Assembly (NCBI GenBank): GCA_015351705.1
Contig: JADIIM010000043.1
Span: 1 to 64,000, forward strand
From: Aeromicrobium sp.
GTDB lineage: Bacteria > Actinomycetota > Coriobacteriia > Anaerosomatales > Anaerosomataceae
Length of the DNA: 64,000 nucleotides
Direction of reading: 5' to 3'
The notes below the pieces were generated by a model. It saw only the letters and a list, made by a program, of their open reading frames with translations, was not told the origin of the DNA and ran no database searches. Position numbers and translations under genes: made by a program. Shown one piece after another: positions 1 through 64,000 of the stretch (position 1 is its first letter; every line of letters starts with the position of its first letter).

Positions 1-3000
1 GACCCGTCCCAGGCGTGGCGCTCGACGGCGGCTACCAGCGCCGAGGCGCGCTCCCGCAGCGACCCGGCGCGCGACGTGTCGCCGCGCCCCTCGGCCACCT
101 CGGCGAACGAGCGCATGACGACGTCGAGGAACCAGGCCATCCAGACGCTCTCGCCGCTCCCGCCGATGCCCACGCGGTTCATGCCGTCGTTCCAGTCGCC
201 GCCGCCCATGAGCGGCAGCCCGTGCTCACCGGTGGGGGCGAGGTCGAGGGCCGCGATGCAGTGGTCGTAGACGGTCGCGACGTGGAGCGAGGCGTTGGGC
301 TGCAGGTAGAGGTCCTCTCGACCCTCGGGCACCGGCGGGCCCTCGAGGAACGGTGTCTCCACGTCGAGCACGGACCAGTCGCCGGTCGCGCGCACGTACT
401 CGGCCACCACGAACGGCAGCCAGTGGCGGTCGTCGCTGAACCGGGTGCGCACGCCGCGCCCGCTCACCGGCTGCCACCAGTGCAGGACGTCGCCCTCGGG
501 GAACTGGCGGCGTGACGCCTCGACGATATGGTCGCGGACGAGGTCCGGCCGGATGTCCAAGAGCGCGAGGCAGTCCTGCAGCTGGTCGCGGAAGCCGAAC
601 GCGCCGGAGGACTGGTAGGTGGCGGTACGGCCCCAGAAGCGGCAGGAGAGCGACTGGTAGAGCGCGTTGCCGTTGACCATGATGTCCAGCGCGGGGTCCG
701 GCGTCTCGACGCGGACCGTGCCGAGCGTCCGCCGCCATGCGCCGGTGGCCTCGTCGAATGCGGCGGCCACGGCCCCGGGCACCCGCATCCGGGCGAGCAG
801 GGCGTGGGCGTCTTCAACGGTCTCGGTCTGGCCGAGGAAGAACACCACCTCGCCACTCTCTCCGGGCCCGAGCTCGATCGCACGCATGAGCGCGCCGCAG
901 TTGTCGTGGAACCGCCCGGTCTGGCCGCCGAGCCCCCGTCGCTTCATGGCGGCAGGCGACACCGGGGTGCCGTTGCGGCCGATGAACTCCATGCGGCTCG
1001 CGGTGAACGAGTCGACCTCGGCATCGCACGCCACGAACGCGGGCCTGCCGGGGAAGTCGAGGTTGAACCAGCTGTGGGCCATGAGCGCGCTGGCCGACCC
1101 GTCCCACCAGGTGACGACGCGCTGCTGTGCCTTGCTGCGCGAATCGCCGAGACTCCACTCCACGAAGTGCGTGACCGACAGCTTGCGCGGGTGGTCGCCG
1201 GTGTTGGTCAGGCGCAGGCGCGCGATGCGCACGGGGTCGTCGGCCGCCACGAACCAGTCGAGCGCGTGCGCCACCCCGTGGCTCTCGTGCTCGAAGCGCG
1301 AGTAGCCTTTCCCGTGCCGCACGACGTACGGTCCCTGTCCGCGGACAGGCAGGGGGGTCGGACTCCAGAACTCGCCCGTCTGTTCGTCGCGCACGTACAG
1401 ACACTCGCCGGTGCCGTCCGAGACCGGGTCGTTGTTCCACGTGGTGATTCGGTTCTCGTGGCTGTTCTCGGCCCACGTGCAGCCGATGCCCGCCTCGGAG
1501 ACGAGCGTCCCGAACCGTGGGGTCGCGATGACGTTCACCCACGGAGCAGGGGTCGTGGCCCCGTCTTCAAGTACGATCACGTACTCGTCGTTGGCGCGGT
1601 CGAAACCGCCGAGGCCGTTGTCGAACGCGAGCTCCGGACGCTCGATGCGCGGCGCCGGATACTGCCGCGGCGCAGCCTCCGGGACGAGGCGGGCGGGCAG
1701 CTCCGGACGCTCGGCGCGCTGGTCGAGCTGCAGTGCGATCGGTCCCGCGTCACCGGTGATGACCACGCGCGCCATGCTCTCCAGCAGGTTCAGGACGTCG
1801 GGCTGGATGTGGTCCGCGGTGCGCAGGTGCACGCCGCCGGGCCGGTCCGCGAGCTGGAGCGCGTGGCCGGTTCGGAGCAGCGTGCGCAGGCGACCGTCCA
1901 GTTCGCTCGCGTACGCGCTCGGCTTGGTGTTCAGGATGACCAGGTCGCAGGCGAATCCCTTGCTGCGCCAGTACTGGTGTGCGAGCAGGACCTGCCTGAC
2001 CAGCGGTGTCTCCTCGAGCCGCTCGATCTTCACGAGCAGGATCGGGTCGTCACCGGATATGCCGATCGCCCACAGAGCCGAGACCGGCAGGCGGTTCTCG
2101 ACCGGCGTATGCGCCTTGAGTCGCGAGTGGGGGTCGGTGAGCAGTAGGCGCGATGCGAGCCGAAGGAAGGCGACCGAGTCCTCCGGGTCGATCCCCAGGT
2201 CCCGCAGCTCGATGCGGCTCGTCGACCAGGCCAGGTCCGCTGCGCGCTGCGCGTTGCCGATGTCGTGGTACTTCTCGGCGAGCGCCACCGCCCGTTCGCG
2301 ACTGTCGGCCGCCCCTGTGGTGTACGCGAGCAGGGCGCTCTTGCCCGGTTCGATCACGAGCGTCTGTCGGATCGAGCAGATCGGGTCCAGCACGGCGCCC
2401 ACGGTCCCGCCGAGGCGCCCGTCGTCGGCTATCGCCTCGGCGTCATACGGGGTGCGCAGTCTGCCGAGGAAGGCGGCGCGGTCGGTCTCATACGTCCAGG
2501 AGCACGCCGAGGCGGTCTCGCATGCGAGCACGTGCACGCCCCAGGGCCGCTCCTCTTCCGACGAGCGCGGGCGGCGGGTGAACAGGAGCGCCGAGTGGTC
2601 CTCGATCGCCTCGGTCTCGACGAACAGGTTGCTGTACGCCTTGTGCGCGTGGTCGGCGCCACGCAGCGCGAGCGTGACCTCAAGGTACGACGTCACCTCC
2701 AGCGCGAGCGGCGTCCTTCCGTGGTTGGTGACCGTCAAGCGGCGTACCTCGACGTCGTCTTCCGGCGACACGATGACCTCGGTGTGCGTCTCCACGTCCC
2801 CGTCGACGCGCCGGAAGTCCGCCTTGTCCGCCGAGAACGTCACGTGGTAGTCGTCCGGCCGCGCGAGCGTGGGCTGGTACGCCGCCGACCACACACGGCC
2901 GCTCTCGACGTCTTTGAGGTAGATGAACGTGCCCCAGCAGTCGCGGGTGATGTCCTCGCGGTAGCGGGTGACGGTGCGGTCGCGCCAGCGGCTGTAACCA

Positions 3001-6000
3001 CCACCGGCGTTGGTGACCATGACCGAGTACGAACCGTTGGACAGGAAGTGGGTCGCCGGGACCGGCGTGTTGGCGAGCGGATACGCGCGCGTGATGGGAG
3101 GCGGCACCTCACGGACCGAGCGCACGAACTCGACCTCTTCGGTCCGCGGAGCGGCGAGCTGGATACGCCGCGGGACGCGCTCCTGCAGCAGCAATTCGGC
3201 GGATGTGACGAGCGGATCGGCGTGGAACCGCTCCTGCATCCGGAAGTCCGTGAGCATGTTGCCGAGCGAGACGAGACTCATGCCCTGGTGGTGGGCCATG
3301 TACGTCTTCACGATCGCGCGCTCGCCACCGGCGGGGACACGACCCGGCGTGTAGTCGATCGCCTCGTAGTAGCCGTACCAGCCCTCGGCGCCTCGCTGTG
3401 TGAGCGCCGCGAGGTTGTCGAGCGATTCGCGCGGAGCCACCATGAGCGCCAGCACGGTGGCATACGGCGCGATGACCACGTCGGCCGAGAGCCCCCGCTT
3501 GAGTCCCAGGCCCGGCACGCCGAACGCCTGGTACTGGTAGGTGAGTTCGACGTCCTTGGCGTTGAACGCAGACTCGGACACGCCCCACGGCACGCCGCGC
3601 TGCCGTCCGTACTGGATCTGCCGACGCACCACGGCGTCGTACGTCCGGTCGAGCAGGGTCCCGCGCCAGCGCTTCATCACGAGCAACGGCATGAGGTACT
3701 CGAACATGCTCGCGCTCCAGCTCACCAGGGCCGCTCCGCCGCTTGTGCGCGTGATCGCCCTGCCGAGCCGGAACCAGTGGTCCTGCGGGACCTGCCCCGC
3801 CGCGATCGCCAGGAAGCTCGCCAGGCGACACTCGCTTGCGAGCATGTCGTAGTAGGAGCCGTCCAGGCGCCCCTCGGCGGTGTTGAAGCCGATCGAGAAG
3901 AGCATCCGCCCCGGGTCGAACAGCATGCCGAAGTCCGTGTGCTCCCACATCTCGCACGCCATCGCGGCGTGCAGCCGCAGATCGGCGAGCAGCGCCACCG
4001 ACGCCTCACGGCCGCGCCGCACCCCTGCGGCCGTCTCCGCCGCCCAGCGCGAAGCGTCACCGTCACCGGCCGCGATGCCGTCGAGCAGGCCGAGCGCCTC
4101 GTCCATGCCGTCGGCGAGTTCCTGGAGCGAAGGCACGCGGGAGAGGAGCGGCGCGAGCGGCTCTCTCGCGTCGGAGCCGAGGGACGCCGGTACGCGCAGC
4201 GCGTCGGCCGCCCACGGCGCGTACGCATCGAGAGCGCGACGGGCCGCGCTCACGTGCGCTGCCACGTCCGAGCACGCACGGGCCGCCCGCTCGGCGGGGA
4301 GCTGGCCCTCGGCGGGAGTCGTCTCAAGTCCGGCCGCGAGTTCGCCGAGGCCTGCGACAAGCGCGTGCCAGCCTCCGAGGTCTCGCGGCGGCGCATCGTG
4401 CGCCGCTCGGCGAGCGATCTCGGAGAGCGTGTCACGCGCCTGCTCGCCACCACCGCTCCCGTCTTCCGGCCCCGTCCGCGCGAGGTCCTCGATCGCCAGG
4501 CGCGCGGCGTCCACGATGCCGTCGAGCAGCTGGGGCCCGAGCAGCGGCTGGCGCTCGACGTCCCGTAGTGCGGCGTCGAGCGTGAGCAGGTGCCCCGCCA
4601 GGTTGCCCGAGTCGACGGTCGAGACGTAGGTGGGGCGCAGCGGTTCCAGCGTGCGGGTGTCGTACCAGTTGTAGAAGTGGCCGCGGAAACGCTCCATGCC
4701 CGCCATGGTGTCCAGTGTGCGCGCGACACGCTCGGCGAGCCCGTCGATCGTGAGGTAGCCGAGGTCGTACGCCGAGACACAGGACAGCAGCTGGAGGCCG
4801 ATGTTGGTCGGAGACGTCCGGTGCGCCACCTCGTCCTTCGGGTCCTCCTGGTAGTTGTCGGGTGCGAGGAAGTGGTCCTCGGCGGTCACGAAATCCTCGA
4901 AGAACCGCCACGTCTTGCGCGCGATGCGACGCATCGTCTCCACGTCGCCGGTGGTCAGGCCGGTGTCCGGCTCGGGCGTGGGGACGCTTGCGCGCCAGGC
5001 CGCGAGCGGCGCTGACAGCCACAGCACGAGCAGCGGCGCGGCGGGCAGCAGGGCCGACACGCTGCCGGTCGAAAGAGCGATGAGCGCAGCGAGGACGGCA
5101 ACGGTCGCGGTGGCAGGCCACATGCGACGCAGGAAGGCGGCAGGCCGGGTCGCCCCGAGACGACGCTCGGCCTCGGCGGCCGTCTCCCACTCCAGCAAGT
5201 CGCGTCGCGTCACGAGCATCCGCCAGAGCGCGCGGATCGCGGCGTCGGTGAGAAGGTAGGCCTGATGCGGCAGCACGGCGGCGTTCAGAACGTTGCGCAG
5301 CACGTCGCGCCGGAGGTCCTCGACGAACGCTTGCGTGTCGGATCGCGTGTCTGCCGGTGGCCGCCGGAACAGGAACGCGTCCATCACGCCGTGGTAGAGC
5401 GGGAAGAGGAGCAGACCGAGCAGGACCCCGAGCCAGGCCCACCCGTGGGCCGGCAGCGCGGCAAAGCCAGCGAGTGCGAGGAGCATCGTGGACAGCGGCA
5501 CCATGCTGCGCCTCAGGTTGTCGAGGATCTTCCAGCGGTGCAGCGTGGTGAGCGGATTGCGCTCCCGGCCGCTCTCGGTGGGGACGACCGGTAGCAGCCA
5601 CGGAAGCGTCTGCCAGTCGCCGCGTACCCAGCGATGCAGTCGCGCGCAGTGGGAGATGTAGCTCGCGGGCTGGTCGTCCAGGACCTCGATGTCGGAGGTC
5701 AGCCCCGTGCGCAGGTACGAGCCCTCGAGCAGGTCATGCGACAGCAGCGTGTTGGGCGGGAACCTGTCCGAGAGCAGCGCGTTGAACACATCGACCTCGA
5801 AGATGCCCTTGCCGGTGAAGGAGCCTTCGCCGAAGACGTCCTGGTACGTGTCCGAGACCGCTCCAGCGTACGGGTCCACGCCGGTCACACCGGAGTACAG
5901 CCATGCGAAGAGGCTGTCGGTCGCGCCCGCGAGCGACATCGCCACCCTCGGCTGCAGGAGCCCGTAGCCGCGCCGGACGATGCGCCTCCGGGGATCGATC

Positions 6001-7943
6001 ACAGCGCGGTTCAGCGGATGGGCGATGGTCGCGATGAGTCTGCGCGCGCCGTCACGCGGCAACACCGTGTCCGTGTCGAGTGTGACGACGAACGCGATCG
6101 ACGCGAGGTCGGTGGGGTCGGCCTCGACGAGGCGGAACGAGGTGTCGGTGGCGCCGCGCAGCAGGCGGCAGAACTCGGTCAGTGCGCCGCGCTTGCGCTC
6201 CCACCCCATCCAGGTGCGATCGTGGTCGGACCAGGTGCGACCCCTGACGAACAGCGTGAAGGGCCGCTCGCCCACGCGGCCGTGCCGCTCGTTGAGGCTG
6301 CGCACACCGTCGAGCGCCGCTGAGATGATCGCCTCATCACCCGGTGTCTCGGCTCCGTCACTGCCCTTGAGGTCCGCGAGCACCCCGAAACGCACGTTGG
6401 GGTCGGTGTTCGCAAGGAAGCCGACCTCCATGTTGTCGATGACATGCTGCGCCGCCGCGGGTGAGGTGAGCAGCGCGGTGTACACGACCATCGTGCGGTG
6501 CGCCGGCTCGACCGGGCGGCGGTGGTCGAGCTTAGCGAGCGGCCGCGGCGGCCACAGCCACGCCGAGGTCCGGTTCACGAGGATGATGGCGACCTCGCTC
6601 ACCGGTATCACCGCGAGCACGCCGATAATCGCACCGGACAACGGGGAGGCTGTCAGCAGCGCCACGAGCAGGCCGATCGCTGCTGCGAGCGCAGCAGTCA
6701 GGGTTCCGAGCAGCCCCCAGTAGATCGCACCGCGGGCCGCCAGCGGTCCTCGACGCATGCGCTCGCGCAGTCGCGGGCGGTAGCCGACCGAGCACTCGAA
6801 CCCGTACCTGCCGTCGCTGATCAGGTAGTGACCCACGTGGCCCGCCACCGTGTCCGCGGGGTCACGGGTGAGCGCCTCGAGCGCGTGGCTGACGAGCGCC
6901 TCGGCCACGACGATCTCATCGTGGGGACACCGCCGGGCGAGGCTTTCCACCGCATGGCGATACCGGTCCCGGCTCACGAAGTCCATGCGCGGATAGACGC
7001 CTGCGGGGTCCTCGCGCAGCACGTGCTCCACGAGGCTGACGGACTCGAAGAACTCCCGCCACTCGAGTGCGCCGAGCGACCGGATGCTTCCGATCGAGTT
7101 GGCGATGGACACCTGGTCGGCGGCCTGTTCCTGGTGCATGCCGAGGGTCAGGTGCTCGAGGGTCTCATCGCGCGACGCCAGCGTTCGCTCCAACCAGTCC
7201 GACAAGGGGGCCAGTGCCACGTCCTGCCCCGCGAGGCGCTGTGACAGCCGGACCAGCAGTGCCGCCGGTGGGGACGCGTGCGCGGCGTCGATCTCCGTCA
7301 GTCGGCGTGACACGGCGTCGCTGCCGTCACCCGCCGCCTCGAGCAGGCGGTCGGCAAAGGAGTCGCCCGCCACGACCGCCTGGTGTGCATCGAGCACGCG
7401 GAGTCCAAGGCGGCGCAGGTTCTCAACGAGCGTCAAGCGGAGCATGATCGGTATCGCCCACACCTCGCCGATGGTGAGCGGCGCCTCGTCCTGGTAGGCA
7501 AGGAAGAACGACTCGAGCGTCTGCCGGTCCACGCGGGCATCGGTGTGGCTGACGAGGGTCACCGTTGCCTCGAGCACCCGAGGCGTGCCCGCGAACCGCC
7601 CCGCCACGAGTCGTGGCAGTTCCGCGCCGTAATCGGCAGGCAGCTCATCGCGGACGAGCCGGACCTGCTCCTCGATCAGGTAGTAGTTGTCGAGGATCCA
7701 CTCGGCGGCGGGCGAGACCGGGATGTCCTCACGCACGTCGGCGGCCAGACGGCGATAGACGGCACCCAGTTGACGGTCCCCGGACTCGAGCATCCCGAGG
7801 AGCGCGGCACCGTTGCGCCCCGATGCGCACTCCCACACCTGGCCGGCAGCGAGCGAGCGCGCGACGCTCGCAAGCCGCTCAGCGCCGAGCAGTTCCGCTC
7901 GCAGCGGTGTGTCGTCTGACATGGGGTAGCGGCGTGCCGGCAT
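1..7943 (-). CDS. ndvB: Cyclic beta-1,2-glucan synthase (NdvB-like, GT84 + GH94), C-terminus outside window
   Basis: Very large membrane enzyme that would polymerise UDP-glucose into beta-1,2-glucan and cyclise it. About 2,647 residues are visible and the frame is still open at base 1; the family is about 2,800 residues. Visible in order: N-terminal DNYYLIEEQ motif near residue 90; membrane helices about 400-465; a glycosyltransferase domain with LDTDT near 622 and HRWVRGDWQ near 775; more helices about 815-975; a glycoamylase-like segment with GHFYNWYDT near 1090; carbohydrate-binding repeats; and the GH94 phosphorylase region with FRDQLQDCLAL near 2450 and GGDWNDGMNR near 2580. The start is ATG 7943 because GGAGGGG lies 6-7 bases upstream; the ATG at 7922 has no ribosome binding site. 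No frame breaks seen. Long open frames on the opposite strand are shadows of its biased codons. Confidence 0.95.
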   Translation of the reverse strand, partial: MPARRYPMSDDTPLRAELLGAERLASVARSLAAGQVWECASGRNGAALLGMLESGDRQLGAVYRRLAADVREDIPVSPAAEWILDNYYLIEEQVRLVRDELPADYGAELPRLVAGRFAGTPRVLEATVTLVSHTDARVDRQTLESFFLAYQDEAPLTIGEVWAIPIMLRLTLVENLRRLGLRVLDAHQAVVAGDSFADRLLEAAGDGSDAVSRRLTEIDAAHASPPAALLVRLSQRLAGQDVALAPLSDWLERTLASRDETLEHLTLGMHQEQAADQVSIANSIGSIRSLGALEWREFFESVSLVEHVLREDPAGVYPRMDFVSRDRYRHAVESLARRCPHDEIVVAEALVSHALEALTRDPADTVAGHVGHYLISDGRYGFECSVGYRPRLRERMRRGPLAARGAIYWGLLGTLTAALAAAIGLLVALLTASPLSGAIIGVLAVIPVSEVAIILVNRTSAWLWPPRPLAKLDHRRPVEPAHRTMVVYTALLTSPAAAQHVIDNMEVGFLANTDPNVRFGVLADLKGSDGAETPGDEAIISAALDGVRSLNERHGRVGERPFTLFVRGRTWSDHDRTWMGWERKRGALTEFCRLLRGATDTSFRLVEADPTDLASIAFVVTLDTDTVLPRDGARRLIATIAHPLNRAVIDPRRRIVRRGYGLLQPRVAMSLAGATDSLFAWLYSGVTGVDPYAGAVSDTYQDVFGEGSFTGKGIFEVDVFNALLSDRFPPNTLLSHDLLEGSYLRTGLTSDIEVLDDQPASYISHCARLHRWVRGDWQTLPWLLPVVPTESGRERNPLTTLHRWKILDNLRRSMVPLSTMLLALAGFAALPAHGWAWLGVLLGLLLFPLYHGVMDAFLFRRPPADTRSDTQAFVEDLRRDVLRNVLNAAVLPHQAYLLTDAAIRALWRMLVTRRDLLEWETAAEAERRLGATRPAAFLRRMWPATATVAVLAALIALSTGSVSALLPAAPLLVLWLSAPLAAWRASVPTPEPDTGLTTGDVETMRRIARKTWRFFEDFVTAEDHFLAPDNYQEDPKDEVAHRTSPTNIGLQLLSCVSAYDLGYLTIDGLAERVARTLDTMAGMERFRGHFYNWYDTRTLEPLRPTYVSTVDSGNLAGHLLTLDAALRDVERQPLLGPQLLDGIVDAARLAIEDLARTGPEDGSGGGEQARDTLSEIARRAAHDAPPRDLGGWHALVAGLGELAAGLETTPAEGQLPAERAARACSDVAAHVSAARRALDAYAPWAADALRVPASLGSDAREPLAPLLSRVPSLQELADGMDEALGLLDGIAAGDGDASRWAAETAAGVRRGREASVALLADLRLHAAMACEMWEHTDFGMLFDPGRMLFSIGFNTAEGRLDGSYYDMLASECRLASFLAIAAGQVPQDHWFRLGRAITRTSGGAALVSWSASMFEYLMPLLVMKRWRGTLLDRTYDAVVRRQIQYGRQRGVPWGVSESAFNAKDVELTYQYQAFGVPGLGLKRGLSADVVIAPYATVLALMVAPRESLDNLAALTQRGAEGWYGYYEAIDYTPGRVPAGGERAIVKTYMAHHQGMSLVSLGNMLTDFRMQERFHADPLVTSAELLLQERVPRRIQLAAPRTEEVEFVRSVREVPPPITRAYPLANTPVPATHFLSNGSYSVMVTNAGGGYSRWRDRTVTRYREDITRDCWGTFIYLKDVESGRVWSAAYQPTLARPDDYHVTFSADKADFRRVDGDVETHTEVIVSPEDDVEVRRLTVTNHGRTPLALEVTSYLEVTLALRGADHAHKAYSNLFVETEAIEDHSALLFTRRPRSSEEERPWGVHVLACETASACSWTYETDRAAFLGRLRTPYDAEAIADDGRLGGTVGAVLDPICSIRQTLVIEPGKSALLAYTTGAADSRERAVALAEKYHDIGNAQRAADLAWSTSRIELRDLGIDPEDSVAFLRLASRLLLTDPHSRLKAHTPVENRLPVSALWAIGISGDDPILLVKIERLEETPLVRQVLLAHQYWRSKGFACDLVILNTKPSAYASELDGRLRTLLRTGHALQLADRPGGVHLRTADHIQPDVLNLLESMARVVITGDAGPIALQLDQRAERPELPARLVPEAAPRQYPAPRIERPELAFDNGLGGFDRANDEYVIVLEDGATTPAPWVNVIATPRFGTLVSEAGIGCTWAENSHENRITTWNNDPVSDGTGECLYVRDEQTGEFWSPTPLPVRGQGPYVVRHGKGYSRFEHESHGVAHALDWFVAADDPVRIARLRLTNTGDHPRKLSVTHFVEWSLGDSRSKAQQRVVTWWDGSASALMAHSWFNLDFPGRPAFVACDAEVDSFTASRMEFIGRNGTPVSPAAMKRRGLGGQTGRFHDNCGALMRAIELGPGESGEVVFFLGQTETVEDAHALLARMRVPGAVAAAFDEATGAWRRTLGTVRVETPDPALDIMVNGNALYQSLSCRFWGRTATYQSSGAFGFRDQLQDCLALLDIRPDLVRDHIVEASRRQFPEGDVLHWWQPVSGRGVRTRFSDDRHWLPFVVAEYVRATGDWSVLDVETPFLEGPPVPEGREDLYLQPNASLHVATVYDHCIAALDLAPTGEHGLPLMGGGDWNDGMNRVGIGGSGESVWMAWFLDVVMRSFAEVAEGRGDTSRAGSLRERASALVAAVERHAWDG

Positions 7944-8120
7944 ACTGGTCCCCTCCGCGCATCGGCGCCGGGCGTGACCGGCGCTCGCGTCTGCCCCTTC
8001 TGGACGGCGGTACCATTGTGCCATGTATCGGCCGTACGTCGCCTGGCGCTGCGGCACACGACTTGCTGCAGTCATACCCCTTAGGGTATACAGGGGCGTA
8101 ACCATTCGATCGGAGGTTCG
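7944..8120. promoter_or_regulatory. Divergent promoter region between glucan synthase and selenoprotein gene
   Basis: Gene-free stretch between two divergent genes. Reading right, TTGCTG (8063-8068) and TATACA (8087-8092) are separated by 18 bases, followed by GGAGG (8112-8116) and the ATG at 8121. A dyad lies in the -35/-10 spacer and runs into the -10 (separate entry). On the left-reading strand only the GGAGGGG ribosome binding site of the glucan synthase gene is clear. Confidence 0.6.
8074..8089. promoter_or_regulatory. CsoR/CstR-family-type operator dyad
   Basis: The sequence ATACCC-CTTA-GGGTAT is a perfect 6-base dyad with a 4-base centre. It lies between the -35 and -10 of the promoter for the rhodanese-thioredoxin gene and overlaps the first three bases of the -10. 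AT-flanked C-tract/G-tract dyads of this kind are the typical operators of CsoR-family repressors (copper-sensing CsoR, persulfide-sensing CstR). Placement over the RNA polymerase site fits simple repression. Because the controlled protein has a rhodanese domain, persulfide sensing is the more attractive reading, but copper cannot be excluded. No csoR-like gene is in this window. Confidence 0.6.
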
Positions 8121-8822
8121 ATGGTCCGAGTGACAACGAGATGGGCGCTGGCGGCAGCCGCGATCGCCATGGTACTCGTGGCAGCCGCGGGCTGCAGCGC
8201 CGACGGCGGCGCGATCGATAACGCACGGTTCAAGGATCTGCAGGCCGAGGGCGCCCGCATAGTCGACGTGCGCACCGCCGGCGAGTTCGCCGCGGGCCAC
8301 ATCCCCGGTGCCGAGCTTGTCCCGTACCAGGGCATCGCCCAGGTTGCCCAGGGATGGGACCCGACGCAGCCCGTGGTGGTGTACTGTGCCGTCGGTGACC
8401 GGAGCGCCGAGGCGGCGAACGTCCTGCGCTCCATGGGATTCGAGCGCGTGTACGACCTCGCGGCCGGCATCGTGGCGTGGGACGGCGACATCATCGCCGG
8501 TGAGGGCGCTGTCGCAACCGAGCCTCCTGCGGTACAGACCTCGGAGCTACCGGTCCTCTACGAGTTCTTCACCGACTGGTGACCCAGCTGCCGTGACGTG
8601 GCGCCTGTGGTCGACAGGCTGAAGACTGAGTACGAAGGCATCGTGGAGTTCCGCCTGATCAACGTGGACACCGATCCGCAGGGTGCGGCACTGATGGCAC
8701 AGTACAACGCCCAGTATGTGCCGACGTTCGTCCTGCTCAACACCGATGGATCAGTCAGCCAGACCATCGTCGGTGCTCAGAAGGAGAGTGTGTTCAGGGA
8801 GGCCCTTGACGCCCTGAAGTAG
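8121..8822 (+). CDS. Rhodanese-thioredoxin fusion lipoprotein, predicted selenoprotein (in-frame TGA at codon 154)
   Basis: Reads as one 233-residue protein if TGA 8580-8582 is decoded as selenocysteine. Residues 1-25 form a lipoprotein signal (LVAAAGC, lipid-anchored Cys25), so it should sit outside the cytoplasmic membrane. About 32-125 is a rhodanese domain with active-site Cys89 in CAVGDRS. About 140-233 is a thioredoxin fold: the strand LPVLYEFF, then W-U-P-S-C-R (Sec154, Cys157) where thioredoxins have WCxxC, and the cis-Pro motif YVPTF. The part after the TGA is in the same frame, lacks its own ribosome binding site, and would lack the first thioredoxin strand if made separately. A hairpin suited to Sec insertion follows the TGA. 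A plausible role is moving persulfide sulfur or reducing thiol partners outside the membrane. The alternatives are a nonsense mutation or sequencing error at a Cys codon. Confidence 0.85.
8580..8619 (+). promoter_or_regulatory. Candidate bacterial SECIS element downstream of the in-frame TGA
   Basis: After the TGA (8580-8582) come 26 bases to the loop of a perfect 6-bp hairpin: GCCTGT (8603-8608), loop GGTCG (8609-8613), ACAGGC (8614-8619). Bacterial SECIS elements lie inside the coding region just after the UGA. They have a short stem and an apical loop starting with G, usually about 16-37 bases from the UGA. The E. coli fdhF element also carries GGUC in its loop. All these criteria are met here. 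Binding by SelB is inferred. Confidence 0.65.
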
Positions 8823-8886
8823 TGCTGGCCCCGCAGTGCGCGAACTGCGCGATACGCCGCGCGCGCAGCGGGGTACAGACCCAGTG

Positions 8887-8906
8887 AGGGCGCTGAAGGC
8901 GCCCTG
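8887..8906 (+). terminator. Hairpin after the selenoprotein gene (weak terminator)
   Basis: AGGGCGC and GCGCCCT form a 7-bp stem with a short loop about 65 bases after the stop codon. There is no T-tract behind it, so intrinsic termination is doubtful. RNA protection or pausing are alternatives. Confidence 0.35.
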
Positions 8907-9018
8907 ACTCTCCGGAGCGACGGAGGCGAGGTGACCGTATCGAGTGAGCCTCGATGGATGTGGTTCCACCACCGGGACGGTCGATGAAGGGTCCCGCGTA
9001 CGACGTGCGTGACGTGTC

Positions 9019-9047
9019 TTGTTCGAGCAATGTCCGTTGTCTATAGA
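9019..9047 (+). promoter_or_regulatory. Candidate promoter for an intergenic small RNA
   Basis: TTGTTC (9019-9024) and TATAGA (9042-9047) are separated by exactly 17 bases. The matches to a housekeeping promoter are moderate. Transcription would start near 9054, with no convincing coding frame ahead before the hairpin at 9241-9270. Confidence 0.4.
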
Positions 9048-9053
9048 CGAGTG

Positions 9054-9275
9054 TTGTCCGTTCAGTCAGGTAAGCGTACGTTCGACTCCACGTCAGCGCG
9101 GGATGCCGGGCATAAGCTCTTGGAATCTGTGGGAGTGCGCCCGATAAGGAGACAGACCTCGTCGGGCAAGAACTCCTCAGGATGGCCCTTTGGAGGGGCG
9201 ACTTGGGCGGTGCGAAGGCCGTCCCGGTGACTTCAGATCAAGCGGCGGACGCGGGCGCGCGTCCGCCGCTTCGCG
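9054..9275 (+). ncRNA. Candidate small RNA of about 220 nt, unknown type
   Basis: A promoter-like pair lies just upstream and a perfect 13-bp hairpin ends the segment, defining a transcript of about 220 nt in a 511-base gene-free stretch before the tRNA. Internal complementarity such as GGGC ... GCCC around 9110-9145 suggests folding. The length would suit a 6S-like RNA, but I do not recognise 6S, tmRNA, RNase P or SRP RNA signatures. Short open frames inside it lack ribosome binding sites and any recognisable protein. Confidence 0.35.
9241..9270 (+). terminator. Strong 13-bp hairpin ending the candidate small RNA
   Basis: AGCGGCGGACGCG (9241-9253) pairs perfectly with CGCGTCCGCCGCT (9258-9270) around a GGCG loop. 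The bases that follow (TCGCGTCCCC) are not a T-tract, so it is a strong structure but a non-classical terminator, as is frequent in GC-rich Actinomycetota. Confidence 0.45.
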
Positions 9276-9296
9276 TCCCCCCGGGCGTGAGGGTGT

Positions 9297-9302
9297 TATA
9301 CT
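9297..9302 (+). promoter_or_regulatory. -10 element of the tRNA-Ala gene
   Basis: TATACT lies 31 bases before the tRNA 5' end, implying a start near 9309 and a short 5' leader removed by RNase P. No good -35 is visible 17 bases upstream. Confidence 0.4.
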
Positions 9303-9333
9303 CTGCGCTCGGGACACCGCAGGCGGTCCTTAC

Positions 9334-9408
9334 GGGCGAGTGGCGCAACGGGAGCGCACCTGCTTTGCACGCAGGGGGTTGTCGGTTCGAATCCGATCTC
9401 GTCCACCA
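9334..9408 (+). tRNA. tRNA-Ala (anticodon TGC)
   Basis: The acceptor stem GGGCGAG pairs with CTCGTCC and contains the G3-U70 wobble that marks alanine tRNAs. The D arm uses GCGC/GCGC. The anticodon stem CCTGC/GCAGG holds the loop TTTGCAC with anticodon TGC. The T arm has GTCGG-TTCGAAT-CCGAT. The discriminator A and the 3' CCA are encoded (9405-9408). The 75-base length and complete cloverleaf indicate a functional gene. Confidence 0.93.
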
Positions 9409-9417
9409 GCGCGTAAC

Positions 9418-9459
9418 GCGGCCGGTCGCCCACTGGGGCGGTCGGCCGCTTCTGTGTTC
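9418..9459 (+). terminator. Intrinsic terminator of tRNA-Ala
   Basis: A 14-bp stem with two G-T wobbles (outer arms GCGGCCG 9418-9424 and CGGCCGC 9443-9449) closes on ACTG and is followed by the T-rich run TTCTGTGTT. It starts 10 bases after the tRNA CCA. Confidence 0.75.
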
Positions 9460-9546
9460 AGGCGCGAGCAGCGCGGGGTACGTAGACGGGGTCAGCCCGA
9501 AACGGGCACGGGTCCCGCACGGGTGCGGGGGACTGCGGAGGGTTGT

Positions 9547-10485
9547 ATGAGCACGATCGTCGAGGTGACGGGACTTCGCAAGCGGTTCGGCGACATCGTC
9601 GCCGTGGAGGACGTGTCCTTCACCATCGCCGAGGGCGAGATATTCGGGCTCCTCGGCCCCAACGGTGCGGGCAAGACCACCACCATCTCGATGGTGTCGT
9701 GTCTGCTCTCGGCAGACGCCGGGACGATCACCGTCAACGGGCACAGCACCGGGCGCGACCCCATCGGCGTCAAGCGCTCGCTCGGCGTCGTTCCCCAGGA
9801 GATCGCGCTGTACCCGACGCTCACGGCCGCAGAGAACCTCGCGTTCTGGGGCCGGATGTACGGCCTTTCGGGAGCCGACCTCAAGCGCGCGGTGGACGAG
9901 GCGCTCGAGCTCGCCGGGCTTGCCGACCGGGCCAAGGAGCGGGTGGAGACGTATTCGGGTGGCATGAAGCGGCGGATCAACATCGCGGCCGGCGTGCTGC
10001 ACACCCCGAAGGTGCTCCTGATGGACGAGCCCACGGTGGGCATCGACCCGCAGAGCCGCAACCACATCCTTGATACGGTCAAGCGGCTCAACGCCTCGGG
10101 CATGACGGTGCTCTACACGAGTCATTACATGGAAGAGGTGGAGTATCTCTGCGACCGCATCGCCATCATGGACCACGGCAAGATCATCGCCGAGGGCACG
10201 CTGAACCAGTTGCGTGACGTGGTGGGCGGGATGGATGTCGTGACCGTCAAGGTCGATGGACTGGCCGACGAGACGCTCGACGCCGCGCGCGCCATCGGCG
10301 GCGTCGAGCAACTCGATCGCACCGATGACACACTGCAGGTGCTGACCAGGAGCAGCGGCTCGATCCTCGGTGTGCTCATATCCACCCTCGAATCGGCGGG
10401 CGCGCATGTGGTGTCCGTCTCCGTCCAGGAGCCCGACCTGGAGAGCGTCTTCCTGCACCTCACCGGCAAGAGCCTCAGGGACTAG
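9547..10485 (+). CDS. ABC exporter ATP-binding subunit (ABC-2 / DRA-type)
   Basis: Cytoplasmic ATPase of 312 residues that would power the two membrane subunits encoded next. Visible motifs are Walker A GPNGAGKTT near residue 36, signature YSGGMKRR near 137, Walker B VLLMDEPTVGID near 157 and the switch His in YTSHYMEE. The C-terminal tail of about 90 residues is typical of drug or lipid exporters of the NatA/DrrA type. The ATG at 9547 follows GGAGGG (9537-9542); the frame is open upstream through the tRNA, which is not coding. Four bases separate it from the next gene, so the three genes form an operon. Substrate unknown. Confidence 0.93.
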   Translation: MSTIVEVTGLRKRFGDIVAVEDVSFTIAEGEIFGLLGPNGAGKTTTISMVSCLLSADAGTITVNGHSTGRDPIGVKRSLGVVPQEIALYPTLTAAENLAFWGRMYGLSGADLKRAVDEALELAGLADRAKERVETYSGGMKRRINIAAGVLHTPKVLLMDEPTVGIDPQSRNHILDTVKRLNASGMTVLYTSHYMEEVEYLCDRIAIMDHGKIIAEGTLNQLRDVVGGMDVVTVKVDGLADETLDAARAIGGVEQLDRTDDTLQVLTRSSGSILGVLISTLESAGAHVVSVSVQEPDLESVFLHLTGKSLRD

Positions 10486-10489
10486 CGGC

Positions 10490-11713
10490 ATGCGCGAACT
10501 CTTCACGATAGCGCGCAAAGACGCGAAGGTGATCCTGCGGGACAAGGCGGCCGTGCTCGTCATGCTCGCGATGCCGCTCGGGTTGATCTTCATCCTCGGC
10601 TCGGCGCTGGGTGGGATCGAGGAGAGCGACGCGATCGACGCGAAGGTCGCCATCGTCGACCTGGACGCGGGAGAGACCGGCGCGCTGTTCGTGGAGGCGC
10701 TCACCGGGTCCGAGGACATCGGGAACCTTTTCCGGATCGAGCTCGGTGACGACGCTGACGCCGTACGGACCGACGTGGAACGAGGCGACCTGACCGCGGC
10801 GCTTATCATCCCGCGTGACCTGACCGAGCGGATCGCCGCAGGCGAACCGGTTGCGCTCGAGGTGCTGCAGGATCCCGGCTCGCGCGTCTCGGCAGGCGTC
10901 TGGGCCGGGGTCGCGCGCGCCGCGGTCTCGGCGGCGTCATCGCAGATCGTGTTCGGGAGAGTGCTCGGCGAGGCCGTGGACGTCCCGGGCGTCGCACCGG
11001 CTCCGCCCGGGGATTCAGCGGTTCCGCCGCAGGGGGCGGGTGGCTACGTGGGGCCGACGCTGCCCATGCTCACGCTCGACATCGTGACGGTGGAGCCGGT
11101 GGAAGCAACCATCGGTACCCGCATCTCGATGATCGCCTACTACTCGGCGGGTATGACGGGCATGTTCCTGCTCTTCGGCTCGATGTTCGGCGCCTTCGCG
11201 TTCCTGAAAGAGCGGCGCGAGCAGACGCTTGCCCGCGTGCTCACGACTCCCGTGAGCAAGACGGCGGTGGTGGGGGGCAAGGCGCTCGGGGTGTTCATGA
11301 TCGGCGCCGGACAGTTCCTGGTGCTGCTACTCGGGACCACCATGCTCTTCCGCGTCGACTGGGGCGCCGACGTGGCGGCCACTGTCACTCTGGGTCTCGC
11401 CGAGGTCTTCGCGGCGGCGGGCCTGGCCATGACCCTCGCCGCTGTCGGCAAGTCCGAGCGCGCCGTCGGTGGCATCGGGCCGGCGCTCATCATGTTCTTC
11501 GCGGCCACGGGAGGCTCGATGATCCCGAGCGCCATGCTTCCAGAGTGGCTTAAGCCGCTGCAGGTCGTCTCGCCGGTGTGGTGGTCGGTGAACGGCTTCC
11601 TCGACGTGATGCAGGGCGCGACGCTCGCTGACGTGATCGGGCCGGCCGCGGCCGTTGCGGGCATCGGCGCGGTGCTGCTCGTCTTCGGCATCTGGAGGCT
11701 CGAGTACCGATGA
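10490..11713 (+). CDS. ABC-2 type transporter permease
   Basis: Membrane subunit of 407 residues. A first helix (about residues 20-42, VLVMLAMPLGLIFILGSAL) is followed by a large extracytoplasmic domain (about 45-220), then five more helices from about residue 225. The cytoplasmic segment FLKERREQTLARVLTTPVS is the coupling region usual in ABC-2 permeases. It starts 4 bases after the ATPase gene and overlaps the next permease by ATGA, so the two permeases probably form a heterodimer. Confidence 0.92.
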   Translation: MRELFTIARKDAKVILRDKAAVLVMLAMPLGLIFILGSALGGIEESDAIDAKVAIVDLDAGETGALFVEALTGSEDIGNLFRIELGDDADAVRTDVERGDLTAALIIPRDLTERIAAGEPVALEVLQDPGSRVSAGVWAGVARAAVSAASSQIVFGRVLGEAVDVPGVAPAPPGDSAVPPQGAGGYVGPTLPMLTLDIVTVEPVEATIGTRISMIAYYSAGMTGMFLLFGSMFGAFAFLKERREQTLARVLTTPVSKTAVVGGKALGVFMIGAGQFLVLLLGTTMLFRVDWGADVAATVTLGLAEVFAAAGLAMTLAAVGKSERAVGGIGPALIMFFAATGGSMIPSAMLPEWLKPLQVVSPVWWSVNGFLDVMQGATLADVIGPAAAVAGIGAVLLVFGIWRLEYR

Positions 11714-12894
11714 GGCGCATCCTCGCACTCGCCTGGCTCAACGCCATCCAGCTCCTCAGGAACCCCGGGGAGCTCGTAGGCGTGATCGGCCTCCCCATCG
11801 CACTCACGCTGTTGTTCGGCTCGGCGTTCTCCGGCCAGGGCGATCAGGCGCTCACCGTGCTGGTCGTCGATGAAGACGGGAGCGAGCGCTCGGCGCAGGC
11901 GATCGGCTTGATCGACGCCGAGCCCTCGTTCGAGACGAGCGCTGTTGCGCGTGCGGACGCCGAACGCCTGATATCGGACGGCGTCAACGGGGTCGCGGTC
12001 ATCGTTCCGGAGGGATTCGGCGACGGCCTGGGCACGGCCGAGTCCGGCGCCGCTCGGATCGAGGTGCTGCGGGACCCGGCGTCGGAGAGCGCGTTCGCGG
12101 TCATCTCGGTGGTGCAAGGCATCGGCATGCGGATGTCGGGCAACGCGTCGGCCGCCAGTGCTGTCGCCGGGCTGACCGGAGCGCCGGAGTCGTTCGACGA
12201 TGCCTACGCGCGCGCCGACGCGTTGTGGGAGCCCAAGCCGCCGGTCACCGCCGAGGGGCAGGTCGTGGTCGCATCCGAGGTGCGGGGCGACTCGGTCCTG
12301 GCCGACGGCGCAACGCTGAGCTCGATCGGCTTCACGGTCTGGTTCGTGTTGTTCATGACCTTCGGTAGCGCGGGGGGCATTCTCGAGGAGCGCGAACAGG
12401 GCACACTCAGGCGCCTGCTCGTCTCCCCGACAAGCAGGGCGACCATCCTTGCCGGCAAGGTGGCGGGGGTGCTTCTCGCCGCCGTTGCGCAGATCGTGAT
12501 CCTGGTGGCGGTCGGCGATCTGCTGTTCGGGGTCCCGTGGGGGCGTGATCCGCTGGCGGTCGCACTGGTGCTCGGCGCGTACGCGCTCGCCGGGACAGGA
12601 CTCGCGGTCCTCGTGACCGCGCTCGTGCGTTCGCGCGACCAGCTGGGCGGACTGGCACCGCTGGTCTCAACCGGCCTTGCGATGCTCGGCGGATGCCTAT
12701 GGCCGATCGAGGTCGTGAGCCCGTTCATGCAGATGATCGCGAAGCTCACCCCCACGGGATGGGCGGTCATCGGGCTCACCGATGTCGTGGCCCGCAATCA
12801 GGGCGTGGCCTCCGCGCTCCTCCCCACGGCAGTGCTGCTCGGCTTCGCTGTGGTCTCGCTCGGCATCGGTGTCCGCATGCTCAAGTTCGAGTAG
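11710..12894 (+). CDS. ABC-2 type transporter permease, second subunit
   Basis: A 394-residue paralogue of the preceding permease with the same plan: first helix near residues 20-40, a long extracytoplasmic region, then a C-terminal five-helix block. The coupling segment ILEEREQGTLRRLLVSPTS sits near residue 225. The start ATG overlaps the upstream stop by four bases, implying translational coupling. It probably pairs with the upstream permease around a shared ATPase homodimer. The substrate cannot be told from sequence. Confidence 0.9.
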   Translation: MRRILALAWLNAIQLLRNPGELVGVIGLPIALTLLFGSAFSGQGDQALTVLVVDEDGSERSAQAIGLIDAEPSFETSAVARADAERLISDGVNGVAVIVPEGFGDGLGTAESGAARIEVLRDPASESAFAVISVVQGIGMRMSGNASAASAVAGLTGAPESFDDAYARADALWEPKPPVTAEGQVVVASEVRGDSVLADGATLSSIGFTVWFVLFMTFGSAGGILEEREQGTLRRLLVSPTSRATILAGKVAGVLLAAVAQIVILVAVGDLLFGVPWGRDPLAVALVLGAYALAGTGLAVLVTALVRSRDQLGGLAPLVSTGLAMLGGCLWPIEVVSPFMQMIAKLTPTGWAVIGLTDVVARNQGVASALLPTAVLLGFAVVSLGIGVRMLKFE

Positions 12895-12900
12895 CCCAGC

Positions 12901-13818
12901 TTGAGCCGACGAACCCGCGACCACGACCCGTCCCGACCGCAACGCAGGGCCCGCTACACGACGGCGGCGGCCATCGCCGTGACGCTGCTGCTGTGGGCGT
13001 CCGCGTTCGCCGGCATCAAGGTGGGACTCGAGGGATACGGTCCCGGTGAACTGGCGCTGCTCCGCTTCGTCGTGGCGTCCGCCGTTCTCGGGATCAACGC
13101 CATCAGTACCCGCATGCGGCCACCGGCGCGCGCCGACGTCGGACGGCTCGCCCTCGCCGGGGCGCTCGGGATCACCACCTACCACGTGGCGCTGAACTTC
13201 GGTGAGATGACGGTGAGTGCCGGAGGAGCGAGCCTCATCATCGCCGCCGGCCCGGTGTTCACGGCGCTCTTTGCCCGCGTGCTGCTCAAGGAGCGCCTGA
13301 GTGCATGGGGCTGGGCCGGCATCACCGTCTCCTTCGCCGGTGTCGCGCTCATCACGCTCGGTGAGGGAGCGGGAGGGCTGCATTTCGAGCCCGGGGCCCT
13401 GCTGGTCATGGTCTCGGCCGTGGCGACGGCGCTGTACTTCATCGCCGCCAAACCGCTCCTCGGCAGGTATGGGCCGCTGGAGTTCACGACGTACATCATC
13501 TGGGCAGGCACGGTTCCGATGCTGGTCTGGGTGCCGTCACTGCTCGGTCAGATGGTGCATGCGACGCCGGAGCAAACGCTCTCGGTGGTCTATCTCGGCA
13601 TTTTCCCGGGCGCCGTCGCGTACCTCACCTGGTCATACGCGCTGGCACGGATGAGGGCGGCGCAGCTCTCGTCGTTCCTCTACCTGTCACCGGTCCTGGC
13701 GATCCTCATCGCGTTCGTGTGGATCGGTGAGGTCCCGACGGTGCTCTCGCTCGTCGGCGGTGCTATCGCCGTCGCGGGCGTCGCACTCGTGAACACACGA
13801 GGCCGGCCCGCCGAGTGA
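12901..13818 (+). CDS. EamA/DMT-family permease
   Basis: A 305-residue inner-membrane protein with about ten helices made of two EamA repeats (about residues 20-150 and 165-300), the usual drug/metabolite transporter plan. The segment [15 protein letters not shown] near residue 30 is the family's typical first helix. The start is taken as TTG 12901 because no ATG or GTG suits the beginning of the first helix, and no strong ribosome binding site is seen. It starts 6 bases after the ABC permease and may be cotranscribed. Substrate unknown. Confidence 0.88.
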
Positions 13819-13905
13819 GCTCCGGTGCGGTGACGCGTTCGCGTACGCCGCCGCGCATGCTATCGTCGTGACGGGCACTTCGACCCCTGACCTCGGAGGC
13901 TGCTG

Positions 13906-15930
13906 GTGTCGACCACACGAGATCTGCGATCGAAGGACTATCCGCGCAGCGGCCCGTACGCCGATGACCGAGCGCCCGCGTTTCTTGCGGCACTCGTCGA
14001 CGCTCAGCCGCTACCCGCGTTCGCGTACTCGGCCGATGGGCGGCTGATCGCGTGCGGGCGTGCGGCCGCGGCGCTGTGCGTGGGCGCTGGGACGATCGGC
14101 CCTCGCGTGCTTGCAGACGACGGTACCGACCTTTGGACGATCGTCTCGGGGCGCAGTGAAGAGGCAGACCCGCTGTACGAGCTCAAGGTCCCGCTGCGCA
14201 CCGCGTCGAGTGAGACCACGGACGCCACCCTGGCGGTCATCCCACTTCGCGGCCGGGGCGGCACGCTCGGAGGAGCCCTCGTCATAGTCACCGGACTGTC
14301 GGACGTGGGCTACCGGGAGGTCTCGGCATCACGTCGCGCCGAGTGGTCAGGCGAGGGCGTGTTCGAGCGGCTGGTGGCGGACCTCGGGGCGCTCACCGGG
14401 GCCGACTGTGTCTGCCTTGCCGAGGTGGTCGACCCCGATGATGATCGGGCCGGGGCTCCGCTGATCGCGGTCTGGGAGCGTGGGCGGGGCCGCCAGGCAC
14501 CGATCGCATCGTATCCCGCAGTCGGGCCCGCGCTGGTCAGGACGCTCAAGGGCAGACATGGCGTCACGGTCGTCGACGCGGGACCCGACGCGCTCTCACC
14601 GGACCAGCGATGGGTGAGCAAGGGCCTGCGGTCGATGGCGTGTGCGAGCGTTCGCAGCGCAGACGGACGACCGCTCGGTGCGCTGGCTGCGCTGTGGCGC
14701 AGCGCACCGAGTGACCTCACGGGCATCCAGGCGGCTGTGGAGATCGTGGGCTTTGAGATCGCGGGGCTGCTGTGTCGGCTGGTGACGGAGCAGGAGCTCA
14801 AGGAGGCCGAGCAGCGCTACGGGGCGGTCTACGAGGGCAGCGCGACGCCCATCATCCTCATCGATCCGGGCACCACGCAGATCGTCGACGCCAACCCCGC
14901 GGCATGCTCGTTCTACGGCATCCCGCACGCCGAGATCGTGACGATGAGCGTCATACAACTCGATGCGCTGTCCCCGGACGGTGTGCAACGGGAACTCGCG
15001 CGAGCGCTCGACGGCAGCCGGTCGCGCTTCGCAGGAAAGCACCGCGCGGCCGATGGCGCGATCCGCGACGTCGAGGTCAGCACCGGTGTCATCACCGTCG
15101 CCGGCCGCCGTCTGCTCTACGGCATGCTCAACGACATCACCGAGCGCCTCCGCATGGAAGCGGCCATCGAACGCCAGCAGCGCGACCTCGAGACCACCGT
15201 CGCGCAGCGCACGGAGGACCTCATGCGTGCCAACGCCGAGCTGCAGCAGGCGACCATCGTCCGCGACATGGTCCTCGCTAGCCTGAATCGCGAGGTACGC
15301 ACATCCCTGCAGACGATCACCGGGTTCACGGAGATCATCCTAGGCGGCGAGGCCGGCAGTCTTACCGAGGAGCAGGAACGACAGCTCTCAATGGTCCTCG
15401 ATGCGGGCCAGCACCTCGGCACCTTCCTCGGTGGTCTGGCCGAGTCGAGTCGGGATGACGATGCCGAGGCGCGCATCGATGTGGAGAAGTCCGACCTGGT
15501 GGCGCTCGTCGAGTCGGTCGTGTTCGGGCTCGCCTCGTTCGCCGCCGACAAAGGGCTGGAGCTGGCGGTCGTCGCCGACGAGCGGCCAGTGATCGCGGAG
15601 ACCGATCGTTACAAGGTGCAGAAGATCCTCCTGAACCTGCTCTCGAACGCGATCCGTCATACCGATCGCGGCGCCGTGACCGTGACGGTCATGCCCGACG
15701 GGCCGGACGGCAGCATGATCTCGGTCGCCGACACGGGGCCGGGCATTCCTCAGGAGCGCCTCGAGACACTGTTCGCCGATGCGGGTGATCGCGAGGGCGT
15801 CTCCGGTCTGACGCTGTCGACCAGTCGGCAGGCAGCAGAGGCGATCGGGGCTTCGATAGAGGTGGAGAGCGCCCCCGGTCACGGCACGATCTTCACAGTG
15901 TGGCTGCCCAACCATGGGAGCGCACGATGA
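13906..15930 (+). CDS. PAS/GAF histidine-kinase-like protein without phospho-accepting His
   Basis: Soluble signalling protein of 674 residues. Order: PAS-like region (about 25-125), GAF-like region (about 150-290), clear PAS domain (about 305-415), coiled coil (about 418-450), dimerisation/H-box region (about 455-520) and ATPase domain (about 560-670). The ATPase domain has the N-box NLLSNAIRHT and DTGPGIP, but its G2 region is weak. Where kinases have SHELRTPL this protein reads LNREVRTSL, so residue 461 is Asn instead of His. It may bind ATP or a ligand yet should not autophosphorylate in the usual way. GTG 13906 follows CGGAGG. No response regulator is adjacent. Confidence 0.88.
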   Translation: MSTTRDLRSKDYPRSGPYADDRAPAFLAALVDAQPLPAFAYSADGRLIACGRAAAALCVGAGTIGPRVLADDGTDLWTIVSGRSEEADPLYELKVPLRTASSETTDATLAVIPLRGRGGTLGGALVIVTGLSDVGYREVSASRRAEWSGEGVFERLVADLGALTGADCVCLAEVVDPDDDRAGAPLIAVWERGRGRQAPIASYPAVGPALVRTLKGRHGVTVVDAGPDALSPDQRWVSKGLRSMACASVRSADGRPLGALAALWRSAPSDLTGIQAAVEIVGFEIAGLLCRLVTEQELKEAEQRYGAVYEGSATPIILIDPGTTQIVDANPAACSFYGIPHAEIVTMSVIQLDALSPDGVQRELARALDGSRSRFAGKHRAADGAIRDVEVSTGVITVAGRRLLYGMLNDITERLRMEAAIERQQRDLETTVAQRTEDLMRANAELQQATIVRDMVLASLNREVRTSLQTITGFTEIILGGEAGSLTEEQERQLSMVLDAGQHLGTFLGGLAESSRDDDAEARIDVEKSDLVALVESVVFGLASFAADKGLELAVVADERPVIAETDRYKVQKILLNLLSNAIRHTDRGAVTVTVMPDGPDGSMISVADTGPGIPQERLETLFADAGDREGVSGLTLSTSRQAAEAIGASIEVESAPGHGTIFTVWLPNHGSAR

Positions 15931-15998
15931 GGGCGGGGGAGCCGTCGGTCAAGGCGTGCATGTGCGCGTTCGTTGCTGCTCGCGTGTAGGCCGCCCGA

Positions 15999-16832
15999 TC
16001 ACCCGCCGAGCGTGACCGCTCCGTTCGCCCTGTCCGCGAGAGAGAGCGCATCGATCGGACATGCCGAGCGGCAGATGCCGCACCCGTAGCAGGCGTCCCG
16101 GTCGATCTCGGCCACGCCGGTGCCGTCCAGACGTGCGGCGGAGAACGGGCAGCGCTCGACACACGCTCCGCACCCGCTGCAGCTGGAGTGGTCGACGACC
16201 GCACGGTACTCTCCTCGCCACATCGTGCGGTGCCCCCACTCGAGCGTGGTGCGCATCGCCATGCAGCCACTCGACAGGTCGCAGTTGCATATCGCCGCGA
16301 TGAACGGCGTCTTGAAGGTCCACACCGAGTGCATGAGTCCTTCTGTCTCGGCCCGCTCGAGTACAGCCATGGCCTGAGCGCGATCGAGCTGCTGGAGCAC
16401 TGAGACATCGGGCCCGCCGAGGTAGCCGGAGAACGCCTCGGCGAGCACGTCGTCGACCGGTCTGACGGTCACCGCCAGGCAGTAGCCGCGCTCGGGGGTG
16501 CCGGCGAAATGCCTGCACACGCATGGCAGCTGCACGATCGATGTGGCGATATCGAAGATCCGGGCGCACTCCTCGATCGGAACGGGCTGCCCGAAATGGT
16601 CTCGCTGCTGGCGCTTGGCGGTGAGCGCGTGGAATGCCCCACGTATCGGGGCGGGTGCCGCGGCCACGGCGTCGAGCAGGCGGACGTTGCGGCTCATGCG
16701 GGCGTCGAACCCCTGCACGAAGTCGATGAGATACTCCCGGCGTTCAAGATCGTGGGAGAGGTCGACCGCATAGTTGCTGGCCTGCAGATACCACTTCCGG
16801 CCGTCGCCGTGTTGTACGCAGAACTCGCACAC
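15999..16832 (-). CDS. 4Fe-4S dicluster ferredoxin-domain protein
   Basis: A 277-residue cytoplasmic iron-sulfur protein. The C-terminus carries two 4Fe-4S motifs, CSGCGACVERCP and CYGCGICRSACP (about residues 215-260). The first 200 residues contain further Cys groups (CEFC at residue 2, CVCRHF, CNCDLSSGC) and resemble no enzyme I can name. GTG 16832 follows GGAGG. It lies 49 bases after the last antiporter-like gene in the same direction, so it is probably the distal gene of that operon and a candidate electron carrier or redox sensor for it. Confidence 0.85.
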   Translation of the reverse strand: MCEFCVQHGDGRKWYLQASNYAVDLSHDLERREYLIDFVQGFDARMSRNVRLLDAVAAAPAPIRGAFHALTAKRQQRDHFGQPVPIEECARIFDIATSIVQLPCVCRHFAGTPERGYCLAVTVRPVDDVLAEAFSGYLGGPDVSVLQQLDRAQAMAVLERAETEGLMHSVWTFKTPFIAAICNCDLSSGCMAMRTTLEWGHRTMWRGEYRAVVDHSSCSGCGACVERCPFSAARLDGTGVAEIDRDACYGCGICRSACPIDALSLADRANGAVTLGG

Positions 16833-16881
16833 CGTGGCCCTCCTTGCCGCGAAGACGGCCCCAGCGTAGCACGGCGCAGCG

Positions 16882-19566
16882 TCACCCCGCGGCCAGAGCG
16901 GCGATGAACACGAGCAGCACGAGCAGCAGGATCGCGACGTTCAGCCCGATGTCCCGCGCGTAGCGCTGTATGCGAAGGCGAGTGGCGCGCACGGTCTCTT
17001 CGTCGACAGGCCGCTGGGTGATCCCGCCCGTTCGCTCGCGCGTGAGCGCATCGACCACGATGGCCAGCATCTCCACGCTCCATGCTGCAGCCCGCTCCAG
17101 GCGGGTGAGCCCACCTGCGCCTGCCGAGGCGATGGCGTGGTGCGAGGGGAGCACCTGCTTCACGGAGGTGCCGGTCTCGAGGACCCGCCCCGCGATCTGC
17201 TGCGGTGCCGTCAGGGCCGGGGCGATCAGCTGGTCGAAGCGCTCCTTTCCCAGGATGGCGTTGATCGCGGCAGCGGTCTCCCGCGTCACGTTGTCTCCCA
17301 CGGACCGGCGAGGGGCAAGCTCGATGGCCGTCCGGACGATCGGCCCACGGGCCTCCCGGAGCCGGGGAAGCGCGTCATCGAAGAGCGCCCCCGCGCCGCC
17401 GAGCCCGTCGGTGCGCGCGAGGTCTCCGAGAACGCCCATCCGCTCGTTCATAAGCCGCTGTGCCATGTAATCGGCGATGTCCCTGACCGATTCGACGATC
17501 TCGATGGTCTGGGCGTCCTCCGCCGAGCGCCCCTCGTCCCGCATGTGCGCAAGCGCCTCGGCCACCGCCTGGCGGACGCAGTCCTGGCGTTCGCGTTCGA
17601 GGGTCACGTACGCATGCTGCATGAAATGCTGGTCGCGTGCTGCGGGTGCGCCGGTGAGCGCGGTGGCCACAATCAGCCGGCGTCTGCGCGATAGCCGGAT
17701 GACCGCGCCATGGTACTCGGAGACCGTGCGTCGCAAGAAGCGCGATGTTCCGCGGCGCGTCGCCTCGTACGTCTCATCGGCCAGCACGCACGTGCGGAGA
17801 AGACCTCGCGCGAGCCGCCGGTACCACCAGTCGATGCTGAAGTACTGCGGGGCGTGCAGATGGAAGAGGTGGAACTTCATGCCCACGAAGAAGAAGGTGA
17901 AGCCCAGGGCGAAGGCGATCACCACGCTCATCAGGTCCGATGCGGACAGGAAGTAGTGCTCGAGGTAGTGGTCGAGTAGGTCGCCATGGATTCCCCACGT
18001 GTGCAGTCCGGGCTGGAAGACCCCCTTGAGCAGCAGCTGCGGGAACCACCCGAGGACGACGATCGCGCTCGCCAGGACACCCATGCCGACGAGCATCCTC
18101 GGCGGGGCGTCGGTGACCTCGGGTCCATACTCCATCTTCGGCTTGCCGAGGAACATGAGTCCGATGAGCTTGATGAACGAGCACGCGGTACCGCCGCACG
18201 TCACGATGTAGATCTTCTCGGCGATGCCGAGCGAGGCGAGTCCGTGATGCTCCCACGCCTCGACGATCGCGTGGTGGATGAGGCACTTGCTCACGAACCC
18301 GTTGAAGAGCGGCACGCCGGTGATGCCGGCAGCCGCGATGCACATGAAGACGAAGGTGATCGGCATCTTCTTCCACAGACCGCCCGTTTTGTAGAGGTCG
18401 AGCGAGTGGACACGGTAGTAGACCGCGCCCACGCCGAGGAAGAGGCAGGCCTTGAAGAGCGCGTGGTTCACCACGTGGTAGAGTCCGCCGGCCACGCCCA
18501 TCGCTCCGTGTGTGCTCAGGTATCCCGCCGCACCTATGCCTGCGAGGATGAACCCCATCTGACTCACGCTGTGGTAGGCGAGCATGCGCTTGGCGTTCGA
18601 CTGCTGAAGGGCGAGGAACACCCCGATGAACATCGTGGCGATGCCGATCCAGAGCACAGCGAGCCCGAGCTGCTCGGAGAAGTGCCACAGGTGCTCCTCC
18701 ACGTGCTCGGCCACCTCCGGGCGGAAGAGCCCGGTCATCACCCGGAAGATGCCGTAGGCCCCGGCCTTGATCATCACGCCCGAGAGCAACGCGCTTGCGG
18801 GCGCCGGCGCCACCGGGTGCGCGTCGGGTAGCCAGACGTGCACCGGCACCATGCCGGCCTTCACGCCGAACCCAAGGATGAGCAAGATGGCCGCAGCCCA
18901 GCGGATCACCTCGTCGCCGTGCCCTGCGGGCAGCGGCTCGATCGCGCCGCTGCCGCCGAGCGCGAAAGTGAGGAATATGCCACCGAGGAGCGCGAAGCCG
19001 CCGGTGACGGTCATCCAGAAGTACTTGACCGAGGCCTTCTTCGCGTCGTCGGTCTCCGTGTGGATCACGAGCAGGAACGCGACGAGGCCGAGCGCCTCGA
19101 AGAAGAGGTACAGCGTGATGAGGTCCCCGGCGAGCACAACGCCGAGGTTTGCGGCGAGAACGATGAGGCTCGTGGTGTGGTAGCGGTCATGCTTTTTCTC
19201 GTGTTTGAGGTAGTCCAGCGAGTGGAGTGTGGCGGCGAGCCACACGAAGGACGTGAACAGGGCGAAGAGCATCGAGAACGAGTCCACGGTGAACGTGAGT
19301 TCGCCGATCATCAGCGGCACGACGGCGCCGACGCGATGGTGTTCGCCAACCAAGGGGATGAGGCCGGCCGCGCCCAACAGCGTGAGCGCGGTCGTGGCGA
19401 CCACCAGCGCGTTGCGCGCGCCCGGCCACCGCTTGCCGACCGGACGCACGAGGGCGGCCCCTAACAGCGGAAGGAGCACGAGGAGCACCGGGAGCGGGCT
19501 CGCGACGAGGTGCGCGACCTCGCCTGCGGCGTGTGCCGCCTCAGCAGCCACGTGCGCTCCGTCCAT
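16882..19566 (-). CDS. NuoL/MrpA-like antiporter subunit with long C-terminal extension
   Basis: An 894-residue protein. Residues 1 to about 590 are the many-helix antiporter core of complex I and Mrp systems, with Glu in LYLFFEALG, Lys in GFGVKAGMVPVHVWLPDAHP and a second Lys in GVMIKAGAYG. It would move H+ or Na+ as part of the Mrp/Mbh-like complex. After the core come about 300 soluble, helix-rich residues and a final membrane helix (VAILLLVLLVFIAALAAG). This tail could act like the lateral helix and last anchor of NuoL, but it has no family I recognise. It is the fourth large antiporter-like gene of the operon. Confidence 0.88.
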   Translation of the reverse strand: MDGAHVAAEAAHAAGEVAHLVASPLPVLLVLLPLLGAALVRPVGKRWPGARNALVVATTALTLLGAAGLIPLVGEHHRVGAVVPLMIGELTFTVDSFSMLFALFTSFVWLAATLHSLDYLKHEKKHDRYHTTSLIVLAANLGVVLAGDLITLYLFFEALGLVAFLLVIHTETDDAKKASVKYFWMTVTGGFALLGGIFLTFALGGSGAIEPLPAGHGDEVIRWAAAILLILGFGVKAGMVPVHVWLPDAHPVAPAPASALLSGVMIKAGAYGIFRVMTGLFRPEVAEHVEEHLWHFSEQLGLAVLWIGIATMFIGVFLALQQSNAKRMLAYHSVSQMGFILAGIGAAGYLSTHGAMGVAGGLYHVVNHALFKACLFLGVGAVYYRVHSLDLYKTGGLWKKMPITFVFMCIAAAGITGVPLFNGFVSKCLIHHAIVEAWEHHGLASLGIAEKIYIVTCGGTACSFIKLIGLMFLGKPKMEYGPEVTDAPPRMLVGMGVLASAIVVLGWFPQLLLKGVFQPGLHTWGIHGDLLDHYLEHYFLSASDLMSVVIAFALGFTFFFVGMKFHLFHLHAPQYFSIDWWYRRLARGLLRTCVLADETYEATRRGTSRFLRRTVSEYHGAVIRLSRRRRLIVATALTGAPAARDQHFMQHAYVTLERERQDCVRQAVAEALAHMRDEGRSAEDAQTIEIVESVRDIADYMAQRLMNERMGVLGDLARTDGLGGAGALFDDALPRLREARGPIVRTAIELAPRRSVGDNVTRETAAAINAILGKERFDQLIAPALTAPQQIAGRVLETGTSVKQVLPSHHAIASAGAGGLTRLERAAAWSVEMLAIVVDALTRERTGGITQRPVDEETVRATRLRIQRYARDIGLNVAILLLVLLVFIAALAAG

Positions 19567-19641
19567 CGTCCCTCCCTCTTCTCGTCCATAGGGCCCGTGT
19601 CTGGCCGTACCGGCAGCGGGTCGTCTCCGCGCTGCGTCCGG

Positions 19642-21141
19642 TTAGCGGAAGAACCCCTCGACCGCAATGCGTGCGAGCCACACCGGCATGCCGTGAAGCG
19701 ACGCCGCGAGCCCCAGGGCGGCGGTCAGCACAGAGATGACCACCAGTGGCACCAGCATCGACGCTGGCGCCTCCCGGCCCTCGGCGGTGATCCGGTCGTC
19801 TGAGGTCAGCACCGGCTCGCGGAAGTACATCCGGTAGACGATCGGCAGCAGGTAGATCGCCGCCATCAGGGCCCCACCGAGCAGCACCACCAGCAGAAGT
19901 GGGTGCTCGGTCTCCAGCATCCCAAGACCCAGGTACCACTTGCTGACGAAGCCCGACAGCGGCGGCGTGCCGATCATGCCGAGCGCAGCGAGGGCGAACG
20001 CGGCCGCGGTGACGGGCATCCGTCGTGCCGCACCGTCGAGTTGGCTGACCCGATGCACGCCGAGGCGGCGGATGAACAGTCCGGCGCACAGGAAGAGCGC
20101 GCCTTTCATGAAGGCGTGGTTGGTGATGTGGACGAGCGCCCCTATCGTTCCTTCGGGTCCGAGCAGCGACACGCCAAGGACCACGTACGCCATCTGACTG
20201 ATCGTCGAGTATGCGAGGCGTCGCTTGAGGTTGTCCTGGTTGACCGCGAGGACGGCCGCGAACAGCACCGTGATGCCGGCCAGCCACGTCACCATGACCG
20301 CGACACCCATCTCGCGCAGGATCTCGACCCCGAAGACCTGGAACACGACCCTGATGATGCCGAAGCTTCCCGCAGCGACCATGACGCCCGAGAGCACGGC
20401 GGAGAACGGCGCCGGCGCGGCCGGGTGCGCATCCGGCACCCACCCGTGCAGCGGGACGATGGCGGCCTTCACGCCGAGTCCCGCGATGAAGCACCAGAAG
20501 ATCGCGAAGAGCCGGCCGTGGCCGATCTCCGCAGAGAGTATCCCGCCATCGGTCAGGGTCTGCTGGCCGGCTGCGAAGAAGGTGAGAACGATCGCGAGCA
20601 GGACCAGCGAGCCGCCGATCAGGATGTAGATGATGTACTTGGTGCCGGCGGCCATCGCCTCCGGCGTCTGCTCGTGGACCACGAGCGGGTAGGTGAGGAT
20701 GCTGAACAGCTCGTAGAAGATCAGGAACGTGAGCAGGTTGCCCGAATACGCCACGCCCATCGTCCAGCCCAGGCACAGCATGAAGAAGCTGTAGTACCTG
20801 CCGAGCCGGTGTCCCTCGGCCATGTAGCCCCACGAGTAGACGAGTGCGAGCACCCACAGGACCGCGACCGTCGCTCCGAACAGCGCCCCCGCGGCGTCAA
20901 CACGCAAGTACATCCATATGTCGGGGGTCAGCTGCAGGATGAACGTCTCGTACACGCCGCCTTCAGCCACCCCCGCGGCCAGCCACACGGCGAGCACCGC
21001 GACCGCCGCGCCACATGCGAGCAGCGAGTAGTCGCGTACACGTGCCGAGATGCGCTGGAGCGGCACGGTGCACACCGCCGCCACGATCGGTATCAGGAAC
21101 GCGAACAGCGGTAGTATCGAGCCGGTCGCATCGGTCGTCAC
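19642..21141 (-). CDS. MrpD/NuoM-like antiporter subunit (TM8 Lys replaced)
   Basis: A 499-residue polytopic membrane protein of the proton-antiporter family. The TM5-type Glu (FLIFYELFS) and the TM7-type Lys (GLGVKAAIVPLHGWVPDAHP) are present. In the next helix the paralogues have Lys (VMIKAG, VVKVG), but here the sequence is VMVAAG, with Ala replacing Lys. The GTG start lies 12 bases after the upstream antiporter gene. It probably forms part of one membrane complex with the three neighbouring paralogues; coupling in this subunit may differ. Confidence 0.9.
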   Translation of the reverse strand: MTTDATGSILPLFAFLIPIVAAVCTVPLQRISARVRDYSLLACGAAVAVLAVWLAAGVAEGGVYETFILQLTPDIWMYLRVDAAGALFGATVAVLWVLALVYSWGYMAEGHRLGRYYSFFMLCLGWTMGVAYSGNLLTFLIFYELFSILTYPLVVHEQTPEAMAAGTKYIIYILIGGSLVLLAIVLTFFAAGQQTLTDGGILSAEIGHGRLFAIFWCFIAGLGVKAAIVPLHGWVPDAHPAAPAPFSAVLSGVMVAAGSFGIIRVVFQVFGVEILREMGVAVMVTWLAGITVLFAAVLAVNQDNLKRRLAYSTISQMAYVVLGVSLLGPEGTIGALVHITNHAFMKGALFLCAGLFIRRLGVHRVSQLDGAARRMPVTAAAFALAALGMIGTPPLSGFVSKWYLGLGMLETEHPLLLVVLLGGALMAAIYLLPIVYRMYFREPVLTSDDRITAEGREAPASMLVPLVVISVLTAALGLAASLHGMPVWLARIAVEGFFR

Positions 21142-21153
21142 GTCACACCACCC

Positions 21154-22629
21154 CTACATCCCGAAGACGAACGTCACCGCCGCGCGCGCCAGCGCGAAGG
21201 GCATGCCCGGCACCGAGACCGTCGCGCCGAGCAGTATCACGTAAGCGGCGCACACAAGGGTCGGTCCGAGCATGGTCCAGTGCGCCTCCTGCATCTCGAC
21301 GTGCGTGCTCGGCGGAGTCTTGAAGAAGGCCGCGTAGACGACGGGAAGCCAGTACGCGGCGTTGAGCAGCGCACTGCCGAGCATCACGAGCGCATACCAC
21401 CACGCGCCGCTCTCGAGTGCGCCGAGCGACAGGTACCACTTGGTCACGAAGCCCGCGAAGAGCGGGACGCCTATGAAGCTCAGCGCCGCGATCGTGAAGG
21501 CCCCCATGGTGTACGGCATCCGGTAGCCGATGCCGGCAAGCTCATGGACGGTGGTCTTCCCGGTCACGCGCTGGATCGAGCCCGCGACGAAGAACATCGT
21601 GATCTTCGCGAACGCCTGGTTGGCGATGTGCACGATCGCCGCTGTCGCCGCGAGCGGTGTGAGGAGGGACGCACCCAGGACGATATACGAGAGCTGACTG
21701 ATGGTGGAGAACGCGAGTCGACGCTTGAGGTTGTCCTGGAAGACCGCAACGATCGAAGCGGCGATGATGGTGAACGCCGCGAGTGCAGCGAGCCAGTCGC
21801 AGACGCCCAGTTCGTCGAGTAAGCGCACGCCGAACACGTTGTATACCACGCGTAGCACGCCGAATGCGCCGACCTTGACGACCGCGACGGCGTGCAGCAG
21901 CGCGCTCACAGGGGTCGGGGCGACCATCGCACTCGGCAGCCAGCCGTGCAGGGGCATGATCGCCGCCTTCACGCCGAAACCGGCGATCAGGCAGATGAAG
22001 AGCGCGATGAGCGTTCCGCGCCCGGCGTCCATCGTCAGGATGCCCGGGTGGCTGAGCGTCATGGTCCCGGCGAGTTGGAAGGTGGCGATCGAGCCCAGCA
22101 GGACGAACGCGCCGCCCGTCAGCGTGTAGGCAAGGTACTTGCGTCCGGCCTTCATGGCCTCCGGCGTCTCGTCGTGGATAACGAGCGGATACGTGCATAT
22201 GGTCAGGGTCTCGTAGAACAGGAACATCGTGAGCAGGTTCTCGGCGAACGCCACGCCCACGGTGGTAGACACGCAGAGGGCGAAGAAGCCGAAGAACCGC
22301 ATGCGATTGGGCTCACGCTCCATGTATCCGATCGCATAGACGGTCGTGAACAGCCACAGCGTGGACGACACGAGCGAGAAGAACATGCCGAGCGCGTCGG
22401 CGCGGAACGCGAGTCCGACTCCCTCGGTGAACTGCACGAGATCGAAGACGTAGACCACACCGCGGAGCGCGCCGGGCAGCATCGACATGACGATGACCAG
22501 CTTGGCCAGTGCCGCCGACAGACTGAACAGGCGTCGCCAGAACGTCCGCTCACCCGAGGCGAACACAAGTGCAGCGCACAGCAGCGAGATGGCCGGTGCG
22601 AGTGCGGCGCGTGCGTCGATGACTTCCAC
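21154..22629 (-). CDS. MrpD/NuoN-like antiporter subunit
   Basis: A 491-residue membrane protein with about 14 helices. Key residues are present: Glu in MFLFYETLT, Lys in GFGVKAAIMPLHGWLPSA and Lys in AVVKVGAFG. The loop motif QDNLKRRLAFSTISQ is shared with its neighbour. It follows the MrpD gene at 22633 by 3 bases, so the genes are tightly coupled. Several MrpD paralogues in a row suggest a complex with more ion channels than the canonical seven-gene Mrp. Confidence 0.9.
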   Translation of the reverse strand: MEVIDARAALAPAISLLCAALVFASGERTFWRRLFSLSAALAKLVIVMSMLPGALRGVVYVFDLVQFTEGVGLAFRADALGMFFSLVSSTLWLFTTVYAIGYMEREPNRMRFFGFFALCVSTTVGVAFAENLLTMFLFYETLTICTYPLVIHDETPEAMKAGRKYLAYTLTGGAFVLLGSIATFQLAGTMTLSHPGILTMDAGRGTLIALFICLIAGFGVKAAIMPLHGWLPSAMVAPTPVSALLHAVAVVKVGAFGVLRVVYNVFGVRLLDELGVCDWLAALAAFTIIAASIVAVFQDNLKRRLAFSTISQLSYIVLGASLLTPLAATAAIVHIANQAFAKITMFFVAGSIQRVTGKTTVHELAGIGYRMPYTMGAFTIAALSFIGVPLFAGFVTKWYLSLGALESGAWWYALVMLGSALLNAAYWLPVVYAAFFKTPPSTHVEMQEAHWTMLGPTLVCAAYVILLGATVSVPGMPFALARAAVTFVFGM

Positions 22630-22632
22630 GGC

Positions 22633-24123
22633 CTATCCACCCCCGATCGGCGCAAGGAGTCGCGTCACGGCGGGCTCGATGAAGCTCAGCGGTATCCGCC
22701 CGAGGACGCCCATGACGAGGCAGAGTGTGGCCAACACCAGTATCGGGACGAGCATGCTGGCCGGCGCCTCGCGGACTTCGAGGATCGCCGGGTCGCGCGG
22801 CGGGCGGAAGTAGAACGCGTTCACCATGCGGATGTAGTAGATGAAGATGAACAGCGCGCCGAAGACGAGAGCGAACGCGAAGAACGGATGACCGGCCTCC
22901 ACCGCGCCGAGCGCGATGTACCACTTGCACAGGAAGCCGGCCGTCGGCGGGATGCCGACGATGGATATGGCCCCCACCGATATGGCGGCCACGGTCCACG
23001 GCATCGCGTGTCCCACTCCCGCCAGGTCGGTGAGCGTTCGCTTGCCGGTCCGGAAGATGAGCGCCCCGGCCCCGAGGAAGAGAGTCGCCTTGATGATCGC
23101 ATGGTTGAAGACGTGCACGCTCGCGCCGATGACCCCGGCGCTCGAGGCGAGACCGAGACCCATCACGATGTAGCCGATGTTCGAGATCGTCGAGTAAGCG
23201 AGCATCATCTTGACGTCGTCCTGGAACACCGCGAAGAACGCGCCCATCACGATGGACAGCGCGCCGAGCCACATCAACACGGTGTTGAGCGCCTCGAGAT
23301 CGAGCGCTCGTGACGTGTACGCGATCTGGTACAGGCGCAGCATGCCAACGATACCGACCTTGACGACCAGGCCGGACAGGATCGCCGAGACAGGGCTTGG
23401 TGCGATGGCATGGGCATCCGGCAGCCAGATGTGCAGCGGGAAGATCGCGGCCTTGACCATGAACCCCAGCGCCATCATCCCGAACGCGACCGCGACCGGC
23501 GCCACGGGGGCGCCACCAAGACGCGAGGCCACGTCGGCCATGTTGAGGCTTCCGGTGAGGGCGTACAGCATCCCGATCGCGAACAACACCGCGATCGAGG
23601 ACACGGCTCCCATCACGAGGTACTTGAACGCGGCCATCTCGGCGATCTTCTCGCCGCTGACGGCCACCAGTGCGTAGCCGGAGAGCGAAAGGATCTCCAT
23701 GAACACGAAGAGGTTGAACAGGTCGCCGGTGATCGAGAACCCCAGCATCCCGGCGAGATTGAGCAGCAGCAGCGCATAGTAGTAGGGGATCCGCACCTCT
23801 GGGAGGGCGTGTTCAGCGTATCGCCGCGAGAACACGATGGCGAGCACGCCCAGGAGACAGATGATCGCCGTCACGGCACTGAACTCATCGAACCGAAGCT
23901 CGATGCCGTACGGGACCTCCCAGCCGCCTGCCACGTACGAGAACGGGCCCCCGTCCGCCACGCGCGCAACGAGTAGCAGCGCAACGACACTGGTCAGGAG
24001 CATGGTTCCGAGCGCCCAGTCGGCCGCCCGGCGTGCCCTCCATTGCCCGACGACCGGCGTGAGAACCGCGCCGAGTATCGGCACGACGACGACGGCGACC
24101 AGGAGCGGGGGCCAGGTGGTCAC
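22633..24123 (-). CDS. mnhD: MrpD/MbhH-type Na+/H+ antiporter subunit
   Basis: A 496-residue antiporter core subunit directly following the MrpC gene, the position of MrpD (MbhH in archaeal Mbh clusters). Conserved charges are Glu in LFVFMEILSLSGYALV, Lys in FMVKAAIFPLHIWLPDAH and Lys in LVVKVGIVG. The start is GTG 24123, one base after the upstream stop, with GGGAGG about 8 bases before it. The longer open frame to 24282 lies inside mrpC and its residues are not MrpD-like. Confidence 0.92.
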   Translation of the reverse strand: MTTWPPLLVAVVVVPILGAVLTPVVGQWRARRAADWALGTMLLTSVVALLLVARVADGGPFSYVAGGWEVPYGIELRFDEFSAVTAIICLLGVLAIVFSRRYAEHALPEVRIPYYYALLLLNLAGMLGFSITGDLFNLFVFMEILSLSGYALVAVSGEKIAEMAAFKYLVMGAVSSIAVLFAIGMLYALTGSLNMADVASRLGGAPVAPVAVAFGMMALGFMVKAAIFPLHIWLPDAHAIAPSPVSAILSGLVVKVGIVGMLRLYQIAYTSRALDLEALNTVLMWLGALSIVMGAFFAVFQDDVKMMLAYSTISNIGYIVMGLGLASSAGVIGASVHVFNHAIIKATLFLGAGALIFRTGKRTLTDLAGVGHAMPWTVAAISVGAISIVGIPPTAGFLCKWYIALGAVEAGHPFFAFALVFGALFIFIYYIRMVNAFYFRPPRDPAILEVREAPASMLVPILVLATLCLVMGVLGRIPLSFIEPAVTRLLAPIGGG

Positions 24124-24124
24124 G

Positions 24125-24478
24125 TCACTCGGCCTCCCGCAGCTCGTCGGCCTCGATGGTGCCGCACTGGTGCCAGATGCGGATGACCAGGCCGAGGGCG
24201 AGTGCCGTCGTGCTGACGGCAACGACGATCCCTGTGAGGATGAGCGCCTGCGGGAGCGGGTTGATGAACGGAGGTTCCACACCGGGGCCCATGATGGGTG
24301 CGTTACCGCCTTCGACGACCCCGGTGGCCACGATGAAGGCGAAGACGGCCGTCTCCATGATGTTGAGACCCATGAACTTCTTGATGAGGTTGTGCTTGGT
24401 GATGACCGTGTACAGGCCGATGCAGAACAGCACCACGCACGCCGCGTAGTCGATGTTGTGCCACAGCGCGGCGATCAT
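24125..24478 (-). CDS. mnhC: MrpC/MnhC (NuoK-like) subunit
   Basis: A 117-residue protein with three membrane helices, the usual size and fold of MrpC, homologous to NuoK of complex I. Glu in GLNIMETAVFAFIV is the family's membrane-embedded acid. Its ATG overlaps the stop of the MrpB-type gene by four bases, and mnhD follows after one base. Order and overlaps place it firmly in the Mrp module. Confidence 0.92.
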   Translation of the reverse strand: MIAALWHNIDYAACVVLFCIGLYTVITKHNLIKKFMGLNIMETAVFAFIVATGVVEGGNAPIMGPGVEPPFINPLPQALILTGIVVAVSTTALALGLVIRIWHQCGTIEADELREAE

Positions 24479-25188
24479 CGCCCGGCCCCCATCGTCCTGA
24501 AGATGGTCGCGATGACCATCGCACCACCGACGCCGATGCCGATCTCGACGAAGGTCAGCATGAGTGTGGCGACCAAGGCGCTTTCGTGTCCGACCGGATA
24601 GCCGAGGAAGTCGCCGGTCAGAAGCAGCCCGGTCACGCCGGTCATGATGAACGCGAGCGGTGCCGCCGCCTGCAGCACCCGCTCGGGCCGGCGCGGCAGG
24701 AGTCGCGCGGCCTGTTCGTCGCTCATGATGAGGGTGAGCGCGATCACCAGAGCGCCTGCGATCGTGCCGCCCTGGAAGCCGCCGCCGGGCGTGACGTGTC
24801 CGTTGAGGACCACGTAGATGGAGAACAGGACGATGAACGGTGCGAGTACGCGGACGATGAAACGCACGATCATGCTGACCGGAAGCGCGGAGGCGGGCGT
24901 ATCGAGAGCGGTGACCGCGCGCGCGCCCACGAGTACCGCGAGGACGGCCGCCATCGCCGTGAAGATCACGGTCACCTCGCCGAGCGTGTCGAGACCACGG
25001 TAGTTCAGGATCACCGCGGTCACGATGTTCTCGGCCCCGGCCTCCTCCGCTCCGCGCTCCAGGTACCGCGGTGCGACGTGCGTGTGCGCGGGCGCGTCCG
25101 GCGAGCCGTGAGGCGGGAGATCAGCTACCGCGATCAGCAACGGGACCGCGACGGCCAGGAGCAGTGCGATGACGAGCGCTCGCTTCAT
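24475..25188 (-). CDS. mnhB: Fused MbhE-like + MrpB (MnhB) subunit
   Basis: A 237-residue membrane protein. Residues 1 to about 105 match the last part of MrpA, separate in archaeal Mbh clusters as MbhE (YRGLDTLGEVTVIFTAMAA). Residues from about 115 onward are a MnhB domain with NGHVTPGGGFQGGTIAGA. The ATG 25188 overlaps the stop of the preceding gene, and the frame's upstream extension is not membrane-like. Mrp systems of Bacillus type keep these parts in MrpA and MrpB, so this is the split arrangement. Confidence 0.9.
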   Translation of the reverse strand: MKRALVIALLLAVAVPLLIAVADLPPHGSPDAPAHTHVAPRYLERGAEEAGAENIVTAVILNYRGLDTLGEVTVIFTAMAAVLAVLVGARAVTALDTPASALPVSMIVRFIVRVLAPFIVLFSIYVVLNGHVTPGGGFQGGTIAGALVIALTLIMSDEQAARLLPRRPERVLQAAAPLAFIMTGVTGLLLTGDFLGYPVGHESALVATLMLTFVEIGIGVGGAMVIATIFRTMGAGR

Positions 25189-25430
25189 CACCGCTCCTTC
25201 CGGGTGGTCCGGCTGATGGTGACCAGGAAGAGCACCGTTGTGACACCGGCACCGACTGCCGCCTCGGTCATCGCCACGTCCGGCGCTCCACGGTGCAGCC
25301 ACAGCAGACACATCAGAAGGCTGTAGCTGGCGAACACGATGGCCGCTGCGAGCAGGTCCTTGAGGCGCACGACCGAGATCGCACACGCGATCAGCAGGAG
25401 CAGCAGCACGATGTCGAACGCGCGACTCAT
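25188..25430 (-). CDS. MbhD-like / DUF4040 subunit (MrpA fragment)
   Basis: A small 80-residue protein with three helices (VLLLLLIACAISVVRL; IVFASYSLLMCLLWL; AGVTTVLFLVTI). It corresponds to the MbhD/DUF4040 part of MrpA, with PDVAMTEAAVGAG as the recognisable motif and an acidic residue in the membrane. ATG overlaps connect it to mnhG upstream and the MbhE/MnhB gene downstream. It completes the split MrpA tail. Confidence 0.9.
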   Translation of the reverse strand: MSRAFDIVLLLLLIACAISVVRLKDLLAAAIVFASYSLLMCLLWLHRGAPDVAMTEAAVGAGVTTVLFLVTISRTTRKER

Positions 25431-25753
25431 GGGCGCTCCCCCGAACCTAGCCATGGTGTGTGTCCGGTGCGATACGCCGCTCGTGCGAGCGCGTGCGCGG
25501 CCGTCGGACTCGAGAGCAGGACGAGCGCGGCGAGCAGCACCAGCTTCAAGGCGTCGATGTCCAACCCGCGCAGCAGCGCAAGCGCCAGCAAGACCGCCCC
25601 CGCGCCGACCGTGTCGCACTTCGTGGCGGCATGGGTCCGTGCGTAGAAGTCCGGAAACCGCAGGAGGCCGAGGGTGCCGACAAGGAAGAAGAACGCGCCG
25701 GCACAGGCAAGGACGACGGCAACCGCGTCGCGCGCAGCCGCGAGCCACATCAT
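25427..25753 (-). CDS. mnhG: MrpG/MnhG subunit
   Basis: A 108-residue, three-helix membrane protein with the MnhG hallmark GTLGLLRFPDFYARTHAATK at residues about 26-45. Two ATG codons (25753 and 25750) are possible starts; both overlap the end of mnhF. It belongs to the small-subunit block E-F-G of Mrp/Mbh complexes. Confidence 0.93.
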   Translation of the reverse strand: MMWLAAARDAVAVVLACAGAFFFLVGTLGLLRFPDFYARTHAATKCDTVGAGAVLLALALLRGLDIDALKLVLLAALVLLSSPTAAHALARAAYRTGHTPWLGSGERP

Positions 25754-26025
25754 GTGACATCACCCTCGAGCCGCCCGGTCTCCATGAGCCTGCTGGCCGC
25801 AAGGGTCACGACGAAGTTCAGGAGCCCGTAGACGAGCGCGACATCGACGAACAGCGCCCGTCCGAACACGAAGGCCAGGAGTGATAACGCCACGAGGGTC
25901 TTCGTGCCGATGACGTTGATCGCGAGGAGCCTGTCTGCAGCCGAGGGTCCGAGGTATGCCCTGACCAGACAGAGCGATGCGTTCACCAGTATGAACACGG
26001 TGAGCCCCCAGAGGAAGGTCGTCAC
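25750..26025 (-). CDS. mnhF: MrpF/MnhF subunit
   Basis: A 91-residue, three-helix protein. The motif GPSAADRLLAINVIGTKT (about residues 26-43) is the MnhF signature, including the membrane Asp. The start is GTG 26025, nine bases after the mnhE stop, and its end overlaps mnhG. Confidence 0.93.
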   Translation of the reverse strand: MTTFLWGLTVFILVNASLCLVRAYLGPSAADRLLAINVIGTKTLVALSLLAFVFGRALFVDVALVYGLLNFVVTLAASRLMETGRLEGDVT

Positions 26026-26034
26026 GGTCGTCCC

Positions 26035-26508
26035 CTAACCATCGAACGTCCGTGAGACCCGGTGCTCGAGATCGCCGCTGGAGATCGCATCGGTGAACGA
26101 CTCGTCGAGACAGTGGATCGTGTAGGTGTCCCCCTCGACGTCGAGCGTGATGGTGCCCGGTGTGAGTGTTATGGAGTTCGCGAACGCCACACAGGCACTG
26201 TCGCGCTGGAACGACACGCGGTGTGTGTGAAGGGCCGGGCGGATGCCGAGCTTCGGGTCGAGGACCCGCTCGGCGACGCAGACAGCGGCGACGACGATCT
26301 CCTTGATCAGGTACGCGAGATAGCCGGGCAGCCGTAACCATGCCCGCGCGGACAGCGGCTCGGCCTCCTCGGCCCACAGCACGCGTTCCGCCCACCGGGC
26401 CACGATGACCGAGGCCAGCAGGCCTACCACCAGGTTCACAGGGTCGAGGGAACCCGTCACCACCAGCCAGAAGGCGATGAGCACTGCTGCCGAGACGACG
26501 CGCCTCAT
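26035..26508 (-). CDS. mnhE: MrpE/MnhE subunit
   Basis: A 157-residue protein with two N-terminal helices and a C-terminal cytoplasmic domain, the MnhE plan. The stretch SITLTPGTITLDVEGDTYTI near residue 112 is the typical MnhE motif. It is the first antiporter gene of the operon, and its ATG overlaps the stop of the upstream GGDEF gene, so that protein is made from the same message. Confidence 0.93.
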   Translation of the reverse strand: MRRVVSAAVLIAFWLVVTGSLDPVNLVVGLLASVIVARWAERVLWAEEAEPLSARAWLRLPGYLAYLIKEIVVAAVCVAERVLDPKLGIRPALHTHRVSFQRDSACVAFANSITLTPGTITLDVEGDTYTIHCLDESFTDAISSGDLEHRVSRTFDG

Positions 26509-27413
26509 GCTCGCTCACCTGCGAGTGTGGGCGCGGCCGGGGTCTGTGCGGTCGTGCTCCCGCCCTGCTGGGTCTGCTCCCGGTCGTCCACCAGCCGGCG
26601 GCGCACGAGGTCGAGCAGGTCCCGGGCGCTGCCCGCGTCCTGCGGATAGCTGACCGAGGCCGAGGTCACACGACAGTGCGCCACAGGCTCAAGGGCATCG
26701 CCCTCGAACTCGGCGGCACAGGCCGCAGCCTCGACGCGCTCGGCGATGGACGCGGCGTCAGCGGGGCCGGCGTGGGGCATGACCACGGCGAACGACTCCT
26801 GACCGACCCGGCCGACGATGTCGGTGTCACGCACCTCCAGCTGGATGATCTCGGCGAGGTGCTGCAGCAGAAGGTCGGTCTTGTATCTGCCGAACGTCCG
26901 TGTGAACTCAGCGATGTCCTCGACCTGAACGGCGACCAGCCCCACCTCCGTGTCGTACCGGTCGGAGCGCCGCATCTCCTCGGCAAGTCGCGTTATCAGC
27001 GGCTCGGACTTGCGCACGCCGGTGAGTGGGTCGCGCGTGGATACGCGCTCCAGGGCCTCGGCGTGTCGGCGCTGCCGGTGTGCCTGGGTGCCGACCACGA
27101 TCCCGGAGGCGATGAACACGGCGAACCCTACCGCAAGTTCCGGCCAGCGCGCCTCAAGGGCCTCAGTGGGCGTGATGATGATCAGACTCGCGGCGCATGC
27201 GGCTGCCGTGACGATTCCGCCGGGGACGTCGTGGAACAATGAGGCGAGGATGATCGGGGCGAGATACAGCATCCAGGCGGGGGAGACCCTCCCCGTTGAG
27301 AGGATGAGAACGGCGACGAACCCGATGGTGCCGGCGACGACCAGCGCGTGTACAAGGGCAGGTGTCCGGTGCGGGGCGCGCGTGTCGTCGGCGGTAGCGT
27401 TCACCTCGCGCAT
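26505..27413 (-). CDS. Membrane protein with degenerate GGDEF domain
   Basis: A 302-residue protein with about four N-terminal membrane helices (about 22-108) and a C-terminal GGDEF-type domain (about 118-285). The family landmark DPLTG is intact at 128-132, but the catalytic GG(D/E)EF loop reads GQESF at 204-208, so cyclase activity is doubtful. A role as a nucleotide receptor or scaffold is possible. ATG 27413 has GGGAGG eight bases upstream and is preferred over the ATG at 27494. Its stop overlaps the mnhE start, linking it to the ion-pump operon. Confidence 0.85.
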   Translation of the reverse strand: MREVNATADDTRAPHRTPALVHALVVAGTIGFVAVLILSTGRVSPAWMLYLAPIILASLFHDVPGGIVTAAACAASLIIITPTEALEARWPELAVGFAVFIASGIVVGTQAHRQRRHAEALERVSTRDPLTGVRKSEPLITRLAEEMRRSDRYDTEVGLVAVQVEDIAEFTRTFGRYKTDLLLQHLAEIIQLEVRDTDIVGRVGQESFAVVMPHAGPADAASIAERVEAAACAAEFEGDALEPVAHCRVTSASVSYPQDAGSARDLLDLVRRRLVDDREQTQQGGSTTAQTPAAPTLAGERA

Positions 27414-27739
27414 CAGTGACGCCTCCCGTGATGCGGCGCGATGCCCCCCCGCGAGCGCGCCCCCGCGCGCGTCCACCCCGGGCACCGCAATCATGCGCAG
27501 GCGGTGTTCGTGAGTGTATAACGATACCGCTCATAGTATGCCCGAGCAGCACACGGAATCACAGGGGTCGAGCCAAGCCTGAGGGAACATTACCCCCTGT
27601 CCGCGCGGCGATGCCCCGTCCTGGTGTGCGGTCTCCGGTCGGGGTACAGTGTGCCGACAGGCGCATGCTACGAAGCGACACAGTCCTCGCCGGTCGCGTT
27701 CCGGCGCAGGCGCGCCGGGCACGAGGGGCAGGAGCGACC
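27414..27739. promoter_or_regulatory. Divergent intergenic region (GGDEF-Mrp operon / hemolysin III)
   Basis: 326 bases without a convincing gene, between divergent genes, so it must hold both promoters. Around 27516-27540 there is an AT-richer patch with GTATAACGATAC, a short dyad, and possible -10 hexamers on both strands. TACAGT near 27655 could serve the right-hand gene. No clear -35 partners or riboswitch motifs were found. Confidence 0.3.
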
Positions 27740-28444
27740 ATGAGCGTTATCAGGCCGGTCGGCGATGAGAGTGCGGGGATCGAAGGGCATTCGACGGCGC
27801 CAACACGTGAGGGATACTCGCTCGGCGAGGAGATCGCGAACGCGGTCACGCACGGTATCGGCGCGGCGCTGAGCGTCGCGGCGCTGGTGGCACTGGTGTT
27901 CGTTGCGGCCCTCTGGGGGACCGGGTGGCACCTGGCGAGCGCGATCGTCTACGGCGTGACGATGTTCCTGCTGTATATGGCCTCCACGCTGTACCACGCG
28001 ATCCATCACCCGGGCGCTCGGCACGTCTTCAAGGTGATCGACCACGCAGGCATCTACCTGCTTATCGCAGGCACCTATACTCCTTTCACGCTCGTGACGA
28101 TCCGGGATGACGGTGGCTGGGCGTTGTTCGCGACCGTATGGTCGCTGGCGCTCGTTGGCATCGCCCTCGAGGCGTTCTGGGTCTACCGGCCCAAGTGGGT
28201 CTCCGCGGTGGTCTACCTCGGGATGGGATGGCTCGCGCTGGCCGCGATGCGACCGTTGATCGCGAACCTTGAACCGGGTGGACTGTGGCTGCTCATCGGC
28301 GGCGGTCTCGCGTACTCGGCGGGAACGGTCTTCTACGTCTTGAAGCGAGTGCGCTTCATGCACGCGGTCTGGCATCTGTGGGTGCTGGCCGGGACGGTGC
28401 TGCATTTCCTGGCGGTCATGCTGTACGTGTTCCCGCGGGGGTGA
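27740..28444 (+). CDS. Hemolysin III / PAQR family membrane protein (YqfA-like)
   Basis: A 234-residue protein with seven helices. Family motifs are GEEIANAVTHGIGAALS near residue 30, STLYHAIHH near 85, KVIDHAGIYLLIAGTYTPF near 100 and FMHAVWHLWVLAGTVLHF near the end. The conserved His, Asp and Ser residues suggest a metal-dependent hydrolase fold as in adiponectin receptors; the hemolysin name is historical. ATG 27740 follows GGAG. It is transcribed alone. Confidence 0.92.
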   Translation: MSVIRPVGDESAGIEGHSTAPTREGYSLGEEIANAVTHGIGAALSVAALVALVFVAALWGTGWHLASAIVYGVTMFLLYMASTLYHAIHHPGARHVFKVIDHAGIYLLIAGTYTPFTLVTIRDDGGWALFATVWSLALVGIALEAFWVYRPKWVSAVVYLGMGWLALAAMRPLIANLEPGGLWLLIGGGLAYSAGTVFYVLKRVRFMHAVWHLWVLAGTVLHFLAVMLYVFPRG

Positions 28445-28552
28445 GATCGGTCTTCGTGTGGCATGTCGGAGCGGGCGCGTATGGTATCTGCGTCCGGTGA
28501 TGGTTTACACTTGCCGTAACCGCGCAGTTCGTGGACCGGTCCTGGTCACCGC

Positions 28553-28945
28553 GTGACCGCGCGGGCGCCGATCTCGGGAAGGGTTGCCGTGTACGACCTC
28601 GAAGGGGTCCTCGGCCCGGCGGTCACGGAGTTCGTCGACACGCACGTGCGCTCACTCCTGACCTGGGACATCCTGGTGTTCTACCACCGCAACACAGACG
28701 CCGTCCTCGACATCGAGGGACTGGCTTCCCGTCTTGGGCGCAAGATCGATGAACTCGATCCCGAGGTGGATGCGCTGTGCGAGGGCCGCATCCTCTCGCG
28801 TGCTGGTGGCCTGATCCGCTACAGGCCGACTCCGGAGATGAGGGACGCGATCTCTCAGTTCGTGGACAGCTGTCAGGACCGGGGAAGGCGCCTGGCGCTG
28901 ATCGCGCTCGTCCTGCACAAGATAAACCCCGTCTCGGGCATCTGA
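28553..28945 (+). CDS. Small winged-helix-like hypothetical protein
   Basis: A 130-residue soluble protein. Residues about 35-115 have the alternation of helices and a short hairpin seen in winged-helix DNA-binding domains (DIEGLASRLGRKIDELDPEV, then a wing-like GGLIRYRPT). Either GTG 28553 or GTG 28589 could be the start; the latter has GGGAAGGG upstream and is at least as likely. No ligand domain is visible. It may be a small regulator, but its target is unknown. Confidence 0.65.
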   Translation: MTARAPISGRVAVYDLEGVLGPAVTEFVDTHVRSLLTWDILVFYHRNTDAVLDIEGLASRLGRKIDELDPEVDALCEGRILSRAGGLIRYRPTPEMRDAISQFVDSCQDRGRRLALIALVLHKINPVSGI

Positions 28946-29012
28946 TGAGGCGATGCCCAGGGGCCGGTCCGCATGAGGCGCGGCGCGCCTACCTCACAAG
29001 GAATCGATACAT

Positions 29013-30338
29013 ATGAATGGCATAGCCGGCCAGGTCATCCTGATCCTCGTTCTCATACTGCTCAACGGCTACTTCGCCGCTGCCGAGATCGCACTTGTGA
29101 GCGCTCGCCGTGCCGCCATCAAGATGGAGGCCGATGAGGGGTCGGCCCGCGCGCGCGCCGTTCTTCGGCTCACAGCGGACCCGTCGCGGTTCATGGCTGC
29201 CATCCAGGTGGGCATCACGCTCGTTGGATTCGGGGCCTCGGCCACCGCGGCGGTCACACTCGCTGAGCCTCTCGCATCGTGGCTCGGCTCGCTCGGCATC
29301 TCGTGGGTCGGGTCGGTCGCCAGCGGTCTTGCGGTCTTCCTGGTGACGTTGGTGATCTCCTACTTCACCCTCGTGTTCGGCGAGTTGGCGCCGAAGCGCC
29401 TCGGACTCGAGCGCGCAGAGGCTGTTGCCAAGGTCGTGGCTGGACCAGTCGCCCTCCTGCAGCGCGTCACCGGCCCGCTCATCTGGGTGCTTGCGCGGTC
29501 GACGGATGCCGCAGCGCGCCTACTTGGTGTGAGGCCGGGCGACGTCAGACCGGGCGTGACCGAGGAGGAGATCAAGCTGCTCGTGACCGAGCAGGGCTCG
29601 CTGCTTGAAGACGAGAAGCGGATGATCCACGAGATCTTCGAACTGGGCGACATGGTGGCCAAGGAGATCATGGTGCCGCGTGTGGACATGCTCATGATCG
29701 AAGACATCACGCCGCTCGACTCGGCCATCGAGGTCTTCCGGTCCTCGGGCTACTCACGTCTCCCGGTCTTCCGCGAGGACGCTGACACGATCGTGGGCAT
29801 CGTGATGCTGAAGGACCTGGTAGGGCCGGTCTCCGAGGGCAGGCTCGACGAGCCGGTCGCGGCGTTTGTCCGGCCTGCGGTCTACGTGCCGGAGACCAAG
29901 CCCATCCTTGCGATGCTTCGCGATATGCAGGCGGCTCACAACCATCTTGCCATCGTCGTTGATGAGTACGGTGGGACATCGGGCCTCGTGACCATCGAGG
30001 ACATCGTGGAGGAGATCATCGGCGAGATCGCCGACGAGTTCGATCGCGAGCGGCGATACATCACTGAGCTCGGTCAGGACCGCTGGGTCGTGGACGGACT
30101 GCTGTCGGTGCACGAAGCGAACGAGACCCTCGGCTGGGACCTGCCGCTTTCCGACGAGTACGAGACGGTGGCGGGATGGGTGCTCTTCGAGCTCGGCCAC
30201 ATCCCTGCCGAGGGTGAGGCGCTTGCACGTGGTGACCTCGTGGTGAACGTGGACAGCGTTCGCCGGAGGAGGATCGCACGGCTTCGGGTATCAAAGACGG
30301 GGGACGCAGGCGGTGAGCACGCGCCGGCGTCTGAATGA
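29013..30338 (+). CDS. CNNM/CBS/CorC_HlyC-domain membrane protein
   Basis: A 441-residue protein of the CorC/TlyC group. Residues about 1-190 are a DUF21/CNNM membrane domain, about 210-330 a pair of CBS domains ([28 protein letters not shown]), and about 345-430 a CorC_HlyC domain. Homologues are linked to Mg2+ or other cation efflux and to membrane integrity. The ATG at 29013 follows AAGGA. The same CBS-regulated magnesium theme recurs at 51360-53237, but no M-box is visible here. Confidence 0.92.
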
Positions 30339-30382
30339 CGAACGTCGGGCGAAGTGGCCCGGCCCCGACACAGGAGCCAGCG

Positions 30383-31591
30383 ATGAATGACACGAACCAT
30401 ACGCCACATGCCGACACCGGCGCCGAAACACCCGCACAGCCGGTAGCCGACGTCTCGCGACCCGCCGCGCCAGCGCCACCGCCTTCGCCCGGGGTCTCCG
30501 GTGGCGGCGCCGTGAGGCGTGGTGCCGTGCTGTGGGGCGTCACGCTCGTCGCCATCGGCGGGCTGCTGCTCATCAGCCAGCTGGTGCCGGGCATCGCCCT
30601 GTGGCGCTACTGGCCTCTCATCATCGTCGCCATCGGCGTGCGACAGATGCTCGGCCCCTCGGTAGGTCACTGGTCGATCAAGCACGCTGCCGACGGCCTG
30701 GTCACCGTCGCCTTCGGGCTCGTGTTCCTGGGCCAGATGCTGGGATACCTCGGGTGGAACGTCTGGCTGAATCTGCTGCGGCTCTGGCCGCTGCTGCTGG
30801 TGGCGATCGGCCTGGAGGTCGCCGGGAAGGGGCTGCGGTCCGAGTGGATCCGCGCACTGGGCGGTGTGGTGATCATCGGCGGACTCGTGTACGGTTCGCT
30901 CGTCTTGACGCCCACCGGCAGCTGGATGCCGATCGTCCCGGTCGCGGGTCAAGCGGAGACGTTCTCAGAGACCGAACCCCACAACGCGCGAGTCGATGAA
31001 GGCGTCGCCACCGTTCGGGGAGGCGTCGGGCGCATGACGGTCGAGGCGGGCGACGAGCTCGTGGACGCGCGCGGCCGCTCGGCGTTCGAGCCTGACTTCG
31101 AGGCGCGGGTCGAAGGTGACAGCGCGGCGGTCGACGTGGGTATCGGGGGCACCTGGATGCCGATGGTCGAAGATGCGTGGCTTGCGGTCGCGCTCGATCG
31201 GCGGGTCGCGTGGGACCTGGCGGTGGACGCAGGCGTGTCCCAGTACGAGCTCGATCTGCGTGAGGTACCGTTGCGGGCGTTCGAGCTCAAGGCCGGCGTG
31301 TCCGATGGTGTCGTGACGCTCAGCCGTGCCGGGGACGGCGGTGAGCGCGGAGGCGTTCCCGCGAAGATCGAGGCCGGTGTCTCGTCGCTCCGGGTGCGCG
31401 TGCCCGCAGCCGACCGTGTCCGGGTCACCGTGAGCGAGGGGCTCTCCGGCGTGGACGCCCGGGGACAGTGGACGTCGACACGCGATGGCGGGAAGCGCAC
31501 GTTCACCAGCGATGGTTTCAGGGAGTCAGGCACCTGGTGGGAGATCGACGTCACCGCCGGGATCGGCAGCATCGTCATCGAGTACTACTAG
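30383..31591 (+). CDS. LiaF-like membrane protein with toastrack domain
   Basis: A 402-residue protein: a Pro/Ala-rich cytoplasmic start (about 1-45), about four to five membrane helices (about 48-195, LiaI/LiaF type) and a beta-rich C-terminal half resembling the LiaF/toastrack repeat (VDLRE-like strands, about 205-402). Such proteins act in cell-envelope stress sensing. ATG 30383 has AGGAG upstream and is preferred over ATG 30335, which overlaps the previous gene. It is followed by a PspC-domain gene. Confidence 0.82.
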   Translation: MNDTNHTPHADTGAETPAQPVADVSRPAAPAPPPSPGVSGGGAVRRGAVLWGVTLVAIGGLLLISQLVPGIALWRYWPLIIVAIGVRQMLGPSVGHWSIKHAADGLVTVAFGLVFLGQMLGYLGWNVWLNLLRLWPLLLVAIGLEVAGKGLRSEWIRALGGVVIIGGLVYGSLVLTPTGSWMPIVPVAGQAETFSETEPHNARVDEGVATVRGGVGRMTVEAGDELVDARGRSAFEPDFEARVEGDSAAVDVGIGGTWMPMVEDAWLAVALDRRVAWDLAVDAGVSQYELDLREVPLRAFELKAGVSDGVVTLSRAGDGGERGGVPAKIEAGVSSLRVRVPAADRVRVTVSEGLSGVDARGQWTSTRDGGKRTFTSDGFRESGTWWEIDVTAGIGSIVIEYY

Positions 31592-31603
31592 GAGGTTTCG
31601 ATC

Positions 31604-32143
31604 GTGGCACACGAGCATCCCACTCACGGTCCGGAAGGCGACCGCGACGCATCGGGTTGGGTGATACTGGGCGTCGTGCTGATCGTCGCCGGCTTCTTCC
31701 TCGGCGCGCGTAATCTCGGCATCGTCCCGTGGCCGCTCGGCTACGTCTGGGACATGATCATGAAGGCGCGCGTAGGCATCGGAATCGTGCTCATCGGCAT
31801 CGTGTTGATCTGGTGGGCGCAGTCAGGCAAGGGCTTCAGGGCCCCGGTGCGGGGCGCGAAGCTGTACCGCTCTCGCCAGGAGAAGTGGCTGGCAGGCGTC
31901 CTGGGCGGCCTTGCCGAGTACTTCGGCGTCGACGTGACGTTGCTGCGGCTGGCCTTCATCGCACTCGTCGTCTTGTTCGACGTCGGCGGGCTGGTCCTCG
32001 CGTACATCATCATGGCGATCGTGGTCCCCTATCCGCCTGCGGTGTCCCAGGCACCGCCACAGGCCCCCGAGTGGCCGACTCCCGCCGCGCCGTCCCCTCC
32101 GGTGGGCGAATCGACGCCGGGTGAGGTGGACCGGGCGGAATGA
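31604..32143 (+). CDS. PspC-domain membrane protein
   Basis: A 179-residue protein with two helices (about residues 18-36 and 57-75), a PspC domain (about 85-148; KWLAGVLGGLAEYFGVD is the signature) including a third helix, and a Pro-rich tail. PspC-like proteins take part in membrane-stress responses, matching the LiaF-like neighbour. GTG 31604 follows TAGGAGG; its stop overlaps the next start (ATGA). Confidence 0.88.
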   Translation: MAHEHPTHGPEGDRDASGWVILGVVLIVAGFFLGARNLGIVPWPLGYVWDMIMKARVGIGIVLIGIVLIWWAQSGKGFRAPVRGAKLYRSRQEKWLAGVLGGLAEYFGVDVTLLRLAFIALVVLFDVGGLVLAYIIMAIVVPYPPAVSQAPPQAPEWPTPAAPSPPVGESTPGEVDRAE

Positions 32144-33126
32144 CATCCGGCGACGGGGTGACGCGGGCCAGGACGGCACCGGGCGATGTGGTGGACGCCC
32201 ACGTCCACCTGTTCTCACTCCCGCTGTTCCGCGAGTTCATCGAGAAGCACCCGGATGCCGATCCGCGCTGGAGGAAGGCGCTCGAGGACGGGAAGTGGGG
32301 CCGGCGCAGCGAGTCGCTCCCCGACCTTGACGCAGCGGCCATGGCCCAGTGGTACGCGGCCCGGCTCGACGATGCCGGGATCGCACAGGCGGTGGTCGTC
32401 TCGGTACTCGCGGACTCGCAGTACACACGGGACTTCATCGCCGCCTCGGCCGGGCGCGTCGCCGCGTTGTGCAACCTGGACCCCCGCTCTCCCGAGGCGC
32501 CCGCCCTGCTCGAGCGCGAGATGGCGGCCGGCTTCAAGGGTGTCAAGCTGCTGCCGGTCAACCGCTGCTACCGGCTCTCGGACCCGGCGTGCAGGCCATT
32601 CTTCGAGAAGGCCGCCTCACTCGGCGCGGCCATCACCGTGCACTACGGCGTGACGGTGGATCCGTCGGGGGACCTGCGGTACGCGGATCCGACCGACCTT
32701 TCCCCGGTGGCGCGCGACTTCCCGGAGATCACCTTCGTGATCGCGCATTTCGGCGCCGGCTACCTTCACGAGGCGCTCCGCCTCGGCTACCAGTGCAAGA
32801 ACGTGTGCCTAGACTCCTCGGGCACGAACAACTGGATGGACTACGACCCGCACGGCTACACGCTCCCGCAGGTCTTCGAGCGCGCGATCACCGCGCTGGG
32901 GCCTGAGCGGGTGCTGTTTGGGACGGACTCCGGTACGACCGGCCCCTACCGGAGGTGGATCGCATACCAGCAGCGGAGGGTGCTCGAGGAGCTCGGGCTG
33001 TCGGCTGCGGACCGCGACCTGGTGCTTCGAGCCAACGCGGTGAGGATCTTCCGCCTCGACGGACGCGCGCAGGGGAGGAGGTCCGATGAGCTGGGGCAAG
33101 CACAACGAGGAGCGCGAGTACGATGA
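32140..33126 (+). CDS. Amidohydrolase family 2 metal-dependent hydrolase
   Basis: A 328-residue TIM-barrel hydrolase. Visible metal or catalytic landmarks are HVH in VDAHVHLF near residue 16, His in AITVHYGV, His in FVIAHFGAGY and Asp in VLFGTDSG. Relatives include decarboxylases and amidohydrolases acting on small carboxylates or ring amides; the substrate cannot be named. Its start overlaps the PspC stop, and a methyltransferase gene begins 41 bases before its end. Confidence 0.85.
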   Translation: MTSGDGVTRARTAPGDVVDAHVHLFSLPLFREFIEKHPDADPRWRKALEDGKWGRRSESLPDLDAAAMAQWYAARLDDAGIAQAVVVSVLADSQYTRDFIAASAGRVAALCNLDPRSPEAPALLEREMAAGFKGVKLLPVNRCYRLSDPACRPFFEKAASLGAAITVHYGVTVDPSGDLRYADPTDLSPVARDFPEITFVIAHFGAGYLHEALRLGYQCKNVCLDSSGTNNWMDYDPHGYTLPQVFERAITALGPERVLFGTDSGTTGPYRRWIAYQQRRVLEELGLSAADRDLVLRANAVRIFRLDGRAQGRRSDELGQAQRGARVR

Positions 33127-33916
33127 ACTCGTGAACTGGGACGCTCGGCTGACCCGCGAGGGGCCGTTCTTCCAGAAGCTGTTCGATGAGCACGGTGTGC
33201 GCTCGGTGGCCGACGTGGGCGCGGGCAGCGCCCGGCATTCGATCATGTACCGATCGTGGGGTCTTGACGTGTGGGCCATCGATCCGAGCAAAGACATGCT
33301 CGAGCTCGCGCGGGAGAACGCCGAGCGGCTGAAGAGCGACATCCGCGTCGTGCAGGGTGGTTTCGGGGACGTGGCCTCCATCGTCGGAGGTCCGGTGGAC
33401 GCGATCACCTGCACCGGCAATGCGCTGCCGCACGTGCGCTCTATCGAGGGACTGCGCGAGGCGCTCGCGGACTTCGCGGCGGCGCTCAGGCCGGGTGGCG
33501 TGCTCGTGCTGCACTACCTGAACCACCACCGGCTCATCACGCAGCGCATCCGCACGATGTCCCCGGTGTTCCGCGAGACGTCGACGGGCGACAAGTTCTT
33601 CCTGCGACTCCTCGGCTACACGCCTGACGCTGACGGAATACTCTTCGACTTCGTCACGCTCGTACGCGACGTCAGCGTGCGCGAGGCGCCCCACACGATC
33701 GAGAGCTGGCCCAAGACGCTCGAGGCCGACCCGTCCGGCGGATGGTCCATCCGGTCGCGCCGGTCGCTTCACTTCGCCATGCCGCCCGGCCTCATCTCAG
33801 ATGAGCTCGCCCGTGCGGGGTTCAGCGGCGTGACGCTGCTGGGAGACCACGAAGGCCGCATGCTCGACGCCGACACCGACGAGAGCGTGATCGTCGTCGC
33901 CACTCGCGCGCAGTGA
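33086..33916 (+). CDS. Class I SAM-dependent methyltransferase
   Basis: A 276-residue soluble enzyme. The SAM-binding GxGxG-type loop VADVGAGSARHS lies near residue 40, the acidic motif II WAIDPSKDML near 67, and motif IV ITCTGNALPH near 110. ATG 33086 sits inside the end of the amidohydrolase gene but has a strong GGGGAGGAGG upstream, so the 41-base overlap is probably real and the genes are coupled. Methyl acceptor unknown. Confidence 0.87.
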   Translation: MSWGKHNEEREYDELVNWDARLTREGPFFQKLFDEHGVRSVADVGAGSARHSIMYRSWGLDVWAIDPSKDMLELARENAERLKSDIRVVQGGFGDVASIVGGPVDAITCTGNALPHVRSIEGLREALADFAAALRPGGVLVLHYLNHHRLITQRIRTMSPVFRETSTGDKFFLRLLGYTPDADGILFDFVTLVRDVSVREAPHTIESWPKTLEADPSGGWSIRSRRSLHFAMPPGLISDELARAGFSGVTLLGDHEGRMLDADTDESVIVVATRAQ

Positions 33917-33925
33917 GGGGTCTGC

Positions 33926-34594
33926 TCAGGAAGCGGACTCACACACACGTGGGCCGAGCGCGCATCGCCTGCCGAGTGTCGCATCGCACCGATCGACCGG
34001 GGCCGTGAGCCCTGACGGGGCGACCCCTGGGATCCCGGACACGAGCGCGGCGTACACATGGCACAGGGGCAGGCCCGCGACGTTCTGGAAGCACTGATCG
34101 TCGTCCACGCTGGCGAGATGACGCTCGATGTTGTACGCGCCGGCACAGCCGAGCACCTCATCACCAGCGACCCATGCATCCACGGTCGTCTCCTCCAGTG
34201 CGCGCATCGCGACCGGCGTGCTCACGGCGAAGGTGGCCGGCTCGGCCATGCCTGCCGCGAACAGCGCGACTCCGGTGACGACCTCGTGCATCTCTCCTGA
34301 GAGCAACGCCAGCATTCGTCGGGCGTCGTCACGATCCGCGGGCTTGCCGAGCACCTGGCCATCAGCGACCACGATCGTGTCAAACGCGAGGATCGTGCCG
34401 GTACAAGCGCCGATGGCGCGGGCGGCACGCGCCTTGTCTGCAGCGAGAGTCGCAGCCAGTCGAGCCGGGGGGAGGGGGGCCGAGAGGTCCTCCGGCGTGT
34501 CGGTGGCCGTGATCGCGACCTGGACGCCGAGCCATGCGATAAGGCGCCGACGCCGCGGAGAGGCGGATGCGAGTACGATGGGGGCGGTTTCCAT
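33926..34594 (-). CDS. maf: Maf-like nucleoside triphosphate pyrophosphatase
   Basis: A 222-residue enzyme that removes non-canonical or modified nucleoside triphosphates. Family motifs are PIVLASASPRRRRL at the start, DKARAA near 55, ILAFDTIVVADG near 70, GKPAD near 83 and YNIERH near 155. ATG 34594 begins the conserved motif; the longer frame to 34651 adds non-family residues. Maf proteins usually end near 195 residues, so the last 25 residues here are an extra tail. Convergent with the methyltransferase gene. Confidence 0.93.
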   Translation of the reverse strand: METAPIVLASASPRRRRLIAWLGVQVAITATDTPEDLSAPLPPARLAATLAADKARAARAIGACTGTILAFDTIVVADGQVLGKPADRDDARRMLALLSGEMHEVVTGVALFAAGMAEPATFAVSTPVAMRALEETTVDAWVAGDEVLGCAGAYNIERHLASVDDDQCFQNVAGLPLCHVYAALVSGIPGVAPSGLTAPVDRCDATLGRRCALGPRVCESAS

Positions 34595-34675
34595 GGTCAG
34601 CGATGATAGCACCCGCCGTGCTGAAGCGGCATAATCGGTGGTACCCGGCACGACGAGGAGAGGTTCTGAGCAGGC

Positions 34676-36826
34676 ATGCAGGACGCACGCGCCGAGCGCG
34701 CACCCGAGTCAGTCGAGCGCTTCGTCAAGCAGATGCTCGTGGTCTACAAGGCGGTGAAGCTCTACCCGCCGGCAAGCGATATCCCCCGGGACAGCGCCGG
34801 CGACCTCATCAAGCTGTTGCGCATCCTTTTGCGAGACCATCCCGACCTGCGCTTCATGGTCTCGAAGGAAGCGCTTCTGTATGGCGGACTACCGGTGTTG
34901 CCTGACCAGGCACCCTTCGTGGCCCTCGCCCGCGACTTCTACAACCATCAGCTGGCCGACGTCAGGTTCCACGCTTCCGTCAGCGCCAAGGAGGTCATCG
35001 GGTTCCTGCGCATCTTGCAGGAGCCGCCCGCGGACATCCAGGCCTCAGGCGGGTTCGACCAGCGTCTCTGGGACCAGCAGATCGACGGCATCACCGTGCG
35101 GACGGTGTCGACGAAGGTGGTCGACACCGCGCTTGAGGGCGATGGGCCCACGGTGGATGAGGACGAGCCATGGCCCCCGGCGCACGAACGCATCGACGAA
35201 CTCGTCGCAGCCGCGTACGGAGCGCGACCACGGGACCAGCGCATGCTCGTGCGCTTCGTGCAAAGCCCGCGCCTCGTCTCCCGCTACCTCGCTGAGCTCG
35301 CGTCATCGGGTCGTGGCGGGCGGCCGCTCGTCAACCTGGTAGCGGGGCGGGTCGTCTCGCTCGCTCATGCGGCGTACGCTGAGCTCGCCGAGGAGCAGCC
35401 CGCGCTCTTCCGCTCGGTGGCCGAGGGCCTGCTCGGGCTCACTCCTGAGCTTCGACGCGATGTGCTTGTCCAGCGGCTGCTTCCGGAAGCGCGCCTCGAT
35501 GATGCGGTGGCCGGGGTTCTCCGCCAGTTCGAGCTCGGCGAGCTGTGCCAGGCGCTTGTAGAGGGCACCGACCTCGACCCGGTCTCGCAAAGCGGCCTTT
35601 CCCGCGCCATACGCAATCTCGCGGTGATCAGCCTGCGTCCTCGCGACGAGGTCCTGAATGCCGCCGAAGCGGCGCTGCGTGAGGCCGGCGCCGACGACAA
35701 GATGGTCGCCGCCGTGCTCGAGAGCGCGGCCCCGACGCGCCTTCGCGTCCCGTCGCCATCGGACGGACGGGTCGAAAGCGTAGAGAGCGTGATCAAGCTG
35801 GTCGACCTTTCGCCGGTGGGGCGCGAGGCCGCCGACTCCGACGTCGCCGCGTTGCGCGAGGAAGTCGCAGCAGGCATTTCCGACGGGGACGTCATGCTCG
35901 CTCTTGTGACGCTCGTGTCCATCGAGCGGCGCTCCGAGGCCTTCGCGTCGCTCATGGCGGTCATCGAGGACAGGCTCGGCATGCTGCTCGATTGGGGCGA
36001 GTATGCCGATGCCGCTGACGCGGCAGCGACGTTCGCGGCCATGGAGGGCGATGAGACGCTCGACGAAGGCCAGCGCGAACGTGTCGTGTCCGCGCTGGTG
36101 GCGATGGCCGCGACCGAGCATATGCGTGAGCTCTCGTCGGCGCTCAGGCGTCATGCAGCCGGAACGCCCGAGCACGACGCGTGCAAGCGGCTGCTCACCA
36201 CACTCGGGGCGTACACGGTGGGCCCGCTGCTCGAGGTGCTGGCGGACGAGCCGGACATGGCGGCCCGCAAGTCGCTCGTCGACCTCATCTCGGGGATGGC
36301 GCAGCGTCACGTCCGCGAGCTCGGCGAGCGTGTGAGCGATCCACGCTGGTATTTTGTGCGCAACGTCGTCGCGATCCTCGGCTCGACGCGCAGCACCGAG
36401 GCGTTGGGGTATCTCTCCCGCACGCTGCGGCACTCTGACGCGCGTGTCCGCCGGGAGACCATCCGCGCGGTGGCGTCGATCCGCGACCGGCTGTCCGAGG
36501 AGATGCTGATGGCGGCGCTGTCCGACGAGGACCCGCAGAACGTGGGCCTGGCGGCTCGCTCGCTCGGGGTCGTCGGGTCGCGAGTGGCCTTCGGTGCGCT
36601 CGCCGCAGTGGCGCGTGGCGAGGGCCGCGGGAATCGTGAGCCGTCGGCCCGGATCGAGGCGATCGAGGCGCTCGGCCGTCTCGGGATACCGGAGGCAGCC
36701 GAGGTGCTTGATGGGATCGCGCGCCAGCGGACGATCATCCGGAGCGCTCGTGCTCGGGAGATCCGCACTGCCGCAGAAGGCGCGTTGGCCACGCTGCGCG
36801 CCGGCGGAGAAAGGGGTGTCCGATGA
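34676..36826 (+). CDS. HEAT-repeat protein with N-terminal domain shared with the next gene
   Basis: A 716-residue soluble protein. Residues about 10-115 (YKAVKLYPPASDIPRDSAGD ... VIGFLRILQ) align by eye with the N-terminus of the HD-GYP protein downstream. The middle (about 200-470) is helical with no recognised family. The C-terminal 240 residues are HEAT-like repeats (YLSRTLRHSDARVRRETIRA; AARSLGVVGS). ATGA overlap with the HD-GYP gene makes a co-expressed pair. It is likely a scaffold or adaptor in the same pathway; enzymatic motifs are absent. Confidence 0.8.
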   Translation: MQDARAERAPESVERFVKQMLVVYKAVKLYPPASDIPRDSAGDLIKLLRILLRDHPDLRFMVSKEALLYGGLPVLPDQAPFVALARDFYNHQLADVRFHASVSAKEVIGFLRILQEPPADIQASGGFDQRLWDQQIDGITVRTVSTKVVDTALEGDGPTVDEDEPWPPAHERIDELVAAAYGARPRDQRMLVRFVQSPRLVSRYLAELASSGRGGRPLVNLVAGRVVSLAHAAYAELAEEQPALFRSVAEGLLGLTPELRRDVLVQRLLPEARLDDAVAGVLRQFELGELCQALVEGTDLDPVSQSGLSRAIRNLAVISLRPRDEVLNAAEAALREAGADDKMVAAVLESAAPTRLRVPSPSDGRVESVESVIKLVDLSPVGREAADSDVAALREEVAAGISDGDVMLALVTLVSIERRSEAFASLMAVIEDRLGMLLDWGEYADAADAAATFAAMEGDETLDEGQRERVVSALVAMAATEHMRELSSALRRHAAGTPEHDACKRLLTTLGAYTVGPLLEVLADEPDMAARKSLVDLISGMAQRHVRELGERVSDPRWYFVRNVVAILGSTRSTEALGYLSRTLRHSDARVRRETIRAVASIRDRLSEEMLMAALSDEDPQNVGLAARSLGVVGSRVAFGALAAVARGEGRGNREPSARIEAIEALGRLGIPEAAEVLDGIARQRTIIRSARAREIRTAAEGALATLRAGGERGVR

Positions 36827-38343
36827 GCGACGAAGCCCCGCGCCGCCACGGCCCCGACAAGGTCCGTGCCCCCAGGAGTGTCACGGGGTCACCTACGGAC
36901 GATGCGGCGTTGACACCACCACGCATCACCGCCGAGACATCGGACGGTGCGGCGAGCATCGCGTTCTCGGCGAACCAGGTGCGACGCGCCCGACATCTGC
37001 TCACGCGTCTGTACGGACTCAGGCGAGCGCGACGGCTCTACCCGGATGCGCATCCCGCGATCGCCGAGGCGGCGCGGGACCTGCATGAGGTCATCGCGCA
37101 GTACCACGCCGAGGGCGTGGACGTCCCGCTGACCTTCTTCGAGGAGGAGGTGCTGCTCGGCGAGCAGGTGCTGACCGAGGACAGCCTGCTGTTCGACCAG
37201 CTGATCCGTGACATCAGCGGCATCGGTGCGGGGGGCATCACCTTCCTTCGCGGGCTCGATCCGGAAGAGCTCGCGCGCTTCGCCGTCGTGGTCGGTGCCC
37301 GGCCTGACCAGGTCGCCGAGCTCGACGGCGGCATCGCCACGCTCGTCGAGCGGGCACGCGTGCCGCATATCGTGGTCAGCACGGTGAACGTGGTGCGCGA
37401 TGACGTGACGGTGGCCGACGAGGACGAGCGTCAAGTCGCCAAGGCGGCCTACACCGGCGCCCTGGACCTGCTGCGTGAGGTCGAGCGGCTCATCCGCTCG
37501 AACCAGCCGCTCAGCGCCGGTCACGTCAAAGGCGCCGTCCGCAGCCTGGTGGACAACATCGTTCGGAACAGGTTCGCGATGCTGGAGCTCTCCAGCCTCA
37601 AGAACTTCGACGAGTACACGTTCTACCATTCGGTGAACGTCGCGATCCTCTCGGTCGCGCTCGGCTCGATGCTCACCCGCGACTACCGGTTCCTGTCGTC
37701 ACTCGGCATCGGGGCGCTGCTTCACGACATCGGCAAGATGTCCGTGGACATCGAGACGCTGAACAAGGCGGGCCCCCTGACGACCGGTGAGTGGGAGGAC
37801 ATCCGAAACCACCCGGTCAACGGTGCCGAGATCACGGCGCTGACGTCTGGCCTGGACCGCGCCGCGGTGGTGTGCATCCTCGAGCACCATATGCGTTACG
37901 ACCTGACCGGATACCCGCAACGCCCGCTCAAGCGCCCACAGCACATCGCAAGCAGGATCGTGGCTGTTGCCGACGCGTACGACGCGATGACCTCGCAGCG
38001 TCCGTACAGTGCACCGCGTATGCAGGACGAGGCCATGGGCGTCATCATCCGCAACGCAGGGACCGCCCTGGACCCGGTGCTGGTCCGTCTCTTCGTCGAC
38101 CTGCTCGGCTACTTCCCGCCGCGTTCGCTCGTGCTCTTGAGCTCCGGTGAGACCGCGGTCGTGGTCAGCGTGAGCCCGTCGGAACCCTCACGCCCACGCG
38201 TTCGCGTGATCGCTGACGAACGCGGGGAGATGATCACGCCGCTGGACATCGACCTGACCGACGCCGCCGAGAGCGGGGGCCGGTCGGTCCTGCGGTGCCT
38301 GGATCCGGCCGGGATGGACGTGGAGATCAGCGACTTCCTGTGA
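36823..38343 (+). CDS. HD-GYP domain protein (probable c-di-GMP phosphodiesterase)
   Basis: A 506-residue protein. Residues about 45-190 form the helical domain shared with the upstream HEAT-repeat protein. An HD-GYP domain spans about 260-430, with HDIGK at 301-305, His in NHPVNG, HHMRYDLTGYP at 355-365 and DAYDAM. The usual HHExxDGxGYP is slightly changed (HHMRYDLTGYP), but the metal-binding His and Asp are kept, so hydrolysis of cyclic di-GMP is likely. A 70-residue C-terminal beta-rich tail follows. The start overlaps the upstream stop (ATGA). Confidence 0.9.
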   Translation: MSDEAPRRHGPDKVRAPRSVTGSPTDDAALTPPRITAETSDGAASIAFSANQVRRARHLLTRLYGLRRARRLYPDAHPAIAEAARDLHEVIAQYHAEGVDVPLTFFEEEVLLGEQVLTEDSLLFDQLIRDISGIGAGGITFLRGLDPEELARFAVVVGARPDQVAELDGGIATLVERARVPHIVVSTVNVVRDDVTVADEDERQVAKAAYTGALDLLREVERLIRSNQPLSAGHVKGAVRSLVDNIVRNRFAMLELSSLKNFDEYTFYHSVNVAILSVALGSMLTRDYRFLSSLGIGALLHDIGKMSVDIETLNKAGPLTTGEWEDIRNHPVNGAEITALTSGLDRAAVVCILEHHMRYDLTGYPQRPLKRPQHIASRIVAVADAYDAMTSQRPYSAPRMQDEAMGVIIRNAGTALDPVLVRLFVDLLGYFPPRSLVLLSSGETAVVVSVSPSEPSRPRVRVIADERGEMITPLDIDLTDAAESGGRSVLRCLDPAGMDVEISDFL

Positions 38344-38397
38344 CCTTCGTGAGGAACGGGTACCATCACCGGTACGGACCCGGACCCGGGAGGGAAC

Positions 38398-41118
38398 ATG
38401 GATCACGCGCGCCGTAAGCCGCGCACCACCACCATCATCGCGATGGCGCTCGCCGCTCTGCTCGTGGCCTCTGGCGCGATCGCCGAGTTCTACACGGACC
38501 TGCTGTGGTTCAGCTCTCTCGGCCAGGAGGGTGTCTTCTGGCGGTCGCTCGCGTGGCGCTGGGGCACCGGAGCGGTGTTCGCGACAGTGCTCTTCGTGAT
38601 CCTGTACGTCAACCTGCGGATCGCCGGCTCGATGCGGCCGGAGCGCCTGCTCCGCTCACTCGATGAGTCCTCGATGCGGATGGAGGCCACCGTCGAGCGG
38701 GTCCGGGGCGCCCTCGGCCGGTTCGCCGACAAGGCGCTGGTGATCGGCGCCGCTGTCGCGGCCGTCGTGGCAGGCATGGGTGTCGCCTCCTCGTGGCAGA
38801 CGATCGCGCTCGCCTTCTCGGGCGGCACGTTCGGCGTCACCGACCCGCAGTTCGGCCGCGACGTGGGCTTCTACTTCTTCTCGCTTCCGGCGCTGCGGTT
38901 GCTGCAGGGCTGGCTCACGGGGGCGCTCGTCTTCGCGCTGCTCGCCAGTGCGTTCGTGCACGTCCTCAACGGGTCGATCAGGCCGTGGGACCGGTGGCGG
39001 GGATTCGACCCGCACGTCAAGGCGCACCTCTCGGTCCTCGGCGGCCTCATCATCCTGGTGCAGGCGTTCGGCTACTGGCTGAGCATCTTCGAGCTCAACT
39101 ACTCGCCTCGCGGCCGGGTGGTGGGCGCGTCGTTCACTGACGTGAACGCCCAGATCCCCGCATACACGATCCTCATCGTGATCGCGTTGCTCTCCGGGCT
39201 GGCGTTGCTGGTCAACATCCGTTTCCGTGGCTGGCGACTGCCCGCCGTGGCGCTTGGCGTGTGGGTGGGTGCCGCGGTGCTCGTGGGCAGCGTCTACCCG
39301 GGCCTGGTACAGCAGTTCCGGGTGGCGCCCAATGAGGTCGAGGCCGAGTCCGCGTACATCGCGCGGAACATCGAGGTCACCCGGGAGGCGTTCCAGCTGG
39401 CCGATGTGGAAGTCCGTGCGTTCTCCGCCGAGGAGAACCTCACTGCCGAGGACCTGCCGCGCAATGCGCGGACCATCGAGAACGTGCGCGTGTGGGACCC
39501 TGCCATCGCGGTCCAGACGTACCAGCAGCTGCAGGGGATCCGTCCGTACTACGAGTTCAACGATGTCGACGTGGACCGCTACCTGATAGACGGTGTGCGC
39601 AGGCAGGTGCTCGTCTCGGCCAGGGAGATGGACGTGACGCGCCTGGTGGACCAGGCGCAGACCTGGGTCAACCAGCACCTCGTGTACACGCACGGGTACG
39701 GGATCGTGGTGAGTCCGGTCAACGAGGCGAGCGGCCAGGGCCATCCGCGGTTCATCGTCCGGGACATACCGCCGGAGTCCGACACCGACTTCCGCGTGGA
39801 CGAGCCGGCCATCTACTTCGGCGAGCGAACGGGAAGCTACGTCATCGCCGCGACGCAGCTGCCCGAGTTCGACTACCCGGTGGGCTCGGAGAATGCCGAG
39901 ACGAGCTACTCGGGAAGCGGTGGTATCGAGATGGGCGGGCCGCTGAGGCGAGCGGCGTTCGCCCTCAGGTTCTCGGCGCCGCAGATCGTCTTCAGCCGGT
40001 ACATAACCCCTGACAGCCAGGTGTTGTTCCGGCGTTCGATCACCGAGCGCATGGAGGCCCTCGCCCCGTGGCTCGTCCTGGACCGCGACCCGTACCCGGC
40101 GGTCATCGACGGCCGGATCGTGTGGATCGCCGATGGCTACACGGTCTCCGACCGCTACCCGTACTCGGAGCGCTACGGCGGCATCAACTACATCCGGAAC
40201 TCGGTGAAGATCACGATCGACGCCTACGAAGGCACGACCACGGTCTACGCGTTCGACCCCGACGACCCGCTGCTCGCCGCATGGGGTGCGGTGTTCCCGG
40301 GTCTGCTGACCGATGCCGCCGAGATGCCGGACGCCGTGCGCGCACACCTTCGTTACCCGGCCGACCTGTTCACGCTCCAGGCGCAGGTCTACAAGACCTA
40401 CCACATGCTCGACCCCAAGGTGTTCTACAACAAGGAGGACCAGTGGGCGCTTCCCGGTGAGGGCTCTGAGGGCGGTCGTGCGATGGACCCGTTCTACGTG
40501 CTCATGGAGCTGCCGGAAGAGGATCGCGAGGACTTCATGCTCATGCTCCCGTTCACACCGCGTGCCAAGGCGAACATGATCGGGTGGATGGCGGCCAAGT
40601 CCGACCCCGCCGAGTACGGCGCCCGCGTGGTCTACACCCTGCCCAAGCAGCGGCTCGTGCTCGGTCCCGAGCAGGTCGAGGCGCGTGTCAACCAGGACCC
40701 GGTGATATCGCAGCAGCTGACGCTGTGGAGCCAGCGCGGCAGCAGCATCATCTTCGGGAATCTGCTCGTCATCCCCATCGATGAGGCGATCGTGTACATC
40801 CAGCCGCTGTATCTGCAAGCAGAGCAAACGGCGATGCCACAGCTCACCCGGGTCATCGTGGTCTACGGAGACTCGGTGGTGATGGAGGAGGACCTGGCGA
40901 CGGCGCTTCTGCGCGTGTTCGGTGAGGTGGCTGCGCCGGACGACGGAGGCGACGGAGCGGTCGGTCCGGTCGACGCCCGTGACCTCTATGAGCGCGCGAT
41001 CGAGGCGCAGCGCGCGGGGGACTGGGCGGCTTACGGACGTCTGATCGAGGAGCTCGGTCGCGTCCTCGAGCGGCTCGCCGGTCCGTCTGAGACCACCACG
41101 CCCACACCCGGAGAGTAA
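38398..41118 (+). CDS. UPF0182 (COG1615) family membrane protein
   Basis: A 906-residue protein with about seven N-terminal helices (about residues 13-310) and a large extracytoplasmic region rich in Tyr, Asp and Pro. Conserved stretches include FAYDLLWF-like EFYTDLLWFSSLGQEGVFW near residue 25, ARNIEVTREAF near 320 and LDPKVFYNKEDQWALP near 680. The family is common in Actinomycetota, cyanobacteria and some Firmicutes and has no firm function. GGGAGGGAAC precedes ATG 38398. The gene is complete and stands alone. Confidence 0.93.
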   Translation: MDHARRKPRTTTIIAMALAALLVASGAIAEFYTDLLWFSSLGQEGVFWRSLAWRWGTGAVFATVLFVILYVNLRIAGSMRPERLLRSLDESSMRMEATVERVRGALGRFADKALVIGAAVAAVVAGMGVASSWQTIALAFSGGTFGVTDPQFGRDVGFYFFSLPALRLLQGWLTGALVFALLASAFVHVLNGSIRPWDRWRGFDPHVKAHLSVLGGLIILVQAFGYWLSIFELNYSPRGRVVGASFTDVNAQIPAYTILIVIALLSGLALLVNIRFRGWRLPAVALGVWVGAAVLVGSVYPGLVQQFRVAPNEVEAESAYIARNIEVTREAFQLADVEVRAFSAEENLTAEDLPRNARTIENVRVWDPAIAVQTYQQLQGIRPYYEFNDVDVDRYLIDGVRRQVLVSAREMDVTRLVDQAQTWVNQHLVYTHGYGIVVSPVNEASGQGHPRFIVRDIPPESDTDFRVDEPAIYFGERTGSYVIAATQLPEFDYPVGSENAETSYSGSGGIEMGGPLRRAAFALRFSAPQIVFSRYITPDSQVLFRRSITERMEALAPWLVLDRDPYPAVIDGRIVWIADGYTVSDRYPYSERYGGINYIRNSVKITIDAYEGTTTVYAFDPDDPLLAAWGAVFPGLLTDAAEMPDAVRAHLRYPADLFTLQAQVYKTYHMLDPKVFYNKEDQWALPGEGSEGGRAMDPFYVLMELPEEDREDFMLMLPFTPRAKANMIGWMAAKSDPAEYGARVVYTLPKQRLVLGPEQVEARVNQDPVISQQLTLWSQRGSSIIFGNLLVIPIDEAIVYIQPLYLQAEQTAMPQLTRVIVVYGDSVVMEEDLATALLRVFGEVAAPDDGGDGAVGPVDARDLYERAIEAQRAGDWAAYGRLIEELGRVLERLAGPSETTTPTPGE

Positions 41119-41471
41119 GCTCACGCGTTCACGAAGTGTTCACAGACGGCACGCGGTGTGCTAGAGTACCCCCTCGTTGGCTGAGAAGCGGGGACGTGCC
41201 GCGTGCGCGAGCGGGCCGAAGGGCCGCTGTGCTGGACCGGCGGGCACGACTCCGGAGTCGAGACACGACAGGCGTCACGCACCGTGTGACGCCCGAGGAT
41301 CACGGTCCACTACCACGAACAGCAGAGCACGTGCTTGAGTGGCCAAGGCGACGGATGCGTCCGATCCGCGTGGCCGGGAGCGCGGCGACATGCGTTCTTC
41401 CCCCTCGCTTTCCCTGTGTCGTCGTATGTCCTGGGCCGTCGCCTGTCCTGTATCCGTACATGGAGGACAGT
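41119..41471 (+). promoter_or_regulatory. Promoter and long structured leader of the RlpA gene
   Basis: 353 gene-free bases. TTCACA (41139-41144), a 17-base spacer and TAGAGT (41162-41167) make a good promoter with a start near 41174, so the leader is about 300 nt. It contains the perfect palindrome GACTCCGGAGTC (41249-41260) and an 8-bp hairpin GGCGTCAC/GTGACGCC (41271-41293). Cell-wall hydrolase genes of Actinomycetota are often under c-di-AMP riboswitches, but I do not see that motif's conserved blocks. No T-tract terminator is evident. Confidence 0.5.
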
Positions 41472-42104
41472 GTGAAGGTAGCGAGTAAGCGTAGCTTCGG
41501 TAGCCGAACGGTCGTGACGATGATGACCGCGCTCGCCGTCATGGCGGGCATCGCAGCCGGAGCGGGTATCGTCCCGTCCAGCAACGCCTCGGCACAGGTG
41601 CTCGAGGTGGCGGCCGGGATCCCGGGGTCCGCGTCGGGCGTCCTGCCCCCGGCCTCGGAACTCCCCAAGGCGGAGGACCTCCGCACCCCATCGGGGCTCG
41701 ATGTCGCCGAGACGAAGGCGCCGGGCACCCGAAAGCCCACCGTCATCAAGAAGCCTGCACCCAAGCCCGCGCCCAAGCCGGCCGCGAAGCCGGCAGCATC
41801 ATCGGCGCAGGCCGCTCCCGCCGGAAGCGGCTGGAAGAGCGCCGTGGCCTCGTGGTACGGACCCGGCTTCTACGGCAACACCATGGCCGGCGGCGGGACG
41901 CTGACTCCGTCGAGCATGGTGGTGGCCCACCGTACCCTTCCGTTCGGGACGAAGATCGAGTTCTCGTACAACGGCCGCACATGTGTGGCCGTGGTGCAGG
42001 ACCGAGGTCCGTTCCACGGCGGACGGACGTTCGACCTCGGCCCGGGTACCGCCAAGGCGCTCGGCTTCTCCGGTGTCGGCACGGTCAAGTACCGGTTCTT
42101 GTAG
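41472..42104 (+). CDS. RlpA-like double-psi beta-barrel protein, secreted
   Basis: A 210-residue exported protein. An N-terminal signal peptide (about 1-40, with TMMTALAVMAGIAAGAGI and cleavage near SNASA) is followed by a Pro/Ala/Lys-rich linker with KPAPKPAPKPAAKP (about 90-115) and a C-terminal RlpA/DPBB domain (about 125-210; ASWYGPGFYG, VVAHRTLPFGT, VVQDRGPF). Such domains bind or cleave peptidoglycan glycan strands. GTG 41472 is chosen because GGAGG lies five bases upstream; the ATG at 41460 would overlap that site. Confidence 0.87.
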   Translation: MKVASKRSFGSRTVVTMMTALAVMAGIAAGAGIVPSSNASAQVLEVAAGIPGSASGVLPPASELPKAEDLRTPSGLDVAETKAPGTRKPTVIKKPAPKPAPKPAAKPAASSAQAAPAGSGWKSAVASWYGPGFYGNTMAGGGTLTPSSMVVAHRTLPFGTKIEFSYNGRTCVAVVQDRGPFHGGRTFDLGPGTAKALGFSGVGTVKYRFL

Positions 42105-42140
42105 CATTCGCCGCGCGCGGCATCCCGCGCCGGAACGTGT

Positions 42141-42168
42141 GATGGCGTCGCCCACGGGCGGCGCCATC
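42141..42168 (+). terminator. 12-bp hairpin after the RlpA gene
   Basis: GATGGCGTCGCC (42141-42152) pairs with GGCGGCGCCATC (42157-42168) with one wobble around a CACG loop. It lies 37 bases after the stop codon without a T-tract; probable terminator of the GC-rich type. Confidence 0.45.
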
Positions 42169-42241
42169 GCCGTTCTCCGGGTCGGCCGTGCGGCTTTGGG
42201 GTATCTTCGAGAATGTCATGTCGGCGAACGAGGAGGAGACC

Positions 42242-42589
42242 ATGGCGAGTCCTGATCGCACGCCGCAGGGACCGAAGACCGGCTTCGAGGGCGTCATCGA
42301 GGCCGTTGCCGACCTGCTCCAGACGGCGTCGGACTGGGTCCGCCAGGAGGCCGAGGCCGTCGTCCGTGAGAAGATCGTACGCCCGATCCAGAAGCTCGGT
42401 CTCACCCTCGTGTCGGCAAGTGCCGCGGGGTGTCTCATCGTGCTCGGACTCGCGTTCATCGCAGTCGCGCTCTTCCTGTACCTGGCAGGGTGGCTCGGCT
42501 ATCCCGGTGCGCTGCTCCTCATCGGTGGCGTGTACCTGCTCTTGTCCGTCGTCTTCATCGTGATCAAAGCGAGGTCGATGCTGAAATGA
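42242..42589 (+). CDS. Small membrane protein, holin-superfamily-like (PF07332 type)
   Basis: A 115-residue protein with an amphipathic N-terminal half and two adjacent membrane helices (about 55-78 and 83-108). The layout resembles the Actinomycetota putative holin/phage-holin 3_6 family, whose chromosomal members are not phage lysis proteins. GAGGAGGAG precedes ATG 42242. Its stop overlaps the next start (ATGA). Confidence 0.7.
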   Translation: MASPDRTPQGPKTGFEGVIEAVADLLQTASDWVRQEAEAVVREKIVRPIQKLGLTLVSASAAGCLIVLGLAFIAVALFLYLAGWLGYPGALLLIGGVYLLLSVVFIVIKARSMLK

Positions 42590-42774
42590 CCGATACCGCC
42601 GACACCATCACCGTCGACGACCTCCGTCGCAAGGCGCTCCACATCCGGGATCTTGCCGAGGCGGAGGTGCGGCACGCGACCGCTGACCGCCGTGCGCAGA
42701 TTATCGCCATCGGAGCCGTCGCGGTGCTTGCGGCGGTATCGCTCGCGTACTTCCTTGGTGCCCGCAGAGGCTGA
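42586..42774 (+). CDS. Small single-helix membrane protein
   Basis: A 62-residue protein with a charged helical N-terminus (DDLRRKALHIRDLAEAEVRH) and one membrane helix (IIAIGAVAVLAAVSLAYFLG). The ATG overlaps the upstream stop by four bases, so it is co-translated with the holin-like protein and may be its partner. It resembles DUF3618-type proteins in layout only. Confidence 0.7.
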   Translation: MTDTADTITVDDLRRKALHIRDLAEAEVRHATADRRAQIIAIGAVAVLAAVSLAYFLGARRG

Positions 42775-42803
42775 TCGGTCCGGGCACCGGAAGGGGCGGC
42801 GCG

Positions 42804-43283
42804 GTGCGCGTCCTCGACATCTCGGTCGGCCCTGACCGGGTCGGCGTTCGCCTCGCGTTCGAGAGCGGGGAACCCACCCGCGCGTCCGAGTGCCCGGGGC
42901 TTGCCGATCTCGTCCTCGCGGCGTTCCCGGGCATGGGGGGTCATCGCTGCTCCACCCAGAGCGTTCGCGCCTTTGCCGACGAGCTCGCCGACACGGAGTT
43001 GGCGCACCTGTTCGAGCACGTGGTGCTCGAACTGATGGCGAGCGCGGGATCTCCGCGCGACCTGGGGGGTCACACGTCGTGGGATTTCCGGGTGGACGGA
43101 CCAGGGGTCTACCGTGTGTCGCTCGAGTACGATGACGATCTCGTGTGCCTTGGCGCCATCAAGGCGGCCGACCGGATCCTGCGCTGCATGATCCAGCACG
43201 GCGACTCGCCGGATGTGAAAGCCGAGGCACGCCGCCTCGAGTCGCTCCGTGACCGGCCCGCCGGTAGCGGACAGGCACGGTGA
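42804..43283 (+). CDS. Stand-alone protein resembling the cyanophycin synthetase N-terminal domain
   Basis: A 159-residue soluble protein. The motif AHLFEHVVLELMASAG near residue 67, followed by DGPGVYRVSLEYDDD, matches by eye the part of cyanophycin synthetase that reads like GHVVEHIALEL ... GVYHVVFEY. The ATP-grasp and Mur-ligase parts of that enzyme are absent. GTG 42804 follows AAGGGG. The next genes downstream are an aminotransferase and an ATP-grasp ligase, but the T-box leader in between suggests separate transcription. Function unknown; it may bind an amino-acid or peptide polymer. Confidence 0.55.
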   Translation: MRVLDISVGPDRVGVRLAFESGEPTRASECPGLADLVLAAFPGMGGHRCSTQSVRAFADELADTELAHLFEHVVLELMASAGSPRDLGGHTSWDFRVDGPGVYRVSLEYDDDLVCLGAIKAADRILRCMIQHGDSPDVKAEARRLESLRDRPAGSGQAR

Positions 43284-43389
43284 GAGCGCCCGGGGCTGGC
43301 CGTCGCCAGGGGGACCGGCCGGAGCGTTGTTTGACCGCCGTGCGCGGCCGGTGTAAGGTTGCCTGCAACCTCGGCGCCGCCGGGGCCCA

Positions 43390-43594
43390 TATCAGGTGGA
43401 CGTGAGGGAAGAGGGCGTCATCAGCCCGGCCACCCCTCCGCAGCTCCCCCGCCAGGCCGCCTCCCGGGAGTCGGTGGAAGCGGGCGGCACCCGGGTCGTT
43501 ATCGCCGGGGACGAGGTCCGGCGGGAACGCCCGAGCGCCGGACGAAGACAGGTGGTACCGCGGACGACTCTCGCCCTGTCGCGAGGGTCGTTTT
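43390..43594 (+). promoter_or_regulatory. T-box riboswitch leader (transcriptional type)
   Basis: The T-box AGGTGGTACCGCGG is at 43550-43563. An antiterminator forms from GACAGG (43547-43552), bulge TGGTACC, GCG/CGC, and CCTGTC (43575-43580). The competing terminator is ACGACTCTCGC (43564-43574) with GCGAGGGTCGT (43581-43591) followed by TTTT. The conserved CGTTATC element is at about 43497. TGGT in the bulge pairs with a tRNA end carrying discriminator A. Stem I seems to begin near 43400 (GTGAGGGAAGAG). I could not assign the specifier codon with confidence. Uncharged tRNA should allow read-through into the aminotransferase gene. Confidence 0.9.
43564..43594 (+). terminator. T-box-controlled terminator hairpin
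   Basis: An 11-bp stem with one T-G wobble, loop CCTGTC, then TTTT. The loop bases pair with GACAGG upstream in the alternative antiterminator, which would open this stem when uncharged tRNA is bound. Confidence 0.85.
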
Positions 43595-43632
43595 GTCGTT
43601 GTTGGAGACCGCGCGCGTACGGAGGTCGCGGG

Positions 43633-44916
43633 ATGGGAACAGCCAGGATCGTCTTCGACAGGTGGGCCGGCCGGTATGCGGGACGGATGGCCGACGTGCG
43701 CTCGAGCGCCGTCCGCGACCTGTTCGCCGCCGCCACCCGCCCCGACATGATCTCCTTCTCGGGCGGCATGCCCGAGATCAGCAGGGTGCCGGCCGACGAC
43801 GTGGTGAGCGCTGCGACGGCGGCGATCCGTGACGCTGGCACCGAGGCGCTGCAGTACGGCTCCTCGGAGGGACGCGAGGGCGTCCGTCGCGTGGTGGTGG
43901 AGCTCATGGCCGAGGTCGGCGTGCGCATCAAGCCGGACGACGTGGTCATCACCGCCGGCGCCCAGCAGGCGCTCGACCTGCTCGCGAAGATCTTCCTGGA
44001 CCCCGGCGACACCGTCATATGCGAAGGGCCCACCTACCTCGGCGCGCTCCAGGCGTTCTCGGCGTACCAGCCCGATGTGGTGTGCGTGCCCGCCGACGAG
44101 CACGGCATGCGCACGGACCTGCTCGCGGCCGAGCTCGAGCGGCTCGGCCCACGTGGCGCCAAGTTCATCTACACGATCCCCAACTTCCAGAACCCCGCGG
44201 GCGTGACGCTGACACCCGCGCGTCGCCGGGAGCTCCTCGAGATCGCCAGTGCCTATGACGTCCCGGTCATCGAGGACGATCCGTACGGCCGCCTGCGGTT
44301 CGAGGGAGGGCACTGCCTGCCGCTCCGCGCGCTCGACGACGACGTGATCTATGTGGGCACGTTCTCGAAGATCTTCGCACCGGGGCTGCGTCTCGGGTGG
44401 ATCGTCGCGCCGCACCCGGTCCTCGGCAGGTTCCTGCTCGCCAAGCAGGCGGCGGACCTGTGCGGGAGCGCGTATGCGCAGGTCACCGCCGAGCGCTACT
44501 TCGGCGGCACGCGATGGCGCCGCACCTTGCAGGAACTCACGCGCACCTACGCCGGGCGGCGTGATGCGATGCTCGACGCGCTGGAGGAGCACTTCCCGCC
44601 GGAGGCGAAGTGGACGGCTCCGGAGGGCGGGTTCTTCGTGTGGGTCGAGATGCCGGCGTTCCTGGACCTCAAGTCCATCCTGGCCGAGGCCGTGGAGCAC
44701 GGTGTGACCTACGTGCCAGGCGACGCGTTTTATCCGGACGGCCGCGGGCGGAACTGCATGCGGCTCGCGTTCTGCTTCGCGGAGCCCGACGCGATACGGG
44801 AAGGGATCCGTCGGCTTGCCGAGGTGCTCGATGACCGACTCGAACTGTACCGGGCGTTCGCCGCTGCGGGAGCGCTTCCGGGCGCGTCCGATACCACCGG
44901 TGGGAGGGACCGATGA
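43633..44916 (+). CDS. PLP-dependent aminotransferase, class I/II (2-aminoadipate/aromatic type)
   Basis: A 427-residue cytoplasmic enzyme. Landmarks are SGGMPE near residue 40, GAQQALDLLAKIFLDPGDTV near 112, IPNFQNPAGVTL near 180, Asp in EDDPYGRLRF near 215 and the Schiff-base Lys246 in TFSKIFAPGLRLGW. The closest known types are LysN/2-aminoadipate and aromatic or branched-chain aminotransferases. ATG 43633 follows GGAGG and lies 39 bases after the T-box terminator. Amino-acid starvation should therefore induce it. It overlaps the D-Ala-D-Ala ligase gene by four bases. Confidence 0.9.
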   Translation: MGTARIVFDRWAGRYAGRMADVRSSAVRDLFAAATRPDMISFSGGMPEISRVPADDVVSAATAAIRDAGTEALQYGSSEGREGVRRVVVELMAEVGVRIKPDDVVITAGAQQALDLLAKIFLDPGDTVICEGPTYLGALQAFSAYQPDVVCVPADEHGMRTDLLAAELERLGPRGAKFIYTIPNFQNPAGVTLTPARRRELLEIASAYDVPVIEDDPYGRLRFEGGHCLPLRALDDDVIYVGTFSKIFAPGLRLGWIVAPHPVLGRFLLAKQAADLCGSAYAQVTAERYFGGTRWRRTLQELTRTYAGRRDAMLDALEEHFPPEAKWTAPEGGFFVWVEMPAFLDLKSILAEAVEHGVTYVPGDAFYPDGRGRNCMRLAFCFAEPDAIREGIRRLAEVLDDRLELYRAFAAAGALPGASDTTGGRDR

Positions 44917-45866
44917 TGAAAGAGAAGATCGCGGTGCTCATGGGCGGCCGCTCGCTCGAGCGCGAGGTCTCGCTCTCGAGCGGCCAGCGCGTGTGCGATG
45001 CGCTCACCGAGCGCGGTTATCGCGTGCTTCCGCTCGACGTGACGCCGGACCTGGTGGCGACCCTGCGTGCCGAGAAGCCGGATGCGGTCTACATCGCGCT
45101 CCACGGCAAGCACGGTGAGGACGGGACGGTCCAGGAGCTCCTCGAGTTCCTCGGCATCCCTTACACCGGACCCGGTGTCGCGGCCTCGGCGCTCGCATGG
45201 GACAAGGCGGTCTCCAAGCGGCTGTTCGAGCGTGCGGGCATACCGACGCCCCCGTGGGTGACGTTCACCGCCGATGCGTTCAAGCTCGCTGGCGCCGCGA
45301 CCGCGCTCGACCTGGTCCCGGGTGCCGTCGGCGGCTTCCCGGTGGTGGTCAAGCCGGCCGAGCAGGGCTCCGCACTCGGCCTTGCGCGCGTAGACGATGC
45401 CGCCGCGCTCCCTGACGCGCTGCTCTCGGCGCTCTCCTACGGTGACACCGCGATCGTGGAACGGTGGATCGACGGCGTCGAGCTCGCCGTCTCGGTCCTC
45501 GACACCGGCGACGGGCCCAGCGTGCTGCCCCCGGTGGAGATGGTCCCGGCCTCCGGCCTGTTCGACTTCACGGCGATGTACACGCCCGGAGAGACCGAGT
45601 ACTACGTGCCCGCGCGCCTGTCAGACGAGCAGTTGGCCGAAGTGACGGCCCTTGCGGCGCGCGTGCACGACCTGCTCGGCTGCGAGCGGGTCAGCCGAGT
45701 GGACATGGTACTCGGCCACGACGACGTGCCGTACGTGCTCGAGGTCAACACATCGCCCGGCATGACCGAGACGTCGCTCCTGCCGATGGCCGCCGCTGCA
45801 GTTGGGATAGACTTCCAGGAGCTGGTGGAGTCTATGGTACGCTCGACGCTGGGCCGTACGGCGTGA
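44913..45866 (+). CDS. ddl: D-alanine--D-alanine ligase
   Basis: A 317-residue ATP-grasp ligase that makes D-Ala-D-Ala for peptidoglycan. Motifs are GGRSLEREVSLSSG near residue 11, ALHGKHGEDGTVQ near 62, VVVKPAEQGSALGL near 145, SRVDMVLG near 260 and EVNTSPGMTETSL near 277. Its ATG overlaps the aminotransferase stop, so its expression is probably tied to the T-box. The length is near the lower end of the family, but all motifs are present. Confidence 0.94.
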   Translation: MMKEKIAVLMGGRSLEREVSLSSGQRVCDALTERGYRVLPLDVTPDLVATLRAEKPDAVYIALHGKHGEDGTVQELLEFLGIPYTGPGVAASALAWDKAVSKRLFERAGIPTPPWVTFTADAFKLAGAATALDLVPGAVGGFPVVVKPAEQGSALGLARVDDAAALPDALLSALSYGDTAIVERWIDGVELAVSVLDTGDGPSVLPPVEMVPASGLFDFTAMYTPGETEYYVPARLSDEQLAEVTALAARVHDLLGCERVSRVDMVLGHDDVPYVLEVNTSPGMTETSLLPMAAAAVGIDFQELVESMVRSTLGRTA

Positions 45867-45934
45867 TGGGTACATACACCTGTGCCGTCTGGCGCACGTG
45901 ACCGTTCCGTTCCGATCCCGGAGGTGGATTGCCG

Positions 45935-46372
45935 ATGTACGACTATCGCAGAGGTGAGAGCATCCTCGCCGCATTCTTGCTCGGCGGCATCGTAGGCGCC
46001 GTTCTCGGACTGCTGTTCTCCCCGCGTTCGGGCAAGGAGAACCGCGAGTTCATCGCCGCCAAGGCCGAGGAGTACTGGGGCGAGGGCAAGGAGTTCTACG
46101 AGACGAGCAGGGCGCGCGTGGCTGATGAGACCGAGGAGCTTCGCGCGAAGATCGACGCGGCCCGCGACCGGCTGAAGGAGCAGGTCGACACCGTCTCGCG
46201 GCAGGCCAAGGAGAAGGTCCACGAGATCGCTCCGGCTGCCAAGGACGCTGTGGTCCGCGCCGGCGAAGCCGTGAAGAGTGGCGTGGACACCGCCGAGATC
46301 AAGGCACAGGAGGTCCTCGACCGCCTGTCCGAGACCACGGAGGACGTTGCGGACAAGGGCGTCACTTCCTGA
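45935..46372 (+). CDS. YtxH-domain protein
   Basis: A 145-residue protein: one membrane helix (about 9-30, ILAAFLLGGIVGAVLGLLF) ending in SPRSGKENRE, which is the YtxH/gas-vesicle-like motif, then a long amphipathic helix region (about 40-140) rich in Ala, Glu and Lys. Relatives are associated with stress or desiccation. ATG 45935 follows GGAGGTGG with eight bases; the TTG six bases earlier is too close to that site. Confidence 0.85.
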   Translation: MYDYRRGESILAAFLLGGIVGAVLGLLFSPRSGKENREFIAAKAEEYWGEGKEFYETSRARVADETEELRAKIDAARDRLKEQVDTVSRQAKEKVHEIAPAAKDAVVRAGEAVKSGVDTAEIKAQEVLDRLSETTEDVADKGVTS

Positions 46373-46396
46373 TACCCGCACACATCGCGGTATGAT

Positions 46397-46424
46397 GATG
46401 ACCGGCCGCTCGCGGCCGGTCATC
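46397..46424 (+). terminator. Perfect 12-bp hairpin after the YtxH gene
   Basis: GATGACCGGCCG (46397-46408) pairs perfectly with CGGCCGGTCATC (46413-46424) around CTCG. It lies 25 bases after the stop, with no T-tract behind it. Probable terminator between the YtxH and PRC-barrel genes. Confidence 0.5.
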
Positions 46425-46446
46425 TGCCGTTCGAGTAGGGAGTGAG

Positions 46447-47145
46447 GTGAGCCGTGTGCCACGCATGAGCGCGATCGAGGGGCGGCGTGTCTACGCGGCA
46501 GCCGGTCGCTCGCTCGGTACGGTGACCGCGGTCCTGTTCGACCCGGCGGCGCCGAAGGTGGTGGGCGTGCAGGTTCGCCCGCACCCGCTCTGGTACGTGA
46601 TCGCGCGCAAGCCGCGTTTCGTTCTCATCGGTGACGCGGAGCTGGTGGGTGATGAGGCGCTGCGACTGGCGCACGCGCGCCTGCCGGCCACCACGCACGG
46701 TGAACGGGCGCTCGGGCACAGCTGGGAGGACACGGTCGTGTGGCGCGGGATGCCGGTCGTGTCCGCGGAGGGCGTCCCGGTGGGGGCGGTGCACGACGTG
46801 GTCTACGCGCGTGAGACCCACGAGGTGCGCAAGGTGATGGTGACGACGGGCGTGCTCGGCGATGCGGCGGTCGGGCGCCTTGAGGTGTCCGGATCGTTCG
46901 TGCGCGGGTTCGATGGCGAGCATGTGGTGGTCGAGCCAGGCTACGACCAGCTGCAAGGATCCGGAGGCATCGCCAAGCAGGCGGCCCGCGGAACGGCGTA
47001 CGCGAAGGTGCAGGGCGAGCGTCTTGCGGCCTCGGCGCTCAGCGCAGGCGCCACAGCCGCCGCAGCCGTGGGGCGGTCTTTCCGCACCGGCGCGGGCCGC
47101 AAGGCGATGGACAAGCTCAAGTCGCTGATGGGCGAAGAGGAGTGA
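46447..47145 (+). CDS. PRC-barrel domain protein
   Basis: A 232-residue soluble protein. Two PRC-barrel-like beta segments are visible (about 10-80 with GRRVYAAAGRSLGTVTAVLFD, and about 95-165 with GMPVVSAEGVPVGAVHDVVYA), followed by an Ala-rich helical tail. PRC barrels are small RNA- or protein-binding or regulatory modules. GTG 46447 follows GGGAG; the ATG at 46465 is possible. The next gene starts six bases later. Confidence 0.78.
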   Translation: MSRVPRMSAIEGRRVYAAAGRSLGTVTAVLFDPAAPKVVGVQVRPHPLWYVIARKPRFVLIGDAELVGDEALRLAHARLPATTHGERALGHSWEDTVVWRGMPVVSAEGVPVGAVHDVVYARETHEVRKVMVTTGVLGDAAVGRLEVSGSFVRGFDGEHVVVEPGYDQLQGSGGIAKQAARGTAYAKVQGERLAASALSAGATAAAAVGRSFRTGAGRKAMDKLKSLMGEEE

Positions 47146-47151
47146 CCGCGG

Positions 47152-47796
47152 GTGTCTCGTAAGCTCATCGGACTCAGCCTGGTGCCCCAGGGCAAGCTCC
47201 CGTCGGCATGCACCGGGTGCCGCTTCTGGGAGCACGAGGCGCCGCTGCCGCGGCGCTGCGGCGCCGCGTGCGATCCGGAGGCCGCAGCGCGCTCCGTGCA
47301 CGACATCGTCGCCGAGTGGGGCGAGTGCGGCCGGGCGGCGGTGGATGAGGGGGAGGCCCTCGGCTTCATCAAGTACGGGCCGCCACGCTACTTCCCGCAG
47401 GCGCGGTTCATGCCGTCCGGTCCGCCCGATCCGGACGTCGCTCTGATCACCTGTATGCACATCGATCCGGACGCCCGCGGAAAAGGGCTCGGAGGCGTGC
47501 TGATGCGTGCCGCGCTGAAGGACCTCGCACAGCGCGGGGAGCGCACGGTGCAGATGTACGCCGACGCGACCGAGGGTGCCGCCGATGACCGTCCGATCGT
47601 GGGCGTCGCGTTCGCCGTGCGTCATGGGTTCGTCGTAGCGCGCCCGCACCCCGAGGTCCCGCTCATGAGACTCGATCTCAAGTCGCTCGTCTCGTGGACC
47701 GAGAACCTCGAGTCCGTTCTCGAGTCCCTCCGGTTGCCGCTCAGGGTGCCCGACCGCGCGCCGGTGACGCTCTCGGCGCCGAGGGAGGACGTGTGA
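47152..47796 (+). CDS. GNAT-family N-acetyltransferase with Cys-rich N-terminus
   Basis: A 214-residue protein. A GNAT domain lies at about 90-165, with CMHIDPDARGKGLGGVLMRA carrying the acetyl-CoA loop RGKGLGG. The N-terminus has several Cys (CTGCRFWEHE, RRCGAACDP), perhaps a metal site. Substrate unknown. GTG 47152 starts six bases after the PRC-barrel gene; its stop overlaps the YbaK gene start. Confidence 0.82.
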   Translation: MSRKLIGLSLVPQGKLPSACTGCRFWEHEAPLPRRCGAACDPEAAARSVHDIVAEWGECGRAAVDEGEALGFIKYGPPRYFPQARFMPSGPPDPDVALITCMHIDPDARGKGLGGVLMRAALKDLAQRGERTVQMYADATEGAADDRPIVGVAFAVRHGFVVARPHPEVPLMRLDLKSLVSWTENLESVLESLRLPLRVPDRAPVTLSAPREDV

Positions 47797-48299
47797 GCGG
47801 GACGCGCCCCGGGCCGGGGCCGTCGGGTTCTGCCGCTCGCGTTCGCGCGGCGCTCGCGCACATCGGGCTCGCGGACGCCATCGTCCACTTCGATCGTTCG
47901 ACGAAGACCGCCGCGATGGCCGCTGAGGTCATGGGCTGCGACCTCGGGCAGATCGCCAAGTCGCTCGTGTTCGTGGTCGATGGCCGCCCGGTGCTCGCGC
48001 TGGTGGCCGGGGACCGTCGCGGCGATACGGCCGCGATCGCCCGGGAGGCCGGCGGCATCTCGGCCAGCTTCGCTGACGCTGACACCGTGCGCTCCGCGAC
48101 TGGCTACGCGATCGGCGGGGTCTCGCCGTTCGACCTGCCCGAGGACGTGCTCGTGCTCGTCGACGAGAGTCTGGGGCGGTTCGAGATCGTCTACCCGGCA
48201 GCCGGAACACCCTCGTCGATGGTGCCGATGAGCTTCCAGCAGCTGCTCGATGTGTCAGGCGGACGCGTGGCGCCCATAGGCGAGGAGCGGCCCCGGTGA
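47793..48299 (+). CDS. YbaK/EbsC-type aminoacyl-tRNA deacylase
   Basis: A 168-residue protein with the YbaK fold. Recognisable parts are MGCDLGQIAKSLVF near residue 47, LALVAGDRRGD near 67, ATGYAIGGVSPF near 100 and the Gly/Thr/Ser-rich YPAAGTPSSMVPM near 133. Such enzymes hydrolyse mischarged tRNA, for example Cys- or Ala-tRNA(Pro). GTG 47793 overlaps the upstream stop and has GAGGGAGG before it; its own stop overlaps the deacetylase start. Confidence 0.9.
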   Translation: MSGTRPGPGPSGSAARVRAALAHIGLADAIVHFDRSTKTAAMAAEVMGCDLGQIAKSLVFVVDGRPVLALVAGDRRGDTAAIAREAGGISASFADADTVRSATGYAIGGVSPFDLPEDVLVLVDESLGRFEIVYPAAGTPSSMVPMSFQQLLDVSGGRVAPIGEERPR

Positions 48300-49420
48300 C
48301 ACGGCGGCACGCGGCCGAGCTCGGCCTGACGGCGTTCCTGCTCGCTGCGGTGGTCACGACGCTCGCCGTGGCGGGCCACGGCGCCTACGCGACCGTCCCG
48401 GTGACCATAGACGGTAAGCGCGTCGTCGTTCCGCGGGGGACGCCCGTCGAGGTCGTCGTCTCCGAGTACTCCCGGGCGACACCGGGCGACCTGCTCTCGG
48501 CGGCCGACAAGCGCGTGGTCCGTCGCGGTGCGGGCGAGCCGGTCACGGCGCTCGTCAACGGTGGCGCCGCTCAGTCCTCGGCGGTGCTCCGGTCCGGGGA
48601 CCGCGTGCGCACGGTCTCGGGGGCCGATGTGGTCGAGCCCGTGGTGGTCGAGACCCGGACCGTCGAGGTGCCTCCGCGCTACATCGGCGACGGGCCGCTC
48701 GCCACGGTGGTCGCGGCGGGCGATCCGGGCATCGAGGTCCAGGAGCGCGGCGCGGTCTCAGGAGACGTCCTCGCCACACAGACGATCGCCTCTCCGCGAC
48801 CGGGCATCGTCCGGCGTGCGCCGCTGCCCGGCTCGGCAGTGGTCGCTCTCACCTTCGACGACGGCCCGTGGCCGGGGCAGACCGAGCGCGTTCTTGCGGT
48901 GCTCGAGCAGAAGAGCGTGCCCGCGACCTTCTTCATGCTCGGCCATCGCGTCAAGCAGTCCGGCTCGCTCGCGCGCGCGGTGGTCGACGCAGGCCACACT
49001 GTCGGGAACCACACCTACTGGCACCCCCGGCTCGACCGCATTGAGATCCAGCACGCCGAGCGCGAGATCGTCTCCACGAGCGATGTGATCGCGGGAGCCA
49101 CCGGCGCCCGGCCGCGCTGGTTCCGGCCGCCGGGCGGACGTCTCGATGAGCGGTCGCGTGCGATCGTTGAGCGGAGCGGGATGTCTGTCGCGCTGTGGAC
49201 GGCCGACCCTCAGGACTGGCGTGAGGCCACCAGTGCCGAGGAGATCACGCAGCGGGTGGTCTCGGCCGTGCGGCCGGGTGCGGTCGTGCTGCTGCATGAC
49301 GGCGGCGGGGACCAGAGCGCGATGATCGAGGCGCTTCCGAGCATCATCGACGAGCTGCGCGCCCGCGGCTACGAGTTCGTCACGCTCGACGAGATGCCGT
49401 CGGTCAGGTCTCGTTGGTGA
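48296..49420 (+). CDS. Polysaccharide deacetylase (CE4) with N-terminal DUF348-like region
   Basis: A 374-residue exported or membrane-anchored enzyme. A signal/anchor helix lies at about 8-30. Residues about 32-130 resemble the ubiquitin-like DUF348 modules of resuscitation-type wall enzymes (TIDGKRVVVPRGTPVEVVV). The CE4 domain starts near 180, with TFDDGP at 186-191, HTVGNHTYWHP for the zinc His pair, RPPGG and a late LLHDGGG. It would deacetylate peptidoglycan or another wall glycan. GTG 48296 overlaps the upstream stop. Its last 17 bases overlap the convergent cyclo-ligase gene. Confidence 0.9.
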   Translation: MTRRHAAELGLTAFLLAAVVTTLAVAGHGAYATVPVTIDGKRVVVPRGTPVEVVVSEYSRATPGDLLSAADKRVVRRGAGEPVTALVNGGAAQSSAVLRSGDRVRTVSGADVVEPVVVETRTVEVPPRYIGDGPLATVVAAGDPGIEVQERGAVSGDVLATQTIASPRPGIVRRAPLPGSAVVALTFDDGPWPGQTERVLAVLEQKSVPATFFMLGHRVKQSGSLARAVVDAGHTVGNHTYWHPRLDRIEIQHAEREIVSTSDVIAGATGARPRWFRPPGGRLDERSRAIVERSGMSVALWTADPQDWREATSAEEITQRVVSAVRPGAVVLLHDGGGDQSAMIEALPSIIDELRARGYEFVTLDEMPSVRSRW

Positions 49421-50018
49421 TGCACCGGTACGTGCGGGTCGGTGTGACGAGCACGTCCACCGGGCGGTCGCGATCCTCGTGGGGCACCTCGGCGACGACC
49501 TGCTCGTCGTAGGCGAACCCGACGGAGAACGGACGATCGTCCCCGTCTCCCAGCAGGGTGTCGTAGTAACCGCCGCCGAAGCCAAGACGGTTCCCCCGCG
49601 CGTCGAACGCGATGCCGGGCACGACGACCAGGTCGATCTCGGCCAGATGCGCGCGTGGGGCATCGGCGACGGGCTCCTTCAGGCCGTATGAACCGCTACG
49701 CAGGACCGATGCGTCGTCCACCCAGTGCAGCATGAGTTCGTAGGGGCCGGCCACACGCGGATAGGCGATGCGGATGCCGTTGTCTCGGAGCGCCCATTCG
49801 AGCACGCCCGGGTCGGCCTCCTCGGGCGAGGAACCATAGAGGAGCACGGATCGCGCGCCGTCCATCTCGGGCAGGGTGAGGACGCGCTCGGCGAGCGCGT
49901 AGGCGGCCGCATGCCGCGCCTCCGGCCCCACCGCGCGCCGCGCCGCCCGGCCCTTGAGACGCAAGATGGCCTTGGCACGGGCAAGCGCCTCGTTGTGGTC
50001 ATCGTGGTCGAGTGTCAT
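49404..50018 (-). CDS. 5-formyltetrahydrofolate cyclo-ligase
   Basis: A 204-residue enzyme that converts 5-formyl-THF to 5,10-methenyl-THF with ATP. Family motifs are the basic N-terminus (ILRLKGRAARRAV), VVVPGIAFDARGNRLGFGGGYYD near residue 135 and VGFAYDEQ near 168. It is transcribed away from the NRAMP gene's end and converges on the deacetylase with a 17-base overlap. Confidence 0.93.
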   Translation of the reverse strand: MTLDHDDHNEALARAKAILRLKGRAARRAVGPEARHAAAYALAERVLTLPEMDGARSVLLYGSSPEEADPGVLEWALRDNGIRIAYPRVAGPYELMLHWVDDASVLRSGSYGLKEPVADAPRAHLAEIDLVVVPGIAFDARGNRLGFGGGYYDTLLGDGDDRPFSVGFAYDEQVVAEVPHEDRDRPVDVLVTPTRTYRCITNET

Positions 50019-50105
50019 GGATCGAGCATACTCCTTCGACGTGCGATGACCATCCCGAGGCGTCTCGCAGCGGGGGCCATCAGGCGCCCGGCGCCGCGTG
50101 TGCTC

Positions 50106-51356
50106 TCAGCCGATACCGAGGAACGTCATCACCATGAGCACGGCGGTGAGTGCGATGACGACCGTGATCGTCGTCCACGACAACACGTTGTGGACGCGGC
50201 CGTTGACGTGTCTTCCCATGATGCGGCGGTCGTTGATGATCACCATCATGAAGACGAGGAGGAACGGCAGCAGCACGCCGTTGATCACCTGCGACAGGAG
50301 CATGACGGCGATCAGGTCGACGCCCGGGAGCAGGATGACCGCCGCCGAGGTGAGTATCACGAAGGTGTACAGGCCGTTGAACATCGGCGCCTCTGACCAG
50401 GAGCGGTCCAGCCCCGCCTCCCAGCCGAACGCCTCGCAGACCGCGTACGCTGCCGTGAGGGGGAGTACGGCCGCGGCAAGCAGGGATGCCGAGAGGAGCC
50501 CGATCGAGAAGAGGATCTCAGCGTAGGGGCCTGCAAGCGGCGCGAGCGCGGCGGCGGCGTCCTCAGCGCCTTCGATCATGATGCCAGCCGGGTGCAGGAC
50601 CGTGGCCGTGGTGATGATGATGAAGCACGCGATCACGTTGGCGGCTGCGGCGCCGATCATCACGTCCCAGCGGGCGATCGCCCACTCTTTGACGGAGGTG
50701 CCCTTGTCGACGATGTTGCTCTGCAACAGGAACTGCATCCAGGGTGCGATCGTGGTGCCCGTCAGGCCGATGGCGAGTGCCACGAAGGCGCGATCGGGAA
50801 CCACCCGCGGTGTCACGAAGCCGCGGCCGACCTCGGCCCAGTCCGGCCCGGCGAGGAACGCCGCGATGACGTACGCGATGAAGACCGATGACAGCGCGAG
50901 GAAGACCTTCTCGATGTTCCGGTAGCTGCCGCGCACCACGAGCAGCCACACGACCACCGCGGCGATCGGGACCGAGACGTAGCGCGTGACGCCGAAGAGT
51001 TCCATCGCGGCGGCGATGCCGGCGAACTCGGCGATAGTGGTCGCGGCGTTGCTCACCAGAAGCATGAGCATCGCGAGTGTGGTGGGCCGCACGCCGAACC
51101 GCTCGCGGATGAGCGCGGCGAAGCCCTTGCCCGTGGCCGCGCCCATGCGGCCGGCCATCTCCTGCACGATGATGAAGCTCGGCGTCATGGCGAGCATCAT
51201 CCACAGCATCGTGTAGCCGTACCGCGCACCGGCGACGGAGTAGGTGGAGATGCCGCCCGAGTCGTTTCCCGCCGAGGCGGCGATGATCCCGGGGCCGATG
51301 ACGGCGAGCACCGGCAGCAGCCGCCAGCGTCGCTGCGTGTCCTGTGTGCCCGGCAC
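50106..51356 (-). CDS. NRAMP-related Mg2+ transporter (NRMT-like)
   Basis: A 416-residue membrane protein with about 11 helices of the NRAMP/SLC11 fold. Metal-site residues differ from classical NRAMPs: helix 1 reads AGNDSGG where DPGN is expected, and helix 6 reads IAPWMQF where MPH is expected, so the transition-metal-selecting Met is Ala. Such changes mark the distant NRMT clade, shown in Eggerthella lenta to carry Mg2+ and Mn2+ without proton coupling. It starts three bases after the MgtE-like gene, whose leader is an M-box, so Mg2+ uptake is strongly supported by context. Confidence 0.85.
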   Translation of the reverse strand: MPGTQDTQRRWRLLPVLAVIGPGIIAASAGNDSGGISTYSVAGARYGYTMLWMMLAMTPSFIIVQEMAGRMGAATGKGFAALIRERFGVRPTTLAMLMLLVSNAATTIAEFAGIAAAMELFGVTRYVSVPIAAVVVWLLVVRGSYRNIEKVFLALSSVFIAYVIAAFLAGPDWAEVGRGFVTPRVVPDRAFVALAIGLTGTTIAPWMQFLLQSNIVDKGTSVKEWAIARWDVMIGAAAANVIACFIIITTATVLHPAGIMIEGAEDAAAALAPLAGPYAEILFSIGLLSASLLAAAVLPLTAAYAVCEAFGWEAGLDRSWSEAPMFNGLYTFVILTSAAVILLPGVDLIAVMLLSQVINGVLLPFLLVFMMVIINDRRIMGRHVNGRVHNVLSWTTITVVIALTAVLMVMTFLGIG

Positions 51357-51359
51357 GGG

Positions 51360-53237
51360 CTATCCCAGCTCGGCGAGGATCGTGGCGATCCACAGCACGC
51401 CGGACGCGAAGGACAACGCGAGGTACACGCCGGTGCCGATCGCCATCGCGGTGATGGCGAGGCCCGTACCCGACACCCGCTTCCCGGCGATGCTGCGCTT
51501 GACCGCGGTGTGCCCGAGCAGTCCGCCGATGAGCACGGTCACCAGCGTCGCCACAGCGGTCACCGCCGCGAACGGCCAGGCGACCACCGGCTCGATGCCC
51601 GGGGCCACCAGGGCCAGGCCGAACGCGATGAGACCCGTGACCGCCGCCGCGACAAGCCCGATCGCTCCCTCGCGTGCGAGCCTCGTGCCGAGCGAGGGCC
51701 GCTCGTCCTCGTCCTCGCCTTCGATGAGCTCGGCGAGTGTGCGTGACGAGAGCTCCTCGGCGGTGCGCAGGAGCACCGGAAGCAGGATGAGTGAGAGCAC
51801 GAGCATGTCCAGGCCCACCGCGAAGGGCCCGCGGAAGGGGTTGCCGGGGGCGATGTCGCCGATCGGTGAGCGCACCGCCAGGAAGATCACGAACGCGATC
51901 GCCCACACCAGCATCCAGGCGCTGCGGCGGACCAGCCACCACCACGTGTTGGCGAGGGGACCGTGCTCGCGCGAGGTCCCGGTCGCCAGCGCCAGGTCCT
52001 CGGCGGACTCCTCCTCCATGACCTCCAGCGCATCGTCGACGGTGACGATGCCGAGGAGCTTGCCGGTCTCGTCCACGACCGGGAGCGCGAGCAGGTCGTA
52101 CTTGCTCATCGTCTCCGCGACCTCTTCCTGGTCGTCGTCCGGCCCCACCGAGGTCACGTCGCGGCTCACGATGTCGGCCACGGGCGTCTGTGGGTCGGAG
52201 ATCACGAGGTCGCGGAGCGAGATGACGCCCTCGAGGCGCCCGTCGTCCTCCACGACGTAGATGTAGTAGATGCCTTCGCGGTCGGCGGCCTCGGTCCGCA
52301 GGTACTCGATGACCTGCTGGACGCTCATCTCCTCGGTCACGGTGGTGACCTCGGGCGTCATGATGCCGCCGGCCGTCTTCTCGCGGTAGCCGAGGAGCGA
52401 GCGTACGGCGCGCGCCTCCTGCACCCCCATGAGGCGCAGGAGCGCCTCGGCCTTGTCGTACGGCAGGTCGCCGATGATGTCGGCGGCATCGTCAGGGTCC
52501 ATCTCCTCGAGGATGTCGCTCGCGCGCTGGCTGCCGAGGTCATCGATGACGTCGGCCTGGTACTCGTCCTCGAGCTCGGCCACGGTGAGCGCGGCCTGCA
52601 CGTTGTCGAGATGCTCGAACACGCGTGCGCGCTGTGAAGGCGTGAGCTGCTCGAGCACGTCGGCCACGTCGGCCGGGTGCAGCTCGTGCAGGCGCTTGTG
52701 CGTGACCGACAGACGCACGTGCGAGAGGTCGCGGTCGAGCAGGTCCATGTAGTTCCACGCGATGAGGTTCTCCGGCAGGTCGCTGCCGAGGAGACCGGCG
52801 ATCCGCGCGGCCGCGTTCTCCACGATCGGGTGAAGGCCGCGCAGGATCCCCCGGACGCCCACCTCGGCACCGAGCAGCCGCAGCTGTCCGCGGCTCTCGG
52901 AGAGCTTGAGGTCGTTGACGCGCACGACCTTCATGCCCTGTGTGTCGACGATCTGCTTGTTGAGCAGGTCACGGGCGAGCAGGAGCTCGTCGGGCTGCAG
53001 GTAGCTGAAGCGCAGCTCGGGCCAGCTTGCGCCCAGGACGATGCGCTCGTCGTCGACCGAGGCGACGAACTTGCGCCACGAGAGCATGAAGGGCGTCTTG
53101 TTGGGCCCGAGGAACGCGAGCGAGGTCACACGCGGGAAGACCTCGCCGGTCGCGATGGCCACGTCGCTGATCCGCCCGACGGTCTCGCCCTCGGCGTCCA
53201 CCACCGGCTTGCCCAGCATCTGGGTCAGGTAGAACAT
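51360..53237 (-). CDS. PRC-barrel/MgtE-like magnesium regulatory transporter protein
   Basis: A 625-residue protein. Order: two PRC-barrel-like segments (about 1-75 and 85-150), MgtE N-terminal superhelical domain (about 175-275; LHPADVADVLEQL, DPDDAADIIGDLP), two CBS domains (about 285-410; GGIMTPEVTTV, LLGIVTVDDALEVM) and about five membrane helices (about 435-625). MgtE homologues are Mg2+ channels gated by Mg2+ binding to the N and CBS domains. ATG 53237 is preceded by GGGAGGGAG; the frame's earlier ATG at 53276 lacks one. An M-box lies upstream and the NRMT gene follows after three bases. Confidence 0.9.
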   Translation of the reverse strand: MFYLTQMLGKPVVDAEGETVGRISDVAIATGEVFPRVTSLAFLGPNKTPFMLSWRKFVASVDDERIVLGASWPELRFSYLQPDELLLARDLLNKQIVDTQGMKVVRVNDLKLSESRGQLRLLGAEVGVRGILRGLHPIVENAAARIAGLLGSDLPENLIAWNYMDLLDRDLSHVRLSVTHKRLHELHPADVADVLEQLTPSQRARVFEHLDNVQAALTVAELEDEYQADVIDDLGSQRASDILEEMDPDDAADIIGDLPYDKAEALLRLMGVQEARAVRSLLGYREKTAGGIMTPEVTTVTEEMSVQQVIEYLRTEAADREGIYYIYVVEDDGRLEGVISLRDLVISDPQTPVADIVSRDVTSVGPDDDQEEVAETMSKYDLLALPVVDETGKLLGIVTVDDALEVMEEESAEDLALATGTSREHGPLANTWWWLVRRSAWMLVWAIAFVIFLAVRSPIGDIAPGNPFRGPFAVGLDMLVLSLILLPVLLRTAEELSSRTLAELIEGEDEDERPSLGTRLAREGAIGLVAAAVTGLIAFGLALVAPGIEPVVAWPFAAVTAVATLVTVLIGGLLGHTAVKRSIAGKRVSGTGLAITAMAIGTGVYLALSFASGVLWIATILAELG

Positions 53238-53272
53238 ATGGCTCCCTCCCGTCGGCACGTGGCCGGCAGGCT

Positions 53273-53319
53273 GCATCTGAGGGGGTCCCGGCCGCCGCTC
53301 AGATGCGGGAGCCGGGACC
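53273..53319 (-). repeat. Two interleaved 9-bp inverted repeats in the mgtE leader
   Basis: GCATCTGAG (53273-53281) pairs perfectly with CTCAGATGC (53298-53306), and GGTCCCGGC (53284-53292) pairs perfectly with GCCGGGACC (53311-53319). The arms alternate, so in RNA they can form either a pseudoknot or two exclusive hairpins. They end 36 bases upstream of the start codon at 53237 and lie after the M-box terminator. Confidence 0.75.
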
Positions 53320-53375
53320 TAGGGACTTGATGGAGTCACCGAGGTCCGTTTCTCTTGGCAACAGGTCTGACAGCA

Positions 53376-53413
53376 CGAAAGAAGCCCCTCATCGGGTTCG
53401 ACGGGGGACTTCA
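53376..53413 (-). terminator. Candidate Mg2+-controlled terminator of the M-box leader
   Basis: On the minus strand GAAGTCCCC (53413-53405) can pair with GGGGCTTC (53388-53381), with one bulged T, followed by TTTCG. It lies between the M-box aptamer and the mgtE-like gene, where the expression platform is expected. Confidence 0.6.
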
Positions 53414-53461
53414 CGGCGGCACACGCCAGAAACCACGCGGTCCATGACGCGGCCGCATCGC

Positions 53462-53665
53462 AGCTCCGTCCCTCGTCTGAGGTTTTGGCACTGTCCGACG
53501 TAGGGCGCACGCATCCGCGTGCGGCGGGCATGCCCGCCTTTGCAGTCCCAGCCACCTTAGCCGTCCCCTTAAGCCGGGGAGGGCTGTTCTACCCATTGGC
53601 GTCTCTCGACATTTCCGGGCAGTGGCCTGTGTTCGAACAGGAGCCGCACCTTAACGGATGGAGCT
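53462..53665 (-). promoter_or_regulatory. M-box (ykoK) magnesium riboswitch
   Basis: Read on the minus strand, the conserved M-box blocks appear in order: CCGTTAAGGTGCGGCTCCTG, then CACTGCCCGGAAATGTC, GACGCCAATGGGT, AAGGTGGCTGGGACTGCAAA and GGACAGTGCCAAAACCTC. The closing helix forms between AGCTCC (53665-53660) and GGAGCT (53467-53462). M-boxes bind Mg2+ and switch off magnesium-transporter genes when Mg2+ is plentiful, fitting the MgtE-like and NRMT genes downstream. A terminator hairpin follows. Confidence 0.93.
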
Positions 53666-53801
53666 CGCTCTCGTGTTGTCAACGCGCCCGCCAGGGGCGC
53701 AGTGCGATTGTAGGACTGGCGCCGGAAGCAGGCAAGAGCCCGCGGCGAGGCGCCTGAGGGCGTGGCGGTGCCGCTCCCGGCCGAGCGCGCCGGATTCCGC
53801 G
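53666..53801. other. Gene-free spacer upstream of the M-box
   Basis: 136 bases between the M-box 5' end and the stop of the HAD phosphatase gene. Read on the minus strand it contains TTGACA-like GTTGACAAC at about 53676-53684, a possible -35 for the magnesium operon, though a matching -10 17 bases on would fall in the M-box start. Nothing else is recognised. Confidence 0.3.
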
Positions 53802-54707
53802 CTAGCGGTCGTCACTCACCGCGGTCAGCCAGGCGTCAGCGAACTCGGCCCACCCCTCACCGCGCTCGGCGTGCGTCCGCCACACGTTCTCGCGCGTCCC
53901 GTTGGCGAGCCCGTCGCGGACGCCGTTGCTGCCGAGCGCATTGCCCACGAGCGCCATCACGCCCACCGCGCCCGCCATCTCCAGGTCCGTCGCCGAGTCG
54001 CCGATGGCCGCCGCGTGCTCGGGACCGAGGCCCCGGTGCGCGAGGTCGAGCATGATCGCACGTGCCTTGGAGACTCCGCGCGGCACCACGTGATACGCGT
54101 GCGGCGGCATGTCCCGACAGGTGAGCGTCCCGTAGCTCCGGAGCATGCCGTTGTCCACGAGGTCGAGCGGGAGCGGCAGTCCATCGAGCACGGTCTGCCC
54201 CTCGGCGGCGTCGAGACACCCGCGCAGCAGAAGCGAGACCTCGCGGTCCATCTGCCAGGGCGCGTAGTGCTCGATGCGGCCGGGGAAGGCCTCGATCAAC
54301 GCCTCGGCCGCCCCGACGCGGTTCATCGCGGCCACGGGCGTCTCTCCGTTTCCGAGCAGGTCGTCCGGCCATTGCCCGTGGTCCACGAGCGCTTCGGCGC
54401 GAAGACCGGTCCCGCGGACGATGATGCCACCGGCCTCGGCTATGTACGTGTGCCAGCCGAGGAGCTGGGTGAGCTCGCGCAGTTGCGGCCGCCCGCGACC
54501 CGAGACGGGGACGACGTCGAGCCCTTTGCGCGCGAGGGCGACGATACGCTCGGCCACCACGAGCGAGGGCGCACCGGCGGCGTCGCCCAGCACGCTGCCT
54601 CCGGGTGCGACGAGCGTGCCGTCGAGGTCGGTGTAGAGCACCCGGACCGTACGGAGCGCCTCGTGTGCTGCAGAGTCGGCGGAGATCAGGCGGACGTGGT
54701 CCGTCAT
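53802..54707 (-). CDS. HAD-superfamily phosphatase (Cof/MPGP-like)
   Basis: A 301-residue soluble phosphatase. HAD motif I is VLYTDLDGTLV near residue 25, motif II PVSGRGRPQ near 70, and motif IV GDSATDLEMAG near 250. The insertion pattern resembles C2-cap Cof-type or mannosyl-3-phosphoglycerate phosphatases; the substrate is not determinable. ATG 54707 starts the family-like sequence, and the open frame further upstream lies in the divergent GNAT gene. A short divergent promoter region with TATACT near 54743 separates them. Confidence 0.85.
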   Translation of the reverse strand: MTDHVRLISADSAAHEALRTVRVLYTDLDGTLVAPGGSVLGDAAGAPSLVVAERIVALARKGLDVVPVSGRGRPQLRELTQLLGWHTYIAEAGGIIVRGTGLRAEALVDHGQWPDDLLGNGETPVAAMNRVGAAEALIEAFPGRIEHYAPWQMDREVSLLLRGCLDAAEGQTVLDGLPLPLDLVDNGMLRSYGTLTCRDMPPHAYHVVPRGVSKARAIMLDLAHRGLGPEHAAAIGDSATDLEMAGAVGVMALVGNALGSNGVRDGLANGTRENVWRTHAERGEGWAEFADAWLTAVSDDR

Positions 54708-54809
54708 CAGGGAGGCTCCCTTCACGGGTTCGCGGACTATTCTATACTGAGCAGGCTTGAGTGCATGCGCCGGGCGCTGCAACGGCGCCACCCTGGAAGG
54801 ACGATCCGC

Positions 54810-55415
54810 GTGGACGAGACGGTCGATCTCCCCTATCCCCAGTACCGATGTGCCACGTGCGGCCGGGAGCTGCCGCTGACCGAGGCGCGCCTGACGGTCA
54901 CGTGCGGCGACCATCGGCCGGCGCGCGAGGACGCGGACGTCTCCGTGCGCCCGGCCACGCCCGCAGACCGGCACGACATCGAGGACATCTGCGACCAGGC
55001 GCTGGGGGAGACCGAGGTCGACGTCTTCGGCCGCACGTTCGACGTGCTCGCGGCGGAGAATCTCGTCGCCGTCGCCGAGGAGCGTTTCGCCGGGCTCATC
55101 TCGCTGGCCGGAGACGGTGGCGATCTCGGCATCGTGTTGCTGAGCGTCTACCCCGGCTTCCAGGGCAAGGGCGTGGGCTCGGCACTCGTGGAGGCCGCGG
55201 TCTCACGCGCCGCCGGGCGCGGGCTCCCGGCGGTCAAGGTTGCCGTGAGCAACGATGACGTCCCGTCCTTCTCGTTCTACCAGCGGCACGGGTTCGTGAT
55301 CGACAGCGTCGCGCGCGGCGTCCTCGCCGATCGGTACGGGTCGGCCGAGCCCGGCTTCTCGGGCATCCCCGTTCGCGATGAGATCCGGCTGCGCCGCCCG
55401 GTCGCTCCGCGCTGA
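54810..55415 (+). CDS. GNAT N-acetyltransferase with N-terminal zinc-ribbon-like segment
   Basis: A 201-residue protein. Residues about 10-35 carry CATCGRE ... CGDH, a possible zinc ribbon. The GNAT domain (about 48-190) shows VYPGFQGKGVGSALVEAAV for acetyl-CoA binding and SFSFYQRHGF near the end. GTG 54810 has GGAAGGA upstream; the ATG at 54765 in the same frame lacks one. Substrate unknown. The ABC importer genes follow. Confidence 0.82.
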   Translation: MDETVDLPYPQYRCATCGRELPLTEARLTVTCGDHRPAREDADVSVRPATPADRHDIEDICDQALGETEVDVFGRTFDVLAAENLVAVAEERFAGLISLAGDGGDLGIVLLSVYPGFQGKGVGSALVEAAVSRAAGRGLPAVKVAVSNDDVPSFSFYQRHGFVIDSVARGVLADRYGSAEPGFSGIPVRDEIRLRRPVAPR

Positions 55416-55449
55416 CGTCGTACGCTCCGCCACACGGAAGGACCCACGG

Positions 55450-56094
55450 ATGCTCCGCGATCCCGCCCGGTTTCCGCTGCTCGCGCTCGTATGCGCGTGC
55501 GTGACCGTGCTCGCCGCAGCGACGGGATGCTCCACGCTCGGCGGGACCGACACGCCGGCTGGCCCCGCGTTCGCCAACGTGACGCCGTCGTCGCTTGTGA
55601 TCGGCGCGCTGCCGGGCGATGTGCCCGGACCGCTTGGCGCCGCCGTCGAGCAGGGACTGTTCGACGCGCACGGCGTCGATGTGACGTTCGTGGAGCTGGC
55701 CACGCCCGCCGAGCGTGACGCAGCGCTCGCCGCGCGCTCGGTCGACGCCGTGATCGGCGACATCGCCTCCGGCGCGGCGCTCGAGGCCTCGGGGGCGCAG
55801 ATCACGCTCGCCGCGGTCGTGGACGACGGCGCCACCGTGGACCCGGCCGTCGGCTCGCGCGTGTTGATCGTCGCCGACGAGTACATCGCGCTGCCGGCCG
55901 GTATGCTCGCTGTGCGGGCGGTGCTCCGCGCGTGGGACGACGCGCTTGCCTCGATGCCGCCGGAGTCTCACACCTACCCGCTCGCTGCGCCACCGGCAGC
56001 GGCGGTCGTCGACCCGGTCCTCGCGTCGCTCGTGGCCGACGGCGTGATACCCGATGCGATCCGCTACGCCGACCTCGTTCTGGACCTGAGGTGA
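55450..56094 (+). CDS. Compact substrate-binding lipoprotein of a NitT/TauT-type ABC importer
   Basis: A 214-residue lipoprotein: signal and lipobox LAAATGC (Cys near residue 27), then a periplasmic-binding-like lobe (SLVIGALPGDVPGPLGAAVE, GLFDAHGVDVTFVEL, VDAVIGDIASGAAL). It is shorter than usual NMT1/ThiY/SsuA binding proteins (about 300 residues), so the second lobe is reduced. ATG 55450 has GGAAGGA upstream. The ATPase gene begins at once, so the three genes form an importer operon. Ligand unknown. Confidence 0.8.
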   Translation: MLRDPARFPLLALVCACVTVLAAATGCSTLGGTDTPAGPAFANVTPSSLVIGALPGDVPGPLGAAVEQGLFDAHGVDVTFVELATPAERDAALAARSVDAVIGDIASGAALEASGAQITLAAVVDDGATVDPAVGSRVLIVADEYIALPAGMLAVRAVLRAWDDALASMPPESHTYPLAAPPAAAVVDPVLASLVADGVIPDAIRYADLVLDLR

Positions 56095-56095
56095 T

Positions 56096-56884
56096 GTGGT
56101 GGCCGGCGTCGCGATCGAGGGGCTGAGCGTCACCTACGACGGCGTCGACCGCAGCGTCGACGCGCTCACATCGCTCGACCTCACCATCGCCGACGGCGAG
56201 CCGGTCGCCATCATCGGGCCGTCAGGCTGCGGCAAGTCCACGCTCCTGCTCGCGATCGCCGGCCTCGTCGCTCCCGCGGCCGGTCGCGTGTCCGTCGGCG
56301 GACGGTCCGTGGAAGGCCCACGACTGCACACTGCGCTCATCCTCCAGGACTTCGGTCTGCTGCCCTGGAAGACGGTCGCGCACAACGCCGCGCTCGGCCT
56401 CGAGATCCGCCGGGTCCCCGCACCCGAGCGGGAGCGCCGGGTGGCCGAGGCGCTCGAGCGCGTCGGTCTTGCCGAGTTCGCGCACGCCTATCCGGCCGAG
56501 CTGTCCGGCGGCATGCGTCAGCGGCTCGCCCTCGCCCGCGCGCTCGCGCTCGAGGCCGACCTGTTGCTGATGGACGAGCCGCTCTCCGCCCTCGACGCGC
56601 TGACGCGCGAGGACCTCCAGGGTCTGCTGCTGTCGGTCTGGCGCCAGCGGGCGCATACGTCGCTCCTGGTGACCCACTCCATCGAGGAGGCCGTCTTCCT
56701 CGGCCGCCGCGTGGTCGTGCTCACGCCACGTCCGGGACGGGTGGCCGCGGTGGTGGAGAACCCGCGCCAGGGCGATGAGGGCTTCCGCGACACGCCCGCG
56801 TTCTACGAGCGGTGCGCGGAACTGCGCGCGCTGCTTGCCGCCGAGGGCGCTTTTGACGACCGCGCGCTGACGGAGGCCGAGTGA
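56096..56884 (+). CDS. NitT/TauT-family ABC transporter ATP-binding protein
   Basis: A 262-residue ATPase. Walker A GPSGCGKST near residue 42, Q-loop LQDFGLLPW near 83, signature LSGGMRQR near 137, Walker B LLLMDEPLSALD near 158 and switch LLVTHSIEEA near 191. This pattern is that of nitrate/sulfonate/thiamine-precursor importers. GTG 56096 (or the next GTG) begins one base after the binding-protein stop, and its end overlaps the permease gene. Confidence 0.92.
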   Translation: MVAGVAIEGLSVTYDGVDRSVDALTSLDLTIADGEPVAIIGPSGCGKSTLLLAIAGLVAPAAGRVSVGGRSVEGPRLHTALILQDFGLLPWKTVAHNAALGLEIRRVPAPERERRVAEALERVGLAEFAHAYPAELSGGMRQRLALARALALEADLLLMDEPLSALDALTREDLQGLLLSVWRQRAHTSLLVTHSIEEAVFLGRRVVVLTPRPGRVAAVVENPRQGDEGFRDTPAFYERCAELRALLAAEGAFDDRALTEAE

Positions 56885-57639
56885 TGGGCGGCCTGACACG
56901 CCGGGTGCTCGGCTATGCGAGCGCCTCCCTCCTCCTGCTCGTGGGCTGGCATCTCGTGGCGGTCCTCATCGACTCGCCCGCCTTGCCCGGACCGGTGCCG
57001 GCACTTGCCGCGTTCGGCCGGCTGTTCGCCGCAACGCTTCTGCCGGAGGTGCTCGTGAGCGGATGGCGGGTCGCGATATCGATGGCGATCGGCACCGCGC
57101 TCGCGGTCCCGCTGGGTCTCGTCATCGGGAGAAGCCCCCGGCTCGACGCGGTCTGCGGGCCTCTGATCTTCCTGACGTATCCGGTCCCCAAGATCGTCTT
57201 CCTGCCGGTGCTGCTCGTGCTGCTGGGCATCGGGAGCCTCTCGAAGATCACGCTGATCACGCTGATCGTCTTCTTCCAGATCCTCGTGACGGCACGCGAC
57301 GCGGCCCGGGGCATCCCGGCTGCGAGCGTTCTGTCCGTGCGTTCGCTCGGCGCGGACCGCTGGCAGGTGTTCCGGCACGTGGTCGTTCCCGCCGCACTGC
57401 CCGACGTCTTCACCGCTCTGCGCATCAGCACGGGTACGGCGATCGCGGTGCTGTTCTTCACCGAGTCGATCGCGGGCACCGACGGCATCGGCTACTACAT
57501 CATCGATGCGTGGAGCCGTCTTGCGTACACCGACATGTTCGCCGGGATCGTGGCGATGGCGCTTCTCGGCGTGGTCCTGTACGAGGCCCTCGAGGTCGCC
57601 GAGGCGCGCATATGCCGATGGGCGCGCGTGGGGCGGTAG
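56881..57639 (+). CDS. NitT/TauT-family ABC transporter permease
   Basis: A 252-residue membrane protein with about six helices of the BPD_transp_1 type. The EAA-like coupling loop is near SVRSLGADRWQVFRHVVVPAALPDVF at about residues 148-173, and IAVLFFTESIAGTDGIGYYI follows. GTG 56881 overlaps the ATPase stop; ATG 56884 is one codon later. With the ATPase and compact lipoprotein it forms a complete importer. Confidence 0.92.
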   Translation: MMGGLTRRVLGYASASLLLLVGWHLVAVLIDSPALPGPVPALAAFGRLFAATLLPEVLVSGWRVAISMAIGTALAVPLGLVIGRSPRLDAVCGPLIFLTYPVPKIVFLPVLLVLLGIGSLSKITLITLIVFFQILVTARDAARGIPAASVLSVRSLGADRWQVFRHVVVPAALPDVFTALRISTGTAIAVLFFTESIAGTDGIGYYIIDAWSRLAYTDMFAGIVAMALLGVVLYEALEVAEARICRWARVGR

Positions 57640-57683
57640 GGCTTCGTTCTTCGCACTCCACCGAGCAGGCCCGGACGAGTAGG

Positions 57684-58799
57684 CTAAGGGGTCAGATTCA
57701 TCGGATGGCAGTTGAGGCACAGTCCGTCATACGTGGCCACCAGAAGCCTGCGGTTCGTCGATTCGTGTGGGAAGTTCTGAAAGCGCGGGTTGCCCGTGGC
57801 AGAAACCCCATCGAGTGATGGCGCGAAGGGCTCGGCGTCGCCCGTGGACCCATCTCCGGTCAGGACCCCGGCCGCGCGAGCGTCCTCGTGGCACTGCTGG
57901 CAGATCGGAGCGTGACCTGACTGTTCCGGAGTACGCGGGTACGGCATCAGGTACCCACGGTTCGAACCGCCCAGGCCGCCCCATGTTCCAAACTCGGCGT
58001 CCGGGAACCCGGTGATAGAGATGACCGTCTGGGACGTCGGCTCGTCGGACGCCAGGCGCGAGATGTAGCCGTAGTGGAACGGCGTGTCCGTGGTCGCTTC
58101 GGAGTCGACAGGATGACTGTGGGTCTCGACGGTATCCGGCCCGCGGCCCTGGTGGCACCCAAGGCACCAGTCTGAACCGTACGTGGTCACGGGCTCCTCG
58201 GCCATGCCGGGTCGTTGCCGCAGCAGCTTGCTGCTCGGCAAGGCGACCGGCTGCATGCTGTGTCGGATGCGGTCCCCGAGGAACAGGTCGACCGCCTCGG
58301 TCCCGTGAGGCGAATGGCAGTCGCTGCAGGTGAGGGTGCCGGAAAGACCCGAGAACGACATGCTGACCGGGCCGCCGGTCTCGGCGTCGCCACCCGGGAC
58401 GGTTCGGGTGCTATCGATGCTGTGCCCTGACGCCACGGCATCCGGGCCGAGCCGCGCGGCCACAGCGCCGTACACGCCGCGGCCCTGCGTGCCGTCGTGG
58501 CAGGTGAGGCAGGTGTCCGTGATAGTCGGGCCTGGCAATAGCGCCAGCGCTCCGGCCGGGGCGCTATGAACGCTGTGGCACACCGCGCACTTGCGCGACG
58601 TCGTGGTGTAGTGGCCATGTGGGCCGACATACCCCTGGAAGTCCGGCCACTGGTGGCAGGTGGGGCAGTTGGTCGCCCACTCTCCGGGTGCCGGGATCGT
58701 GCTGGTCGACTCATCGAACGCAGCCGCGGGGGTGACCCAAAGCACGGAGACCACTGCGAGGGCGGCGGCCAACAGGGTGGTCTTGGCACAACGGCGCAT
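57684..58799 (-). CDS. Secreted seven-haem c-type cytochrome
   Basis: A 371-residue exported protein: signal peptide about 1-27 (TTLLAAALAVVSVLW, cleavage near TPAAA), then seven CxxCH haem sites: CPTCH (45), CAVCH (71), CLTCH (97), CSDCH (158), CLGCH (212), CQQCH (300) and CLNCH (near 362). Spacing and the SPHGT-type motif after the fourth haem resemble NapC/NrfB-like or doubled-CXXCH cytochromes. It would carry electrons outside the membrane. The gene stands alone; TATACT on the minus strand near 58868 may be its -10. Confidence 0.93.
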   Translation of the reverse strand: MRRCAKTTLLAAALAVVSVLWVTPAAAFDESTSTIPAPGEWATNCPTCHQWPDFQGYVGPHGHYTTTSRKCAVCHSVHSAPAGALALLPGPTITDTCLTCHDGTQGRGVYGAVAARLGPDAVASGHSIDSTRTVPGGDAETGGPVSMSFSGLSGTLTCSDCHSPHGTEAVDLFLGDRIRHSMQPVALPSSKLLRQRPGMAEEPVTTYGSDWCLGCHQGRGPDTVETHSHPVDSEATTDTPFHYGYISRLASDEPTSQTVISITGFPDAEFGTWGGLGGSNRGYLMPYPRTPEQSGHAPICQQCHEDARAAGVLTGDGSTGDAEPFAPSLDGVSATGNPRFQNFPHESTNRRLLVATYDGLCLNCHPMNLTP

Positions 58800-58912
58800 G
58801 AGTCTATCCGTTCGCTGCTAGCGATCGAGTATCGTGGGTGCCACAGCGTAAGAGAACTTCAGTGAAGTATAGCCCATCACAACAGGGGCAGACAGCGCCT
58901 TCACCAGGGGAA

Positions 58913-59287
58913 TCAGCCGTCTAGCATACGCTCGACATGAGCACGCAGGTCCGCCGGCGTGAACGGCTTGGTCAGGTAATCGTTACATCCGAGCGATTCG
59001 CCGAGTGCGAGGTCGGCCTGCTGGGCCGCTGTGGTGAGCATCATGACCGGGATGTCGGCAGTCTCGGGGCGCTTGCGCATGAAGCGCAGGACCTCCCAGC
59101 CATCGAGCTTGGGCATGGTGACGTCGAGCAGCACGAGGTCAGGGGAGCGACTCAGCGCGAGCTCGAGCGCCTCCTCGCCGTCGATCGCCTCGATCAGCTC
59201 GTGGTCCAGCGAGCGCAGCGCGGCCTTGACCAGCATGCGGATCTGCTGATTGTCGTCAGCGGTCAGGATGACGCGTTGCGTCGTCAC
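58913..59287 (-). CDS. Single-domain response regulator (receiver)
   Basis: A 124-residue CheY-like protein. Acidic pocket ADDN near residue 9, phospho-accepting Asp in LVLLDVTMP near 54, Thr in MLTTAA and Lys in LTKPF near 106 are all present. GTG 59287 follows AAGGGG; the longer frame upstream lies in the preceding gene. There is no output domain. It is the last gene of the kinase-regulator operon. Confidence 0.9.
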   Translation of the reverse strand: MTTQRVILTADDNQQIRMLVKAALRSLDHELIEAIDGEEALELALSRSPDLVLLDVTMPKLDGWEVLRFMRKRPETADIPVMMLTTAAQQADLALGESLGCNDYLTKPFTPADLRAHVERMLDG

Positions 59288-59315
59288 GGCAGCCCCTTGC
59301 TCGTGCGGCGTCGTG

Positions 59316-59771
59316 TCAGTCCCGGTCGCGGTGCATGATCTCCACGATCTTGGAGAGCTTTGCCTCGCGCCTGCCGCGCTCGCGCTCGAACGCTTCACGC
59401 CGTGCCGGGTCGAGCATCGCCGAGATGTGATCCGCGACCTCGGAGGGCTTGAACGGCTTGGGCAGGTAGTCACTGTACGGGTCCGACGCGATCTCCCGGT
59501 GCTGCTCCTCGAAGGTCCCGGCTGCTGACAGGAAGAGGATCGGAGTCTCCTTCGTGTCCTCCTTCTGGCGCAGACGGTCGTGCACCTGATGGCCGGTGAG
59601 TCCGGGCATCATGACGTCGAGCACGATGAGGTCAGGTTTCTCGGCTGCGGCCATGCCCACGGCCTGTAGGCCGTCCTCGGCCTCGAGCACCTCGAATCCG
59701 CGGTTGGTGAGCGCCACGTTCAGCAGCTTTCGGATCGACGGCTCGTCATCGACGACGAGGATCTTCTTCAT
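59316..59771 (-). CDS. Response regulator receiver with short C-terminal tail
   Basis: A 151-residue protein: receiver domain (about 1-120) with VVDDEP, Asp in LIVLDVMMPG near 54, FLSAA and LPKPF, followed by a basic/acidic helical tail of about 30 residues (ARREAFERERGRREAKLSKI). ATG 59771 shares one base with the upstream stop (TGATG). The tail is too short for a known output domain. Confidence 0.9.
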   Translation of the reverse strand: MKKILVVDDEPSIRKLLNVALTNRGFEVLEAEDGLQAVGMAAAEKPDLIVLDVMMPGLTGHQVHDRLRQKEDTKETPILFLSAAGTFEEQHREIASDPYSDYLPKPFKPSEVADHISAMLDPARREAFERERGRREAKLSKIVEIMHRDRD

Positions 59772-60154
59772 CACTCGGTCCCTTCCCCCGCTTCGGACAG
59801 CAGTTCCATCACCTGGCTGACCAGGTCCTTCGGCGTGAACGGCTTGCAGATGTATTCGCGAGCGCCGCACGCCAGCCCTTCTTCGACCTCGGCCTTCTGG
59901 CTCTTGGCCGAGAGCATCGCAACCGGGATGTCGGCGATCGCCGGGTCCGCCTTGATCTCCCGGAGTGCGTCGTAACCGGTCATGACCGGCATCATCACGT
60001 CGAGGAGGATGAGGTCGGGCATGACCTCGCGCGCCAGCCGCACCGCCTCGCCGCCATCGGACGCCTCCACCACTTCATACCCGCGATTGCCGAGCGTGAA
60101 GGAGACCAGTTTTCGGATGTGCGGCTCATCGTCCGCGATCAGGATGCGGCTCAC
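59771..60154 (-). CDS. Single-domain response regulator (receiver)
   Basis: A 127-residue CheY-like protein with ADDEPH, Asp in LILLDVMMPVM near 53, MLSAKS and CKPFTP. Its ATG overlaps the stop of the hybrid kinase gene by four bases, so it is probably a direct partner of that kinase. No DNA-binding or enzymatic output domain. Confidence 0.9.
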   Translation of the reverse strand: MSRILIADDEPHIRKLVSFTLGNRGYEVVEASDGGEAVRLAREVMPDLILLDVMMPVMTGYDALREIKADPAIADIPVAMLSAKSQKAEVEEGLACGAREYICKPFTPKDLVSQVMELLSEAGEGTE

Positions 60155-62343
60155 TGGCTCACCCCGTCGTGCAGGACGGACTCGATGCGGGACACGAACT
60201 CGTCGGCGTCGAACGGCTTGCAGATCTGCTCGGCAGCCAGGCTCAGAACGTCGGCGCGCTCACGATCGAAGTGGTACGCCGACATGATGACCACCGGGAT
60301 GTCGGCGGTGGCCTCGTCGGTCTTGAGCGCCTGCAGCACCTCATACCCGTCCATGACCGGCATGCGCAGGTCCAGAAGGATCGCGTGAGGCTTGCGCTGG
60401 GTGATCGCCGCCATCGCCTCCTTGCCGTCGTAGGCCGCCATGACCGCATAACCGCGCTGCTTGAGCGTGCGGGACAGCAATTCCACGATAGCCTTGTCGT
60501 CATCGACGACGAGCACCACGGGCGATGCCACCGAGCCAACGAGGTCGTCGATCACGCCGAGCAGGCGGGTCTTGTCCACCGGCTTCTCGAGGTAGCCGGT
60601 GGCGCCCATGCGGTGGCTCTTGCCCTCGTCGCAGATGATGGAGAGCACCACAACGGGGATGTCGCGCGTCTTCTCGTCGGCCTTGAGCTTCTGCAGCAGG
60701 TCGAAACCGGCTCCCTCGTCGAGCATGACGTCGAGTGTGATGACCCGCGGCTCGAAGTCGATGGCCGACCGCCACGCCTCCTCGGCGGAGAAGGCCTTGA
60801 CCACCTCGTACCCGCGGCGCGACAGGTACGTCGCGATGAGGTTGGCGACGTCCTCGGAGTTGTCCACGACCAGGATCCGACCGCCGGGTGTGCCGAGTGG
60901 GCCCTCGAGCGATGGCGTGCGGACGAGCTGCGCCGAGGCGAGCGGCAGCTCGAACCAGAACGTGGAGCCTGCATCGGGCTCGCTCTCAACGCCCACGCGA
61001 CCGCCGAGCAGTTCGATGATGCTCTTGCAGATCGACAGCCCCAGGCCGGTGCCGCCGATCTCGCGGGTGAGCGATGAGTCGACCCGGTAGAACTTCGTGA
61101 ACAGCCGCGCCTGGTCCTCCGGCGCGATGCCGATGCCGTGATCGGTGATCGCCACCCGGACGGCTTCATCCACCCCGAATGCTCGAACGTCCACGTCACC
61201 GCCGGCAGGCGAGTACTTGATGGCGTTGCTGATGAAGTTGATGAGCACCTGCCCGATGCGGTCGGGGTCTCCGGCGGCCTTCGGCAGGTCGTCGGGCAGC
61301 TCCACGTTGATCTTCCGGCCCTGCTGGTCGAGCACCGCGCGGAACGTGTTGACGGCGCCGTCGATGCGCTCGGCAAGGTCCAGCGGTTGGACCTTGAGCA
61401 CGATGCGCCCGCTCTCGATTCGCGAGATGTCGAGCATGTCGTTGATGAGCTCGACCAGGCGGTCAGAGTTCTCCTTCACTATGGAGAGGAACTCATGCTG
61501 AATCTCGTTGATCTCGCCCGCCTCACCATCGAGGATCAAGTCGATGTAGCCCTTGATGGAGGTGAGCGGTGTGCGGAGCTCGTGACTCACGGTGGAGACG
61601 AACTCGTTCTTCATCTGAGTCGCTTCGCGCTCGGAGGTCACGTCGCGTATCGTCATGACCGCGCCCATGTACGAGCCGGTATCGTCGAGCACGGGGTCGA
61701 GCCGAACATCGACGATCCGGTGCTCGGGCTCCTCCATGCGGACCTCGCGCAGCTGCGACCCGGTATCGCGCAAATCGCCTTCCGGGCCGAGGCCGAAGAG
61801 CGACCAGGGCTCATCCATGCGACCCACCACGGACTCGGCCCCCTTGCCGAGCATGCGCTCGGCGGCGGGATTCATGAACGTGATGCGGCCGGTGGTGTCG
61901 AAGATGAGCAGGCCGTCACCGGTGCTCGAGAGCACCGCCTCCTGTCGGCGCCGGATACGCATGATCTCGCTGTCATCGCGGATCGTGATGACGGCAGCGT
62001 GCTCATCGCCGTCGGCGTAGGGCGACACGATGCACGTGTAGTCAAGACCTCCGCGCTCCATCACCCAGGTCGCTGCCTGGCGGTCGTGAAGCGCGGTCTC
62101 GATCGCCACCACAAGGCCGGGGAACGCATCGCCATCGATCTCCCGTTTGACGGTCGCCTGACGGTCGACCTCGAGGATCTCGGCGGCGCGTTCGTTCATG
62201 ACGCGGACCGTGCGGTCCGGCGCGATGGCGATGAGCCCCTCGCTCGTGCCGGCCAGAAGCGCCCGTATGTGAGCGTTGCAGCGACGTTCTTGCGTGACGT
62301 CAGGCACGATGACCCCCTGTGTGCGGGCAGACGCATCCACCAC
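60151..62343 (-). CDS. Hybrid histidine kinase: PAS-PAS-HisKA-HATPase-REC-REC
   Basis: A 730-residue soluble sensor kinase. PAS-like regions lie at about 20-115 and 130-235; the H-box FVSTVSHELRTPL is near 250 and the ATPase domain about 355-470, with N-box NFISNAIKYS, DHGIGIAPED and GGTGLGLSIC. Two receivers follow: about 485-600 (VVDNSED, Asp in ITLDVML) and about 610-725 (VVDDDK, Asp in ILLDLRMP). No membrane helix is seen, so it should sense a cytoplasmic cue. GTG 62343 is tentative; a second GTG follows at once. It heads an operon with three receiver-only proteins. Confidence 0.93.
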   Translation of the reverse strand: MVDASARTQGVIVPDVTQERRCNAHIRALLAGTSEGLIAIAPDRTVRVMNERAAEILEVDRQATVKREIDGDAFPGLVVAIETALHDRQAATWVMERGGLDYTCIVSPYADGDEHAAVITIRDDSEIMRIRRRQEAVLSSTGDGLLIFDTTGRITFMNPAAERMLGKGAESVVGRMDEPWSLFGLGPEGDLRDTGSQLREVRMEEPEHRIVDVRLDPVLDDTGSYMGAVMTIRDVTSEREATQMKNEFVSTVSHELRTPLTSIKGYIDLILDGEAGEINEIQHEFLSIVKENSDRLVELINDMLDISRIESGRIVLKVQPLDLAERIDGAVNTFRAVLDQQGRKINVELPDDLPKAAGDPDRIGQVLINFISNAIKYSPAGGDVDVRAFGVDEAVRVAITDHGIGIAPEDQARLFTKFYRVDSSLTREIGGTGLGLSICKSIIELLGGRVGVESEPDAGSTFWFELPLASAQLVRTPSLEGPLGTPGGRILVVDNSEDVANLIATYLSRRGYEVVKAFSAEEAWRSAIDFEPRVITLDVMLDEGAGFDLLQKLKADEKTRDIPVVVLSIICDEGKSHRMGATGYLEKPVDKTRLLGVIDDLVGSVASPVVLVVDDDKAIVELLSRTLKQRGYAVMAAYDGKEAMAAITQRKPHAILLDLRMPVMDGYEVLQALKTDEATADIPVVIMSAYHFDRERADVLSLAAEQICKPFDADEFVSRIESVLHDGVSQ

Positions 62344-62438
62344 CTTATTCGGATGAAATCACCTGAATCCTGCCCGGCCGCAGGGTGCTGTACGATAGAA
62401 GCCACTTGCAGGAGTTCCCAGTCGGAGAGGAGGCGGCG

Positions 62439-63983
62439 ATGGACGACCAGCACGCAGGCACCGGACACGTGATGTTCGGTCTGTTCGAGAACGTCCACGC
62501 CGTCATGCTCCTGATCGACCCCGCCACCGGCACCATCGTGGACGCCAACCCCGCCGCCTGTGCGTTCTACGGCTGGGGGCGTGATGAGCTGCGGGGCAAG
62601 CCCATATCACACGTCAACACGCTCTCCCAGGAGGAGATCCGTGCCGAGATGGACCGCGCCGTCCGTTCGCAGAACTTCACCTTCCACTTCACCCACCGCC
62701 GAGCCGATGGTTCGGAGCGTGCGGTGGAGGTGCGCAGCGGCCCGGTCGAGGTGGAGGGTGCGTCGCTCCTGCTCTCGATCGTGCAGGACGTCACCGAGCG
62801 CAACGAGGCGCAGGCGGACCTCCAGCGGAGTGAGTGGCGGCTGCGCAGAGCGGAGGAGGTCGCCGGCCTCGGGCACTACGTCCTGTGGCTTGACCGGGGC
62901 ATCGTCGAGTTCTCCGACGGAACGTGCCGCCTGTACGGGCTGGAGCGCTCGGAGATGGCGCTGGATGACGTCATGGCGCTCTTCCCGGAAGGAGCCGACC
63001 GCGAAGCGGTCGCCGAGTTCGTACGTGGACTTGCGGCAGGCGGGGCCCCGCGCAAGGTCGACTACCGGGCGCGCAGGCTCTCGGACGGCACGATCCGCGA
63101 GTTCCACGCTGGCGGTGAGTACGACCCGGAGGCGCGCACCGTGTTCGGCGTCATCCACGATGTGACCGACGCCCGTGAAGCCGCGCGGGAGATCGAGCGC
63201 CACCGCGACCACCTCGAGGAGCTTGTGGGGGAGAGGACCCGCGAGCTTCGGGAGGCGAACGAGGCCCTCGTCGCGGCGACCGCCGCCAAGGACCGCTTCC
63301 TTGCCAACGTGAGCCACGAGCTCAGGACGCCGCTCAACTCGATCATCGGGTTCTCCGGCCTCCTGCTGCAGGGCGTCGTGGGTCCGCTCTCGGACGAGCA
63401 GCACAAGCAGGTGGGGATGATCAACCGTTCGGGCAGACTCCTCCTGTCGCTCATCGAGGACATCCTGGACCTCTCCACCATCGGCGCGGGTGGCGCCGGT
63501 CTCGAGGTCACCGCGTTCGATCCCGTGCAGTTGGTGTCCGAGGTGCTCGACACGGTCTTCCCGATGGCTGACGGCAAGGGCCTCACCGTCAGCATCGAGA
63601 CCGACGAGGCGCCGGCGTCGGTCCTCTCCGACCGGCGAAAGGTCCGGCAGGTGCTGCTCAACCTGGTGGGCAACGCCGTCAAGTTCACCGCCGAGGGGCA
63701 GGTCACGCTGCGCGTGGAGCGTGACGACCACTGGGTGCGCTTCCTCGTGCGGGACACCGGTTCGGGCATCGACCCGCGGGACCTCGACAGCATCTTCGAG
63801 CCGTTCGTGCAGGTGGACCGTGCCGAGGCGCGCATCAAGCCGGAGGGCGCGGGCCTCGGCCTGACGATCTCACGCGAGTACGCTCGGCTTCTTGGTGGTG
63901 ACGTGGAGGCGGTCAGCGGAGTGGGCGAGGGCTCCACCTTCGTCCTGCGGCTGCCGGCAGACGGATCGGCGGCGGGAGCCTGA
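62439..63983 (+). CDS. PAS-domain histidine kinase
   Basis: A 514-residue soluble kinase: PAS about 12-125 (MLLIDPATGTIVDANPAACA), second PAS about 135-250, coiled coil about 250-285, H-box FLANVSHELRTPLNSIIGF near 290 and ATPase domain about 385-505 with N-box NLVGNAVKFT, DTGSGIDPRD and GAGLGLTI. ATG 62439 follows GGAGAGGAGG. It diverges from the hybrid kinase operon and could feed the same receivers. Confidence 0.93.
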   Translation: MDDQHAGTGHVMFGLFENVHAVMLLIDPATGTIVDANPAACAFYGWGRDELRGKPISHVNTLSQEEIRAEMDRAVRSQNFTFHFTHRRADGSERAVEVRSGPVEVEGASLLLSIVQDVTERNEAQADLQRSEWRLRRAEEVAGLGHYVLWLDRGIVEFSDGTCRLYGLERSEMALDDVMALFPEGADREAVAEFVRGLAAGGAPRKVDYRARRLSDGTIREFHAGGEYDPEARTVFGVIHDVTDAREAAREIERHRDHLEELVGERTRELREANEALVAATAAKDRFLANVSHELRTPLNSIIGFSGLLLQGVVGPLSDEQHKQVGMINRSGRLLLSLIEDILDLSTIGAGGAGLEVTAFDPVQLVSEVLDTVFPMADGKGLTVSIETDEAPASVLSDRRKVRQVLLNLVGNAVKFTAEGQVTLRVERDDHWVRFLVRDTGSGIDPRDLDSIFEPFVQVDRAEARIKPEGAGLGLTISREYARLLGGDVEAVSGVGEGSTFVLRLPADGSAAGA

Positions 63984-64000
63984 GACCCCCGCCACCGGCG

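Follow-up and report, generated by a model that had tools for sequence, protein, structure and literature searches.

A probable rhodanese-thioredoxin selenoprotein and its predicted CsoR-type regulon in an order of Coriobacteriia

The gene at positions 8121-8822 of the window, by which we mean the whole stretch of 64,000 nucleotides analyzed here, raises the question of whether an in-frame TGA ends its product or is read as selenocysteine (Sec) and, in the latter case, what the resulting protein would do. A single TGA (8580-8582) interrupts an otherwise open frame and falls, as a preliminary description of the locus had pointed out, on the redox-active position of the first thioredoxin Cys, giving W-U-P-S-C in the reading ...YEFFTDW-U-PSCRDVAPVVDRL... 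The features of the locus, all on the forward strand, are the following:

8074-8089 (+): predicted CsoR/CstR-type operator, ATACCCCTTAGGGTAT (ATACC-n6-GGTAT), 31 bp upstream of the ATG
8112-8116 (+): Shine-Dalgarno sequence GGAGG preceding the ATG at 8121, read directly from the sequence
8121-8822 (+): predicted selenoprotein gene, 233 aa with the TGA read as Sec, stop codon TAG at 8820-8822
8121-8195 (+): signal/anchor segment ending in a lipobox-like AAGC (Cys25), AF2 helix at residues 7-23
8229-8483 (+): rhodanese domain, aa 37-121 (Pfam), active loop C89-AVGD-R94-S95
8385-8387 (+): codon of the rhodanese catalytic Cys89 (sequence and alignment)
8532-8807 (+): thioredoxin domain, aa 138-229, cis-Pro motif YVPTF (Pfam, alignment, AF2)
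8580-8582 (+): in-frame TGA, predicted selenocysteine 154 of WUPSC, TGA in 69/69 copies
8589-8591 (+): TGC codon of the resolving Cys157, invariant in alignment A1
8603-8619 (+): bacterial SECIS hairpin, arms 8603-8608 and 8614-8619 (6 bp), apical loop GGUCG at 8609-8613

The proposed fusion of a rhodanese to a thioredoxin was borne out by Pfam searches with the read-through product, which matched both domains (rhodanese, PF00581, E 1.5e-18; thioredoxin, PF00085, E 4.4e-15). The rhodanese match is accompanied by a CxxGxR active loop, in which R94 and S95 are invariant across alignment A1 and C89 is conserved in at least 90% of the sequences, one orthologue (L047) lacking the rhodanese Cys. The downstream, thioredoxin half is also conserved, with C157 and P201 invariant in the same alignment. 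Its score against the TrxA equivalog profile TIGR01068 (59.2 bits) lies below the cut-off of 96.8 bits, and it is referred to here as a thioredoxin-fold domain (PF00085) and not as TrxA; among the NCBIfam profiles run against the read-through protein, no family scored over its own cut-off. The AF2 model (pTM 0.59) does not fix the mutual orientation of the rhodanese and thioredoxin domains, and each of the Foldseek matches listed covers one thioredoxin-sized domain alone. The lipid anchor that had been predicted is plausible in this species, which has the lipobox-like LVAAAGC (Cys25), and in nine relatives, but it does not extend to the whole family. In most of the 51 full-length proteins, the hydrophobic segment at the N-terminus lacks a lipobox-like Cys, and "membrane-anchored" is therefore the safer general term. 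A consensus scan for a sigma-70 promoter and a terminator found neither.

To weigh the TGA itself, the comparison covered 69 genomes from one order of the Coriobacteriia (Actinomycetota), probably Anaerosomatales/OPB41, 60 of which contain relatives of the gene, and the rhodanese-thioredoxin arrangement with an in-frame TGA recurs in most of the related genomes searched. The aligned codon is TGA in all 69 copies read, which comprise full-length orthologues (53, classed by match span) and stand-alone thioredoxin paralogues; the sole non-TGA match fetched (G038) is weak and does not align at that codon. Genomes sampled from the class but outside the order gave no match at E 1e-22. The expected alternation of TGA and Cys codons among homologues was found in one sense only: fusions with Cys exist in Bacteroidota MAGs (L054, WCAPC; L056, WCEPC), whereas inside the order no Cys version of the Sec position was seen. 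The Trp preceding the Sec is not essential, because two orthologues (L172, L175) present GUTYC in place of WUPxC and many distant orthologues have S, T, G or A at this position. The stand-alone thioredoxins (L193-L208), which lack a recognized rhodanese and are found alongside the fusion in many genomes, share with it both the position of the TGA and the SECIS hairpin. Since TGA also serves as the terminal stop, right after the conserved C-terminus, in 16 of the 69 genes, the codon is not reassigned and its context must decide how it is read. A genome-wide reassignment of TGA to an amino acid would be compatible with the conserved read-through product, but it is refuted by these terminal stops and further contradicted by the presence of tRNA-Sec and SelA in the order, so that it carries practically no weight.

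The context in question is the hairpin with loop GGTCG and a 6-bp stem, already noted in the preliminary description, which starts 20 nt after the TGA and places its loop at 26 nt. The bSECIS model, as given in the consulted part of a 2026 selenoprotein inventory (PMC13188914), requires a loop of 3-9 nt with a G in the first two loop positions, a stem of 4-16 bp, a distance of 16-37 nt from the UGA and an MFE of at most -7.5; the hairpin described here, with its loop GGUCG, 6 bp, 26 nt and -10.3 kcal/mol, lies within all of these limits. The suggested folding of the TGA region as a single sequence was unhelpful, as the 71-nt region folds no better than shuffled DNA (z 0.01), and the hairpin would hence prove little in one genome. 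The comparative signal is of a different order, with stem cells paired in 99.7% of cases over 64 distinct sequences as against 24-53% for slid controls. Two of the six stem pairs vary freely yet stay paired, through three- and four-way compensatory changes. Column pair 26-36, which joins the wobble base of a Pro codon to the first base of an Arg/Gly codon, occurs as T-A, C-G and G-C (39, 24 and 1 sequences, respectively), and column pair 27-35, which joins base 1 of a Val/Leu/Ile codon to base 3 of an Asp/Glu/Asn codon, occurs as G-C, C-G, A-T and T-A, plus one G-T. For either pair, the observed pairing was reached by none of 5000 shuffles; the shuffle test ignores relatedness, yet no single inherited change can produce four kinds of pair at the same position. 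A true stop, whether in a pseudogene, through a sequencing error or between two separate genes, would agree with the interrupted frame and with the selA, selB and selC genes missing from the assembly, but all 69 copies read across the order have the TGA and share a covarying hairpin, and the downstream half is conserved, which refutes this explanation and leaves it a negligible probability.

The search of the organism's own genome for Sec machinery returned a partial set. SelD is encoded, itself with an in-frame TGA (GUAAK), and selA, selB and selC were not found in the assembly. The top "tRNA-Sec" matches are ordinary tRNAs (Ser, Trp, Leu and others), and the top SelB match is an EF-Tu cut by a contig end. 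In the related genome G012, selD is followed by VapBC-like genes, an oppositely oriented and very large gene, selA, a gene for a 124-aa protein and selB, with selC about 6.6 kb later. The corresponding contig of the present assembly (C29) contains selD, a VapBC-like pair and the C-terminal ~347 aa of the very large gene (1451 aa, 79% identity), and then ends. Because the gene in which C29 breaks off is the one that stands before selA-selB in G012, the three genes probably lie beyond the contig break, and an assembly gap, a single instance of which covers all three, is probably the best explanation of their absence. A chimeric search of the assembly for the genes flanking selB in G012 returned only 28-44% response-regulator paralogues, and the 124-aa linker protein of G012 had no match in it, which is consistent with the whole selA-selB block missing from the assembly.

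Across the order, SelA scored over the cut-off in 54 of the 69 genomes and tRNA-Sec was found in 51. Either selA or selC is present in 49 of the 59 genomes with a TGA copy, and the remaining ten are for the most part fragmentary; the clearest exception is G025, a sister genome of about 10 contigs and 98% completeness, in which the TGA gene is present and selA and selC are missing. The TGA gene is likewise missing from G029 and G068, near-complete genomes that have neither selA nor selC. Two tRNA-Sec genes per genome were observed in G013, G015 and G035. In several relatives (L140:8565-8939, L141:8619-8993, L143:8975-9385), the space between selA and selB is taken by the gene for a conserved small protein of ~124 aa (MGLDNYASRSLDEVE...), which may be an undescribed component of the Sec machinery.

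The decoding of UGA 8580 as Sec, predicted from the single locus, is thus supported by the invariant TGA, the covarying SECIS and the Sec-containing SelD of the same genome, and also by tRNA-Sec and SelA across the order and by the Cys fusions elsewhere; it is very nearly certain on these grounds that the gene encodes a real selenoprotein. The sequence evidence points to a widespread one, which standard annotation would end after 153 aa, dropping the catalytic thioredoxin half. For the complete reading, that of a membrane-anchored extracytoplasmic rhodanese joined to a Sec-x-x-Cys thioredoxin and operating by the mechanism proposed below, we estimate a probability of roughly 85%, a value weighted to the part that the sequence displays directly.

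Regarding function, 40 of 51 orthologues have the palindrome core of the operator in their upstream region, where shuffled sequence would give 0.06, and a genome-wide count yielded 9 motif sites versus 2 for the reversed control. The same operator motif precedes ccdA (PF02683, DsbD_TM) and a canonical WCGPC thioredoxin gene that clusters with the only CsoR-family gene found in the genome; further sites precede genes for a sodium/bile-acid-type (SBF) transporter, an FAD-linked oxidase and a chemotaxis receptor, and in relatives the motif recurs before ccdA, thioredoxin, SBF-like and oxidase genes. In Streptomyces coelicolor, CsoR binds ATACCn6GGTAT and is released once polysulfide has reacted with its two Cys; its regulon (Scpdo, Scrhod) includes a rhodanese gene, according to the consulted part of the report (PMC7533328). 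The predicted operator at 8074-8089 is identical to this sulfane-sulfur site (PMC7533328), and ATACCn6GGTAT resembles copper CsoR and RicR sites as well. In five genera, two Cys of the CsoR-family regulator are conserved and the ligand His of copper CsoRs is replaced by Ser. Both sequence marks of a sulfane-sulfur regulon are present: ATACCn6GGTAT upstream of the gene and, in the genome, a two-Cys CsoR-family regulator without the Cu-ligand His. The resemblance to copper sites could instead place the same selenoprotein in a copper or metal-stress regulon with a metal-sensing CsoR-family regulator, as might the motif's position before a heavy-metal P-type ATPase in one relative and, in the own genome, a cation-efflux gene adjoining csoR; this assignment appears improbable given the regulator's residues in the five genera and targets that include ccdA, thioredoxin and rhodanese.

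A sulfane-sulfur reductase outside the membrane is inferred from the operator, the two-Cys regulator and the matches of CcdA and of the thioredoxin half to the profile of TsoB (NF045694), which spans a DsbD-type membrane part, matched by CcdA, and a thioredoxin part, matched by the selenoprotein. In the proposed mechanism, rhodanese Cys89 would take up sulfane sulfur from polysulfide, thiosulfate or a protein persulfide, becoming a persulfide itself; Sec154 would attack this persulfide, releasing H2S or a reduced thiol and leaving a Sec154-Cys157 selenenylsulfide; and CcdA, a DsbD-like membrane carrier fed by cytoplasmic thioredoxin, would re-reduce that bond. Accumulating sulfane sulfur would be sensed by the CsoR/CstR-type repressor through its two conserved Cys, in the absence of a copper-ligand His, and the selenoprotein gene, ccdA and the thioredoxin gene would be switched on. 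Sec and extracytoplasmic rhodanese chemistry may be coupled, as the preliminary description had supposed, a reading strengthened by the sulfane-sulfur-type operator common to the gene and ccdA. We regard a role as extracytoplasmic persulfide/polysulfide reductase, re-reduced via CcdA, as the most likely function, at slightly better than even odds.

The same selenoprotein might alternatively perform general extracytoplasmic thiol-disulfide reduction, as a disulfide reductase or as a partner in cytochrome c maturation or of methionine sulfoxide reductase, in the manner of CcdA-dependent lipoprotein thioredoxins, with the rhodanese as a docking or regulatory module. The surface thioredoxin-family lipoproteins of pneumococcus have CcdA partners. 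Together with the description of those lipoproteins (PMC3914529), the occurrence of Sec-thioredoxin domains without rhodanese in the same genomes and the operator motif shared with the CcdA gene speak for such a role, but the rhodanese active loop is kept across A1 and the operator is of the sulfane-sulfur type that controls a rhodanese in S. coelicolor (PMC7533328, part consulted), which makes general reduction doubtful. For sulfane-sulfur reduction, we put at about even odds the broader proposal of one regulon conserved across the order, in which the rhodanese-Sec-thioredoxin, CcdA, a cytoplasmic thioredoxin and a two-Cys CsoR persulfide sensor would provide selenium-dependent sulfane-sulfur reduction outside the membrane, for fast polysulfide detoxification or respiratory use by these anaerobes.

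Thioredoxin selenoproteins with UxxC and several rhodanese selenoproteins are already known (PMC13188914, part consulted). The former (PF00085) likewise have Sec at the first thioredoxin active-site Cys and a SECIS directly downstream; the present protein differs in its fused N-terminal rhodanese, its membrane anchor and its score below the TIGR01068 cut-off. Forms 1-4 of the rhodanese selenoproteins share with it the presence of a rhodanese-domain protein in the selenoproteome, but carry Sec in rhodanese-family motifs (UxxS, UxxG, CxU), whereas here the rhodanese Cys is kept and Sec lies in the fused thioredoxin (PMC13188914, part consulted). TsoB, a rhodanese/DsbD fusion-like selenoprotein, also combines rhodanese, a DsbD-type membrane part and thioredoxin, and its electron path is likely similar to that of the rhodanese-thioredoxin selenoprotein with CcdA. 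TsoB is, however, one protein of 572 positions with UxxxxU, while here the rhodanese-thioredoxin and CcdA are separate genes with the same operator and one Sec in UxxC; the selenoprotein, having no membrane part, scores 44.5 bits against the NF045694 cut-off of 805. The Bacteroidota fusions L054 and L056 agree in domain order, a short N-terminal signal and WCxPC, and differ in having Cys instead of Sec, in their 33-36% identity and in belonging to another phylum. The S. coelicolor CsoR regulon shares the operator, a rhodanese target and a two-Cys CsoR-family sulfane-sulfur sensor, but the consulted part of its description (PMC7533328) mentions neither a selenoprotein nor a CcdA target, and binding in the present case is predicted. 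The impression that this domain combination had not been described as a selenoprotein agrees with the consulted part of the 2026 inventory (PMC13188914), in which no fusion of a rhodanese to a Sec-containing thioredoxin is listed. A literature search on rhodanese-thioredoxin fusions and on selenoproteins of the group, covering main texts and a minority of the subscription journals, found nothing relevant, and an earlier mention is possible.

The locus ties selenocysteine to a predicted persulfide-sensing regulon and CcdA, and brings together, under a single predicted function, several genes of anaerobes that are mostly uncultivated. The reason for selenium in a thioredoxin becomes a testable question, through Sec/Cys swaps assayed on persulfide or polysulfide. 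Elsewhere in the window, a tRNA gene at 9334-9405 (+), tRNA-Ala by ARAGORN, lies downstream of the selenoprotein gene, and a tRNA-Ala near this gene was also seen in G008, G011, G012 and G013. Four response-regulator-like matches cluster at 58931-60516 (-), and an M-box (magnesium) riboswitch is located at 53462-53665 (-), with a score of 129 bits.
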